Source: Agelas oroides | Taxonomy: Eukaryota > Porifera > Demospongiae > Agelasida > Agelasidae | DNA: 64,000 bases | Assembly: GCA_949130485.1 (NCBI GenBank) | Contig: OX422185.1 | Span: 10,886,118 to 10,950,117 of the forward strand | Direction: 5' to 3' | In this document: positions 1-64,000 of the stretch, piece after piece | Layout: the number at the start of each line of letters is the position of its first letter | Position numbering within the stretch: the first letter of the stretch is position 1 | Made by a program: the position numbers and the translations under genes | Notes under the pieces: model-generated | What the model was told of the DNA's origin: nothing | The model's database searches: none | The model's input: the letters and a program-made list of their open reading frames with translations, nothing else

Positions 1-1134
1 GTGCATGAGATAGGAGTCCCGATCTCCTCATCACCTCAGTGCAGCCGATGAAGCCTGGTAGTTACCAAAATGCATCTTGTGCAGTGCATGGGTGACTTTG
101 CATAACATCTGGGCCTGCCTCTTTGAAGGGAAATGTGGTTTATTATAATTGAACTTTCAGGAGAAATATTGCAAGGTATGTATTGCTAAGGCTGCTGTAT
201 ATGAGTGCTCCAACACAACTACCTATGTGTTTGCAACAACTTTAAGACCTGGATCTTGTTAACACAATACACATGCAGACCTCTTACCTAAAATAGGAAA
301 ACTAAGCAAAGTCATCCTCATATCACTACTCAATACTCATGCTGTATCACAGAACCACACCAAACATTCACACCTACATAGTTTTTCTATGTCTAATCTT
401 ATAATTATCACTTAAACTTGCAGAACACAGTATTAGGTATGAATAAGAATGTGAAGATGGATACAGTATGGTTAGTAATTTTGATGGGTGCAAATTTTCA
501 TGAAATAGGCCAAAATCCTGGTTTCCGAAATTATGGTTTCGGAAGGTAACTTACTGATATTTGCTATCCTGCATGTTAGCTAGCTCAACAGCTCAAAGCT
601 AGTACCAAGTCTAGTAGTGTCTATGGAAAGAAATGACAATCTCAACCCTTGTTTGTGGGTGAAGCATTACACAGGCACAGTCAGACTAAGTATGAAGGCA
701 ATCATTTGCACTCTTGGCTTAGCACTATATCAACATTTGCATCTGTGCTTACTGCAGCACTTAGATTCAATTGGTTTTAGCAGTTTTCATTAAAGGCACA
801 CTTGCTGACTGGCTTCTACTACAGTTTGAAGTACAGCATTCTTCGCCTGCAGTACGAAATTTGCATACTACAGGCGTTGAACTACTTCGGAAAGTTGGCA
901 ACAAGGCTACAAGTCAGTCCGCTTTCTAGCACGATAAAGCTTTCTCCACTGTCGGGCTGGCCTCAATGAAGCACGGGTGAAGTTACGATGCAGGTCGATT
1001 CGGTACACCCTGGTAGCCAACTTGTGCTAAATTGAAACATGATTCACTTCCCGCAGGCAACGAAAAATGCTAAAATTACCAACTATACTGTATGAAACTG
1101 TTTACAAGCTAGTACCTTGCTGTGCGATTACCAG
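1..1134. other. No gene recognised
   Basis: I see no convincing exon or repeat structure here. The stretch lies upstream of the first coiled-coil exon of the Kelch gene and may be its intron or 5' flank. Confidence 0.4.
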
Positions 1135-1189
1135 AGTACAACTTGTACATCATAAACTGGCCACAGATTCCCACAGGACAGAGACTAAG

Positions 1190-4100
1190 GTTCAGGAGGA
1201 GGATACTGAAATGAAGAGGCTGCAAACACTGTTACAAGCACTGAAGGTACATGATTTGTAGCTACAATTAGTAGCATAGCGACGCTAGGGGCCATACCCC
1301 ACCAACCTGTCAATTATCAGCTCCAATAGTACCTTTGTCAATTATGAATTGAGCACTAAAATGCATATCAAGATTCTGAAACAAATATTACACAGTATTG
1401 ATATCTGTATCAGCGGAATAACACTGTCTTGTGTGCTCTCTTGACCTCACTGTGAGCTTGCAATCACTGGCATAGATCTGCTGCATGCACATATACCTAC
1501 CTGTTTCTAAGTAATGGCCTAAATGAATCCTAAAAACTGACATATTAGAGGATCTAAGATTTGAAAAATAAATTCTAGTGGGCCCCCAATCTCCTCAGAT
1601 GCTTCTGCACAGTATGCCAATGGTTCTGTGCCTTGGCATCTGTGTCATGGCTACGTTACTGGCTATGTCACTGTGTACAATTATAGTATCACTGGAAGTG
1701 TAACAGTATAGCATCTACATTGCAGTATTCTCTCTCAATTGCTACAGGTAGAGCTTCACCAGAAAGATGACCAAATCCAGGTACAAGACATGGAAATTCG
1801 GGAGAAGGTTGCTCAAATAAACAGGCAACAGAGAGAGCTACAAGCATTAAGAGTAAGTTTGAGGATATTCTACTGTAAGAACAGAAATGACCAACTCATT
1901 ATCTGGCTCTTAGGATGACAGAGAAAGGCTGCATACAGAGATGGATGCTAGTTTGGAAAAGAAGGATCTTACAATCAGCAGACTGCAGGAAGAGCTACAA
2001 ATGCTGAGGGTATGTAGCTGCATAAACTTTACTATCTGTGTGATAACAGTGTCCTGTTCTGACTAGGGCCAAAACACAGTTAAAGGTGAGAGACTTGCTG
2101 AGGTGCAGTCTCAGCTTCAACAACTGCAAGTAAGTCTGACACGCAGATTTGTTTGCCTACTGCCATTGTTGCTTATCTAAAACTAGTGAGATGATTCATC
2201 ATCGTGGGGCGAGCCTGAGCAAGCAGCAAAGTGCTGATTTACTACTTTGTCATGGCACACAGCAGGATTTGTCACTGTCGACTGTTTAAGCAAAATTTGA
2301 TGATGCATAGGTAGCTAAGTCCTCAATATAAGTATTACATATGCCAGCCATTTCTCCAGCCAGGGCAGCTAATGTAGCTACACATGCATGGACTAAGTTA
2401 CACTGAAATCATGAGCTAAATTTCTGGCATTTATGAGTGCCGTTTATGCATGGCCCTACCTGAAGCGACCCAGTCAACCACTGTCCATATTGAGTTTGTA
2501 CCGTCTGTGAGCGGCCTGCCGTCGTCAGTAAAGCACAAACCAAAATTAGGTTGCCACGCGTGCTCAAACTTCAGTCGTCTTCACTCTGGGTTGCCGACGC
2601 TGCACTCTGACAGTCGGACTTCCACTGGCCTTCAAATGCTTCACAGTATCGATCTTTGTGAAATATTTGAATGCGCTCATTTAAAATTTATTGTAAGTGG
2701 TCAGTCCAAGCAAGCAAACATACACATGTGCACAATGAAGTCACACTAGTGTGAGGCTTGCTCAGGCTCGGCCCAACTATCATGATGTTGTTTTTGTGTA
2801 TGGTAATTGGTGCGAGCCTGAGCGAACCCCACACTAGCGAGACTACATTGCACATATGCATGCTGGATTGCTTGTTTGCTTGCTTGGACCGCAAATTTCA
2901 AATGAGTGTATTCAAATATTTCACAAAGATTGAATATCCACATGTATTTTAGCTCAGCTGAGCATAAGTGAAAAGCTACTGCCAGACTGTAGCATTGGTG
3001 TGAAAGAGACCAGGAGTGAAAACAATTTGAGTTGAATAGGTTTGCAGCGTGTGTGACAACTTATACTTCCAGGAAAGTCTGTGCTATGACTCTGATGGCT
3101 GTATGACAAGGTAGGCTGCAAGCCACATACAGTACAAGGCATTGTGACAGATTTTTTTTCATGTAAGCAACAGGCATGAATGACCTGCTAGACTGCTCAT
3201 ATACAGCAGAGATTTACCTCAAGGCTTGAGTGTGCAGCTTAGCATATTGCCATGCAGCTGGACAAATAGCTGCATGTCAGTATGTGTGATCACCCACAAA
3301 TGGACTTTTTAATATTCAAAATATTTGCTTAATCAGCTACTCACTCAGGCTCACCCTTGGATGATGCAGCATCTCCCCAATTAATGTTTGGGGTGAGCCT
3401 GAGCAAGCCCCACACAACCATGACAGCATTGCACATGTGCGTGTGTATACTTGCTTGCCTGCTTGCTTGGTTGCTTGCAGCGACTAACCGTAAGTTTTAA
3501 ATTGTAATATTTCACGAAGATTGAAGGTTCATGTGTACTGTCGGAAGGGCTGCTGCCAGAGTCCAATGTAGGTAGGCCTAAGCCAAGTATGCTGGCATAA
3601 TTTTGGTACTTACTGGCATTGAGCATATTTTTAGAATATTGAGTGCTATTTTTAGGAATAATAGGCACAGCCCAACCACATTAGCAGGCATTAAAAATTT
3701 GCTGCTATACACACGCAGGGTCAGTACATGTAGCTATGAGCGGTGCTGCAAGCACTAGCAACCTTTGTAGTCCCTAGTTCCATCTCTGAATTTCAAAATG
3801 AACCTGAAAAAGCAACAGAGGGACACAGCGGTCTCCACAAGTGAGAATGAAGTGGTATCATTGTTGTACCTATCCATAATGTGTGTTCATGTCCATTATT
3901 ATGAGATTATTGACAGATATGGAAAGAGTAATAGGCACATCTTGGAAGAACAATAGAGAGAAAAGTTATGAATTGCAGAATAGAATAAAAAAGCATAGTT
4001 GACTCAGGCCTAGTGTAGTGTCCATGTGAAAGAGACCCTGAGTGAAGACCAGTCAAGTTGAAGCACGTATTGCAACTTCTGGTTTATGCAACTACAGACC

Positions 4101-6604
4101 ATGACAGACAAGGTAGGCTGCTTATAGACAGTAGAAAGCATGTACAGAGGTGAGTTCCTTTTCAGGAAAGGGCCATGCATGAATGACACTCATAAATGGC
4201 AGGATTTAAGTCTGTGTACCCATAATGCCTTGAGTGGAGAAATGACTCTAGATTGTGTACATATGTGATAACCTACCTCTGGTGGGGACTTATACGAGTT
4301 TGGCTTAACTGTGCCTCAGCACACTCATACAGCAGCAGACAGTGACAGACACTGCTCCTTTCCATAGTTTGTGCAGTGTGCTGCTCGCTCAGGCTCACCC
4401 CATGATGATGAAGCATCTCCCTAGTATTACACAATAGACCCTTAGACCCTTGTGTTCACGCTACCATGCCAGTTCATCAAACTTTGAAAATTTGGTTTGA
4501 ACAACCTATCCATGATAAGAATTAAACAAGGTGTGAGTGGTTACTAACCCTTTAATGACTTGAAACTCCTTGATGCGACTTTGGACACATGATATCAGTT
4601 GGCACAATTCGTTTCAAAGAGAGATTTTGTACTAGAAGAACTGATTTATACATTATGCAGGCAGAGATGAATACTAGGAATTCTCAGGTTCAGCAGCTCC
4701 AAGAAAGTAACAGACAGTGGACAGTAAGAGTACACACGATTAGCACAGGTTATTGACAGCAAGTTTAAAGCATACACATTTGCATCTACAGAATCAAACT
4801 ACGTCTAGAGATGCGAGTATAGCTGCATTGTGGTCTCCACATGAGGAACTCCATGTGAGTTAACCTGTGATCTAGTATGTAGCAGAAATTAGGATACACA
4901 GGTTTGTAAGGCATGATTTGGAGAAAGTAGCAATGTTTATGGCAGTACAACACTTTCTAAATGCAAAATGCCCCCATATCATGCACCTGAATGTGTGTAT
5001 ACACAGTTTATTTACTGTACACGATGTCTAAGCCTGCATTCCAACGTGGAAGATGCAGTTATTGCAGATGCCATTCTCTGTTGTTTGAAGTTTGCATTTG
5101 CATAATGAAGCTTTTGCTCTGCAACTATCATATGCTAGAGATAGCCTTGTTTCCAGGCCTTCACTGCCTCCTATATTCTGGTATGCAAATATCGTGGATC
5201 AAGGCCTGGGAGATCACATTGTGTGTAGTGATCTCAGGTAGCATCAGGTAGACACAAGTTAGTACCTGTCCATGAATGTTCAAATTTTGTATAGATCAGT
5301 CCAAACGCCTATTTTTACACTGCCTTGTGAGCTCTCAATTTATAGAGCTGCTAAAAAGCATGCTTTGAGCACTAAGTACTCTCTGAAGTGGCTGCTGCTA
5401 TGGTACTAAGTATGAAGAGGAAGTTATTATGTGCACCACACAAGGCAGTATTTTGCAAAAAAAAGCGTTTTTAGATAAGACAAAAATGTTTGCATAATGA
5501 AATTTCCCACCAAAAAACTAGCCTTTTATCAAGGCTTTGTTTGTACAAGAGCCTGGGAATGAGGCTAAGAAAATAGACTAGATGTTTCTAACCCACATTC
5601 ACAGGAACTTAGATGACAAAATATGTAGCTTGCTGGTGTTGCATTAGCAATACAGTTGATTGTAGTAGCTACTTGTTGGGTAAAAGCCTACTTCATGGCA
5701 CAATGTCATCATGATAGTTCATCTGTTTCAGCAATACACCCCTAGTGACCTGCGACTGAAATGCAGGCAGCTAGCAGACATGCCAGAAGCAATGGAGTGG
5801 CCACAATCAGTAATTGTTCATGGCAACATATATGTCAGAGAAGGATTCAGTTACATTATACACAGATATAACCCTCAAACACAACGATGGACAAAACTAC
5901 CAAATTATCAGTACTGGAATTTTACTATGGCTGAGTTCAACCACCAACTTACACTGGTTGGTGGTTGGCTCCCTGGCAAGACAAGCAATGCAGTAGCTGT
6001 ATACTCAATCTCACAGAGAAAGTGGCAACAACCCTACCCACCGATGCATGCACCTCGTGCATTACCAGCAGTAGCTACATACCACCAACACCTGGTGGTG
6101 TCAGGTGGGAGTGATGCTACTTGGACTGACCTAGCTTCCGTGGAAATCCTCAACGTGTCTACCCACCACAGCCAGTGGCTCAATATCACTCCACTCCCCA
6201 TGAGCTGCCGTCTAATGTCATCTGCCATTATAGATGATTCATTGTACCTACTTGGTGGCTCACTAGGCAAACAAGTACTCAGAATGCCCCTTACAGTTTT
6301 TGCACAAACTGGGGAGCAACCTGCACAGTGGTACATCCTCTCCAATGCTCCACTGGAGGACTCTGCTGCTGTCACTGTCCATGGATCACTACTGACAGTT
6401 GGAGGAAGCCATGATGAACAACTTAGCTCAGCCATCCATGTCTACCACCATGAAAAGAACATGTGGTCAAAGGTGGGAGACTTACCTACTGAACGGGAGG
6501 ATTGTGCCTGCTGTCTGTTATCAAATGGGGAAATCCTTGTTGCTGGAGGGCATGATTGCAATGGCTGGTCTAAACGAATGGACATAGCAGTAGTGATTTA
6601 CTAA
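1190..6604 (+). CDS. Multi-exon coiled-coil plus Kelch-repeat protein (5' end not identified)
   Basis: Seven exons on the plus strand can be joined. They are about 1190-1246 (acceptor uncertain; 1177 or 1135 also possible), 1748-1852, 1914-2009, 2067-2129, 4661-4723, 4792-4854 and 5732-6604. Each ends at a GT donor (GTAAGT, GTATGT, GTGAGT), and each from the second onward begins after AG in phase 0. The small exons encode heptad-like, Gln/Glu/Leu-rich peptides such as REKVAQINRQQRELQALR and KKDLTISRLQEELQMLR, typical of a coiled coil. The last exon is a Kelch propeller. The 2.5-kb intron 2130-4660 is filled with foldback repeats. The product is probably a cytoplasmic scaffold or ubiquitin-ligase adaptor-like protein (inference). 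No BTB, BACK, RING or U-box domain is visible, but the 5' exons are not identified and could carry one. The exon chain is inferred from splice signals without transcript support. Confidence 0.6.
2654..2928. repeat. Foldback element in Kelch-gene intron
   Basis: Arms 2654-2770 and 2813-2928 are imperfect reverse complements of about 117 bp around a 42-bp spacer. Recognisable arm ends are CTTTGTGAAATATTTGAATG and its complement near 2928. The transcript of this intron could form a long hairpin. The arm motif GAGCCTGAGCAAGC also occurs near 2212 and 3395. Confidence 0.85.
3391..3525. repeat. Single-arm copy of the 2.65-kb foldback repeat
   Basis: This block matches the right arm of the foldback element at 2813-2928 in the same orientation. 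It runs from GTGAGCCTGAGCAAGCCCCA to the ATATTTCACGAAGATTGAA region and is more diverged. It lies in the same intron. Confidence 0.7.
4855..5731. other. Intron with two MITE-like fragments
   Basis: This intron separates the last coiled-coil exon from the Kelch exon. It holds two short pieces of the dispersed CCCAGGC hairpin class. One is near 5148-5215 (TTTCCAGGCCTT facing AAGGCCTGGGA) and the other near 5520-5570 (GCCTGGGAATGAGGCTAAG). No exon was recognised inside. Confidence 0.5.
5732..6604 (+). CDS. Kelch-repeat terminal exon
   Basis: This exon is open from the acceptor at 5731 to the TAA at 6602-6604, about 290 residues. Five or so Kelch blades are visible by their diglycine motifs: LVGGW, VVSGGSD, YLLGGS, LTVGGS and LVAGGHD. 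They are spaced roughly 45-55 residues apart, with Trp downstream in most (QRWTKLP, RKWQQPYP, SQWLNITPLP, NMWSKVGDLP). Blades of this kind form a protein-binding beta-propeller, usually the substrate- or actin-binding part. An ATG at 5711 lies just upstream, but the region 5711-5731 reads as intron ending in a pyrimidine-rich acceptor. I therefore take 5732 as the exon start, in frame with the upstream coiled-coil exons. This is the best-supported coding segment of the left flank. Confidence 0.85.
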   Translation, partial: QYTPSDLRLKCRQLADMPEAMEWPQSVIVHGNIYVREGFSYIIHRYNPQTQRWTKLPNYQYWNFTMAEFNHQLTLVGGWLPGKTSNAVAVYSISQRKWQQPYPPMHAPRALPAVATYHQHLVVSGGSDATWTDLASVEILNVSTHHSQWLNITPLPMSCRLMSSAIIDDSLYLLGGSLGKQVLRMPLTVFAQTGEQPAQWYILSNAPLEDSAAVTVHGSLLTVGGSHDEQLSSAIHVYHHEKNMWSKVGDLPTEREDCACCLLSNGEILVAGGHDCNGWSKRMDIAVVIY

Positions 6605-7488
6605 CTATTGTGTAGTAATCTTGCCAATTTTAGTTGGCCTGTAAACAAGGCTATTTCTCATTTAGGGGACCAATGGCATTCAAATTTAGATTTTGTGAAG
6701 TGAATTGTGGGATTTTCCTAATAGTTCAGCCAAAAGACAAGGAAGTGTATGTACATAGCGACATAAGCTAATACTAGACATTCAGATTGTATCTTAACTG
6801 AGGTAGAATGTACATGTAAATATTTGGTATAGGCATGAACAGAAGGGACACACACAATACGGAATAATGTAAGTTATTACAAGTAGTGGTAGTAGTAGTA
6901 GACTTCATTTTGTCTCCCTTCAATCTGAGGCTGATCTACTAGAGTCGTGTATTTGCAAGCAGGATAAAGAGTGATGCAAAGAAGAGCTACTTTGACATCA
7001 CAGTAAGACATGAAAATAAGGTACAAGCTACAAATCAATTATAAGGACAGAATCTTTGCCACACCCAAGCACAATGTAGTGTTGTCATGTTTGTTTGATA
7101 ATTAAGGGGCTGTGAAGATGTTACTTTCTACAGAGGCATATAATTAGGTGTGCTACATTACAAAACCATGGCCTCAGCAATGCCGACTAACTGGAACACA
7201 ATGTAGTGTTCACATGCATTTGAAATTTCGCAAACCCTGCACCAAGGACACATCAAATTAGCTAGACAGCATTATCAACTGCACAAAAGGATTGAGCTCC
7301 TGCATAGACTGTACCACTATACTGTGATTGTGCCATCACTAAATTCTTCTGAGTTGATTTCACTAGTTTCAATAAGGTTTTGGTTTCTGCACAAACATTG
7401 CACAACCTCCTTACCTTGCTGAGTTACCACTGAACTTAGTTTCAATGAAGGTGAGGACAGTCTTGCCTTATGTATAGATTGCACTAGC
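6605..7488. other. Intergenic, no gene recognised
   Basis: This is the 3' flank of the Kelch gene. I see no coding region, only a short run of GTA trinucleotides near 6885-6900. Confidence 0.4.
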
Positions 7489-7579
7489 CTCGTTCCCAGG
7501 CTTCCCCCGTATTTTGTTTTTCGGTTCGCATTCATTATAGAAGCGAAGAGCAGTGAAAAGCTGGGAATGCCTGGGAACA
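7489..7579. mobile_element. MITE-like palindrome, CTCGTTCCCAGGC class
   Basis: The left end CTCGTTCCCAGGCTTCCC faces GGGAATGCCTGGGAAC at the right end. A related, better preserved palindrome lies at 7843-7945. This class recurs at 43452-43524, 60370-60419 and 60778-60825. Confidence 0.6.
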
Positions 7580-7810
7580 CCTATCATGTGAATGACGTCT
7601 GGTGGGCACAGGGTGAACGTCAGGGGGATGGTGCCCAAATACAAATTTGTGTGCAATAAACAATAGAGTGACTTCTTTGTCTGGTACTGTCGATCTTGTG
7701 AATGTGTGGGATCCTGGCTATCGTTGGAGCACTCAACAATGAGGAATGTGGACCCCTCTCCCCCTATGTCCAACTCGCCTCCACAGACATCATTCACATG
7801 ATAGGTGTTC
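7575..7810. repeat. 27-bp inverted repeat
   Basis: Segments 7575-7601 and 7784-7810 are reverse complements with about one mismatch (core CACCTATCATGTGAATGACG). They enclose some 180 bp and sit between the two CCCAGGC palindromes. This suggests a nested or composite terminal-inverted-repeat element. Confidence 0.75.
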
Positions 7811-7842
7811 CACAACTCCGCACAATACTTACTGTGGTGCAA

Positions 7843-7945
7843 TCTTAGCCTCGTTCCAAGGCTTCCCCCGTTTTGTATTTTTCGAGTTGCACAGAAGCGG
7901 AAGAGCAGCAATCGAAAATGGGAAGGCCTTGGAACGAGGCTAAGA
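7843..7945. mobile_element. Palindromic MITE
   Basis: The ends TCTTAGCCTCGTTCCAAGGC and its exact reverse complement bound a 103-bp element. Outside them a further imperfect inverted repeat (CAACTCCGCACAATACT, 7813-7829, against its complement near 7955-7972) extends the palindrome. The whole could fold into a long hairpin. No coding capacity. Confidence 0.8.
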
Positions 7946-8017
7946 TTGCATCATAGTATTGTGCGGAGTTGTTGAAGTTGGTGGTGGGATAGGAGGTCAA
8001 CCACAGGGTGCATGCAC

Positions 8018-8120
8018 TGCACTGCACATGGCAGCTGCTGTGTCAGCAGAAAGGGGTGGCACCACCCACTTCCCCTGTCCCACCCTTTCTGCTGACACAG
8101 CAGCTGCCATGTGCAGTGCA
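8018..8120. repeat. Near-perfect 41-bp hairpin
   Basis: Arms 8018-8059 and 8079-8120 are almost exact complements (start TGCACTGCACATGGCAGCTG) with a loop of about 19 nt. The overlapping open frames on both strands are by-products of the palindrome. Confidence 0.85.
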
Positions 8121-8235
8121 CAGCACCCATGCTGTGCACATGGTGGCTGCCTTGGCTGGCTGTAGAACAGCCTTTTGGTTGGACTGGCCAGACCGTTTCT
8201 CACCTTGTTAGCACAAATGGCCACAGAAACTACTC

Positions 8236-8660
8236 TCCCCTTTTGATCACAGACATATGAACTGTTTGCTTGACTAATATTGAATCCTGGTGGGCAGGTC
8301 TGATTTATAATCAATATGAAAAACAGTGTTTATCCCCAAAAGTTCAACATATATGCCATGCATGTGCACACAACTCTAAGATCATATTCTGCTGTGAAAA
8401 ACACAGTATAGTTAAGTATGATACACATTTCAGTTGTTTGCTGGACATATTGGGAACTCATAAGCTCCTATGACTTCTCTGACTTTTGCTGGGAGTGTTC
8501 CATTTCTCTGTCCTGTTGAAACAACTGTAACTTGAAATGTTTCACTAGGGTAGACTGATAGTGCCTTGTTTGACTTGCCACAGTTTCCTGCAGTATCAGC
8601 AAAGTTGCTATTACAAACACGTTGGATACCAATAAAGGTGCAAAGGTGCAAAGGCCTGGG
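8236..8660 (-). pseudogene. Fragment of beta-helix/multi-pass family (copy D)
   Basis: On the minus strand two frames match the middle of copy A in the same order. First comes VYPSETFQVTVVSTGQRNGT, then NQTCPPGFNISQANSSYVCD. In copy A these correspond to VYPGETFQISVVAVGQRDGT and NQTCPPGFNISESERSCVC. The beta-helix and membrane parts are absent and the frames are shifted, so this is a dead fragment. It is the most downstream member of the minus-strand array. Confidence 0.8.
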
Positions 8661-8779
8661 AAAGAGGGTAGGCTAGCAAAGCAAGCAATCAAAAACTGGA
8701 TACAAGATCTCTGGGATGCTTAGGAACAAAACCCAACAATACGCGAATCTTTCTAGGACTACAACATCTTCAAGGTCGT

Positions 8780-8840
8780 GTTTCCATTTCTGTTTCCAGT
8801 TTCCATTTCCAGTTTCCATTTCCAATTTCCATTTCATGTC
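8780..8840. repeat. Pyrimidine-rich simple repeat
   Basis: This is a run of short units of the form TTTCCATTTCCAG and TTTCCAATTTCC. The open frames through it are compositional. Confidence 0.75.
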
Positions 8841-9509
8841 CAATCCCTGCTTTTTCATATGCCCACTTGGGTTTGTTTTGGAGTCAGATCTCAGACAGAA
8901 ATGAATATGTGGTGCGTTACAGGCATGTGTATACTAAAAGTAGTCTAAAGTGAAACAAAGTTAGGTGTGTTAAAGGGTTAAAATAATTACAATATTTCCT
9001 GATGTGCATGTAAATTGCACCACCTGCACACTGCCTGCAGAGTTATGACAAAAAATACTAGCACCAACGAAACTCAATGATATGTTGACTTCTGCACATA
9101 TTGCACCACCACTACCATAAACTACTAAGTTGCCAATATTAAAAGTATAAAATCATTGCGTGTATTGAGCGCGCTACCGTGCTCCGGGCTGATATTACGC
9201 GCGTAATGCGCGAGTATAAAGCACGTAAAGGGGTGCCTGGATATTCACGATTTGACAAACTGATGTCTGGCTCCTCCTTTGAGGATGAAGATTTATTTAA
9301 AAAGCCATGAAGCTCTGAACTCTAAAATTACAGCTTTTTATGAACTGCGGGCAGCTGCAAGGCTTCCCCATTGACTCCCATACATTAGCGTGAGTTAGAA
9401 GTGTGATAAAATATTATTCCTTTAGAGTTTGCACAAAATTACCAAAGCAAAAAAGGAAAATTAAAATTGTAAAACATGATTTTAAGAGTACAAGTCAGTG
9501 ATGTAGAGT
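8841..9509. other. Intergenic, no gene recognised
   Basis: This is the 3' flank of copy A. Alternating CG dinucleotides appear near 9168-9215 (GCGCGTAATGCGCG), but no gene is visible. Confidence 0.4.
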
Positions 9510-10087
9510 TCAGAAAACATGGTGGCTAGACTGTGGCTGCTCATCAAGCAGAGGTTCACGAAGCTTATCAAAATCTCTGTGATTGTTTGTAGACTTTTCC
9601 ATATTTGTGTTCTGTTTATTCTGGGTACGTTTAGCAAGCTTCTTCCACAGCTTCGTGTGTGTCAATTGCTGGAGAAGGTGGTAGATGATGATGCCATTAA
9701 ATGTTACATGTGCTACTATGACAGAGGTGTACCCAACTGCAAGCTTGTTTCCTTCTGTGAGTTTGATGTAATAAGTGGCAGCACCTAGCACGATCAAGTT
9801 TAGAGTAAATGAGCCTTCCAGTGCATCTAGACACCAGGTCTTGTAGACCCCACCACTGATCCAAGCCCACAGCTGAAGAATCCCAGCTCCTACTACAATT
9901 GCAAGGAGGTTAATATTGGAGTCCTACTGAGGATTCAAAGCAAATACCAGAAGAAGAACAAAGCGTAACACAAGCAGTAGTCCAGGCCAGTAGCGATGTT
10001 TTGCTTTGTAGGGAGCGTGGTATGCATCCATAAATGGTTTCAGTCTGGCACTGTTGACCCATGAGAAGAGCCTCGGGTCTGATAAGC
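9510..10087 (-). pseudogene. Displaced C-terminal part of copy A
   Basis: Beyond the frameshift near 10083 the conserved sequence continues in another frame. The landmarks LKPFMDAYHAPYKAKHRYW, GGVYKTWCLDALEGSFTLN and GAATYYIKLTEGNKLAVGYT lead to a cytoplasmic tail ending LREPLLDEQPQSSHHVF and TGA at 9510-9512. Copy B reads through at the frameshift site. An in-frame TAG at 9924-9926 replaces the second CAG of copy B's Gln-Gln-Asp. So copy A carries one single-base loss and one nonsense change in an otherwise continuous 3.9-kb gene. It is either a young pseudogene, a null allele or an assembly error. The tail includes two or three more membrane segments. Confidence 0.8.
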
Positions 10088-13000
10088 CTGTAACCACTGA
10101 CCACAGAGAAGCAAGAGTGTGTAAGGAAGAAAAAGGAAGAAGACAAGCAGTGCCACTAGAAAGAGTGGAATGTGTTTACCAACAAGATAGTCAATACTTG
10201 CATCATACAGCCAAACCCTGGTAGAATTTGCTGGATATTCAAGGTAGGTGATATAAAATACAGCAATGAGTGTGCGAAGAACTTTTGCATATGAGAGGAG
10301 GATGAGTGTTGCCAAGACAGATACTGGATTACTGCCTAACAAGTTTGCAAACTTTTGTGAGTAATGGCTAACGAGAATTACTAGTCCTACTAGCATCCAA
10401 AGGTATACTGGGAAAGCAAACTGCAGCCATGTGTTGCTATAAGCATCCATTCCATTGTAAAAGCATGCTTCAATACCAAAGTCAAGATTAATCCATGCAA
10501 TGAAGACTGAGAAAACGTTGGTAGTTTTCGCTGGTAGAAAGATGGTGTGGTTTACTCTAACTATATTAGCATAGAACACTAGGCCACTGATTGTTCCTGT
10601 TGATACTGTCAGTTTGCAGATAAGAAGCAAAAAGACCAGTGCTACTCCCATCACTGCAAAAGCTACCAGCAACAAAAGGTAGATATTTGTGCATTTTCTG
10701 CATTGTGATGTGCCTAATGCCAGACTGTAACCTTCCTTACAACGTCCACACAAGAGGCCTGACCTGTTATATGCACACTGAACATCTGTATTGTTGAGAG
10801 GAAAGACCTTTGCATCATTAACACAGTAGTCAAAGGGGCAGTGTGGGTGGAGAATTAGTGTATGAGATAGATTATTATATCCAATCCAAAAGTTTTGGTT
10901 TGAATCACGTGTTATTTGTCCTAATCCATTTGTTATATTGCATTGATTTGTATATGGCGCAAGTCTTGGCTCACAGACACATGATCTTTCGGACTCAGAA
11001 ATGTTAAATCCAGGTGGGCAGGTCTGATTTAAATTTACTGAAATATTGAGGGGTTGACCATTGCAATTTGAACATGGGCTACCTTCAGGATGCAGCTGTA
11101 TGTTCACTTCCTGGGACAGTGAAAACACAGTGTAGTTGAGTTTGGTGCAAGTGTTGTTTGTATGTTGGAGGTATTGATAGGAGTGGAAGTGACTTATAAT
11201 GTTGCTTCTTGCTGTACTCCTCACAGTACTAGAAACTGTTCCATCTCTCTGTCCAACTGCAACCACGGAAATTTGAAATGTTTCACCAGGATACACTATA
11301 GATGAATATCGAACTGCTGCACCGGAGGTACTACAGTCTGGAAAGTTGTGCTTACATGGGCATATGAGAAATGGGTCAGAGGAAATGTTTGAAATTGTGT
11401 TGTAATCAGTGTCATTGTTGTGGAATAACATGTCAAACACTTCACCAGATTGATATGATTCCAGGCCAGTAAGTTTGCAGTTATCTATTGTGCCACCATA
11501 TAACAGACTTCCTGCATCATCAGCAGAGTTGTTGATGAAAACAAGTGTGACATTAATAGAATTAGCATATTTCTGGCCAGGGAGTTGAAAGAAGCATTCT
11601 TCTCTTGATATAAATGTGACAATCTGAGTGCAGTAAATCAAGGGGTTGACATCATAGACATAGATAGCTCCTCCTAAATTTGCGTGATTGTTCTTCCAAC
11701 ACACTGTTGTGTGAGGCAAAATGGAGAGGGTTGTTCTAATCGACAGATATATTGCACCTCCACGGCTAACTCCAGTGTCTTCACTCAATTTGTTTGCATT
11801 GTTGGTAAAGCTGATGCTTCCATTGAATATAAGTGTGCTGTTTAAATTTGCATAGATGGCTCCACCTTGCATTGCAAAGTTGTTGCTAAAGCTGCTAGTA
11901 CCAGTGAAATTCAGTGAGATACTTCTTGCTGCATAGATTGCACCACCACTACTGTTCGCTGAATTGTTGGTGAAACTGTCAGAATCACTGAAGCTAATGA
12001 CAGCATTATTAAATGTGTAAATTGCACCGCCACTATCTTCTGCTGTATTGTTACTAAAATCACTAGTTCCAGTGAATATCATTGAAACACTGATTTTTGC
12101 ATAGATTGCACCACCACTTGCATCTTTTGCAGAATTGCTACTGAAATCGGTAGTTCCAATGAATTTCAATGAAGTGTTTGTTACTGCATAAATTGCACCA
12201 CCATTATGGTTTGCTGAATTGCTGATAAAGTTGTTGCTTCCACTGAAGTTAAGTACAACATTGTAGGATGTTCTGATTGCACCACCACTAAACTCTGCTG
12301 AGTTGTTAGTAAAGTTGTTGGTTCCATTGAAGGTGAGTACAATGTTGTTCATTACAGAGATTGCACCACCATTAAACGCTGAGTTATCTCTGAACTCACT
12401 AGTTCCAGTGAATGCTAATGAGGTTGTCATTTCTGCATAAATTGCACCACCCCCATACTTAGCTGAGTTGCTACTGAATTTGGTGGTTCTAGTGAAGATA
12501 AGTACAGTATTGTCTGATGCATAGATTGCACCACCATATCGCTCTGCTGAGTTGTTGATGAAGCTGTTTGTACCATGTAAAGTGAGTACAGCATCGTTTG
12601 TTATGTAGATTGCACCACCACCAACTCCTACTAAAGGGCCACCACCATTACTTACTGAGTTAATATTGTTAATGAAGTTGTTAGTTCCACTAAAACTTAG
12701 TGAGCTGTTTATAGCTAAAAGTGCTCCAGCACCTACTCGGGAAGGTCCTAAACTCTTGTATCTGTTCCCAGAAAAGGTAGTGTTCCCAGTGAATGTAAAG
12801 GTGCTGTTGAGAGCAGTGATACCACATCCTAATCTACATGTGTCAGTGAATGACTCACATGCACAATGGTTATTAATGAACTCATTTTTTGCAGTTAAAG
12901 AAATGTTGGTGTGATGTACTGTAAGTGCAGTGCCAAGGTTGTTGTGGAAGGAACAGTTAACCAGTATAGCATATTGTGTGGATTGTAAAAGTAAAGCAGA

Positions 13001-13453
13001 GTTACTGGCTGGACGACTACCATGATCCCAGGACTTGTTGTAAGAGGTAAAAGCTAAAGAATAAACGTTGAAGTCCACCATATTTGTGAAGCTAAAGCCA
13101 ACAGACCCATTGCGAACAATTGTTGCTATCTTGTCTGAGGAAGATTCTCCACGTATAGTAAGCCTGGTTACATTGGCAACTGTGATATTGGTATCAAGAT
13201 CATGGTGGCCTGGCAAGAACACCATAGTAGTGTTGGAGGCAAAATATAACATAGCTTCTTGTGCATACTCAGAGAGTGTGGCACAGTGGGTATTGTGAGG
13301 GCAGGATGAGCATGAGGTGGCAGTGGGTGTAACACAGTACACATTTTCAGCAGAGCAGAAGGAGAGAGTGTTAATGAGCAGTGCTGCCACAAGAACAATG
13401 AACGATGCGGACTGAGTCATTATGTGAAATGGCTGCAGAAAATAAAGTTTCAT
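10040..13453 (-). CDS. Pmp-like beta-helix / multi-pass membrane protein (copy A, main frame)
   Basis: The 1137-residue frame starts at ATG 13451-13453. A second ATG, 12 codons in, begins a better signal peptide (MTQSASFIVLVAALL). Residues about 85-270 form an N-terminal domain with CxxCPH. Residues about 280-600 hold roughly 13 repeats of 22-24 residues with GGAIYA and F-GT--F--NSA, the pattern of right-handed parallel beta-helices as in chlamydial Pmp proteins. Many NxS/T sequons suggest an extracellular location. A Cys-rich module follows (CPPGFNIS, HPHCPFDYC, SGLLCGRCKEGYS), then from about residue 920 several hydrophobic segments (LLLLVAFAVMGVALVFLLL, FLVALLVFFLFLPYTLLLL). Copies B and C share this layout. 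I infer a cell-surface receptor- or channel-like protein; the function is unknown. The frame leaves the conserved track near 10083 through a one-base loss, so the last residues (after CGQWLQA) are not the native C-terminus. Confidence 0.8.
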   Translation of the reverse strand: MKLYFLQPFHIMTQSASFIVLVAALLINTLSFCSAENVYCVTPTATSCSSCPHNTHCATLSEYAQEAMLYFASNTTMVFLPGHHDLDTNITVANVTRLTIRGESSSDKIATIVRNGSVGFSFTNMVDFNVYSLAFTSYNKSWDHGSRPASNSALLLQSTQYAILVNCSFHNNLGTALTVHHTNISLTAKNEFINNHCACESFTDTCRLGCGITALNSTFTFTGNTTFSGNRYKSLGPSRVGAGALLAINSSLSFSGTNNFINNINSVSNGGGPLVGVGGGAIYITNDAVLTLHGTNSFINNSAERYGGAIYASDNTVLIFTRTTKFSSNSAKYGGGAIYAEMTTSLAFTGTSEFRDNSAFNGGAISVMNNIVLTFNGTNNFTNNSAEFSGGAIRTSYNVVLNFSGSNNFISNSANHNGGAIYAVTNTSLKFIGTTDFSSNSAKDASGGAIYAKISVSMIFTGTSDFSNNTAEDSGGAIYTFNNAVISFSDSDSFTNNSANSSGGAIYAARSISLNFTGTSSFSNNFAMQGGAIYANLNSTLIFNGSISFTNNANKLSEDTGVSRGGAIYLSIRTTLSILPHTTVCWKNNHANLGGAIYVYDVNPLIYCTQIVTFISREECFFQLPGQKYANSINVTLVFINNSADDAGSLLYGGTIDNCKLTGLESYQSGEVFDMLFHNNDTDYNTISNISSDPFLICPCKHNFPDCSTSGAAVRYSSIVYPGETFQISVVAVGQRDGTVSSTVRSTARSNIISHFHSYQYLQHTNNTCTKLNYTVFSLSQEVNIQLHPEGSPCSNCNGQPLNISVNLNQTCPPGFNISESERSCVCEPRLAPYTNQCNITNGLGQITRDSNQNFWIGYNNLSHTLILHPHCPFDYCVNDAKVFPLNNTDVQCAYNRSGLLCGRCKEGYSLALGTSQCRKCTNIYLLLLVAFAVMGVALVFLLLICKLTVSTGTISGLVFYANIVRVNHTIFLPAKTTNVFSVFIAWINLDFGIEACFYNGMDAYSNTWLQFAFPVYLWMLVGLVILVSHYSQKFANLLGSNPVSVLATLILLSYAKVLRTLIAVFYITYLEYPANSTRVWLYDASIDYLVGKHIPLFLVALLVFFLFLPYTLLLLCGQWLQAYQTRGSSHGSTVPD

Positions 13454-14109
13454 AGGTGTATTTGTAATAGTGCAAGGTATTTTACAAGCTTTCTTTGTGA
13501 ATAAATACAGTTATCCAACATGCCTTGCTTTTTAGTGAGCTAATTGAGTTGCAAACTTTTACCCTGAACCTACACCCAGGCCTCCACCCCAACTTTTGTC
13601 ACTTGCTGCATGTAACAAAATTATGATAGGTAAGTTTGATTCACACAACATACCTTTACTTTTGCCCTCATTGTCACTTGATACACACTTGCACTCAAAG
13701 TAAAGTGATCTCAAATTTTCAGCCAACAATCTGCTGTCAGAATTCAGCATGCAGCAAAGACTGTTGTGACAAAGCAGTTTGGGCTTAAAAATTAGTTACT
13801 GTTTTTTTCGTGTGACTTGTGTACTAAAAATTGTTTTCAAATGATGTTATTATCTTGTGAAGACTTTACAATACTGATTATTCTTGTATTTCTTCAACGC
13901 TATTGTTCCACTGCATGACTATATACATGCATATGGATACATGTTGAGAATAAGCATAGGGTTGTATTTGGATATCTATGCAATTCAGCTAGCTAACTGA
14001 AAGTATACAGATCGAGTGTTTTTAAATCATGAAAATTGTTTTTAACAAAACATACTGTACCGTAACATTTCGCGTAGTTTGTGCTTAATCTACTTGATGA
14101 AAGTATATA
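13454..14109. other. Upstream region of copy A, no gene recognised
   Basis: No coding region or clear promoter motif was identified in this stretch between two family members. Confidence 0.35.
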
Positions 14110-14640
14110 CCAAGGTTCACAGATTCTGTGGAATTATTTAGAGGATTGTTCACTGCTTGTCTGGTTTTTAGTTTGCTCAACTCAAGGTTGAGTTTAGGCA
14201 CCTTCTTCCACAGCTTGGTATGCCTCAGTGTCAGGAAGATGTGGTAGGCAAGGATGCCAAGGAATGTTGCAAAGTGCTATAGAGACAGAGGTGTTCCCAA
14301 CACCAAGCTGATTTCCCTCTCAGTGATTGACATGGTAGGTGGCAACACCTAGCACAATCACGTTTATAGTAAAAATGAGCCTTCCAGTGCATCTAGATAC
14401 CAGTTCCTGTAGACCCCACTGACCCAGGCCCACAGTTGAAGGATCCCAGCTCCCATTACAATTGTTAGCAGGTTAATACTTGGGTCTTGCTGAGGATCAA
14501 AGCAAACACTAGAAGAAGAACAAAGCGAACCAAAAGCAGCAGTCCAGGCTAATAGCGATGTTTTGCTTTATAGGGAGCATGATATGAATCCATACAAGGT
14601 TTCAGCCTGGCACTGTTGGACCATGAGAAGAACTTCAAAT
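14110..14640 (-). pseudogene. C-terminal fragment of beta-helix/multi-pass family (copy E)
   Basis: The minus strand matches the last roughly 170 codons of copies A and B at the DNA level. It runs from the FSW...LKPF region near 14640 through YKAKHRYW-like, CLDALEGSF-like and LWKK-like landmarks to about 14130. Several indels disrupt every frame, and no N-terminal part precedes it upstream. It is a relic of an array member lying between copies A and B. Confidence 0.75.
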
Positions 14641-15489
14641 GAATGTGATATGACCTGCAGCTACTGACCATGTAACACTGGAACTAGATATTTCACCAAC
14701 AACTGCACAGGACGAAAGTGAAATCTGAGCTATTTGAACAACCTGCTGTGTAATGGTTGCTGCATGAAGTTTATGCCATTTTCTCTGCTATTGAGAACAG
14801 CAGCTATGTGAAATAAATTTGGTAAAGAAAGATCAGCTAATATCCAGTACCTTAGCTACCAATCACAGCTTTGCAAACTTGTGTAAAATGTAAATTAGAA
14901 AAATAAAAAAAAGAAACTGCACAACGTTGCTGATCATAAGGTGTTGTAAAACAACTAGAACAGATCCTAACAACCCAACTTGATCCAGAACTGGTATAGA
15001 CAAAGCTGCCAAGAAGTTTGATAAAGACTCATTTGTTGTGTGGAAGAACAGTCTTGGTGACAATTACAATAGCACTATTGGCTCTAAAGCCATTCGATGG
15101 TATCCTACGTGGCACACAAATCCAGACTATTCCCCTGGGTTGATTGACAAATGGCTCCACAGTCCTCAAAACTATAGTGCATAATATCTTTTTTTTGGAT
15201 ATTATGTACTAAACTCCATATCGGCCAAAACAGTTATAATGTTCCAGAAAGGCACACAAGACTGGAGTGAGCCTTTGAACCTTGACAGTTTTGCTACCAC
15301 TGTACTTTGTAGTAAGAGTCTAAAAAGAGTTGACTTTGTTACATAACTTTCAGAGTTGAGCTCATCGTACACAATTTATTATCATTCCTTTATAATTGCC
15401 ACAAACATTACCAAAAGCCAAATTAAAAAAAATATTGTATAACATAAAAGTAATATTTTTGAGAGTACAAAGTCAGTGATACAGAGTTC
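14641..15489. other. Intergenic, no gene recognised
   Basis: An AT-rich spacer between family relics, with a T-rich run near 15188. No coding region was recognised. Confidence 0.35.
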
Positions 15490-18400
15490 AGAAAACATGG
15501 TGACTGGACTGTGGCAGCTCATCAAGCCGAGGTTCACAAAGCTGATCAAAATCTCTGTGATTGTTTGTTGAAGTTTCCATTTGTGTTCTGTTTATTCAAA
15601 TGGAGGGTACATTTAGGAATCTTCTTCCACAGCTTAGTGTGTGTCAATTGCTTGAGAAGGTGGTAGGTGATGATGCCATTAAATGCTACTGTGACCGAGG
15701 TGTACCCAACCGCAAGCTTGTTTCCTTCTGTGAGTTTGATGTAATAAGTGGCAGCACCTAGTTTAGAGTAAATGAGCCTTCCAGTGCATCTAGACACCAG
15801 GTCTTGTAGACCCCACCACTGACCCAGGCCCACAGCTGAAGAATCCCAGCTCCCACTACAATTGCAAGGAGGTTAATATTGGGGTCCTGCTGAGGAGCAA
15901 ATACCAGAAGAGGAATAGAGTGTAGCACAAGCAGTAGTCCAGGCCAGTAGCGATGTTTTGCTTTGTAGGAAGCATGGTATGAGTCCATGAATGGTTTCAG
16001 TTGGGCAATGTTGACCCATGAGAAGAGCCTCAGGTATGATACAGCCTGTAACCACTGACCACAGAGAAGCAAGAGAGTGTAAGGAAGAAAAAGGAAGAAG
16101 ACAAGCACTGCCACTAGAAAGAGTGGAATGTGTTTACCAACAAGATAGTCAATACTTGCATCATACAGCCAAACCCTGGTAGAATTTGCTGGATATTCAA
16201 GGTAAGTGATATAAAATACAGCAATGAGTGTGCGAAGAACTTTTGCATATGAGAGGAGGATAAGTGTTGCCAAGACAGAAACTGGATTACTGCCTAACAA
16301 GTTTGCAAACTTTTGTGAGTAATGACTAATGAGAATTACTAGTCCTACTAGCATCCAAAGGTATACTGGAAAAACAAACTGCAACCATGTGTTGCTATAA
16401 GCATCCAGTCCATTGTAGAAACATGTCTCAATACCAAAGTCAAGGTTTAGCCATGCAATGAAGACTGAAAAAGCACCAGTATATTCCCCTGGTAGAAAGA
16501 TGGTGTGATGGGGTCCAACTATATTGGCATAGAACACCAGGCCACTGAGTGTTCCTGTTGCCACTGTCAGTTTGCAGACAAGGAGAAAGAGGACTAGTGC
16601 TACTTCCATCACTGCAAAAGCTACCAGCAACAAAAGGTAGATATTTGTGCATTTTTTGCAATGAGACGTACCTAATGCCAGACTGTAACCTTTCTTACAA
16701 CGTCCACACAAGAGGCCTGACCTGCTATATGCACACTGAAGATCTGTATTGTTGAGAGGAAAGACCTTTGCATCATTAATACAGTAGTCAAAGGGGCAGT
16801 GTGGGTGGAGAATTAGTGTATGTGATAGATCATCATATCCAATAAATTCTTGTGTTATGCAGAATAGAAAGGTAAGAATTAATAGAAAGATACAGTGCAC
16901 CTCCACCATTGTCAGTAAAGCTAATGTTTCCGTTGTTTGTAAAACTAATGTATCCGTTGCATGTTAGTATGCTGTCATAATTTGCAGAGATGGCTCCACC
17001 TTGCATTGCAAGGTTGTTGCTGAAACTGCTAGTACCTGTGAAAATCATTGAACTGTTGGTTGCTGTGTAGATTGCACCACCACCACCATTGTATGCTAAG
17101 TTATTGAAGAAGTTGTTGGTTCCAGTGAAGGTAAGTACACTATTGCATGATATGTGGATTGCACCAGCCCTAAATTGAGCTGAATTGCCAATGAAGTTGT
17201 TGGTAACCATTGAAGTTATGCACAACATTGGAGTCTACCATTATTGCACCACCTGATTTTGCAAAGAAATTACTACTTCCAATGAATACCAGTAAAATTT
17301 CATTTCCTGCATAGATTGCACCACCTTCAAGAATATGTGCTGAATTTTTAAAGAAGTTGTTTGTTCCATTGAAGGTAAGTACAACATTGACTACTCCCCA
17401 GATTGCACCACCACCTGCTTTTGCAAAGTTATTAGTAAAATCACTAGTTCCAATGAATAACAATAAAATGTTATTTGATGCACAGATCACACCACCATCA
17501 CTAAAGTCAGCTGAGTTGTTGAAGAAGTTGTTCATTCCATTGAAGGTAAGTACAACATTGTATAATGCAGAGATTCAAACACCTCCATACATTGCTGAGT
17601 TGTTGATGAACTGGTTGGTTCCGTCAAACGCAAGCACAGTATTGTCATGTGTGTCAATTGCACCACCACTACCTCTGTTTGCATGGTTGTGAATGAAGTT
17701 GTTGGTTCCAGTGAAAGTGAGTACAGTATTGTTTTGTGCATAGATTGCACCACCATTGTCTGCTGAGTTGTTGATAAAGTTGCTGATTCCATGCAAGCTA
17801 AGTACAGCATTGTTTGTTATGTAGCTTGCACCACCAATACGACCATCACCATTGTTTGCTGAGTTAACATTGTTGAAGAAGTTGTTAGTTCCAGTAAAAT
17901 GTAGTGAGCTTGCTACTGCCAAAATTGCTCCAGCACCTACTTCAGAAACTTTTAAGCTGTTACACCTATTTTTTGAAGAAGGTAGTGTTCCCAGTGAATG
18001 TCAGGGTGCTGTTGAGAGCAGTGATACCACATCCTAGTTTGCAAATGTTTATGAGTGACTCACAACCACACAGGTTATATAAAAACTCATCCTCTACTAG
18101 AGTAACATTGGTGTTAATTACTGTAAGTGCATTGCCAAGGTTATTATGGAAGGAACAGTTAACCAGTTTGCCATACAATGTAGCTTGTAAATGTAAGGCA
18201 GAGTTGATAGTTTGACAATGACCACAATGTTGGTCGTAAGAGGTAAAAGCTAAAGAGTAAATATTGAAGTCCACCATATTTGTGAAGCTGAAGCCAACCG
18301 ACCCATTGCGAACAACTGTTGCTATGTTGTCTGAGGAAGTCAGTCTGGAAGCATTGGCAACTGTAATATTTAGATCAAGAGCATGGTCACCTCGCAGGAA

Positions 18401-18597
18401 CACAATAGTAGTGTTGGAGGTAAAATACATTTGTACTTCTTGTGCATACTCAGAGAGTGTAGCACAGTGGTTTGACTTGTGTGGGCAGGACGAGCATGAG
18501 GTAGCAGTGGGTGTGACACAGTACACATTTTCAGCAGAGCAATAGTAGAGAGCGCAAATAACCAGTACTCCCACAAGAACAGTGTTGACTGACCCAT
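15490..18597 (-). pseudogene. Beta-helix/multi-pass family pseudogene (copy B)
   Basis: A full-length relative of copy A runs from ATG 18595-18597 to about 15490. It is broken in several places. The signal-peptide region is about 7 bp shorter than in copy A, which shifts the frame before AENVYCVTPTATSCSSCPH. The beta-helix (about 16900-17960) is split over at least four frames, though GGAIYA and F-GTNNF units remain clear. A deletion of roughly 830 bp relative to copy A joins the helix (SILHNT) directly to the last Cys module (FIGYDDLSHT, near 16830), removing the middle domain. A 10-bp loss near 15760 shifts the frame after GSFTLN. The membrane part (15758-16909) is a long intact stretch and shows the native sequence at the point where copy A is frameshifted. 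This copy is not expressible as one protein. Confidence 0.85.
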
Positions 18598-19679
18598 AAT
18601 CTGCAGAAAAAAGTGTACTTGTTTGCTTGTGGTCCTACAGTTTGTAATGTGTGTTCTTAAGAAAGTCACTGTTTTATAAACTTTGTCATAGCCTTATATT
18701 GCAAGTGTTAGTGTTCATGTGACCTATACCTTACCAAGCCCTCAACCCCACCATTACAATGTAACTTTATGAGCACATTAAGGTTCATGCAGCTATATAC
18801 AGTGAGACTTATAAAACTACCTTGAAAGTGCTGGGTACACAGGTAAGGTGTATAGACACAATTACATAACATACCTTTACTTTTTGTAGAGAATACACAC
18901 GCTGTTATTTGCTTTATGTACACCCACAGTTTATGCAGTCAAAACTGAATAGTATAGTGACCTGACAAATAGTGGGATCAAGTTCACTTCAGTACAACCA
19001 TCACATGTAGCATCACATATAGCATCACATATTACACCGTTGTAGTAAACAGTCTAGACCTGCAATTATTATTTTTTTCAAGTAACTCATGCATACTAGA
19101 AAGTATACTTCTTTCTTGTTCTTTTTTTTTTTGTTTGTTGGGGGGGGGGGGAGGAAGGGGGGACTTTTATATAAATGCTTGAGAACAAGGACCTGTGTTT
19201 GTGAAACTAGGCGATCTATCTTGCACAAATTGAAAGTAAACAGAGGGATTGTTTTGACAACTCCATATCTAGTATTGATAACCACAGCTAATCTATAAGT
19301 TTTGTAAAAATATGTATGCTATTAACGAGCAGTGGATTTATAGTATGCTATGTTTTAACTATAATAGTTGTGAATCATCACTTGTGTGTTTCATCAGTGC
19401 TGTTTACACTTTTATGTTGGCTGGATTGGTTTATGTATACATACTTAAGCGTTCTGTACTTAGAATCTAAAGCAGTGTCTTAACATGTTTTTAGCTGTCA
19501 CTAGAGCTGAGGAACATTTCATACTTGTATAAGCATGAGAAGCTTAGTTTTGCCAGTAAGGCTAGTGCACTCAGCTTGAAGTTCACTCATACATTTTATG
19601 GTCCAAAATCTTGATATAAAAAAGACATGACTCGTGTACAATGTATGTACATAATACCCCACAAAGCACCATGGCTTGG
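18598..19679. other. Intergenic with homopolymer tract
   Basis: No gene recognised. A T-run followed by a G-run lies at about 19118-19168 and creates meaningless open frames on both strands. Confidence 0.4.
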
Positions 19680-19995
19680 ATATGAAAGATCATCAAGCAA
19701 AGATTCACAAAGCTGATCAAAGTTCTCTTTGAGACTGTTTATGTCACTGTGTCAGTTTCTTGAACTCAATTCAAGTTCAGGTTAGGCAGCTTCTTCTACT
19801 CTAACAGCTCTAGTGCTGGAAGATATGATATGCAGGCAAGAATCCCAACAAAAGGAGTATGTGCTATGGATGCAGTAGTGTGACTAGCTACAAGTTGATG
19901 TCCTCTTGAGTAGTTGACATTGTATAGGTGGCAACACCTACATGTAGCATGATCGAGTTCAAAGCGAACATGCTTTCCAATGTACTCAGACCCAG
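19680..19995 (-). pseudogene. Degenerate C-terminal tail of the family (copy F)
   Basis: Nucleotide landmarks of the copy A 3' end recur in order on the minus strand: ATCATCAAGCAAAGATTCAC, the CAGCTTCTTC block, and AGGTGGCAACACCTA with the CTTTCCAATGTA region. No frame is open. This is the most decayed copy. Confidence 0.6.
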
Positions 19996-21179
19996 TTGTA
20001 CTGTTTGTTTTTGCATGTAGTTATCAGCATAAAAATTATGGGGTAACCTCACTAGCACAAATATATATTAGAGACATGCTAGTATAGGAAATTGGTTTCA
20101 ATTCTAAACCATATCCCAACATACATTTAGTGATCTTTGCTTACACATCTCAATAATAATTTCACTCAAAAAAAAAGAAAAAGTTGTCTAATTTTGCCTA
20201 AATTAGCAAGATACGTCACTAGAACAAATGCATATGCTCCAAACAGGAATTGGTCAAAACATAATCCACAATCCACTACATTCCAATGCATAAAAATTAT
20301 CACTGCCCATTCTGGGCAATGTGAATAAATAGCACAAGTAATGCCCTACATACTAATAGTATACTATTTGTATACTATGAAGTGTGCTATAATGAATATT
20401 AGTGTAGGTGGTGGAATGGGGGGGGGGGGCATGCTCCCACAAAGTTTTATGTGGGGGATCAGTGCCCCCACAAAATTTACAGCAGCAGGTGCATTATTCA
20501 GGTATCTGATCAATGAAGAGGCAAGATGGCCTAGTCAGCTTCTGTCCACACCGGCTAGCAAGCAAGCTCAAGACAAGCGAGTGTCTTAGTCTTTAGTCTA
20601 GATTCAGACGGTGACAATATTTGTGAGGTGAGTGAGGACGAAAACACATGAGCCCTGGGAGCAAGGCTGATACCTGGACCAAACGACACCCCGAGCTATC
20701 AAGTGTGGTAATAACTAATGCTGTGAAGATGATTAGTAGCAACTTTTGATTCAAAAATGGTCTCAGAAGTGATCTCAGAACATCTAACATTGTAAAGAAT
20801 ACAGTTCTAGGCGTGATTTTACCTCTCAGATTGCATCATAATCAATTTCAGAGGACCTAAAATTCCGAGGCCAAATAAACTCAAAATCCTAGATAGAACC
20901 CTGCTAATGTTAGTATACTTTTATGCACCCTGGCCAGTATACCAACTTTTGCACAGTAGACAATGTGATTAGTGTGCTATTTCATAGAAAATGGCTGAAA
21001 TATTCCATGGACACTGTGTGTACTATTATTGTTGAAATTTGCACTGCTGCATTAATTGTAGCAATGCACTGAGTGAAATGTCAAACCTGTGTTTATCACT
21101 GCCCAATTCACTGCCCAAATGGGCAGTGATACCCCCATATTTTAGGCACTGACTGAAGGTCAATGAAAGAAACTGCTGC
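19996..21179. other. Intergenic with transposon scraps
   Basis: No gene recognised. At 20415-20480 is a G-run and GGCATGCTCCC motif that recurs, diverged, near 24810, 32640, 50285, 57760 and 63270. It is probably the end of a dispersed element. A short inverted GGGCAGTGAT/ATCACTGCCC pair lies near 20298 and 21120. Confidence 0.35.
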
Positions 21180-22440
21180 GATGAATGTGTGGAGGACCTT
21201 TGCATATGAGAGGAGAATGAGTGTTGCCAAGACAGATACTGGGTTGCTTCCTAACAAGTTTGCAAACAATTTGTGAGTAATAGAATGTAAAGCATTAAAG
21301 TCCTACAAGCAACCAAATATATGCAGGAAACAATATACTGCAGCCACGTTTTGTCATAATGCATCCATTCCATTGTAGAAACATGTCTCAATACCAACGT
21401 CAAGGTTTAGCCACGCAATGAAGACCGAAAAAGCATCAGTAGATTTCACTGGTATTAAGATGTTATGGAACACTAGGCTACTGAAGCTACTGTAAATTTG
21501 CAGACAAGGAGCAAGAAGACCAGTGCTACTCCCATCAGTGCAAAAGGGATGAGCAACAAGAGATGGATGTTTGTGCACTGTTTGCAATGGGAAGAGCCCA
21601 ATACCAAACTATATCTTGTAGTGTTGCAAGCTAGACTATTGTTGCAAAGCTCCACACAGCAGATGGGGCAGTATCATACCCAATCCAAAATGTGTCACTT
21701 GAATCACGTGTTATTTGCCCTAATCCATTTGTTATATTTGTACACTTTTGAAGTGCTTGAACACAGATACATGCACTTTCTTCTTGACTAATATTATATC
21801 CAGGTGTGCAGGACTGATTTACATCTAAATTAAGTTTATCACCAAATGTTGAACATGGTCCACCTGCATACAACTCCATGTACACATTGTAGTTGAATAT
21901 GGCGCACACTTTAATATTTGTTTCTTGTTTTGGACATATTGAGAACTTAGAAGCCTGCCACTTTCTATATGACATCTGGAACTATTACATTTCTCCATCC
22001 TGTAGAAACCGCTGAGACTGATTGCACCTTGTTTGACCTGCTGCATTTTCACATGAACATATCCAAAATGGGTCTGAAGAAATACTTGAAGTCATGTTAT
22101 GAGCGCTAAAATGGGCTAAGATGTTAAACAGAGTTATAACTCTAATTACACAGTAACTAGAGTTATACCAGTTTGATGTAATTACCATTGGACAGTTCCT
22201 GGCTAGGGGTTAATTGGAAAAAGCATTTTTCTGTTGGCAGATACTTGGCAATCTGAGCACAGTCGTTAACAATAAGAACATAAATTGCTCCACCAAAGTT
22301 GAATGATTCAGTGCTGTCCCAAAACATGGCACATGAAGAAAGTTGACATGAGAAGCTTTACTAGCACTTGTGTGCATACGCATTATGGCTGGTAAAACTT
22401 CTTGTGTCTCAGAGGTGTACTCAGCTGCAAAGTACAAAAT
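21180..22440 (-). pseudogene. Degenerate beta-helix/multi-pass family member (copy C)
   Basis: Fragments in several minus-strand frames follow the order of copy A. They are SSISSDPFWICSC (22090-22050), NQSCTPGYNISQEESACIC (about 21820-21765), TNGLGQITRDS--TFWIGYD, YSLVLGSSHCKQCTNIHLLL (about 21620-21550), NVFSVFIAWLNLD-like and GIETCFYNGMDA (near 21360). The HPHCPFDYC segment is missing and the beta-helix is nearly gone. It marks the upstream end of the six-copy array. Confidence 0.8.
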
Positions 22441-23940
22441 ACATGAGCAACCAATGAACCACCTCTCCCTGAAGAAATAAAAAAGGCAGGCTTAGATGTT
22501 ATGCAAAGTCACCCACTGTGCAGGATGCATTTCAGCCAATACATACCAAGCCTCATCAGCTATACACTGGGGTGCCTGAGGGATGGGGACTGCTATTTCA
22601 CGCGCAAAATGCAGTCAGGTAGAAGCTCCTCAAACATAGTGTCTCTTTGTGCAACTGCCTTCGAAAATTGTTGCTACCATACTGGACACAGTATTTGGAC
22701 CTTTTTGTACAAACCAATTTATAGTCACATTGCATAATGTATTTTACTGAAGCTATCGCAGAGTACACTGGTATATTTCCCATGACTGTATCGTAAAGAA
22801 TGCAAATGTGCAAAGTTTGACAGGACACTCCAAGGTATGTTGTCATTCATGATTTAACTACTTGCATACAGCATAGGTAGTTTTAGGGGTGTTTGCTTAC
22901 CCATGCAGCAACCGGGACAAAGATGCATGCTAATATTTTGCATGTGCTTGCGCGGATGATTTGGGGTCTGAATGCATACCTGCCATTCCAGGGAATTTTT
23001 GACTCTCTAAGATACAATTTTGAACCATCTGATACCAGAATGTGCACAGGGTAGCTACTACTGTGGATAATCAGTGGCGATTCCAAAAGAGGATTCTAAC
23101 AAATATCCCACTGTCTTTGTAGATTAAAAACCTCTCTCATTGCTGTTCAGCCTTATAGATAGTCTGCAGAGTTGTTGTTAGTTAAGGTGGTACTCCACCC
23201 TGTATTTTCAAGGTCGACAAACCTGGAATCAAAGCTGATAAACTTCTTCGCCTTCTTAATTTGTTAGCAATTGGTCAGTTTTGAAAGTCTTCAACCTTTC
23301 ACTGTCCATGGGATTTTTATAGCTTCTGGTTGGCATTGGCAGCAAATAATGTGTTCATAATTAAGTTAGTTAAGATGTGGCCTAGCAGAACCCCTGATGT
23401 GGTGGTCGGAACATTGAAGATAAGCTTAGATCTACTTCTTTTTTTTTTACATCGTAACCACACCCCAAGTAGAAAGGAATTAGTGACTGAATAGCCCAGT
23501 TTGTCTTACCACATAATGACTGCCAATCAGCGGCATAATGGCTATTGGGAAACTTTAGTTACAAAGAGTCACTTGTGCAACAGAAATTGAATGGGTGGTG
23601 GGTAATCCATTCCTGTGGTCTGGTTTATTGGTACTAGTTGCTTTGCTGTTGGTGAGGAGGGTTGTATAGTAATGCATATACAGTGAGGTCAGGCTATGAA
23701 GATTCCCTTGTGTACGTATGCAATCATGTATCTATGAAATCTCTTTCTTACTAAGCATGCACACTGTAAAAACTAAATGTTGAACGTCACTACCAGGAGC
23801 GAATACCAAGCTGGCATCTTCGATGGGCACTTTGAATTAAAATTGCATGCAGAGCATAAAAGCTATCCATCACTGGACAGACATCATTCCTATACAGACA
23901 AAAGTCAATGTTCCATCAGGATTTTGCACTATTTACAGCC
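22441..23940. other. Intergenic, no gene recognised
   Basis: No coding region was recognised. Several weak open frames have no visible domain or splice context. Confidence 0.4.
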
Positions 23941-23947
23941 ATTTCGG

Positions 23948-24390
23948 TTAGTTAGTTAGTTAGTTAAATTTTCATTTTTAACAGGAAAAGTCCCTTCAGC
24001 CTGAAGGCTGGTCCACCAGGGAGTCCTGCATAACAAGTACAAACAACAACAATTTAGACTATAATAATATTACAAGTTATAAAAAATATATATCTACTAT
24101 AAATCCTGTATAATTAGTCATTGTTCTAACTATAACTTGTCCAGGAGGTATTTCTTCAAACATCTCTTGAAATTGTCCACCGAGCCCAGTTCCTTTAGTT
24201 CAACTGGCAGTTTGTTCCAGCGGTTCACTCAATGGGTTTAATAATTCACTGTGACAAAGACAAAGATGCAGCATGTTGCCTGTTGCTGTCCAACACGTTT
24301 TCATCTGTCAATGTCACCAACCAATTCTTTATATGAAACACAGGCCTGTCGCCCAGAATGGAGAATCAGAACAACTTAAAATCAGTAGCT
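23948..24390 (-). mobile_element. 5'-truncated LINE, 3' end
   Basis: The minus strand encodes RWNKLPVELKELGSVDNF followed by KRCLKKYLLDKL and a stop near 24137. This is the typical C-terminus of many non-LTR reverse-transcriptase ORFs (W-x-LP, then an FK-x-LK helix). The 3' end finishes in a GTTA/CTAA microsatellite at 23946-23966, as in elements that end in short tandem repeats. Upstream coding sequence is lost or out of frame. Confidence 0.7.
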
Positions 24391-25082
24391 ATGTGTACAT
24401 AGCTAGATATAGCTACCAGAGGAGGCCATAATTTTGCAACCCATGCACATGGACTCCTGCTGAGACTTATGAGTTTTGGTGCATCGGTGGACTTGTAAAT
24501 CTCTACTGAATACCTTAGAAAAAGCTATAGAACAATTGGCTAGCTAGGTGCCTTGCCAATCAAGCACGTCAGCAGTCAAGGTCAAAGAACAACAGTCATG
24601 CAACGATTAAATAAGATGACATAATTATCCGTTTCAAGCAGGGTGAACTTATATTAGCCTATCCCGTGGTCGATGCAGAAGGGCGGCAGAAGCCTGGGAA
24701 GATATGACTTATCAGGGGCAGATCCAGAGATTGAAGAAGGGAGGGCATACATATAGAGTGGGGGTTGGTGCGGCGCGTGTATAGCACGCAGCATTCTGGG
24801 GGGATCTACATCTGGGGGCATGCTCCCTGAGGAAAATGTTTTAAGTTAGAGCATATGAGAGTGCTTCTGAGGCCATTGGAGACTATACACCATAACCAAG
24901 CAAAAATTATGGCAACTGGACTGTAACTAAGGCGATTCATCATATCATCGTATCTCGGAGCCCCTTTCCTTCAGAATCAGCCTTTGCATTTGAGGCACTG
25001 CCACGAAACTGTCTCTTGGGAGCCCCCCGTGCCCCCCATGCCTTCCCCCTGCATGGATACATGCCACTGCTTATTTTATGAA
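24391..25082. other. Intergenic with transposon scraps
   Basis: No gene recognised. Another GGGGGCATGCTCCCTGAGG block lies at about 24813-24832, shared with several other places in the window. Confidence 0.4.
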
Positions 25083-25714
25083 GTCACATAAAAGTTTTCT
25101 GAATGAAAACAAGTCCATGTAGGGATGGAACCCTCAAAAACCAAACAAACTAGATGGGAATGACACCACAACACTTACACACCATCCCTACATCTTGTGC
25201 CATTTTGCCAAATATGCTTTGTGTTTGTCAGTTGTGTGTATAGGAGGGTTGTGGAAGACAGTGGGGTGGGAAGTGCTGGGTGTGTAGTGCATGTTCATGT
25301 GCATGGGGATTGAGTTATGTTGTGGGTGGCTGCAATGTAGTTGCTACTGGGCATGGCAGATACAGTCTGTCTTGTATGCAGAAACTGTGGAGTGCATGAG
25401 CAGTGCTGGGTCTGTATGGTATGTTGGAGTTTAAGTTATCTATGTTGTGAAGTTTTATTGCTGCTGAACATGGCAGATATGGATTGTCTTTTATGTGGAA
25501 GGCTGTGGAGTGAGGAATACTGAGTTCCGTGTTCATTTAGTAAGTGTGAATAGGCTAAGTGCATGTACAGAGTTTTGTAGTGTGCATAGTTGGCAAAATG
25601 GCACAAGATGTGGGGATGGTGTGAAAGTGTTGTGTCATTCCCATCTAGTTTGGTTGGTTTTTGAGGGTTCCAGCCCTACATGCACTTGTTTTCATTCAGA
25701 CAACTTTTATTGTG
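25083..25714. mobile_element. DNA element with 130-bp terminal inverted repeats
   Basis: Arms of about 129 bp (25083-25211 and 25590-25714) are imperfect reverse complements. They share TGAATGAAAACAAGT, the ACCATCCC(T/C)ACATCTTGTG block and the GCCATTTTGCCAA block. The interior is GT-rich, with no transposase. A second copy lies at 35213-35772. Confidence 0.8.
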
Positions 25715-26822
25715 AGTTGTTCCTTTTGTTTTTTTTTGTATTGTTTTAGGAATGGTAAGAAAGAAGAGAGGTGCATGGGAGGCGAAGATACATGGTCTGT
25801 AAAGTATAAAAGTATATAGAACTTTGTTGTTCACAAAGGACAAAGAATCATCATAAATTCTTCCAAGTGAAATTGTAAATGCAAACATCAAACTTCGTTA
25901 TCTATGGGGTTGTCTAGCAAGCCAAAGCAAAGCCTCATGAAACTCAAGTGCAAAGCACATGGGTTTTATGAGGCTTTGCATGCGGGCTTTCTACACTGTG
26001 GTGTCAAACCAATTTAGACTATAGCTACTCACCGTAAAACTGTTGCTGTAATGGTGTCTTACGACTCAATACTATGTGATCTCTGTTGGGACGAAGTCTA
26101 CAGAGAGTTTCTATATAGTAGTCCACATGAAATGAGTGGGGGCTGAACAACCCCAGTTTCTGTAGCCGCCTCCTCTAGTGCAGAAGTTTTTGAATGAAGC
26201 CACCATTGACTCAGTGCTACAAGCTGCACTAGAGCAATTCGAGTAGCAAGCTACCAATAGGCTGCTACTTGCTGCATTGGAGGAATATGAAGACTCATGC
26301 ACAACACAAAAGAAGGAGGATGTTAAGAAGACACCAGCCAAAATACTACCACCAACTCTAAGTAAACATTGTAGGTGTATTAAATGCATTTTTGTTGTAA
26401 ATGACCATAACAAGCAAATTTGGCTAGTGTTCTAAGTTGCCAGCTAGTGTTTTAAGCATCAAGTATACCTCGTATCTAGGTGAGTTACAACTAACAACTG
26501 ACCAGATTACAGAAGACTTCAGCTATAGACTAAACGGAAGTAGAAACTGTTGCACTTGCAAAATACACATGCTCGGTGTGGGAGTCCTCACATACACTTT
26601 CATTTACAGCAGCTCTAGCAAATTATACATAGCTACTTTATAATACTTCTCCTGGAAGCATGCACATCCCCTCTCTATGTTTCATGTTATACCACCTGAC
26701 CTTGGCTGCTGCAGTCTTCATATTTCACGGTGAGCTATATTTAAACACGCGCTCGGTTCAGCTTCCGGGCGCGTACTTGCTATGAATAATGTTGTTCTAA
26801 AAATGGCGTATAGCACTAAGCA
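25715..26822. other. Intergenic with a small hairpin
   Basis: A palindrome CAAAGCCTCATGAAACTC / GGGTTTTATGAGGCTTTG lies at about 25930-25980. At 26185-26370 the plus strand reads with one internal stop as two similar units (QAALEQFE, LAALEEYE) followed by a Lys-rich tail. This may be a relic of a transposon or gene, but it was not identified. Confidence 0.4.
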
Positions 26823-27310
26823 TTAAGACCCTAGAGGAGGTTGGAAGCTAGTTAATGATACGCGCGAGGTAGCAATTAGTGCTACGCGAATGACGTAATC
26901 ATACTGACTGTCATAGAGGCCCGTAGTGAAAGGTCAACTCGATGTACACAAGCAGCTATCGTTTGTTTGGGACAAAACTCACTCAGTGGATACTGCCAGG
27001 TGCGCTCTAGATCGACCGCTATTATAATAGCTCTTCCTTACGCGCGAAGCGTTTGAGTGTGTTCTTGGGAATCCCCACGGAAAATTCTGCTTATCATAAA
27101 ATGCCATAGAGGTCGATCTAGAGTTCACCTAGCAGTATCCACTGAGTGAGTTTCTTCCCAAACAAACGAAAGCTGTTTGTGTAAATCGAGTTGACCTTTC
27201 ACTATGGGCCTCTATGGCAGTCAGTATGATTACGTCATTCGCGTAGCACTAATTACTATCTCACGCGTATCACTAATTACTAGCTTCCAACCTCCTCTGT
27301 TAAGACCCTA
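26823..27310. mobile_element. Foldback element with about 185-bp inverted repeats and target duplication
   Basis: Arms 26833-27017 and 27111-27298 are reverse complements with scattered mismatches. They share the GTAGCACTAATT region, GACGTAATCATACTGACTG, GAGTTGACCTTTCACTA and the CTAGATCGACC block. The spacer of 93 bp has no coding capacity. The direct repeat TTAAGACCCTA at 26823-26833 and 27300-27310 looks like a target-site duplication. The insertion abuts a small palindrome at 27299-27338. Confidence 0.8.
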
Positions 27311-27338
27311 AGTCTAAGTTTAGACTTATGGTCTTAAC
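27299..27338. repeat. 40-bp palindrome
   Basis: GTTAAGACCCTAAGTCT faces AGACTTATGGTCTTAAC with a 6-base loop. It probably belonged to the target into which the neighbouring foldback element inserted. Confidence 0.7.
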
Positions 27339-27465
27339 ATCGGAGTGCTTGAGAATCACTGATCATAGTACGAGTTCTAGGATAACGATAAGTAGTGAGT
27401 GCAATACCCAGTGATTTATGCTGTTTGTTCGCGTTTGAATCGTTGGAATAGCTTCACCCGTAATC

Positions 27466-30400
27466 GTGCTAGCCTGGCTTACACTCAAAAAAGAAGTCAG
27501 AAGATTGACTTCTGTGACTTCTGTGACTGGTGACTTGTACTATTTCCCCGTTTTAGCGCCAGTTGAACACGTTCAGCCAAGCAATCACGAACTATGTGAC
27601 AACGACTGCCCAAGGGAGGGTACCTACTCCCACAGGCAACACTTAGTAAGTGACAGTGGGGGGATGGGGGGAGGGGGGGAGGGGGAAAAGGGAAGTGGGG
27701 ATGGAAGCCTAGGTGGGGACCAACTGTTGTTGGGTTTTGTGAACTGCAGAGGTTGGTGGTGAAGAGAGGTAGATATAAAGCTAACGTTGCAGGAGTTGAA
27801 GCTAGATGTTCTTGGTTTGGCTGAGACTTTCTTGAGGGAAGAAGAGGAGGCATCAGTAGCAGGTTATGTGTGGTATGGACATAATAGAGAGGGGTGCAAA
27901 CGAGCAAGCGGGGGAGTGGGAATGTTAGTACGGAAAGAGTTGCAGTCTAGGTTGTTGTCATGTCAGAGGGAAGGAGTAGTGTGGATGGAGCTAAAGTTAA
28001 GGGAAGGAAGGAAAGTAGCGGTAGGAGTGATGTATGCTAATCCTGAGGGGGTGAGGACTGATGACACAGAAGATCAATTTGAAGAGGTGCAGGAGGAGAT
28101 AGGTAGGCTACAGGAAGAAGGATATGAGGTTGTTGTAATGGGTGACTTTAATGCACATATTGGGTTGGGTGTTGAGCAACAACCAAACAGAAATGGTCGG
28201 AGACTTTTGAACCTGGTATGGGCCGGTGAACTGATCATTGGGAATGAACTTCCACAGTGTCAGGGGAGGTGGACTTGGGAGTGTGAGCAAAAGAGATCAG
28301 TAATTGACTATATACTGTTCTCAAGGGGACTAGTTGTGGAGAAAATGCAGATTGAGGATTCAGAGAGGAAGGAGATAGGATCTGACCACAATCTCCTATG
28401 GTGTGAAGTGAGAACGGGAAACCTAGAAAAGGCGGTGTTACAGGATCGGTACAAGTGGAGAATTGATGGGAAATGTGACTGGGAGGAGTACCAGGATGCA
28501 GTTATGGCAGAGTTCGCAGACTGGGACGCCCAACTTGGTGAGCTGAACCAGAACCTAGAAGGAGAACAACTAGTTGAGGCAGCATGGGAGAGTTGGATGA
28601 AGAAGGTCATTACAGCAGCAGAAAGAGGGATCAGGAAGAAGAAGATCAGAGAGAACTCAAAAGGTTGGTGGTCAAAAGAGATTGAAGCAGCTATCCAAGC
28701 AAGAAAAGAAGCATGTAGGAAGGTCAGAGAGGCAAGACAAAGGAAGACTGCTACCCTTAATATTAGATGGAAGGACTATAAGGACAAGAGGAAGGCTGTG
28801 AAGAAACTGTTGAGGAGGGAGAAGAAGGAGATGAGGAGAAAGACCTTGAAGAAAATTAGGGAACAGGGGGGAGCCAGCAGTAAACTATTCTGGTCAGATC
28901 TTGTTAGAAGAAAAAGGAAGAGAAAGAGCATACCAAGATTGAAGAGCGAGATGGGACGAGTAGTGGAAAGCCAGGAGGAAGTGGTAGAGGAACTAGCCAA
29001 GCATTGGGAGGAGCTAGGAAGAAGGAAAGAGAGTGAAAGTACTATGGAAGAAGTCAGAATGGAGGGTAGTGAAGTACGGTCAGACATATGTGAGATGGTG
29101 ACATTTGATGAAGTGGTTGGAATCCTGAAACAGTTGAAGAGGGGTAAAGCCACTGGACCAGATGATATTCCCAATGAGATGATGATGTATGGTGGTACGA
29201 GGATGGTGGTGACTATGGTGCAGCTGTTCAACCTTGTTGTACAGCAAGCATGTTGCCCGAAGGACTGGAGGAGGAGCTACGTAGTGCCACTTTACAAGGA
29301 TGGGGACCCAGAGACAGCGAGCAATTATAGAGGAATTGCATTGGGAAGTTGTGTGGCTAAGGCGTTGGCAAAGCTGCTTTCAAGGAGGCTGGGCATATTT
29401 GCTGAGGAGGAGATCTTAACAGAGGCCCAGGGAGGATTTAGATCTGAGAGGAGGTGTGCTGACCAGATATTGATTCTGAGGGGTGTGTGTGAGCTGAGGA
29501 GGAAAGAAAAGAAGGGGACATACATGGCATTTCTGGATGTAAGCAAGGCGTATGATACAGTCTGGCGTGATGGGTTGTGGAGGAAAATGCAGCAGTACGG
29601 GGTAGAGGAGAAGTTTGTCCGCATCTGTAGAGGATTGTATAAAGGGATTGAAGCAAGTGTGGTGTTGGAAGGGGAACAGTCAAGATGGTTTCCGGTTGAA
29701 ACAGGGTTACGCCAAGGTTGCCCATTGTCACCGCTGTTATACAGCATATACGTAATGGACATGATGAAGCAGCTAGAAGAAAAAGGTTTGGGAATGATAA
29801 TGGATGGAATTTGGTGTGGGGGTCTGATGTATGCGGATGACATTGTACTGTTAGCGGAGACAGGTGATGAATTGCAGGAAATGCTGGATGTGGTAGGTCA
29901 CTATGCACAGGAGTGGAGGTTTCGTTTCAATGCACGGAAGAGCAAAACGATGGTAGTTGGAGCAAATAGTGAAGAGAGCTGGTCGATTAACGGAGAGCAA
30001 ATGGAAGAAGTGATAGCATTCAAATACCTAGGTGTTTGGCTGGATCGGAAGATGAGAGGGAATGTGCAAATGGAGAGAATGAGGGAGAAGGCTGAGGAGT
30101 GGGCAGGAAGGACCGAGTGGATGAGTCGAGTTAATGGCCAGATAGAGGTAGAACGAGGAAGGTTGGTATGGGAACTTCTGGCTCGTCCAAGCCTTGAACA
30201 TGCAGCAAGTGTATGGTGGACAGCAGGAAAGGTAGCCAGCAAGCGGTTAGAAGCTGTCCAAGACAGGGTTGGCAGGAAGCTACTTGGAGCAAGCAGGTCT
30301 GTGGCAGGAGTAGCAGTACGAGGAGACCTAGGGTGGAAGAAGCTAGCGGAAAGGAGGGAAGAGAAGAAGGTGCTCTATGGAAGGAGGGTGGAGAGGCTTG

Positions 30401-31255
30401 ATGACAGTAGGTTGGTCAAAATGATAATGGAGAAGATGCAGGATTGTGGAAGTGTTAGCTGGCAGGGTGAGTATAATCTGTTGTTAAGGAAGTATGGGTT
30501 GGAAGGTAGTGAGACAGGGTCAGCAAAGGAGTGGAAAGAGAGGGTTCATGAGAAAACCTGCAGGGATTGGATGGAAGAAATAGAAGGAAAAAGTAGCCTG
30601 AAGTGGTATCAGATGGTGAAGGAAGAGGCAGGATTGGAGGAGTACACAAGGTCTTTGGTAGGTCAGGAAGGGGTAAGGCTCCGGTTTAGGCTGAGAACAG
30701 GATCAGCAGGCCTCTTCGAGGACAAAAAGCGGTGTAGGATGTGTGATGATGAAAGGTGCGTGTTGTGTAACAGTTGCAAAGTAGAGGATGTGGAACACTT
30801 TCTGGTGAGATGCGAGGAGTTTAGGTGGGAGAGGCAGGACTTGTTAGAGAAGATAAGGCAGATGGAAGGAACACAAGAGTGGATAGATGAGTATGGAAGG
30901 GTAGGGGATGAGGGAAAGATGGCACTGCTGTTGGGGAGGAGCGTAAAGAGTTTGGAGAGGGAAGTGGGAGATAGAGTGGATGAGTGTGTTATGGAGGAAG
31001 TGAGGAAGTGGTGGCAGAGGAGGAAGGAACTGGTTTACGGTGGAAGTCCCCATGAACCTGGACCCCTATAACCCCCAAACTCGGCCCCCCCTTAACCATC
31101 AATAACCATGTCATGGTAGTCATAATTATTCAATTACCCAGTTTGTATCGAGTGCTGTATCTGTACTATATCTGTGCTGTACTAGTATAGCCACTACCAT
31201 GCATGCTCATGTACCTGTGATGGCCCAAACGGGCTCAACTATTCCAATTAAATCA
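27466..31255 (+). mobile_element. Non-LTR retrotransposon (APE-type LINE), nearly full length
   Basis: The element includes a G-rich 5' part (about 27655-27715), one long ORF and a 3' untranslated region. That region ends about 31255 after CCCAAACGGGCTCAACTATT and an ATTAAA signal. No long poly(A) tail or clear flanking duplication was found, so the borders are approximate. The 5' border is unknown; TTCTGTGACTGGTGACTTGTA at about 27518 also occurs near 31975. I do not assign a clade. Confidence 0.8.
27763..31071 (+). CDS. LINE ORF: AP endonuclease, reverse transcriptase, zinc knuckle
   Basis: The frame is open from 27763 to the stop at 31069-31071, about 1100 codons. It has no ATG at its left edge, because it is the continuation of a frame cut by TGA 27760-27762. 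Upstream of that stop the same frame reads VNCRGWW, the expected start of the endonuclease fold, so the element has lost its first coding part to one nonsense change. Endonuclease motifs are VVVMGDFNAHIG (near 28140), RSVIDYILFSRGL and GSDHNLLWCEV (near 28380). A basic linker follows. Reverse transcriptase runs about 29100-29950, with GKATGPDDIPNEM, SNYRGIALGS, FLDVSKAYDTVW, GLRQGCPLSPLLY and the catalytic YADD near 29830. The C-terminus holds CRMC--ERCVLC--C and EDVEHFLVRC, a Cys/His knuckle. Its enzymes would copy LINE RNA into target DNA in the nucleus. The frame is otherwise intact, suggesting a recent insertion. Confidence 0.9.
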   Translation, partial: REVDIKLTLQELKLDVLGLAETFLREEEEASVAGYVWYGHNREGCKRASGGVGMLVRKELQSRLLSCQREGVVWMELKLREGRKVAVGVMYANPEGVRTDDTEDQFEEVQEEIGRLQEEGYEVVVMGDFNAHIGLGVEQQPNRNGRRLLNLVWAGELIIGNELPQCQGRWTWECEQKRSVIDYILFSRGLVVEKMQIEDSERKEIGSDHNLLWCEVRTGNLEKAVLQDRYKWRIDGKCDWEEYQDAVMAEFADWDAQLGELNQNLEGEQLVEAAWESWMKKVITAAERGIRKKKIRENSKGWWSKEIEAAIQARKEACRKVREARQRKTATLNIRWKDYKDKRKAVKKLLRREKKEMRRKTLKKIREQGGASSKLFWSDLVRRKRKRKSIPRLKSEMGRVVESQEEVVEELAKHWEELGRRKESESTMEEVRMEGSEVRSDICEMVTFDEVVGILKQLKRGKATGPDDIPNEMMMYGGTRMVVTMVQLFNLVVQQACCPKDWRRSYVVPLYKDGDPETASNYRGIALGSCVAKALAKLLSRRLGIFAEEEILTEAQGGFRSERRCADQILILRGVCELRRKEKKGTYMAFLDVSKAYDTVWRDGLWRKMQQYGVEEKFVRICRGLYKGIEASVVLEGEQSRWFPVETGLRQGCPLSPLLYSIYVMDMMKQLEEKGLGMIMDGIWCGGLMYADDIVLLAETGDELQEMLDVVGHYAQEWRFRFNARKSKTMVVGANSEESWSINGEQMEEVIAFKYLGVWLDRKMRGNVQMERMREKAEEWAGRTEWMSRVNGQIEVERGRLVWELLARPSLEHAASVWWTAGKVASKRLEAVQDRVGRKLLGASRSVAGVAVRGDLGWKKLAERREEKKVLYGRRVERLDDSRLVKMIMEKMQDCGSVSWQGEYNLLLRKYGLEGSETGSAKEWKERVHEKTCRDWMEEIEGKSSLKWYQMVKEEAGLEEYTRSLVGQEGVRLRFRLRTGSAGLFEDKKRCRMCDDERCVLCNSCKVEDVEHFLVRCEEFRWERQDLLEKIRQMEGTQEWIDEYGRVGDEGKMALLLGRSVKSLEREVGDRVDECVMEEVRKWWQRRKELVYGGSPHEPGPL

Positions 31256-31731
31256 TACCTGATATGGCTCGTGGAGGCTTTTGACTAATCTAACGCAGAC
31301 ATTTCGAGCGTGTCATGTATGTGGCCACCATTTTTTTTCGGGGTCATCCCTACATATGGCGTGCTACCGTATGCCATAATACTAGCTTGGCGAGTAACTA
31401 AACTCTCGTTGTTCGCGAAATACAGCAATGCGACTATAAAATACTATAATACAATTTACAATATATACACTTGCGCATGCATATCTTGCCAGCAATAGCG
31501 CAGCAGGATTGCTTGTTGGAAGCTTCCTTGCGACCTTTTCTGTTCGAATTTCGCACATTTGCTACACGTGATCTACTCATGCTTGCTAGTAACCCACAGC
31601 GTGTGAATTTGGCTCGTTCCTGACGATGCAGCTAACCAAGAGCGCTACCCCTCAGCGTTTAAATTTGACTTGTTCCTGACGCCGCAGCAAAGCTTGAATT
31701 TGACAAATTTTCTGCAAACCAATTTGGCCAA
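31256..31731. other. Intergenic, no gene recognised
   Basis: A TTCCTGACG motif in a TTTGRCTYGTTCCTGACGNNGC context repeats near 31615 and 31671. No gene was recognised. Confidence 0.35.
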
Positions 31732-31806
31732 TACGAATGCTAGTCTCGCGTGGCCACACCCATTTCTTGCGGAAAGGGGTGTGGCCACGCGAGACTATAC
31801 GAATGC
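31732..31806. mobile_element. Short MITE with 9-bp target duplication
   Basis: The ends TAGTCTCGCGTGGCCACACC and the exact complement (31741-31760, 31778-31797) form a 57-bp hairpin element. It is flanked by TACGAATGC at 31732-31740 and 31798-31806. The 9-bp duplication fits a Mutator-type or hAT-type origin. Confidence 0.85.
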
Positions 31807-32229
31807 TACACTACATTGTGGTTTAGCATGACCTGTTGCTAAGGTACACAAACTGCATGGTGTTACAGATGTTATAGATCACTGTGGTTGATATACATCT
31901 CTCGCGCGCGCGCAGTCATACCAGGATAACCACAGCTTCTTCAGCTATCACTCATTCTGCAACTCAGAGATTTTCTTCTGTGACTGGTGACTTGTATCAA
32001 GGTACTCAAATAGGAACAGAGTTTGGATTACTGAACTACTATCTGTATAGATATGGAGACACGAAACTATTCTGCTAGCACTTAACTGCTGCACTGCAGT
32101 CTGAATGCTAGCACTAAACTGCTGCAGTCTGTACACTAGTAATCATTACTGTCTGTGTATGAGCTAGCACAAAACTGCTGTGGTCTGTATGCTAGTACTA
32201 AGGAGCTGTATGTTCAGCAGGGTCGGCGG
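31807..32229. repeat. Diverged piece of the 1.7-kb repeat family plus a tandem motif
   Basis: ATCACTGTGGTTGATA near 31876 matches the motif in the repeats at 37.6 and 54.4 kb. The motif GCTAGCACTAAACTGCTGC recurs about four times between 32065 and 32205, diverged. No gene recognised. Confidence 0.5.
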
Positions 32230-32672
32230 AGCAGGTCCGGCAGACCCGGCGACCATCGGACCAATATTTTGACTGAGATGGTGTCGCCGACCCTTCGCTT
32301 GTGGACGAGAAACACGCATATCATCTGGGAAACCGCGTGAAGAAGCGTCGCACGAAAGCCAGTCAAAGTTTTGCTTCGCATTTAGTCTGAACCTATTCCA
32401 AGCCACGCCGGTCAAGAATGTATGGCCACCGCACTCAAAATCTGCTCGTTCTCAGGTCTCCAATGTTGTCTTTTACGCTTGGACCGCGACGTTCGTGTGG
32501 GCACGAATCTGTGCGAATGCGCGATGGCGTCGGGACGCGAAGAGAATCAAAATTATGTTACCATGCCAGGACTAAAGCGAAGACTTCAAGTGATCTTTTA
32601 GGCCCAAAAATGACCTCAGAAGCCATGTATCTCAGAGCATCCTGGGGGAACATGCCCCCAGACCCCCTAGCT
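32230..32672. repeat. Dispersed repeat S, copy 1
   Basis: This block resembles 56993-57785 over several segments: CCGACCCTTCG, ATGTTACCATGCCAGGACTA and GGCCCAAAA(A)TGACCTCAGAAG. The two copies share the remnant coding track PIPS-A-QEC-ATALK-CSFSGL, but it is interrupted here. It lies about 360 bp upstream of the first secreted-family gene. Confidence 0.65.
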
Positions 32673-33035
32673 TAAATCTACGTAGTAATTCAAGCACTCA
32701 GGTACAGGTACCGTGGTAAGCCGGATCAATGCACTTGCGCTTCCGCCGAGCCTGTATCGCTGTCTGTGATACTAGCACTGAACTGCCGCCGTACTATGGT
32801 TGTGGGCTAGCACTAAGACATATCCGAATGTGTTTGGTCATTCGTGAACCCCATCATTTTTCAGAGATTCAGACAAATCGTTCACGTGCAATGTGTTCCG
32901 AAACGTGAGCCATGAGAATCAGTTAGACAGTATTGAAGCAGCATTCCAGCTGCTTTCAGGAGAACGTTGATTTGAGTTTACCATGTACTTGTCATTTCTG
33001 AGCTTGTTTAACAGTTCATTGCTTTTGTTTGGCAG

Positions 33036-33770
33036 ATGTTGCCAGAATGGGTGTGGATTTTAGCTGCATTCTCAAGTATTCTGATGCTGAACAATGCTGC
33101 TGCCCAGTCACAAATGTGCGATGAGCCATTCCAGGCTGCGTTATCGCTTGTGAACAATGTGACATTTCCCAGATCAACCAGCTTTTTGGATTCTGAACTT
33201 GTCTACTACAGGAAAGTTCTGCGATTTACAGAAGAAGAAATTGATCGAGAGAGGGAGGCTGCAATGCTGTTCTTCAAAGACACCTATGGGCTTGACTTTA
33301 CCAACATAGAGCCTAACGAACAAGGACAAAGAATTTTGGAAAATGCAACATTTGAACCCTTTATGTTTTCCTTCAACAATACATATGTTTTTAACAGCTG
33401 GTTGCTAAACGGAAAAACAAAAACAAGGTGCTTCAAGGTAGGTGATGGTGGCTTTCGAGCACGATTTACACGTACAACGATGCTGCATGGACAATATGGC
33501 GGAGAAGAAGGAAAGTTAGTTTTAGCACGTCAACTCGTTGTATACGGACATGACTACCTTTACGATGCTTGTAAGCAACAGGGAATTATCTTCCAACTAG
33601 AGTCACTTACACCACTTCGTGGAACACCGATTGATCGCTTTATTGTTAGGACATTTCGAGTTCGCAATCGTGTGCTTGGAGAAGGAATCGCTTGGGGAGT
33701 TAGCCGAATAACTTCTGTGAACCCCACAACTTTGCGATATGAACTTCGCCAAGTTTATACATTTCTGTAA
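33036..33770 (+). CDS. Secreted protein, unnamed family, member 1
   Basis: This 244-residue protein has a hydrophobic N-terminal signal peptide (about residues 1-23, ending NNAAA before QSQMC). It has no further membrane segment, so it is probably secreted. I recognise no named domain. Conserved across the four members are CxEPF (about residue 27), FTEEEIDR-REAAM, YGLDFTNIEPNEQGQR, NATFEP, NSWL--G--KTRCF, MLHG-YGGEEG, ACKQQGIIFQ and the end VLGEG--WGV-R with VYTFL. Three Cys are shared, and NVT, NAT and NNT are likely glycosylation sites. The ATG at 33036 directly follows the acceptor TTTGTTTGGCAG, so a non-coding 5' exon must lie upstream. No intron interrupts the coding part. Stop at 33768-33770. 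Weak homology-free alternatives, such as a lectin- or barrel-like matrix protein, cannot be judged from sequence alone. Confidence 0.85.
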   Translation: MLPEWVWILAAFSSILMLNNAAAQSQMCDEPFQAALSLVNNVTFPRSTSFLDSELVYYRKVLRFTEEEIDREREAAMLFFKDTYGLDFTNIEPNEQGQRILENATFEPFMFSFNNTYVFNSWLLNGKTKTRCFKVGDGGFRARFTRTTMLHGQYGGEEGKLVLARQLVVYGHDYLYDACKQQGIIFQLESLTPLRGTPIDRFIVRTFRVRNRVLGEGIAWGVSRITSVNPTTLRYELRQVYTFL

Positions 33771-34125
33771 CTCTAAATTTGGACAGTTTATACTTATGTT
33801 AATTCTCTTTGTAATGTATTGCCCTGTATTTTCAGAAGCCATATAATTTGTAAGTTGTGTGAAAAATTCCCAACAATGTTAATGGTGCAACGAGGGATGG
33901 TGTTTGTTAGAAAGTAAAGGTACCAATAACATAAATGGGTCTAGTAGTATCACTGAGGTAAACCTGACATTGCACCCCATGCAACTCCTGAGTCATAAAT
34001 GTTCATTGGTTTCATTATTACCAAGCGGCTTAGTGCTATGCTACTAATCCTGTAGTGTCTGTTTTTGTTTATCAGGCTTGCATAATTACATGCTAATATC
34101 CATCATGGAAACCTCCTTCACACTT
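33771..34125. other. 3' flank of member 1
   Basis: No gene or clear AATAAA signal was seen close to the stop codon. The region is AT-rich. Confidence 0.35.
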
Positions 34126-34826
34126 AAGGTTACGGGATACAGTTTGCTCATTAATATTCATGAAAAAATATTACCTTCCTTTTCTTCGTACAGGATCCAG
34201 GCATGCACGCGCTTAACTTTACCGCTAAAAAAGCCTGTAACAGCTGTGCTGGTTGGGTGGGCGGAGCATGCAATTTGATAGCAGTGCCTGCGGTTAACAA
34301 TCCGCATACGAACTACTGAATTCGGCGTCAGTTATTTCCTGTTGGAAGAACATCTTACCGTATATTACACTGTATTTGAATTCTACGAAGACAGGCACAG
34401 GGCGGCTCGAAGAGTTTTCGCCGAGACGACTTACCGTTTTAGATATACGCCTAGATTTAGTCGCTTGGTCGGTGGAAAACCACTGGGGTTTTGGATAGAA
34501 ACACATGTCACTCGATTCCCCTGGCACACAGCGACGAAGTTGCTCCGAGCCGCCCTCAAGTAAGTTGAGTATTACCCGTAGGTGTTGAAAAGTTGTACCT
34601 GCAATCCTCTCTGAAGACAAAATCTGACGCCAAAAGTCACGAACTTTGTCATCGCCGCTCGCCTTAGTACGCTGTACACAAGAATTAATACTATACTGGT
34701 TAAAAGGTACTCATAGTACTGTTATATGTCGCTTCTATTGCGTGCTGTACACTGGTTCCTGCACGGAGAAAAGGAAGGTAATATTTTCTCATGAATATTA
34801 ATGAGCAAACTATCCCGTAACCGCTT
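34126..34826. mobile_element. Element with 70-bp terminal inverted repeats
   Basis: Arms 34126-34195 and 34757-34826 are reverse complements with few mismatches. They share GGTTACGGGATA, TTTGCTCATTAATATTCATG and ATTACCTTCCTTTTCT. The 560-bp interior has short open frames (for example 34342-34563 on the plus strand), none recognised as transposase. It is probably a non-autonomous DNA element. Confidence 0.8.
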
Positions 34827-35212
34827 AGGAATACAATTCGTCCCCAGCACTGCAGTGGCACTTGCGATCTCAAATCGTTTCACACCAGGATCAGGAGAGT
34901 GCAGCCAGCACATGCCAGTGTCAACAAAGCGAAGGCAGAGAGCTACACAGAGAGGAGCGAAAAGCAGAGCCTCAAGAAGTGGAGTCCGAGGGGCCAATAG
35001 AATGCAGTCAATGTTTTGCAACAGTAAGGGAGCAAAGGCAAAGAGGCAAGCAGAGTGAGGCGAAAAGACAGCAATAGTGAAGTTACTATGCCATGCCATT
35101 TTGAAGCTAGCTAGGCAAAGGCTGCAACACTTTGCTAATGTCTGCCAACCCTCAAAAGCACCCTTTTCCATGCACCTTTCGCCCATACCTCAAGCTCTGT
35201 CCTCTTTATACA
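34827..35212. other. Intergenic, no gene recognised
   Basis: AAAGCGAAG/GCAGAG-rich sequence with open frames on both strands but no recognisable domain. Confidence 0.35.
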
Positions 35213-35772
35213 TGTCACAAAAGAGTATTCTGAATGAAAACAAGTGCATGTAGGGATGAAACCCAAACAAAGTAGATGGGAATGAAACCACAATACTTTC
35301 ACACCATCCCTACATCTTGTGCCATTTTGCCAACTATGCCTTGTGTTTGTTAGTCGTGTGCAACGAAGGGTTGTGGAAGGCAGTGGGATGAGTAGTGCTA
35401 GGTGTTTGGTGCAGGTTGATGTGCATGGAGAGGGAGTTATGTTGCGGGTGGCTGCAACTTAATTGCTACTGAGCATGGCAGATACAGTCTTGTATGCAGA
35501 AGCTGTGAAGTGGATGAACAGTGCTGAGTCTGTATGACGTGGTGGAGTGTGAGTTATGTTGTGAATTAACGTTTGTAGCTGCTGAACATAGAAGATATGC
35601 ATGGGTTATATTCTATGCAGAAGGCTGTGGTGTGTGTTGTGCCGAGTGCCTTAATTGTTGATGCATAGTTATGCATTTATTTAGTGGGGTGTGAACAGGC
35701 TAATGTGCATGTGGAGAGTTTTGTGGTGTGCATAGTTGGCAAAATGGCACAAGATGTACGGATGGTGTGAAT
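35213..35772. mobile_element. Second copy of the 25.1-kb inverted-repeat element
   Basis: The left arm (TGAATGAAAACAAGTGCATG, CATCCCTACATCTTGTGCCA) and the GT-rich interior match 25083-25714 in the same orientation. The right arm is cut short after GCACAAGATG--CGGATGGTGTGAA. Confidence 0.75.
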
Positions 35773-35835
35773 TGTGGGCCCGCAAGTGGCTACATGCTGG
35801 AGTTCACTATATGAGAGCGAGCTATGGTTAGTGAG

Positions 35836-36161
35836 TCCAAACAAAAAACAAAATTTTGCAATCAAAAAAACTTAGTAATACATGCTTAAAGAGCAGCCTT
35901 AGAACAATTTAACCATATGCATATTGCCTGGGTTTCGTAGATTTTACCCCAAGATATGGCTTTCCAAAGTCCAATGGTACCGTACCCACTTTTTACAACA
36001 AAATTCAATGGAGAGGGTGGCACCGCGCAACATCATTTAAAGAGCAAGTGCATACAACACCTCATCCAGTTTTAAACTTTATGGGGATCTAATGAGTCCT
36101 GTGCTATGATATCCTAGCCTCTTTTTTTTGGAGCACAACAGCTCACAGCAGTGGTATCAGT
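35836..36161 (+). repeat. Dispersed repeat X, copy 1
   Basis: About 325 bp closely match 46380-46706 in the same orientation. Shared blocks include TATGCATATTGCCTGGGTT, CCCCAAGATATGGCTTTCC and GGAGCACAACAGCTCACAGC. The class was not identified. Confidence 0.8.
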
Positions 36162-36219
36162 GCATATCATGGTATATCACTTCCGCTCCGAAAAGGGTTA
36201 CGCAATTTTTCACTGTCAT

Positions 36220-36640
36220 TTGGATTTGCTACTATGGTGCCACCAGGATTGCAGAGCACACTCAGTTAAAATCTTCTTGACTTGACTTGCCCAATTATCT
36301 TGGTTTTGTTCTTGTGAAAGCCTCTTGCATTCTATGTACACTTTCTTGCAAATTCTGATGTCGCCAGAATGCCACTGCGGCCAGTTTATGTCTGCATGAA
36401 GTTGGCATCCAACACATATCTCCAGATACAGCTGCCAGCGGATGTTTGCTACTGACAGCAAGAATGTACCTGTAAACTTGGTTTTGCACTTTCTCTACTC
36501 CTTAAAGAACAGAATCTGGATGACACAGGTGCTCCATAATCCAGTATGGGAACTACCATCGAGTCAAAGAAGTTTTGTATAGATATTATAGGATGAGCTA
36601 CCTGTTTCCATTAGGTAACCTACTAGGGCATAAAAGGAGC
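36220..36640 (-). mobile_element. LINE C-terminal remnant
   Basis: In two minus-strand frames the sequence reads FDSMVVPILDYGAP, then VQNQVYRYILAVSSKHPLAA and VSGDMCWMP. This resembles the region after the reverse-transcriptase core of non-LTR elements (F--M--PIL-YG, then VE-V---Y---L-V---TP-AAV-GD-GW). Frameshifts and missing 5' parts show a dead copy. Confidence 0.6.
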
Positions 36641-36860
36641 AGAGGGCTTTTCAATTCGTGTATGTACAGCCATCAGGAAAGTCACGGGTAACCATCCAAA
36701 GGCATGCCTAAACAGTGGCGGTACTACGGGGGGGGGCGGAGGGGGGCGTACGGCCCCCAAACCGCCCGTCTGGCCTGGTCGCGGGGCGGGCGCCATGCTA
36801 CACGGCCACAGCTAGCTAGCTAGGTACGTAGATCAGACATTCTTTGTAACTCAAGATAGA
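36641..36860. other. GC-rich scrap
   Basis: A G-run and GGCGGGCG stretch at 36729-36795, followed by TAGC repeats. No gene recognised. Confidence 0.3.
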
Positions 36861-37086
36861 GAGAAGTCCACTCATCCAGTCGAAGGAGCAGCAGCCCAGG
36901 AGTCCATTGATTCAGTCGAAGGAGCAACAGCCCAGGAGTCCACCGATTCCGTCGAACGACCAACAACCCACTCAGTCCCTTCGTCAAGCGGACGTTCAGC
37001 TTCTACTCTGAGTGGTGGTGCCGCACATCATAAATTTTGTGCATGCTTCTCCTCCCCCCCAACCCTCTACTGCTGTGCACGCCTAT
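36861..37086 (+). repeat. Dispersed repeat Y, copy 1, with 36-bp tandem units
   Basis: Three 36-bp units (AGTCCA..GATTC-GTCGAAGGAGCA-CAGCCCAGG) encode a 12-residue repeat of the form QESIDSVEGATA. The right 165 bp are nearly identical to the reverse complement of 46203-46376. The common frame reads SVERPTTHSVPSSSGRSAST then SGGAAHH. The origin is unknown, possibly the N-terminus of a transposon protein. Confidence 0.75.
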
Positions 37087-37204
37087 GTGCCTAAATATAT
37101 ATACAATGTCATGTAGTGATTGGAGATTGGAATAACCAGCTCTCCTATAGTGTAAAGCTTGCTGTAGCTAGAGGAGGAACTGTTGCACTGCAATGCTCTA
37201 TAGA

Positions 37205-37340
37205 TCTCGAGGCACTGTGCTGCAGTCTTCTGGAGGTGGAACTGTAGCACTGTGATATTTGAGAGGTTCTGTGCTGCAATCTTCTGGAGGTGGAACTGTA
37301 GCACTGCGATACTTGAGAGGTTCTGTGCTGCAATACTTTG
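37205..37340. repeat. Minisatellite, about 54-60 bp unit, 2.5 copies
   Basis: The unit contains CTTCTGGAGGTGGAACTGTA, then GCACTG-GATA-TTGAGAGG and TTCTGTGCTGCA. Open frames on the minus strand are repeat by-products. Confidence 0.8.
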
Positions 37341-37599
37341 GAAACAGAGGCACAAGAATACATACAAATTGACATAATGTTCTGCGTATGCTTGTATGCT
37401 TAAATGTTGTGGTGATTATGCCACTAATAGTGCGTTTATGTACCAAAAAGCTTCTTTACAGTCAGGACACAAAACTATAGATCCCTCACGTTGCTACATC
37501 CCACCGGCGACTTGGTACTTAGACTCTGGACTCTGGACTGGACTAGTGGACTGAGATTTGGACTGAGATTTGAACCTCACATGCAGCAACAAAATGGCT

Positions 37600-39375
37600 G
37601 TTGGAGTGGCTCAGCTTTGCATGCCCCATGATGCATGTTGGTGTTTTAAGACCTACTTTTAAATACCCGAGAGCATTGTGCCTATCAATGTTATGCCCCA
37701 ATAATGAAAGGCATTATACAGCGGTTGACCAAAAGAGGCTTCTCCTATCTTTGGAAATTGTGTTATCTCTGAAGATGTCTTAAATACTGCAATGTTTTAC
37801 ATGTACTGCATGTATTGTTAAATCCCCAGTAATCTCCCACCTTCTGGAAGCGGATTCCATTATAGGAGCTCTGCATTGATCAGTCCAAACCTCAGTTCAT
37901 AATTCAGTCTATAGGCATCGCATCAAAGTTATTGGGAACCAAATATTGATACTGTAAGTATTGATATTGGTGGTATCAATATTTGTCCATGTAATTGTAT
38001 CGCCCATCTCTCCAGACCCTGCACAGCTGGTACAGGTTTGTAATCAAAAGCGCTTCAGAGTACAGGATATAGACATCACAATCGCAACATCCTGTGTACA
38101 CATTCATAACAAGTATGCCACTGAAAAAACAATACTTTAACAACAGACTGGTTACCCTGGCTGCAGACAACACACATATCAAAGGTCACATATCAAAGGT
38201 TTGTACTTTGTACTTTGGCTAATTACATTAACTTAAGACAACCAGAGTGGCAGCTGGCCTGGACTGTCTTATAACCACAATTCTGCAGATAATAACCACT
38301 GGACATCTGGGCTGCCCAAATCAGATGATCAGTGGATCATTTTACATCAATGGATCAGGTGATAGTAACCTCTGAACATCTGGTCTGAGAAAGATGGTCA
38401 GATCCAGCTGCTCTCTGGTTGTTTATGAAAAATTATGTAGCAAGAACAAACCTTGTCCTTTTAGCTTGCAACCAGGGTGACCTCTCTGGAATGCTTATAA
38501 AGTATTGCATGTCATTGTTTGGTCATTTTTCCTGAGCTCTCAGTACATTCAGTTGCAAGAGTCTCACTAGAGTGGTGAAGTTAGACTTGAGCACAAATAA
38601 TTGAGTAGTAATTTGCACAACTGCAGATTTACCTTTTCTCACAAGCTACATGGACCCTATGCAGGGCTGTGACTTTCGAGACTACTTGTACTCTAGGTCT
38701 CACTAGTAGCTATAAGCTTTTGTATCGCTGGGATAGAGAAGCTAGTCAGCAATGCTCACCAAACTACAGATAGTTTATCAGCTGGTAAATTGGTTACTAT
38801 TTTGCAGTAACTGGGGGTAATCCAAATTGGGCCAAACTGTCAACAACATACATTACATTGTGATGCAGCATGAGTTGTACAGATTGCATAACTAATGAAA
38901 TTTGCTGTATATACACTCAGATGGTTGTGGTTGATAGCTTACACTTATGTGTTACATGTAGTCAGTAGTATAGCTACCACAATAAAAGTCAGTAGCAGTT
39001 ACCACAATAAAAGTCAGTAGTAGCTACCACAATAAAAGTCAGTAGTAGCTACCACAATAAAAGTCAGTAGTAGCTACCACAATAAAAGTCAGTAGTAGCT
39101 ACCACAATAAAAGTCAGTAGTAGCTACCACTATAAAAGTCGGTAGTAGCTACCACAATAAAAGTCAGTCTCTTCAACTGTCACTCTGTCTACAACTTGCA
39201 TGGCCGTTTGTGTTACTAGGAGATTCTCATCTAAGTCACTCAAATCACAGGAGTAGAGGTTTGCAATAATAAAGTGTTGTCTCTCTGTCTATACCCTATT
39301 TAGTTGTTGCACTGCTAACTCTAGCATTACAGCTCTCTGTATGCTAGAACTAAACTGCCACATCTTCACTGTCTG
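37600..39375 (+). repeat. Dispersed 1.7-kb repeat R, copy 1
   Basis: Long stretches match the reverse complement of 54350-56110. Examples are TGCATGCCCCATGATGCATG, CTGCATTGATCAGTCCAAAC, the AGATCCAC/CTCTCTGGTTGT region and GGTTGTGGTTGATAGCTTAC. No protein was recognised. The AATAAA-bearing 3' part suggests a polyadenylated or LTR-like element, but I found no definite TG..CA ends. Confidence 0.75.
38961..39167 (+). repeat. 25-bp minisatellite carrying AATAAA, about 8 copies
   Basis: The unit is GTAGCTACCACAATAAAAGT followed by CAGTA. Each unit contains a poly(A)-signal-like AATAAA (one has TATAAA). It lies inside repeat R. The corresponding place in the inverted copy near 54600 has only one unit. 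Confidence 0.9.
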
Positions 39376-40045
39376 CATATACTAACATGCACTATAATAT
39401 AATGTAGTATGTTAGCTGTAGCTACTGCTGCTGTCTGGATCATACGGGGACATCCACTAAAGTTACCACTTTATTTCTCACAATAGGTGCAATCACGTTT
39501 AAATTTACAAATGACTCAGAACATGTGGATTCAATACGTACCACAGCCTACTCATGAATTCTGCCTACTCTTATAGCTTAGTGCATTTGTTATGTGAAGT
39601 AAAGAGACAGGAGTTATGCTGTTGACAAGGGTCAAATGTTAGTCAGAGGATATTTGGAACCTAGAATTGTAAGCCTCCAAATGTGTGTTACTATATCACT
39701 GAAGTGTTGAGTGAGGCATAAATTGCGAACAGACTTGAGTAGAGTAAGTGACCAATTGTCGGACGGACTAATATTCGGACGCTTGTTTCAGGCAAACGAA
39801 AGGTTTTCTGCATTTCGATCTTGCGCCAGTTTGTAGACGTACTTGTGTACTATTTGCAATCCAAAGATGAACTTGCTGCGGTATTGCTTCGCGGTACTAC
39901 AGGCTAACGAAATTAGCGTCCGAAAACTGCAGATTTCGGACGATACGATCAATTTTCGGACTTTGCTTATACATAAGCTGGAGAAAAGCGTAGAGTTACC
40001 AAATTCGGTAGGCAGGTACTCCTATCCTTCCCCTCACAAATCTCC
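39376..40045. other. Intergenic, no gene recognised
   Basis: No coding region was recognised. CGGAC motifs recur near 39760-39960 (TTCGGAC, GTCCGAAAAC), without clear structure. Confidence 0.35.
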
Positions 40046-40815
40046 AGGGCAGAGGATGGCGGCACAGGCAGGAGGGCAGAGGGTGGCGGCATAGGCAGGA
40101 GGGCAGACGATGGTGGCACAGGCAGGAGGGCAGAGGGTGGTGGCACAGGCAGGAGGGCAGAGGGTGGTGGCACAGGCAGGAGGGCAGAGGATGGCGGCAC
40201 AGGCAGGAGGGCAAAGGATGGCGGCACAGGGAGGAGGGCAAAGGATGGCAGCACAGGCAGGAGGGCAGAGGATGGCGGCACAGGCAGGAGGGCAAAGGAT
40301 GGCAGCACAGGCAGGAGGGCAAAGGATGGCGGTACAGGCAGGAGGGCAGAGGATGGCGGCACAGGCAGGAGGTAGAGGGTGGCCGTACAGGCAGGAGGGC
40401 AGAGGATGGCAGCACAGGCAGGAGAGGGCAGAGGGTGGCGGGTGGCACAGGCAGGAGAGCAGAGGGTGGCAGTACAGGCAGGAGGGCAGAGGATGGCAGC
40501 ACAGGCAGGAGAGGGCAGAGAGTGGCGGGTATAGCACAGGCAGGCGAGCAGAGGGTGGCACAGGCAGGAGAGCAAAGGGTGGCGAGTAGAACAGGCAGGA
40601 GAGCAGAGGGTGGCGAGTGGAACAGGCAGGAGAGCAGAGGGTGGCAAGTGGAACAGGCAGGAGAGCAGAGGGTGGCGAGTGGAACAGGCAGGAGAGCAGA
40701 GGGTGGCGGGTGGAACAGGCAGGAGAGCAGAGGGTGGCACAGGCTTGAGAGCAGAGGGTGGCACAGGCATGAGAGCAGAGAGTGGCACAGGCAGGAGAGC
40801 AGAATATGGTGGCAT
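40046..40815. repeat. 27-bp GC-rich minisatellite, about 28 units
   Basis: The canonical unit is GCACAGGCAGGAGGGCAGAG plus GATGGCG. Variants of 24 and 31 bp appear toward the right end (GAACAGGCAGGAGAGCAGAG). Because 27 is a multiple of 3, both strands are open through it (9-residue units such as AAQAGGQRM on plus and ALLPVPPPS on minus). I regard these frames as artefacts. The array ends 3 bases short of the stop codon of the gene at 40819. Confidence 0.9.
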
Positions 40816-41810
40816 AGGTTACAAGTCTACGGCGGCAGAGGAGTCAGTCTGGTGCTGTTTTGCTTGCAGCTGATGATCTTCTTCAGTCTGCCTTTTCCTA
40901 TAGGGTCTCTTCTCTCTGTGCCAGTCAGTTCTTAAAATTTCCAACCTCTCATCTGCACGCACAATCTCCGCTGCAGCATCATGCCTGTTGCTAGAAAAGT
41001 AGGCCGCTTGCTATCATCGTTGTTCTTCTCGACACCTGAATGGGAAACAGATATCACAGGTTCAATGTGGTGGGAACTATGTATAATCAATGCAAGTGAC
41101 AAAGATTATCTTGGGAAACCAAGTACAACATTATTTACAATAGCATGAACACACTATTCTGCTGTACTGCTGAGACAGTTTGGCATACAGGAGTAGCCGT
41201 GCAGTCTATACAATCATATAACTGAATAGAAAAATGTGTGTGTGCTTAATCATAAACTAACCTTGTCCTGAGAACTGCTTGAGGTTGCCAAACCTCCGTA
41301 GCATGGAGGGCACATGGTCCACCATGATATGTATGTATGGCGTGATGGACCGCCGCTGAAACCCCTCACACTGGTCCCCAAGGGCCAGAAAGTTGTTGAC
41401 CCAGTCCTTCGCCTGCAATGTATTATCCACAGTGTACACTTGTACATGTATAACCACTTATCTGCAGTATGCTACTTATCAGTTGCAAGCACATTTGCAA
41501 CCACTTATCTCAAGTATGTCCTTGTCATCTAATTACCTGTTGGTGAAAACCTTCCTTGTCTGTCTCAGATGGCTTCCACTTGGAAACTATTGCATGCAAG
41601 GAGGCTAAATCCTGCATGGAGGGTAAATACAATACACTTTATTGGTTTGGCTCAATGTATACAGAATCAGTGTATTTCTCTTTGGATGTATGACCACCAC
41701 CTAGGTAGGGCCAACCTGTTACCTAGGCAACATCACTGCACCCTATACTGTGCATGGTATTGCTATTTTACACAGAAGGTTCTTTGGATTCAAATGTTAG
41801 AAATGTAATA

Positions 41811-42387
41811 CAGTGGAACCTCCGAACAAAGGACACTTTGGGAACGGGTCTTTTGTCCTTTGTTCGGAGGTTGTCCCTATCTCGGAAGTTCCATTGTATA
41901 ATCCCCAAATAATGTTTTATGGACCCAAGCCTTAAATAAATGAATTGGTGGACTCCTTAACAGCATCTGGACTTGTATAGGCCCCACATCTAGACTAAAT
42001 CTTAAAAACTTCTTGACAACAACGTATTATTTACTGTGTGTGAAAAGTTTAATATGGAAGTTCAGCTGTCTACATGCGTTCATGCGTATGCGTGCGTGTT
42101 TATCTATAAATCGCACGTGGTTAAATTCCTGATTGTACTCTAAATGTGTGGGTGTGCTACAATTTTATAGGTGTGGTTTCCTGGGTGTCCGTTATTTAGA
42201 GGCAACTTTGTATTGAAAGTCACATTGGGAGTTCGAATCTTGTCCGCTGTCCGGAATCAAGAAGCGTCCGTCTCTCGGAGGTTATTTATGTATTAGTACT
42301 ATAGTAATTTCAATCCGTAACACAGCGTTTGTCCGCTGTAGAGAGGTTGTCCGCTTCTCGGAGGGTCCGTTATGGGAGGTTCGACTG
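41811..42387. mobile_element. Tc1/mariner-like (pogo/Tigger-type) MITE, nested
   Basis: CAGTGGAACCTCC at 41811 and GGAGGTTCGACTG at 42375-42387 are terminal inverted repeats flanked by TA. This is typical of pogo-like elements that duplicate TA. The first 88 bp contain a second complete palindrome (CCGAACAAAGGAC / GTCCTTTGTTCGG, ending GTTCCATTGTA), so a shorter element may be nested. It lies in the intron between exons 5 and 6 of the decayed gene. Confidence 0.75.
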
Positions 42388-43451
42388 TATACTTCCACAA
42401 AAAAAGTACCTATAACATTGGAATCATAAAACCAATCTTTGATGGTGCAATTCAGTCAAGTAGATGATTTTCGAGAGGGTCACATATGAGTATCTGTTGC
42501 TTACCAATCTACACACCCTCTCTAAGCTGCATGCTCCTTAAAAAAATGTATTACACATTCACGGAATGCACTTACATTCCAAAGTCGTGCCATGGGTACA
42601 GCCAAGTCACTGGGGAGGATGGTATCAAACTTGGCTGGAAGGGTGCGGAGGACACGCAGCCTGTCAGTGCCATTGAGGGAAGTACAGTCATACTTCCCTG
42701 GCTGAGGTCTGCCGTCACTATTAACACGTTGCCAGATGGTAAACGTCACTTTGCAAGACTGGACAGCCAGCTCCAGTTGACGAATATGGTTGCTGGCTTC
42801 TCCCCAACGTTGTTCCTCGTGGTCTCTGCTGGCAGCTAGGCTGATCAGGTTTTGGATGAGTACATCCGTCACCCGCAGCAAAAGGTGGAGCTCATCAACG
42901 ACCACCTTTGTCAGCTCAATGTTGAGAAGTGGAGAGTGGATGCTGCCAAGATGTTGGTGACAGGGTTTGTTGGCAAAGTGGGACTTTTGCTGTAAGGTCG
43001 ATAACAACCTAGCCTTCTTCTCAGTGTACATGGACTCCTCAACAGACATGTCCCATCTAATAAGGTATACACATGACAAGATTACCAGTGGCAGTGAAGT
43101 GAACATTGGCATAACATGCACAACTACAATTATCATGTACACACCTTGTAGTCAGACCCAAAGACAATGTCTAACTCCCACTCCACTCCATCAACGATAA
43201 TGTATGGGTCCGCAAGAGCTTCATTGAGTTCCTCAAATACAGGGAAAAAGGCTGCACTCAACAGCTCATAGCTTTGATACCCCCTCACTGCTGTAAAGGT
43301 GTGGTTTCCTTAAAAGAAAAGCGGAACCATTTGTAGTGAGCACAGGAGTTAGTAGAGAGTTGTAGCATGAAATGAAAAAAAAAAGGCTGTTATGCCATAG
43401 TATATGGTATGTATGTACGTACTTACCTCTTAAGTGCAACTAACCTTTATT

Positions 43452-43524
43452 CCCAGGCTCCTCCCATGTTTTTCAGTCACATAACGTACGACCACACAAG
43501 TTAAAACCTAGGGAGGAGCCTGGG
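43452..43524. repeat. CCCAGGC-class hairpin in an intron
   Basis: Arms CCCAGGCTCCTCCC (43452-43465) and GGGAGGAGCCTGGG (43511-43524) are exact complements. The element lies in the intron between exons 3 and 4 of the decayed gene. Confidence 0.8.
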
Positions 43525-44869
43525 CACACAGCTACATGTATGTATGAACACAGTCAGGGAATCTTGAGTAAAACACTTACCATATCCAGAAAGGACATTC
43601 TTGGCTGTCCCCGGGAAGGAGAAACTGAAGAGAATGAAGCTTGAGGTGTGTGAGAACTTGGCCCCATCTCAACCTATCTTCACCTGAACCCTTTTCTCAT
43701 GACAGATGTCAGGGTTTTTCTGAATCTGTGATGTCATAAGATAAAACACAACCCACTAGCGGCAACACAAAATCTATTTCTCTTGTACAGCTGTGTAGCC
43801 TAAGCATTAGTGAGTCACAAGTTACATATCAGTGTCTGCGTGCGCCTAGTATAATTCTCATAATACAAGAAATACCCCACGTTGCAGTGCAGCCACCACA
43901 GCTGGCTTGAAATGGCGATAAACGCCATGAAATGGAGCAGGTACCCGTTCAAGCTCGATGTCTTTTCCGGTCTCCTGCCGGGCTTGCTTGACTTGGTAGC
44001 TCCGCGCCAGCTCAGGGTATACCTGTACACACAAGTGAAAATAATAATAAATACACATTTCAGCACCCAAAAACATTTTTAATCTTACCTGTGTCAGCTC
44101 ATGGTAGAACTTGTCACTGACTCCAAACCGCTCCAGCAGATACAAGGTTTGCATCACATTGGAGTGGGAGTTCCTGTCGGTTGGAGCTGTTGACGTGGCT
44201 GGCACTACGGAGGGATGGTTGCCTTGCTGAGAGCTCAATGGAATAACCAACTCATTTCCATCATTGCTCGCTCTTGCAGTGATTGACTTGACCTCAAGTC
44301 CAAAAGTCTCAGCAAACCACAATGCCTTGGTTGCTGATTGTTTGAACTTGGACAGCTTCCTCCGCTTTTGGCGATCGTTAATTGGCTTGGCGCTGTTTGC
44401 CATCACCTCTCGATTCTCTGCCTCTCTTTCCTGCACCAGATGTTCTATGGCCTGTTGTAGGACTGCCACTTCCTGCTCCTTTGACCTCATCACCTCCTCA
44501 ATGTCAGTCACCTGCATCTCAAGTGACTCAATGTCACTCGTGAGATCAGCACAGCTCTCTAACTCCCCTGCACAGATTGCAATTGTATAGTGCCCTCTCC
44601 TGACTTTGTTCCGATTCTCCCCTGAAGCAGCAGAGTACTTCGATTGGAGAGAACCAGCACGCTTAGCCAAGTTGTCCTCTACCCTCCTGCTACCACTCCT
44701 AACCTGAAGAGCTTGCTGGCAAATGCTCTTATTCAGGCAGGCAGTGTATGGCACTCCAACCCTCTCCTTGTGCCACTTGAGCAGAAGATCGTTGGGAATC
44801 TGCAGGCTACAGACTGGCTTTTCTAGCTTGCTCAGGTGGTTGCAGCTAGAAAGCGAGGCTGCTGCACCC

Positions 44870-45724
44870 GGTTTATTCCCACTTCGTCAATTCTCACTTT
44901 GTCAATTCCCACTTCGTCAATTCCCATTTGGTCAACTTCCCACTTTGTCAATTCCCACTTTGTCAATTCCCATTTGGTCAATGTTGACAAAGTGGGAATT
45001 GACAAAGTAGGAATTGACGAAGTGGGAAGTTGACGAAGTGGGAAGATTTACCAAATTATATACTTTTAACCACCATTATAGATCAGTGAATTATTTTAGC
45101 ACATCAGTCAAATCTACTGTCAGGAGATGACCAAACTGTATGGTGGCCCTGGGCGTGATGAAACAGCTGTCAATTTGTCTTCATTCCAAAACCTTAAGTC
45201 ATCGCTCTATCGCAGCAGGCTTCAGAGGTTTCCAACATTGCCTCAAATACGAGAAGAGATTGAGTTCAGGGGAGAGTGGACTCGAACAGCCCCTTAGGAG
45301 GACTTCCTTCTAGTGGACACTGGGCAAAATGATCAAAACCGCCTTGTTCCCTTTGCAACAGTTGGCAATTAGAGAAGTTCGAATTCTGCGAAGCTGAAAC
45401 CATCTATATAGATAGAACTTTCAAGGCCAGTTGTTCTATCAGCTCTTCATGGTGCATGCTGTGTATAATGGTCAGCACATCCGTCACACAGTCAACCACA
45501 TCCCAACATCTAGTTCATATAGACAGCATCATTTTATATACTTTATCAATTCCCACTTCGTCAACTTCCCACTTCGTCAATTCCCACTTTGTCAATTCCC
45601 ACTTTGTCAACATTGACCAAATGGGAATTGACCAAATGGGAATTGACGAAGTGGGAAGTTGACCAAATGGGAATTGACGAAGTGGGAATTGACAAAGTGG
45701 GAATTGACAAAGTGGGAAGATACC
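44870..45724. mobile_element. Mutator-like (MULE) element inserted in an exon
   Basis: The element is 855 bp. It begins GGTTTATTCCCAC and ends with the complement of GGTATCTTCCCAC, flanked by the 8-bp direct repeat CTGCACCC at 44862-44869 and 45725-45732. Each end is an array of a 15-bp unit (TTCCCACTTTGTCAA and variants with TTCGTCAA or TTTGGTCAA) in two opposite blocks, at 44877-45043 and 45546-45719. Between them the plus strand shows decayed MULE transposase: RLQRFPTLPQIREEIEF near 45213-45265, DFLLVDTGQNDQN near 45300, a shifted ETIYIDRTFKA track near 45400 and FYQLFMVHAVYNGQH near 45435. The catalytic core beyond this is missing, so the element cannot move by itself. The 8-bp duplication is close to the usual 8-11 bp of this superfamily. 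Confidence 0.85.
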
Positions 45725-45926
45725 CTGCACCCTCTGTCAGCACCTCCTCCTCAAAAGGCTCCACCTTCTCTACAGGTCTCTTCCTAGGCCTCCCACGGGC
45801 CCTCTTTACATCTTGCTGCTTTCCCTGGTTCTTACTGGACTCACTAGCACTACACTCGGCCATAGCTTTAGCTGTCTCTGAAAGCAACTGCAATCCAACC
45901 CGCCAAAAATATCTTGTACTACCCAA

Positions 45927-46202
45927 GTTTCATGTAAACAACCTGGCTAGCCAGGTTGTATCGGCGTCAGAAAAGCGCTCTGACAATGCATTAGATCTAA
46001 CTTAAAACAACTTACCTGCTTGTCTCTCCCACTGAGACAGATGAAACAAGGCCGCTGGGCTCATAGGCAGTTGTAGTACGGGCGCGAACACGACAGTTCA
46101 GGGACATCTAAGCGAGATAGAAAGCCATGAGCGTATAGTTCTCCATTGAAGCAATGATTATCTAAGATTGTTGACCTGGCTTCTTTTATTTATGTTTACC
46201 AT
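45927..46202. other. 5' flank of the decayed gene
   Basis: This stretch lies upstream of the minus-strand ATG at 45863 and would hold its promoter. No motif was recognised. Confidence 0.3.
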
Positions 46203-46376
46203 CTACAGATATCACCAACCATAGGCGTGCACAGCAGTAGAGGGTTGGGGGGGGGAGAAGCATGCACAAAATGTATGATGTGCGGCACCACCACTCACAG
46301 TAGATGCTGAACGTCCGCTTGACGAAGGGACTGAGTGGGTTGTTGGTCGTTCGACGGAATCGGTGGACTCTTGGTA
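46203..46376 (-). repeat. Dispersed repeat Y, copy 2
   Basis: Nearly identical reverse complement of 36925-37086, without the 36-bp tandem units. It directly abuts repeat X, whereas in the other locus X and Y are about 700 bp apart and in the same orientation. Confidence 0.8.
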
Positions 46377-46379
46377 GCG

Positions 46380-46706
46380 TGTCCAAACAAAAAACAAAAT
46401 TTGGCAATCGGAAAAAGTGAGTAACACAGGCTTAAAGACCAGCCTTATAGCAATTGAACGATATGCATATTGCCTGGGTTACCTATATTTTACCCCAAGA
46501 TATGGCTTTCCGAAGTCAAATGGTACCGTACCCACTTTTTACAACAAAACTCAATGGAGAGAGTGGCACCGGGCCACCTCATTTAAAGATCAACTGCATA
46601 CAACACCTCACCCAGTTTTAAATTTTCTGGGGATCTAAATGAGTCCTGTGCTATGATATCCTAGCCATTTTTGGAGCACAACAGCTCACAGCAGTGGTAT
46701 CAGTTA
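46380..46706 (+). repeat. Dispersed repeat X, copy 2
   Basis: Closely matches 35836-36161 in the same orientation, with scattered substitutions. Confidence 0.8.
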
Positions 46707-47335
46707 TTATGGTAGATGTTTAAAAGTTTGTTTCTTTCAAGAGCTGGCTATGGGGATGACTCTTATGATGAAAATGACATTTGTTTTGGCTAATGAGTCT
46801 AAGTGTAGCTACCAGTGAGTCTCCAAACCTGCAGACAGGAGTCACCAACATGCATGGTCATCGTAATCTGCACTTTAGTGCCTGGAGTCTCTAGGAAGGG
46901 CAGTACAGCTTGTCCACCTATTCCCTTCAACCCAGTCACTGGTCATTCACCATCACATTCTTGTTTGTCCATCTCTTAATAGTCCATCTTCTTTGCAACT
47001 GCAAACACTCCCTTCTCTCCTTCATCATTCTGTGGGCCCACTTATCTCCCAGCAGCTACAGCTGTGGATTTCATGCACTCTTTAGCTCTATTATACATGA
47101 AAAGACTCGTTGCCACACACACAAGCATATGCAGTTCTTATGTCAGTACACAGCCTCCACCGCTCAGGTATCAGGAGTGGGATGTTTGTTTCTGAGGTCC
47201 TTTGGTAATCCTAATGGGAATAAAGTAAGTTGCAGCAGCAAATGACTGTACTGGAGTGACACTCGCTTGCAATGTCCTGAGCTTTTGCTGGTTGCCTTTA
47301 TTTGCAGAGTTGAATGATAGCGAAAAAAGACATTG
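46707..47335. other. Intergenic, no gene recognised
   Basis: Open frames occur (for example 46910-47245) but none shows a domain or a splice context. Confidence 0.35.
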
Positions 47336-47408
47336 AGATCCAGCCAGGATTCGAACCTGGGTCCTCTGAATTCCGGTCAGATGCTCTTACCAACTGAGCC
47401 ACTGGAGC
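47336..47408 (-). tRNA. tRNA-like gene, unusual anticodon loop
   Basis: The minus strand folds into a cloverleaf: acceptor GCTCCAG/CTGGATC (one mismatch), D stem GCTC/GAGC, anticodon stem TCTGA/TCAGA, T stem CCAGG/CCTGG with TTCGAAT. The A box TGGCTCAGTTGG and B box GGTTCGAATCC are canonical, and a T6 run 11 bases downstream (47324-47329) could end Pol III transcription. The loop CCGGAAT would give anticodon GGA (Ser), but position 33 is C instead of U and there is no long variable arm as in tRNA-Ser. It is therefore probably a tRNA pseudogene or SINE head. Confidence 0.6.
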
Positions 47409-47486
47409 TCTGGCGTTGGAGCAGAGGATAGATGGCATTTATCCATAGATACTGTTCGATTCTCAGGCTGGATCTTTAGGCTAACT

Positions 47487-47684
47487 CTAACTCTGCATGG
47501 TTAGTACCGAGGTACTTTTGCTGCCACCAGCAAGCTGGGTAATAGCAGCAGCCACTTTGTATGTGCCGTCAGAACCCCCATTTATAGGAGCCGACCAGAA
47601 GCATTTCTCCTTCCAAAGAAATATCTCAATGTTTGAGCCTAAGGCTGGCATAAACACTTTGTATGGCTTTTCTTCGGAAGTCAT
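47487..47684 (-). CDS. Small open frame, doubtful
   Basis: 65 codons from ATG, beginning MTSEEKPYKVFMPALGSNIE and ending LTMQS. The ATG follows CTGTGAGGTAG, a possible acceptor, and the composition looks protein-like. It has no recognised domain. It lies beside the orphan flank fragment at 47690-47870 and could be an exon or a by-product. Confidence 0.25.
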   Translation of the reverse strand: MTSEEKPYKVFMPALGSNIEIFLWKEKCFWSAPINGGSDGTYKVAAAITQLAGGSKSTSVLTMQS

Positions 47685-47689
47685 CTACC

Positions 47690-47870
47690 TCACAGTTAGC
47701 TGTTCCAAGTTTGTCTACCTTTGAGTCACTTTTACCATTACTTGCTATGTTGCCACACTGACTTTTGACCTAGATTAGTTTATCACTTGTTAAACAGATT
47801 TTCTAACTGACTTCTTTTTCTGAATCAGAAATACCTTAGTAATCCCCCAGTATACCATCTTCGCAGTTGA
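47690..47870 (-). repeat. Orphan piece of the secreted-family upstream region
   Basis: This stretch aligns with the 5' flanks of members 3 and 4 (about 53590-53740 and 60055-60235). Shared landmarks are CATCTAC-TC-CAG-TAGCT, the GTTATGTYGC/GTTGCCACA region, TTTTGACCTAGAT and ATCTTCGCAGTT. No coding part of the family follows it. Confidence 0.6.
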
Positions 47871-47949
47871 ACAGAATTGTCTTATACCTATATTTTATGG
47901 GAATTCCAGTGAAATAGAGCAATCTAAAATTTATGAACAGTTGTATACA

Positions 47950-48960
47950 TCATGGTAGATTGAAGTGGATTGACCACACAGTTGTTACGCTGGTCTGCCA
48001 ACATGCATCATGGGACACTGGTCTGCAAACAAGCTTGAAGAGACACTGTTTTATTTTGGTACTATAGATGCTATTGTAATTGTAAACAACCTGAGAGGCA
48101 GCTGACCCAGATCATTACCATGGAGACTGCATGACAACCATCAGATCATCTGCGATGCTACAAACAGGTGACTTCCTCAGAGGGTTTGAAATTCACAGAT
48201 GTCCAGATGTTCCATGGTTACTATCTACAGATGTTCTTATTGTGCAAAGTCAATGGTTACTATCAGCCAAGGTCATTGTTGTCAGGTGATCTGAGCCAGC
48301 CCAGGTTCTGAGGCCTTCTGTACCACAATAAAGCTTATGGCAACCAATGCGTAAACAATATCATTTATGCTATAGGAGTGTGTACACACTGTTGGAAGTA
48401 AAAAATTTCTAGCACCAAACAGCCTGCATGTAAACTGCTGTACTGACTCTAACCACATACACTACTCTCGACCAGTGAACACCCATTCAGACTGAAAACT
48501 GGCAGGAAATGGTGTGACTAACTACAAAGTGTGATGACCATTTGTGCAAAAGAGAAAATCAATGGATCACCTAGCTGGTCCAAACAAGAACGTTCTATGT
48601 ATAGACAACAATTGCAAAATAAACCATGCAGCCAAGGGACACCCTAACCCTTATTTGATGCAGTTTAAGCCGTTGCATTCACCTCCAGATGTTAAAGATC
48701 ATTGTGGTTGATAGGTTCCACTTATGCATGCAGTAGTGACAGGATAAAAGTCTTCCGCCGCAGTGTCTTTATATTAACTGTCACACTGTCTGCAACTAGC
48801 CGGTAGAGCAACTGTTGTTACAAGGAGGCATTGAAACCACAAAAACAGAGGTTTGCATAACTAAACTACTGTCTGTACGGTAGTTAGTACTACACATGTA
48901 CTTGTATGCGCGGTAGCTACGTAGCACTAAACTGCTGTAATACTTGCTCTCTGTATAATA
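47950..48960 (+). repeat. Diverged relative of repeat R
   Basis: It carries CAACATGCATCATGGG, ATCAGATCATCTGCGATG, ATTGTGGTTGATAGGTTCCA, ACTGTCACACTGTCTGCAAC and AGAGGTTTGCATAACTAAAC. All have counterparts in the same order in repeat R at 37.6-39.4 kb. No gene recognised. Confidence 0.55.
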
Positions 48961-50741
48961 GGGGTGAGAGTAACGAAACGAACGGCAGAACGAAACGGCG
49001 GAACGAAATTCTCTTTAATTCTCGGTGTATAGTAGCTAGTGGTACATAGGGCTAGCTTTCGTTTGTTTTGCTGACCAACTTGGTCTAATATATTCTACGG
49101 AATCGCTGACTCGCACAGAGAATATTTTACGGCCGGAATGGTTTGTTCTTTGCCGACGCAGCATGTGAAACAATTATCAGAAAAGATGGACATGCTACTG
49201 CTATCTCCATCTGCACGAGTTGTGTAGGCGCTAACAACACTAAGTACATGAGAGGCGTCGACGATTCTGTAAATAAGCGTCTTTACCGTTGACAAATTGT
49301 GAAGGCATGGGAATGGTTTTGCAGTAGGTAAGTGCACATTTCAATGTATAGTTTGCCACACTCCCAAAGCTTAAACGTTCTTTTCTAGACATCGAACAAG
49401 AATTTATTGACGGAAAGCTCTCAGCGTATTTTTGCAGACATATCAACCCTGCTTGTGCAATTGCTAGAAGCACATTAGTCTAATACAAAATCTGGCTTGG
49501 ATTTGAGGCTAGTCTGGCTACGCAGACTAGCTGGAACGTGGCTCAACCTGTGGTTGATACGTGGACTACTTCCAGTACCTGTGGACTCTCATCGGCTTCA
49601 TAGCTATACTTCTTGGGAAACTATCAAAGTCTCTCACAAGTCTTGCTAACGTTCACAGCTCCTCTACAACTCCAGTAGTCCTTGGTTCGTTTGATAACTG
49701 TTGCACGTGCATTATCAAAGAACAAAGCATTGCAGCCATAAAATTATTTCCTGTGTGAGTCCACGAGTCCGAGTCTGCGAGTCCGCAGTCCGTAGTCCGC
49801 AGAATACATTCCGGGCCGACAAACTCCGGACTTTGGTCCATGCCTGTTTCCTCTTTCCAATAGTCACACACGCGAGGAGTTTGCTTAGCTGTAGCGTTGC
49901 GCTGTTGAGAAGTAGGCTATGACACGACCAGGAGGACTAGGAAGCAAGTGTTTAGCATTTACCAAAGTCTGCTATCTGTAGCCATTGGTAGCGAACTACT
50001 CAGGGTATAGAAATGGAAACGAGCGCTCAGTACTGAGTCAACTGCCAATGTGCAGCAAAATGACAAGCACTACATAAGAATGCTGGGAGGGAGCCATATA
50101 GCTGTGGTGCGCGTGCGTGAAATTGGTGTGATTTGTGGATGCGGGCTTTCGGTTCGTTTGGTTTTTGATGACATTTTATTTTTTTCTCCTCGAGTACTAT
50201 AGTCTATGCTTGCACTGCTCTGCGTTAAACCTCCGTTGCAGTTACGATGCCGCGGGAACTCAGGAACTAGGGCGGTCAGGGTCCATGCTCCCCCAAGAAA
50301 ATTCTCTGCATGTAGGATGCTAATTCACGGAGGCAACTTTGAGGCAAAGTTCCACTAAATGTTTCGTTCTGTCCTACCTGTATAACCACCCTGACGCCCG
50401 CAAAAACGATGAAGGCCACGATCCTCGTCCAGTGGCGGCCACTAATGACTGCTTAAACAAATCACACTCGAAATTTTATGGGTTATGTGCAGTGGAGTAG
50501 GAACCAATTTTGGATTGAGGGGGCCAAGGTGTATTGGGAGGGGTGGTGTTAGGGTTATATAATAATCAGCATGACATAGTATAATATATACAATAACATG
50601 GAGCCTGATTATTGGGGGTTAGGGTTAGGCCAGCCCCCCCCCCCCCCCCCCCCCCCCCGCTTCCTACTCCACTGATGTGTTATTTTTAGCTTGTGTAACT
50701 AACTTTAGTGCTCACACTGCATTTATTTATTTATTTTTCAG
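48961..50741. other. Intergenic and 5' flank of member 2
   Basis: No gene recognised. A run of 25 C lies at 50634-50658, after GGGGGTTAGGGTTAGGCC. GAGTCCGAGTCTGCGAGTCC and similar CGAGTCC repeats lie near 49760-49800. The stretch must contain the 5' untranslated exon of the gene at 50742. Confidence 0.4.
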
Positions 50742-51482
50742 ATGTTGGCAGCATGGGTGTGGACTTCAGCTGTCTTCTTTAGTTTTCTCAATCTGCACAA
50801 TGCTGTTGCCCAGTCACAGATGTGCAGTGAGCCATTCCAGGCTGTGATGACACTTGTAACCAATGTGACATTTCCCGCTTCAGCCAGTTTTTTGGATTCT
50901 GATCTTGTCTTCTACAGGAGAGTCCTGCGTTTTACAGAAGAAGAGATTGATAGAGACAGGGAGGCTGCAATGCAGTTCTTCCGCGATACCTATGGCCTTG
51001 ACTTTACCAATATAGAACCTAACGAACAGGGACAGAGAACCTTGGGAAATGCAACATTTGAACCTGTTATGCTTCCATTCAACTTTACGTATGTTCATAA
51101 CAGCTGGTTGGTAAATGGAAGAGCAAAGACAAGGTGCTTCCCCGCAGGGGAAGGTGGCTTTCATATACGATTTACAGGTACAATGATGCTGCATGGAGAG
51201 TATGGTGGAGATGAAGGAGCATTAGCTTTGGAAAATGACCGTGTTTTCTTTCAACGTCAATATATTTATGAAGCTTGCAAGCAACAGGGAATTATATTCC
51301 AAGTACAAACACTCGCTCCATTTCGTACATTGGAGGCTGAACCAAGTGGATTCATTGTTTACAATTTTCGAGTTCGCCATCGTGTTCTTGGAGAGGGGAC
51401 AGTTTGGGGAGTTGGCCGAGGAACTGCAGTAAACTCAATGACCGAAAGATTTGAAATTCGTCTAGTTTACACATTTTTGTAA
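50742..51482 (+). CDS. Secreted protein, unnamed family, member 2
   Basis: This 246-residue paralogue of the gene at 33036 has an intact frame. The signal peptide covers about residues 1-23 (MLAAWVWTSAVFFSFLNLHN), followed by QSQMCSEPF. All family blocks are present: FTEEEIDRDREAAMQFF, YGLDFTNIEPNEQGQR, NATFEP, NSWLVNGRAKTRCF, GGFHIRFTGTMMLHGEYGG, EACKQQGIIFQVQ, RHRVLGEGTVWGVGR and LVYTFL. Three shared Cys and the sequons NVT, NAT and NFT are kept, supporting a folded, glycosylated secreted product. The ATG follows TTTATTTTTCAG, so the first coding exon again begins exactly at the start codon. It is convergent with member 3, about 1.2 kb away. It is closer to member 1 in the C-terminal half (RVLGEG, VYTFL), whereas members 3 and 4 end in LRQVFTFL. 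Function not known. Confidence 0.85.
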   Translation: MLAAWVWTSAVFFSFLNLHNAVAQSQMCSEPFQAVMTLVTNVTFPASASFLDSDLVFYRRVLRFTEEEIDRDREAAMQFFRDTYGLDFTNIEPNEQGQRTLGNATFEPVMLPFNFTYVHNSWLVNGRAKTRCFPAGEGGFHIRFTGTMMLHGEYGGDEGALALENDRVFFQRQYIYEACKQQGIIFQVQTLAPFRTLEAEPSGFIVYNFRVRHRVLGEGTVWGVGRGTAVNSMTERFEIRLVYTFL

Positions 51483-52279
51483 CAGACAGTTTATGATTAG
51501 TATTGTCGTATAGGTAAATGTGTACGAAATTGCCAACACGGGTAGTTACAATGTTTTTGTTGGAAAATTACTTTACAACTTCCATGTTGTAGTCTGAGAG
51601 ACTCCTTACATTATCACTAACAAATGGAGGTGGTTACTCTTCAAGTGCTTGTGCACACATCTATGAAAGTGTCCACCTTTGCTAGCAGCAAGTACTTGCA
51701 AGATTTTTGATAGGTGTCCTACTGTACATTTTTTATGCAACAATGTAGAATTATTTGTACACACTCAAGACAGGGCTCTATTGATGTACACATGCAGTGG
51801 CACTATGGGGTCTCATTTGTCATGCACCTGTTTATGTAATAGCAGCAAATTTTGGTTAGAGTAGTAAGGCTATGGTAATGAGTGCATGTGTATATGCTTG
51901 GGGGGAATGGCTACATGCAATTTATCTATCTGTTGGAGGACAATGTTTATTTTGCACATCACTTCTGATTTGTGTGGATACTCTTCAAGGGCATGCAGCG
52001 ACCATTCAAGGGTGGCATCTGATCAAGGAATCAAGGAATTACAAGCTACCAGATGATTTTGCATGGACAGCTGGCATAAGACTATTCATTGCCTGATCAG
52101 GAATAGTCACATATTTATTATTTCTTCCAAGCAAATTAGAAATAGCTTATGGCTTACATACAGAGTTAGACCTAGGCTCACAGTTCAGTTCAACTTTAGC
52201 CAGCCAGCTACTTATGAACTGCCTCACAAGCACCTAGTATTAGGTTCATACCCAGCCACTAACACTAACTCTGATCCTA
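51483..52279. other. Convergent 3' flanks
   Basis: This lies between members 2 and 3. No gene or clear terminator signal was recognised. Confidence 0.35.
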
Positions 52280-52723
52280 ATCCCATGTGGTCTGTATATG
52301 AGCCTACCTCAATATGTAAAGCTAAGGGTATAAGACTGCAATGCTACATAGCAAAATGTCAGTATATCCCTAACCTACAAGCATTTTATGTTTTGTGCAA
52401 CCCTGAGGTCAAAATCTGTGGTCAGGTTACTAGAACACAGGGGGAGACTTTAGGCCCTTTCCCAATCTGACACTGGCCCATTTTTGGAACTCTACATAAA
52501 ATTATCACTTTGTTTACAAATACACAACCAATATTGATATTTTTTGATTACCTCTACTTTACTAGATCATGCATCACTGTACACATTAAATGTTGGCAAT
52601 CTTGGATTCACACAGCCTCAACAACTCACAAACTTTGTGGCCTCAGAAAATACATACTAACATACAAAGAACCTTAATACATACTATACAACAATACTAA
52701 GTATTAACTGTCCCAGTTGAAAA

Positions 52724-53458
52724 TTACAGAAATGTAAAAACTTGCCGAAGTTCAAGCCGGCGGGTTGTTGCATTTATGGTAGTAAATCGGCCAACTCCCC
52801 AAATTATTCCTTCTCCAAGCATACGATTACGAACTCGAAATGAAGTAACAAAATAGCCATCAACTGGTACACTACGACTTGGGGCAAGTGACTCTAAATG
52901 GAAGGCAAGTCCCTGTTGCTTACAAGCATCAAAAACATAATCATATCCATACAAAAGATTTTCATTTCTTGAAGCCAATTTTCCTTCTTCTCAACCATAT
53001 TCTCCATGAAGCATCATTGGACCTGAAAAGCGTACATGAAAGCCACCACCCTCTGCTGGAAAGCACTTTGTCCTTGATCTTCCACTTACCAACCAGCTGT
53101 TGAAAACGTATGTAAAATTGATGGCACTCCTAGTGGTTTCAAATGTTGCATTACCCAAAATTCTCTGTCCCTGATCATTAGGTTCTATGTTTGTAAAGTC
53201 AAGACCGTACATATCATTGTAGAAGCGCATTGCAGCCTCTCTGTACCGATCAATCTCTTCCTCTGTAAAGCGCAGAGTCTTTCTGAAGTGGACAAGATCA
53301 GGATCAAAAGAGCTGGCCGAAATGGGAAGTGTCACATTGGTTACAACTGTTATCGTAGCCTTGAATGGTTCCTCACACATCTGTGACTGGGCAGCAGCAT
53401 TGTGCAGATTGAGAAAACTTAAGAACACAACTGAAATCCAGAGCCACGCTGCGGACAT
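52724..53458 (-). pseudogene. Secreted family member 3, single nonsense codon
   Basis: The ATG at 53456-53458 follows an acceptor (TTTCATTTTCAG on the minus strand) and opens a 155-codon frame. It has a signal peptide (MSAAWLWISVVFLSFLNLHN), QMCEEPF and all family blocks to MMLHGEYG. TGA at 52991-52993 then replaces the GGA (Gly) found at this place in member 4. After the stop the same frame continues without further lesions (YGYDYVFDACKQQG, RVRNRMLGEGIIWGVGR, LRQVFTFL) to 52724. One point change therefore separates it from an intact 244-residue protein. It could be a recent pseudogene, a segregating null allele or a sequence error. A truncated 155-residue secreted product is also possible, but it would lack the third conserved Cys. 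Confidence 0.8.
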
Positions 53459-53773
53459 CTGAAAATGAAACAGAAATAATAATCAAAGTTGTTACACAAA
53501 CTCAAGAAACAACACATCAAGTTAAGCTACAAAATGCTTTGCATCAGCACACGCATCGTCCGCAACCCACAATTCTCAAGTTTAAGCCAGTCATCTACTT
53601 CGCAGCTAGCTGTTCCAAGTTAGTCCACTTTTGTGGCTACGTTTGTGGTTATATGTCACCACATTCCAATTTTATCAGTTGGTGAACGAATTTTTCGACT
53701 GACTCTTTTTTTTCCCATGCAAGTACTGTCTTTGCAGTTTTCGCAAGTCGAAGTTCACAATTTAAAGCCTTTT

Positions 53774-53785
53774 TACGCATGCGTA
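53774..53785. promoter_or_regulatory. Conserved palindromic box upstream of member 3
   Basis: TACGCATGCGTA is a perfect 12-bp palindrome about 315 bp upstream of the ATG. It is conserved as TGCGCATGCGTA before member 4, where it resembles an NRF1-type site. It lies in an otherwise moderately diverged flank. Confidence 0.4.
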
Positions 53786-53960
53786 ATAGCGCACTCATCA
53801 CTTGGATGGGAGGTCTCGCTTGTCTGTGAAAGTTGTCCTGTGTCTCAAATTTACATACAGGAACGAAGCCACAGCGATGGATATGCTGCGCACCATGGGG
53901 TAAAGGTACGTATTTGTCTTGCACTTGTAAACAGTAGTAGCGCACGGATGCATGCAGCTA

Positions 53961-54349
53961 CTCAAGTCTGTTCAAAGTTTACGCCTCACTCAACACTTCG
54001 GTATAGTTACACACAGTTGGAGGCTTATAGATACAGTTCTAGGGCAGGTTCTAAATATCCTCAGACTAACAATTAACCCCTGTCTACAGCATAACTCCTG
54101 TCTCTTGACTTCACATAACCGTAATGACAATTGCACTAAGAGCAGGCAGAATTCATGTGGAGATTGTGGTATTGGATCCACATTCTCTGAGTCCTTTGGA
54201 AATTTAAGCATGATTGCATCTATTGTGCGAAATAAAGTGGTAACTTTAGTGGATGTCCCATATGATGCAGACAGCAGCAGTGCATGTAGCTACAGCTATA
54301 ACAATTACATATGCAGACAGCAGATACAGCAGTTTAGTTCTAGCATATA
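53961..54349. other. Intergenic, no gene recognised
   Basis: GCAGACAGCAG motifs near 54268-54330. No gene. Confidence 0.35.
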
Positions 54350-56110
54350 AATAGCTGAAGTGCTAGAGACAACAGGGCAGCAATTTAGTGCTAGATGCAA
54401 AAGCAACAGTTGAATGCTAGACAGACAACAGTTCAGATTTTTGTGCATATTTGACAGTCTATGACAAGTTAGGTATAGACAGAGAGACAACACTTTAGTA
54501 TTGCAAACCTCTACTCCAGTGATTTGAGTAACTTAGATGAGAATCTCCTTGTGAGAAAAGTGGCCAAGTTTTAGACAGAGTGACAGTTGAAGAGACTGAC
54601 TTTTATTGTGGTAGCTACTACTGACTGATTAAATACATACGTGTAAGCTATCAACCACAATGATCTGGGTGTCATGTGTACAGCTCATGCTACACCACAA
54701 TGTATAGTGTATGTAGTTGATAATTTAGCTAAATGGGTAAATACTGCTCATAGCACATGGCTTTGCTGCATTAGGGAGTGGCCAAATTTACATGCGGAGG
54801 TTCAGCTGCCTCACATATGTTACAGCTAGTCATCAAATCAGGCAAGGACAGATTGCAAATCCTAGTCACTTCTCTATACTGATTCCCTTATGAGATTTGC
54901 CCCCAGTTACCACAAAATAGCGGCCAATTTACCAACTGGTGAGCTATCTGTAGCATTGCATTGGTGAAGATTGCTGACAAGCTTCTCTGTACCAGCGATA
55001 CAAATGGTTAGCTACTAGTGAGATATAGAGTACAAGTAGTCTCGCAAGCCACATCCTTCATATGGTCCATGTAGCTTGTGAGAAAAGTACATTTGCAGGT
55101 TGTATAAATTACTACTCAATTACTTGTGCTCAAGTCTAACATCACCACTCTAGTGAGATACATGCAACTTGATGCACTGACAGTTCAGGAACTTCTAAAA
55201 CAAACAACCAAACAATACTTTGTAAGCATTCCGGAGAGGTCACCCTAGTTGCAGGCTAAAAGGACAAGGGTTATCAGTTGTTTGTTCTTGCTAACTGCAC
55301 AAGACAACCAGAGAGCAGCCACTAACCATTTTTTTCTCAGATCAGATGTTCAGTGATTACTATTTGTGGACCCATGGATGTAAACCGATCCACTGATCAT
55401 CTGATTTGAGCAGGCCAGATGTCCACTGGTCATTATCTGAAGGATCAGGTGGTTGTAAGACAGTCCAGGGCAGCTGCCTCTCTGGTCGTCTTATGCAATT
55501 AGCCAAACTGCTAACCTTTGATATGTGACCACTGCCTGCTTTGCTTGTCTGCAACCAGGGTAACCACTCTGTTGTTAATGTATTGTTGTTTCAGTAGCAT
55601 ACTTGTCATGTGTACAGGAGATGTTGCCATGGTGATGTTTATATCCTGTACTTCTTTATACTTCTAAAGCTCTTTTTGATTACAACCTTGTACCAGTCGT
55701 AAAAGGCCTGTAGAGATGAGTGAAACTGTACATGCATAAATTTCGACTACAAATGTCAATACTTACAGTATCAACACACAACTTTGATACAATAACTTGA
55801 ACTATAGACAGAATTATGAACTGAGGTTTGGACTGATCAATGCAGAGCTCGTAGAATGGAATCCCCTTCCAGAAGGTTGGAAATACTGGGGATTTAATTT
55901 AACAATACAGTGGTAATATGCAATATTACGGAAAACATTGCCGTATTTGAGACATCTTCAGAAGTAATCAATTTTCTGAAGCCTCCTTTGGTCAATCCCC
56001 CTTGAATGTCTTTCATTATTCTGCTGGCACATTACCAGAACCTACAATGCTCTCAAGTACTACCTTAAAGCACCAACATGCATCATGGGGCATGCAAAGC
56101 TGAGCAACAC
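54350..56110 (-). repeat. Dispersed repeat R, copy 2
   Basis: Reverse-complement counterpart of 37600-39375 along nearly the whole length, with several indels. The main difference is the absence of the expanded 25-bp minisatellite; a single unit remains at about 54600-54625. Confidence 0.75.
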
Positions 56111-56992
56111 CAACGGCCACTCTGTTGCTGCATGCACGGTCAAAATTCCTCTCCATACTCTAGTCCACGCATGGTCAAGTCCATAGTCCAGTCCATAGTC
56201 CAGTCCACTAGTCCAGTCCAGTTTCCAATTCCCATGCCAAGTCTCAGGTGAGAAATAGCAATGCAAGGGAGGATGAAGAGCCTTGCAAACAACATCATTT
56301 AAAAGTATTCAATACTGCACCTTAGGTAAGTTTTTGGAGTGGCCAGTATCGTTTGTTATCGGATCATATTGATACGCCATGCAGTAACTTACTCCTATGG
56401 CTGGTATCTACAGGCAGAAAATTGCATGACCAATATCATTGATATTTGTCAACCAAACCACGCCCACAACTCTAATGATGACAGGCAAGTATATAGCTAC
56501 CACTGCCCTCACCACTCCTTCTATGTAATCTCGTTTGGCAGCAATGGAGAAAAGTGATATATCATGTTGACTAATAGCCTAGCTGGTCAAGGTTTGGCTG
56601 CTGTGTTACAATGCATTGTGACTGTATTAACATTGTGGCTTTCCTGAAGCCATACTGCCATTGAGAGGTTGAGGAGGAGAAGAGAACAGTTTTTGTAAGT
56701 CGAAGTTCCAAAGAGCAGATGTAGTCACAGCTAATAACTTGTACCTTGTTCTCAGGTTACACCCAGCTTTCCGTCGCTTGCACATGGTGAGACGAGGATC
56801 ACCTTCAGAGTAATGCAGCACAGTGCCTCTTCAGTATTGCAATGCTACAGCCTAGGCATGAGAATTATATGCCAGCATCATATTACCGGTATATAGGCAC
56901 TCGATATTAAAGCTTGTGCACCATGCCCACACACTGCGAAGACTTTCCTTACTAAGGCTGTAGTCATTAACAGCAACTTTCTCCATATGCGT
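56111..56992. other. Intergenic, no gene recognised
   Basis: A short tandem TCCATAGTCCAG motif at 56180-56220. No coding region was recognised. Confidence 0.35.
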
Positions 56993-57785
56993 CGGACCAA
57001 TAGCGTCGCCGACCCTTCGATTACAGAGAGAAGTACGCAGCGTATCTGCCCGCACGAACTTCACGGTCCGGACGTAAGGCCACTCCAAGTTGATTCATTG
57101 TTTCCCATTACACTGGAAACTTGAGGACATGCGGGCGGGCGGTTCGCTATTCATTATTCATTACCAGAGAATCTGACCCAGCTAGGCGTGGTGTGATGTT
57201 AGACACGAAGAAATCGATGAACGAAATGCTCTTCATCCGCCACGGAAATGATCGTCCACGGCAGCACCGTACGTTTGGTTGATACAAAGTAAACGCAAAC
57301 GTTTACAATCGTGCCGGCCATTCGAAATCAGTCACCGAACACAGGACTTCGACAGTTCACGACAGTTCTGCGCAAGCACATGGTCGTTAAGTTGTTCACG
57401 TGATCTGCAGCACCATCAATAATGAATAATATATGCATAATGAACAAAATAATGCAGCTCATAAAATGGATGCGGGCGGGAAATGGGAAACAATGAATCA
57501 ACTTGGAGTGGCCTAAAGGAGAGTTGCGGAGACCAGAGAACGAGCAGGTTTTGAGCGCGGTGGCAACACATTCTTGGGCGGCGTTGCTTGGAATAGGATC
57601 CACAAAGACAAAACTCTGACCAGTTTGTGCGCTGCCAATGGACACTGATCCTCATGTTACCATGCCAGGACTAAAGCGAAGACTGGTAGTGACGTTTTAG
57701 GCCCAAAATGACCTCAGAAGCCATATCAGAGCATCAAATTTCGAATTTTTTCTGGGGGAGCATGTCCCCACACCCCCCTAGCTTC
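56993..57785. repeat. Dispersed repeat S, copy 2, with inner inverted repeat
   Basis: It matches 32230-32672 in blocks. Inside are two 33-bp inverted segments (57077-57109 and 57481-57514, core CACTCCAAGTTGATTCATTG). On the minus strand 57645-57500 reads FVFVDPIPSNAAQECVATAL then KTCSFSGL, a track partly kept in copy 1. It may derive from a transposon protein that I do not recognise. Confidence 0.6.
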
Positions 57786-58779
57786 TGCGTGCATGCATGC
57801 TAACGTGCACTCACTTTAAAGTTACTGATAAGCCGTACGAATGCAATTTGGCTTCCGCTGGGCCTGCATGGCTCTTCCTAGTCTGCACCCAGCCAGGTTT
57901 CTGTGAACTATGGGCGTCTATGCTAAGTTTTATCCTTCAGTGTCAATTGTGATAAATGTCTTCACATAAGGACACGACTTCCCACCATAAGAACGTTGTG
58001 TGAAAGGAGAGGGGATGGAGGAGAGATGCTGTTAGTGACGGAACATTACCATCCATATGCTATATGCTAATTCATATGAGTTATAGATGCACTCCTGGTT
58101 TGGTTATAGAGCTGTATAAGTGCAGTATAGCATCACATGCTAATGGTATGCTGGCAAGCCTCAGAGGTGAGAGTTGAGGAAGCACACACTGAATGTGTAA
58201 GAGGAGAGGGAGGGAAGTGGGGAGACAGAAGAGTGTTGAGGATTATGAGGAAGAGGAAAGGGAGAAGCATTCCATAAAGGCTGCTTCAGCTCCACACACA
58301 CTGAATGGTTAATCATTAGGCCTTGGTAGATTACACTAGCATAATTTGGGGAATAATAGGTGCTTCTGAGCGTCAAGAATTATGCTGGCATAACAGGTGA
58401 ATATAATTTTCCTGATCAGATCCCATTAAGAAGTTACTTTTGTTCACAGCAAGAATTTTTCTTTGGGAGGACTACATACAACTGTTCAGTAATGCTAGAA
58501 TACAATCACCGAGAAAGGCCTAACTGTAACCACTTTTGGATCGTCATTTTGTATATACATACGAACATGTGAAATTCATTTAGCATAGTTGAGAATAATA
58601 GGTGCATTGAAAAGAATAATAGGTAAAAATTATGGGAATAAAAGAATAGAATAATGGGTAGAAGTTGGAGCATAATCTACCAAGGCCTATTAATCATCAC
58701 AAATTATACACACACAGGATAAGTACACTATTTTACAGTAGCGAGATGACCAACAAGCTTTTATGTCTGGGAAGATGGA
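57786..58779. other. Intergenic, no gene recognised
   Basis: GAATAATAGGT motifs repeat near 58350, 58590, 58612 and 58650. No gene. Confidence 0.35.
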
Positions 58780-59175
58780 ATACAATGTGGTTTACCTCAA
58801 TGATGTTACTAGACCCATTATTTCCACTACAAGCATTTTAAATGTCTTGTGCTACTCTCAGGTCAAAATCTGTGGTCAGGTTACTGTAGGTGATCAGAAG
58901 ACAAAGGGAGGCTTTAGGCCCTTTCCCAATCTGACAATGGCCCATTTTTGGAGCTTTACATAAAATGATAATCTCTTTGTTTACAGATAAACAACAAATT
59001 TTTTTAATTACCTCTACTTTCCTAGATCATGCATCACTGTACACATTAAATGTTGGCAATCATGGATTCACACAGCCTCCACAACTCACAAACTTTGTGG
59101 CCTCAGAAAATACATACTAATGTACAAAGAACCTTAATACACAACAATACTAAGTATAACTGTCCCAGTTGAGAA

Positions 59176-59895
59176 TTACAGAAATGTAAAAACTTGCCGA
59201 AGTTCAATCCGGCGGGTTGTTGCATCTACAGTAGTTACTCGACCAACTCCCCAAATTTTTCCTTCTCCAAGCATACGATTAGTAACTCGAAATATAGTAA
59301 CAAAATAGCCATCAACCGGTACTTTACGTCTTGGGGCAAGTGACTCGAAATGGAAGATAATTCCCTGTTGCTTACAAGCATCAAAAACATAGTCATATCC
59401 ATACAAAATTGTCTCACTTCTTGAGGCCAACTTTCCTGCTTCTCCACCATATTCTCCATGAAGCATCACTGGACCTGAAAAGCGTACATGAAAGCCACCA
59501 CTCTCTGCTGGAAAGCACTTCGTTCTTGGTCGCCCACTTACCAACCAGCTGTTGAAAACGTATGTAAAGTTGTTGGCACTCCTACTGGGTTCAAATGTTG
59601 CATTTCCCAAAATTCTCTGTTCCTGATCATTAGGTTCTACGCTGGTAAAGTCAAGCCCATACATATCTCTGAAGAAGTGCATTGCAGCCTCCCTGTCTCG
59701 ATCAATTTCTTCTTCTGTAAAACGCATGACTTTCCTGTAGAAGACAAGGTCAGGATCAAAAGAGCTGGCTGAAGCAGGAAATGTCGCATTGGTTATAAGT
59801 GTAATTGTAGCCTTGAATGGTTCCTCACACATCTGTGACTGGGCAGCAGCATTGTACAGATTGAGAAAACTTAGGAAGACAACTGAAACCCACAT
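59176..59895 (-). CDS. Secreted protein, unnamed family, member 4
   Basis: 239 residues from ATG 59893-59895 to the stop at 59176-59178. The family start codon, directly after the acceptor TTTCATTTTCAG, is at 59908-59910. It is followed by SAA and then TAG at 59896-59898, where member 3 has TGG (Trp5). The very next codon is ATG, so initiation there yields MWVSVVFLSFLNLYNAAAQ, still a good signal peptide before QSQMCEEPF. The rest is intact: FTEEEIDRDREAAMHFF, YGLDFTSVEPNDQEQR, NSWLVSGRPRTKCF, MLHGEYGGEAGKL, DACKQQGIIFHFE, NRMLGEGKIWGVGR, LRQVFTFL. Translation needs leaky or re-initiation past a four-codon upstream frame in good proximity, so output may be reduced. It is the tandem duplicate of member 3 and can supply what that copy lost. 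Function unknown, probably secreted. Confidence 0.8.
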   Translation of the reverse strand: MWVSVVFLSFLNLYNAAAQSQMCEEPFKATITLITNATFPASASSFDPDLVFYRKVMRFTEEEIDRDREAAMHFFRDMYGLDFTSVEPNDQEQRILGNATFEPSRSANNFTYVFNSWLVSGRPRTKCFPAESGGFHVRFSGPVMLHGEYGGEAGKLASRSETILYGYDYVFDACKQQGIIFHFESLAPRRKVPVDGYFVTIFRVTNRMLGEGKIWGVGRVTTVDATTRRIELRQVFTFL

Positions 59896-60265
59896 CTACG
59901 CTGCAGACATCTGAAAATGAAATGAACAGCAGTAATGATCAAAGTTGTTACAAAAGCTCAACAAATGACACACAAGGTCAGTAGGCTAGAAAATGCTTTT
60001 CATCAGCACACGCATCGTCCGCAACCCAAGTATATATATATTTTTTGTGGTTCTGTCATCTACCTCGCAGCTAGCTAGCAAGTTGGTCTACTTTTGCCAT
60101 TGGTTATGTCGCAATACTGCATGAATTTTGATCTAGGTAAGGTCATTCAATTTTTTCACTTGCTGAACGGATTTTTCAACTGACTTTATTTCTGATTCGA
60201 AAATACCCAGTACCGGTACCATCTTCACAGTTTTCGCAAGTCGAGGTTCAAAATTTAAGGCCTTT

Positions 60266-60277
60266 TGCGCATGCGTA
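60266..60277. promoter_or_regulatory. Conserved NRF1-like box upstream of member 4
   Basis: TGCGCATGCGTA aligns with the palindrome at 53774-53785 and resembles the NRF1 consensus YGCGCAYGCGCR. It is about 360 bp upstream of the coding exon. If the donor at 60290 is used, it would lie in the first intron near the transcription start. Confidence 0.4.
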
Positions 60278-60369
60278 ATAGCCCACTCACCCGGGAGGTC
60301 TCTCATCCCCGTGAAATTTGTCCTGCGTCTCAAATTGAAGACAGTAAGCCTTTGTGACGTCCATTTGAA

Positions 60370-60419
60370 CTAGCCTCGTTCCCAGGCCCCGTCCGAAAAA
60401 TCGGGAAAGGGGCCTGGTA
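60370..60419. repeat. CCCAGGC-class hairpin
   Basis: CTAGCCTCGTTCCCAGGCCC with arms CCAGGCCCC / GGGGCCTGG around GTCCGAAAAATCGGGAAA. Related to the copy at 60778-60825. Confidence 0.65.
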
Positions 60420-60777
60420 GCACTTCCGTGTATTTCTGTCGCTAATGTAAACGTCATCAAACGCGTGCTACGGTAGGACACGCCTTACTGCAACCGTTGA
60501 CTATCATGCAAGTGCATGCAAGAGCGAGTTGAACAAGCGATGCTGTAGTATGCTATCTTCCGTGTTTATCTATCCAGCTCGGATGCACACTGTCTATACA
60601 CAAATTCCGACAGATCGTCTCAGTTGATCGCAAGTGCCAACTGACGATCGAGGAGTTTGTCTCGATAACCAGCATGGGTAAACAGCGCTCTCCGATTTCG
60701 ATCTTCCGCCGATCTCTTGCAAACGCGACACCACTGCCGCACGTATGTAGAAGACACAGACGACACCATCACGAGCT
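60420..60777. other. Intergenic between two hairpins
   Basis: No gene recognised. It may be the body of a composite element bounded by the two hairpins. Confidence 0.35.
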
Positions 60778-60825
60778 AGTCTCGGAACCAGACCCTCGAA
60801 AAATCGAAAAGGAGGGTCTGGTAAA
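60778..60825. repeat. CCCAGGC-class hairpin, variant
   Basis: CTAGTCTCGGAACCAGACCC with arms CCAGACCCTC / GAGGGTCTGG around GAAAAATCGAAAAG. Same layout as the copy 400 bp upstream. Confidence 0.65.
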
Positions 60826-60878
60826 CGGGGCGGGGTAAGTGTACACTTCGGAATGTTATTAATTGCTGAACCTTCCGT

Positions 60879-61775
60879 CTCAGGGGCATTAAGGACTGGG
60901 TCCATGGCTTTTGAGACTATATTATGGCAAAATTTGGATCAACTTTATGAAAATTGAAGAAGCTTGACATAATTGTTTACTGTTGTTACATGTAGCCCCA
61001 CCCTTAATGTTTACTGTGACGTCATTTCAGGCCACGCCCATAAACAGCTTAGCCGTACCAAGCCCCTCCCTCGGGGTATATCGGTACAATAAACTTGATA
61101 TGAGGACTTTTTGCGAGCAAAATTTCATGATTGTTTCTACACCAATACGTTCTATTTCAGCTGGCTCAACTTTTTATCCGTGGGAATAGTGGATATCTCT
61201 TTCCAAAGCGCTGGAACTGGCAAATATGCCACACCCACCAGGCATTTAAACATCCACTTCGAACCTTTAGCGGTAAGCTACGAACTTTTCCCACGGTGAC
61301 ATCAAAGACAATTCGATTTCTTCTCGATCGAACCCAACAGTATACTCCAGTTCTCTTCGCAAAAACTCCTCGTGAGTTACTTCCGGAAAAAGAGCTGCTA
61401 AGCGGCCATTATGCGGCTTATTCAGAGGTAGCTGGCACGTGCTACACTACACGGTGCACGTGACTCCACTATGTGCGCTTTGAAAGTTGCTGAAAGCGCT
61501 TGGCAGAACGACTTCTATTGTTACAGACGTGCGTCTCACATCATGCTTAAGTCGAAAATAGTAAGGACAGGACTGAGCGTTGTTGTAAGGACCGGTACGA
61601 GCCTAAGCCGTCCCTCGGTACCGTGATGGCTAAGGTGGATAATTGCATTCCAAGGTCCCGCATTGTTTACATAGATACAACCGGCTTCCTGTTTATGGTG
61701 CGATAACGCCCGCCCCAGGGGTAATTTAGGCAGCGCGCGCAAAACAGCTGGACCCAGTCCTTAATGCGCCTGAGG
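60879..61775. mobile_element. Element with 24-bp terminal inverted repeats
   Basis: CTCAGGGGCATTAAGGACTG GGTC at 60879-60902 faces its complement at 61752-61775 with one mismatch. The 850-bp interior holds short open frames, for example 61131-61463 on the plus strand (110 codons, no recognised domain). No target duplication was found. Confidence 0.65.
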
Positions 61776-64000
61776 TAGCCAGTTAGAGCTTTCTGCTGAA
61801 CCAGACACTCGCAGAAGTGTTCTAATCTTTCCCACTTGGTGTTTACAGATTCTGAAACGAAGCTAAACGCGAAGACGGCTCTCGTGCGGTTGGCATTTCT
61901 AATAAACGCACATCAGAATGCTAATCAAAAGGGATCGTCTAAGTTCACATAGCTCCATGAGGTTACGTCATAAAACATCACATGGGAGTTCCCCGTGCCC
62001 ACCGAATAATCGCGATAACCCTCTTTCTACGTAATTTAACTTAACCAAAAAAGTTCTGAACTAGCATGCATTCAGAGAGTATGCAGCATATCAAGGAAAA
62101 AGAGAACAAGTAAGGGAAAATATCAGTAAGATAAAGTAGTCAGGATGAAGGTGTATATTCGTGGCAGCTGGGAGGGAGAAATGGATTGTACAGCTCAGAG
62201 CTAGCCCTCCATAAGAGGCATGTTGGATCAACTGAGATGACCATTTGAAGGTACTATTCCACACGAATTACTTTTTGATCATTTGTGTGCATCGTTCCGT
62301 AGCAAGCCCAGGCCAAAGTGAGCAGTGACAGTGTGCATTTAATATTGGCATGTACTGCAAGCTAACTAACTCTGCTGCACTCAAACTCTTTGTAGAATGT
62401 GTACCTTCTCCTTTGACATATTCTACCGCTTACTAGTTGATATGCTGCATTCTCACTCAATGTATTGTCACTAGAGTGAAACCTGTCTATAGTGGTCGCT
62501 GCATGTTAAAGACAGCCAGCTCTTGTTAGTTACGGCCACTACTCCTGGTCCCAGTTGTACTAATTGTGCAAATGACCAGTATAAAGCAACCACCTGCCTG
62601 AAACAGCACAAAAAAAATAAATGCTGGTCCCATGACGACCATTATATCACTGTAGCATACACAACAAGTCTTGATTCACAAATTACATCAACTAAAATGT
62701 AAATTAGGAGAAGGAGGGTTGATGCTCTGAGAGAAATGGTAGGGGATGGTTTGGCATGGTGAAGTCTGAGACCGTTTCAAATAGGTGAACATAGCCTTGT
62801 GTTGAGAGAGCCTGGGTACAAGGCTAAGGAAAGCCTATAAATATACGATCCATGCACCGTGAGGGACTGATCACTGAATAAATTTGCACGAGGATGCAAG
62901 ATTCAATGAAGAGTTCAGCCAGACTTCTGATTTCTAATCATGCAATCACTATCACAACTTTTCTCAGCCATAAATACGGACTCAGACAATTTCATCGAGT
63001 GAATAAGTAATGGAAGTATCTGTTAAGCCCCATCCAGAACAGCACAGATAGAGATCACAGGGCAGCAAATGAGTCATGGGATGCCTGACACTTGAAGTGA
63101 GAGTTGGAACATACACCCAGGATGCTTGTCATGAAATATAGGATGTCTCCTTTTTCTCCAAGAGGGTTGCTAGAGGAAGGTCTGTTGTGTGCAGTCTGTC
63201 CCCTCATGTTAGGAAAGGAGAGGGTTCTTTTGAGTTTTGGGGGAAGCTGTTTGAAGCATTGTCTAGGGGCTCTGGGGGCATGCTCCTCAACAAAAATTTG
63301 GGTTTTAGGTGCTCTGAGATTGTTTGCGATGCAATCTGAGAGGTAAAACCTATATATAACTGTATTTTTAATTTTTTAGGTGGTCTTTAGCAAAAGCCAT
63401 TTCCTGGTACTCCTCCAGGGCTCAGGTCCTAGTCTATTTCTTGGTGATCTGATAGTGGTATTAGAACTTGTGTGCATTTGTGTAGTCACTTTGTTGGTGA
63501 AGAGAGGGGAGTGCATACACAAGTTGAGCATAACCTCATAACCTCATTTCCAGGCCTTCTTTACTTAGCTTTCCATCACTTGCAGTGCTGACAGAAAGCT
63601 GGGCGGGAACTTCGCAACAAGGCTGATTTCAAACATACAAGTGTGATAAAGTAATGATTGGTATACTTGTGTGACACGGTCTTGGGCTTGGAGTGTGAGG
63701 CTCGGCCTGGCTGGCTGTGTATGCAGTGACACAGACAGTATCATTGAGTGAGAATTTAGCATGTCAAGTGTAATAGAATCAAGTAAGCAACATAAGTAGT
63801 CAGTGGAGAAGGTAGAAATTTCATGGATAGTTTGAGTGCAAGCTCACAATGCATACAGCTAAGTGTCCACAGCAGGTTTGCCATGGTACTAACAAATTAT
63901 GCACACAGACACTTGAAATCTTGATCAACTTGTGTGTGACAATAAGTTACCATGCATGTACATGCTTTCACTGTCCTCATGGACTGATTGTACTCTCATC
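61776..64000. other. Intergenic to window end, no gene recognised
   Basis: I see no coding region with a domain. Near 62480-62600 ACCTGTCTATAGTGGTCGC and CGGCCACTACT resemble scraps of pogo-type MITEs. At 63255-63345 is another GGGGGCATGCTCCTCAAC block. GAGCCTGGGTACAAGGCTAAGG at about 62808 belongs to the CCCAGGC hairpin class. Confidence 0.4.

Follow-up and report, generated by a model that had tools for sequence, protein, structure and literature searches.

A non-autonomous MULE in a coding exon of a probable pseudogene copy in the sponge Agelas oroides

An 855-bp element interrupts a coding exon of a host gene copy in the window, the 64,000-nt stretch of Agelas oroides DNA analysed here, which lies on contig C3 of a genome of 259 Mb in 141 contigs. 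Very likely, this is a non-autonomous MULE that inserted by cut-and-paste into a probably dead paralog, and the insertion is probably young and probably neutral. Paralogs with an empty site elsewhere in the genome make this locus a clean case of non-autonomous MULE insertion.

The element (44870..45724, plus strand) is bordered on both sides by a copy of CTGCACCC, an exact 8-bp TSD at 44862..44869 and 45725..45732 with a spacing of 863 bp. Its 175-nt TIRs, at 44870..45044 on the plus strand and 45550..45724 on the minus strand, are 95% complementary (8/175 mismatches), which places them in the "over 100 bp" range of MULEs. Both the direct-repeat borders and the mirrored termini had been named in the original prediction, and both were recovered. 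Repeat analysis and a unit scan resolved the arms into units of ~15 bp, TTCCCACTTCGTCAA-like, that reverse orientation within each TIR and leave either arm able to fold back on itself. The two termini, GGTTTATTCCCAC and GGTATCTTCCCAC, differ from each other at positions 4 and 6. Of the 29 family copies whose ends were assigned, 28 retain this asymmetry of end types (GGTTTATT / GGTATCTT), some of them showing minor variation; the exception, L062, had the GGTTTATT type at both ends.

The host gene is on the minus strand, and its interrupted coding exon starts at ATG 45863 and runs through TEGA. Frame reading placed the 5' part of the exon at 45725..45863, and frame reading with paralog alignment placed the 3' part at 44089..44869, each part with one TSD copy inside it and the latter followed by a splice donor GT. 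When the flanks were joined, no stop interrupted the frame between ATG 45863 and 44089, where the exon ends, so the claim that removal of the element restores the frame holds for this exon. With the insert retained, the host frame enters the element and meets an in-frame stop ending at 45561. The element and the extra TSD copy together add 863 bp, which is not a multiple of 3, and the gene is both interrupted and shifted, as had been proposed.

Host flanks of the insert were matched to related copies L009-L024, with L009 being the window itself. A search for relatives with a single TSD copy, suggested alongside the original prediction, showed that L010, which is inverted on the same contig outside the window, and L011 and L012 on contig C2 run through an empty site that holds a single exact GGGTGCAG, the gene-sense form of the TSD. 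A fourth empty site, in L017 (C15, 81% alike), holds GGGTGCTG instead, a difference of one mismatch. Copies L013-L016 and L018-L024 do not reach across the site, with L014 starting at it, and were left out of the count. The insert is therefore not carried at the same place by all related copies, an arrangement that would have spoken against an insertion here.

A first genome search with the insert, in which 40 of 171 candidates were scored, returned at least 133 matching pieces. Forty loci (L001-L008 and L050-L081) were inspected for both ends and for a duplication 6-11 bp long at the flanks. Duplications were present at 29/40, all of them 8 bp long (24 perfect, 5 with a single mismatch), whereas pairing the left flank of one of these 29 with the right flank of another gave 0/812, and the 8-bp duplications are therefore not due to chance. 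No TSD pair was found at the other 11 of the 40 loci, mostly with one end unrecognised. The window copy differs from L002 at 2/855 bases and from L003 at 3/855, and for this reason we consider the insertion probably young; the remaining 15 of the 17 compared copies share 98.7% to 90.9% identity with it, gaps apart. Flanks of seven near-full copies (L002-L008) showed no similarity to the window flanks, so these copies represent separate insertions. With near-identical copies scattered over unrelated sites, the family may have been active recently. The same ends also enclose a different interior at L071, L072, L074, L075, and in the second element of L059.

The interior of the insert contains a decayed MULE transposase remnant (45103..45532, plus strand). 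Its relative L070 is 88% identical to the insert at the DNA level across 378 bp and contains an open frame of 313 aa that matches the Pfam MULE domain (PF10551, E 8e-19). With tblastn the L070 protein matched the insert in three pieces, in three frames and with stops, the best piece having 71/89 identical amino acids. Pfam matched neither of two short stretches taken from the remnant in the insert itself. A peptide from the remnant had 76 genome matches. In 10 rows of the search for transposase relatives, that of the window among them, the aligned part has two TAG stops, an indication that a transposase from elsewhere multiplied the family in its broken state. Among the scored candidates (127/381), none was an intact transposase gene bounded by ends like those of the insert, and rows of at least 60% identity, L070 aside, covered at most 149 of the 313 L070 residues.

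Two further loci in the genome had related transposases. L083 (C17:7396348-7398741) is a 2394-bp MULE that, like the insert, has an 8-bp TSD (CTTGATAG), 15-bp repeat ends of a similar unit, and a PF10551 frame (E 2.9e-12). It differs from the insert in length and belongs to a different family, with a protein 39% identical to that of the L070 relative. L082 contained a 453-aa frame with FLYWCH (5.2e-11) and MULE (1.2e-10) domains; across L082 3400-5072 this frame lies between inverted 15-bp-periodic repeats, and L082 is possibly an intact MULE of another family. L070 is rearranged, with a 93-aa frame (TNNHLEGWH) in reverse that resembles the later part of the L082 and L083 proteins and gave no Pfam match alone. 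Across L070 5528-7092, the later coding part is inverted and an end-repeat block stands between the parts, a rearrangement inside a MULE. A solved-structure search with the L070 frame matched nothing.

Judged by its ends, its TSD, and its MULE-related interior, the element is a non-autonomous MULE, and the original prediction of a MULE-type insertion in a coding exon stands. The PF10551 transposase of the family is represented by the relatives L070 and L083, the insert's own interior being a remnant. Other superfamilies, too, have 8-bp TSDs and, in the case of Merlin, GG...CC ends, but the interior of the insert derives from a PF10551 MULE transposase, on which ground we rejected a non-MULE superfamily; assignment to Merlin, hAT, or P is extremely improbable. 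Long ends made of 9-15 bp subterminal repeats have moreover been described for MULEs (PMC5225508).

MULE TSDs are 8-11 bp and MULE TIRs shorter than 100 bp are also known (PMC6446971); the TSDs found here, 8 bp at 29/40 loci against 0/812 in the controls, lie within that range. A study of Aedes aegypti describes 14 MULE families with 8-9 bp TSDs, 12 with TIRs over 100 bp, and 9-15 bp subterminal repeats in 10 of the 12 long-TIR families (PMC5225508). One of these mosquito elements, Muta5, has 8- or 9-bp TSDs and over 200 derivative elements, and its TIRs, 151 bp long, contain an 8-bp terminal motif and a 15-bp subterminal repeat present in nine copies (PMC5225508). In arthropod MULEs, a G/C within the first three bases is conserved at most ends (PMC13359780). 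The insert is a member of this already known long-TIR, subterminal-repeat kind of MULE, and its long TIRs of 15-bp repeats resemble, when compared by architecture, Muta5 and its non-autonomous derivatives. Three differences from Muta5 were apparent: every TSD assigned here is 8 bp (29/29), the units reverse within each arm and allow fold-back, and an intact autonomous partner was not found among the scored candidates (127/381). The parts of the cited MULE accounts used here (PMC5225508, PMC6446971, and PMC13359780) contain no description of fold-back within each arm.

The gene-sense TSD holds GT...AG, and Introners (PMC9860276) are likewise non-autonomous, many with TIRs or TSDs, lie in coding exons, and may take splice sites from the TSD. 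The insert could in this way act as a new intron that keeps the frame, with GT in the first GGGTGCAG and AG in the second. GT..AG on either strand was present in 9/29 family TSDs, but this exceeds column shuffles weakly (mean 5.05, p 0.04 in a post-hoc test). Read by eye and unscored, GTGCAG makes a poor-looking donor context and the stretch before the acceptor is purine-rich; the host copy also carries further lesions. Unlike in Introners, the splice contexts look weak here and the host copy is probably a pseudogene. On the weak-looking donor and acceptor contexts we rejected this as the main account: that the insert serves as an intron is very improbable, and a spliced-out MULE behaving as an Introner at the cost of two codons is just as doubtful. 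The favored reading remains a MULE insertion into a probably dead gene copy.

Host genes of this kind form a multi-copy family, in which one exon had 26 genome matches, 17 of them on C2. Pfam found nothing above cut-off in two host exons, and a solved-structure search with one host exon gave weak matches alone (best E 0.09). A further exon of this multi-copy family (WDMSVEES...) lies at 42565..43070 on the minus strand, with ends approximate and placed by eye. For comparison of whole host copies we used L025, L026, L027, and L028, which are longer stretches of loci L010, L011, L012, and L013, respectively. The pN/pS of the interrupted exon was 0.33 against L026, 0.26 against L027, and 0.37 against the partial copy L028, a count from which L025 is absent. 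These values are a sign that the interrupted exon was under purifying selection in the past, for much of its history.

Two lesions are common to the window copy and its insert-free sister L025. An in-frame TGA at 43669..43671 (minus strand) falls in a later host exon with nine family matches; seven have no stop there, and the other two are the window copy and L025. Paralog alignment also placed a deletion junction at 43108..43110 (minus strand), where a block with an 80-nt exon has been lost. This block is kept in L026 and L029 and is missing from the window copy and L025, while L028 did not align there. The 80-nt exon, whose length is not a multiple of 3, had 12 genome matches and none at either C3 copy. 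A stop occurred in the matched stretch for 8 of these 12, the query having included a few flanking intron residues; in the six of the eight stop-bearing matches that were fetched (L085-L090), the TAG was, by eye, the 3' end of the preceding intron.

Because the TGA and the exon loss are shared with L010/L025, which has no insert, the host copy was probably already dead, a pseudogene, before the element arrived, and because it was probably dead beforehand the insertion was probably neutral. The simplest order would be lesions, then duplication, then insertion. The original prediction had placed the insertion in a period when the gene still had an open frame here: the interrupted exon is indeed open, but the stop and the exon loss common to L010/L025 tell against reading that as a living gene. 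An open frame across a joined site is no proof of a working target, and sister copies need to be read over the whole gene.

That the insert broke a working gene, with the other lesions arising afterwards, would fit the otherwise open exon and its pN/pS of 0.33 against L026 and 0.26 against L027. The TGA and the missing 80-nt exon are, however, present in insert-free L025, and a later origin of both lesions requires either gene conversion between the copies or two coincidences. We rejected this account on the shared lesions and regard it as unlikely, noting that gene conversion could mimic the pattern: if conversion had spread the lesions between the two copies once the element was in place, the case for the proposed order would be weaker.

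L025 could instead be the other allele of a single locus, misplaced ~51 kb away by an assembly artefact or haplotype mix, in which case the insertion would be polymorphic at one locus. It is on the same contig and 98% like the window exon, with 46 mismatches to the window flanks over ~4 kb, gaps besides. L025 is nevertheless inverted and differs by a private 1.8-kb insertion and a private 11-bp deletion, and we regard a misplaced allele as quite unlikely. Were it true, the identity of the insert would be unchanged and the evidence for the order of events would be altered.

Under the preferred account, an internally deleted non-autonomous MULE would have moved by cut-and-paste into the first coding exon seen of one paralog. 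MULE transposase, presumably supplied in trans, would bind the 175-nt repeat-array ends and make a putative staggered 8-bp cut, and gap repair would then convert the stagger into the CTGCACCC duplication. Such a course would account for the ends, the TSD, the empty sites, and the family, all of which the sequence itself shows.

Several other features were noted in the window and in two paralogs. The 577-bp segment at 41811-42387 has inverted ends CAGTGGAACCTCCGAA / CAGTCGAACCTCCCAT adjoining TA dinucleotides and is missing from L025. It looks like a pogo/Tc1-type MITE, which would be a second insertion into the same host copy. A GC-rich minisatellite of ~27-31 bp units occupies 40046-40818 at the far end of the host unit and is also found in L025 and L026. 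The open frame at 27763-31068 spans 1102 aa, contains endonuclease and reverse transcriptase domains, and resembles an ORF of a non-LTR retrotransposon. On the minus strand at 47335-47408 is a tRNA-like gene (ARAGORN Ser-GGA, 74 nt; Rfam tRNA 60.6 bits). A length of 74 nt is short for a serine tRNA, and this is perhaps a SINE head or mislabelled. At gene-sense position 610, L011 and L012 have a common sharp 5' edge with unrelated sequence beyond it, a sign that the host unit is perhaps mobile in its own right. Divergence of the window copy from both begins already at 46117.
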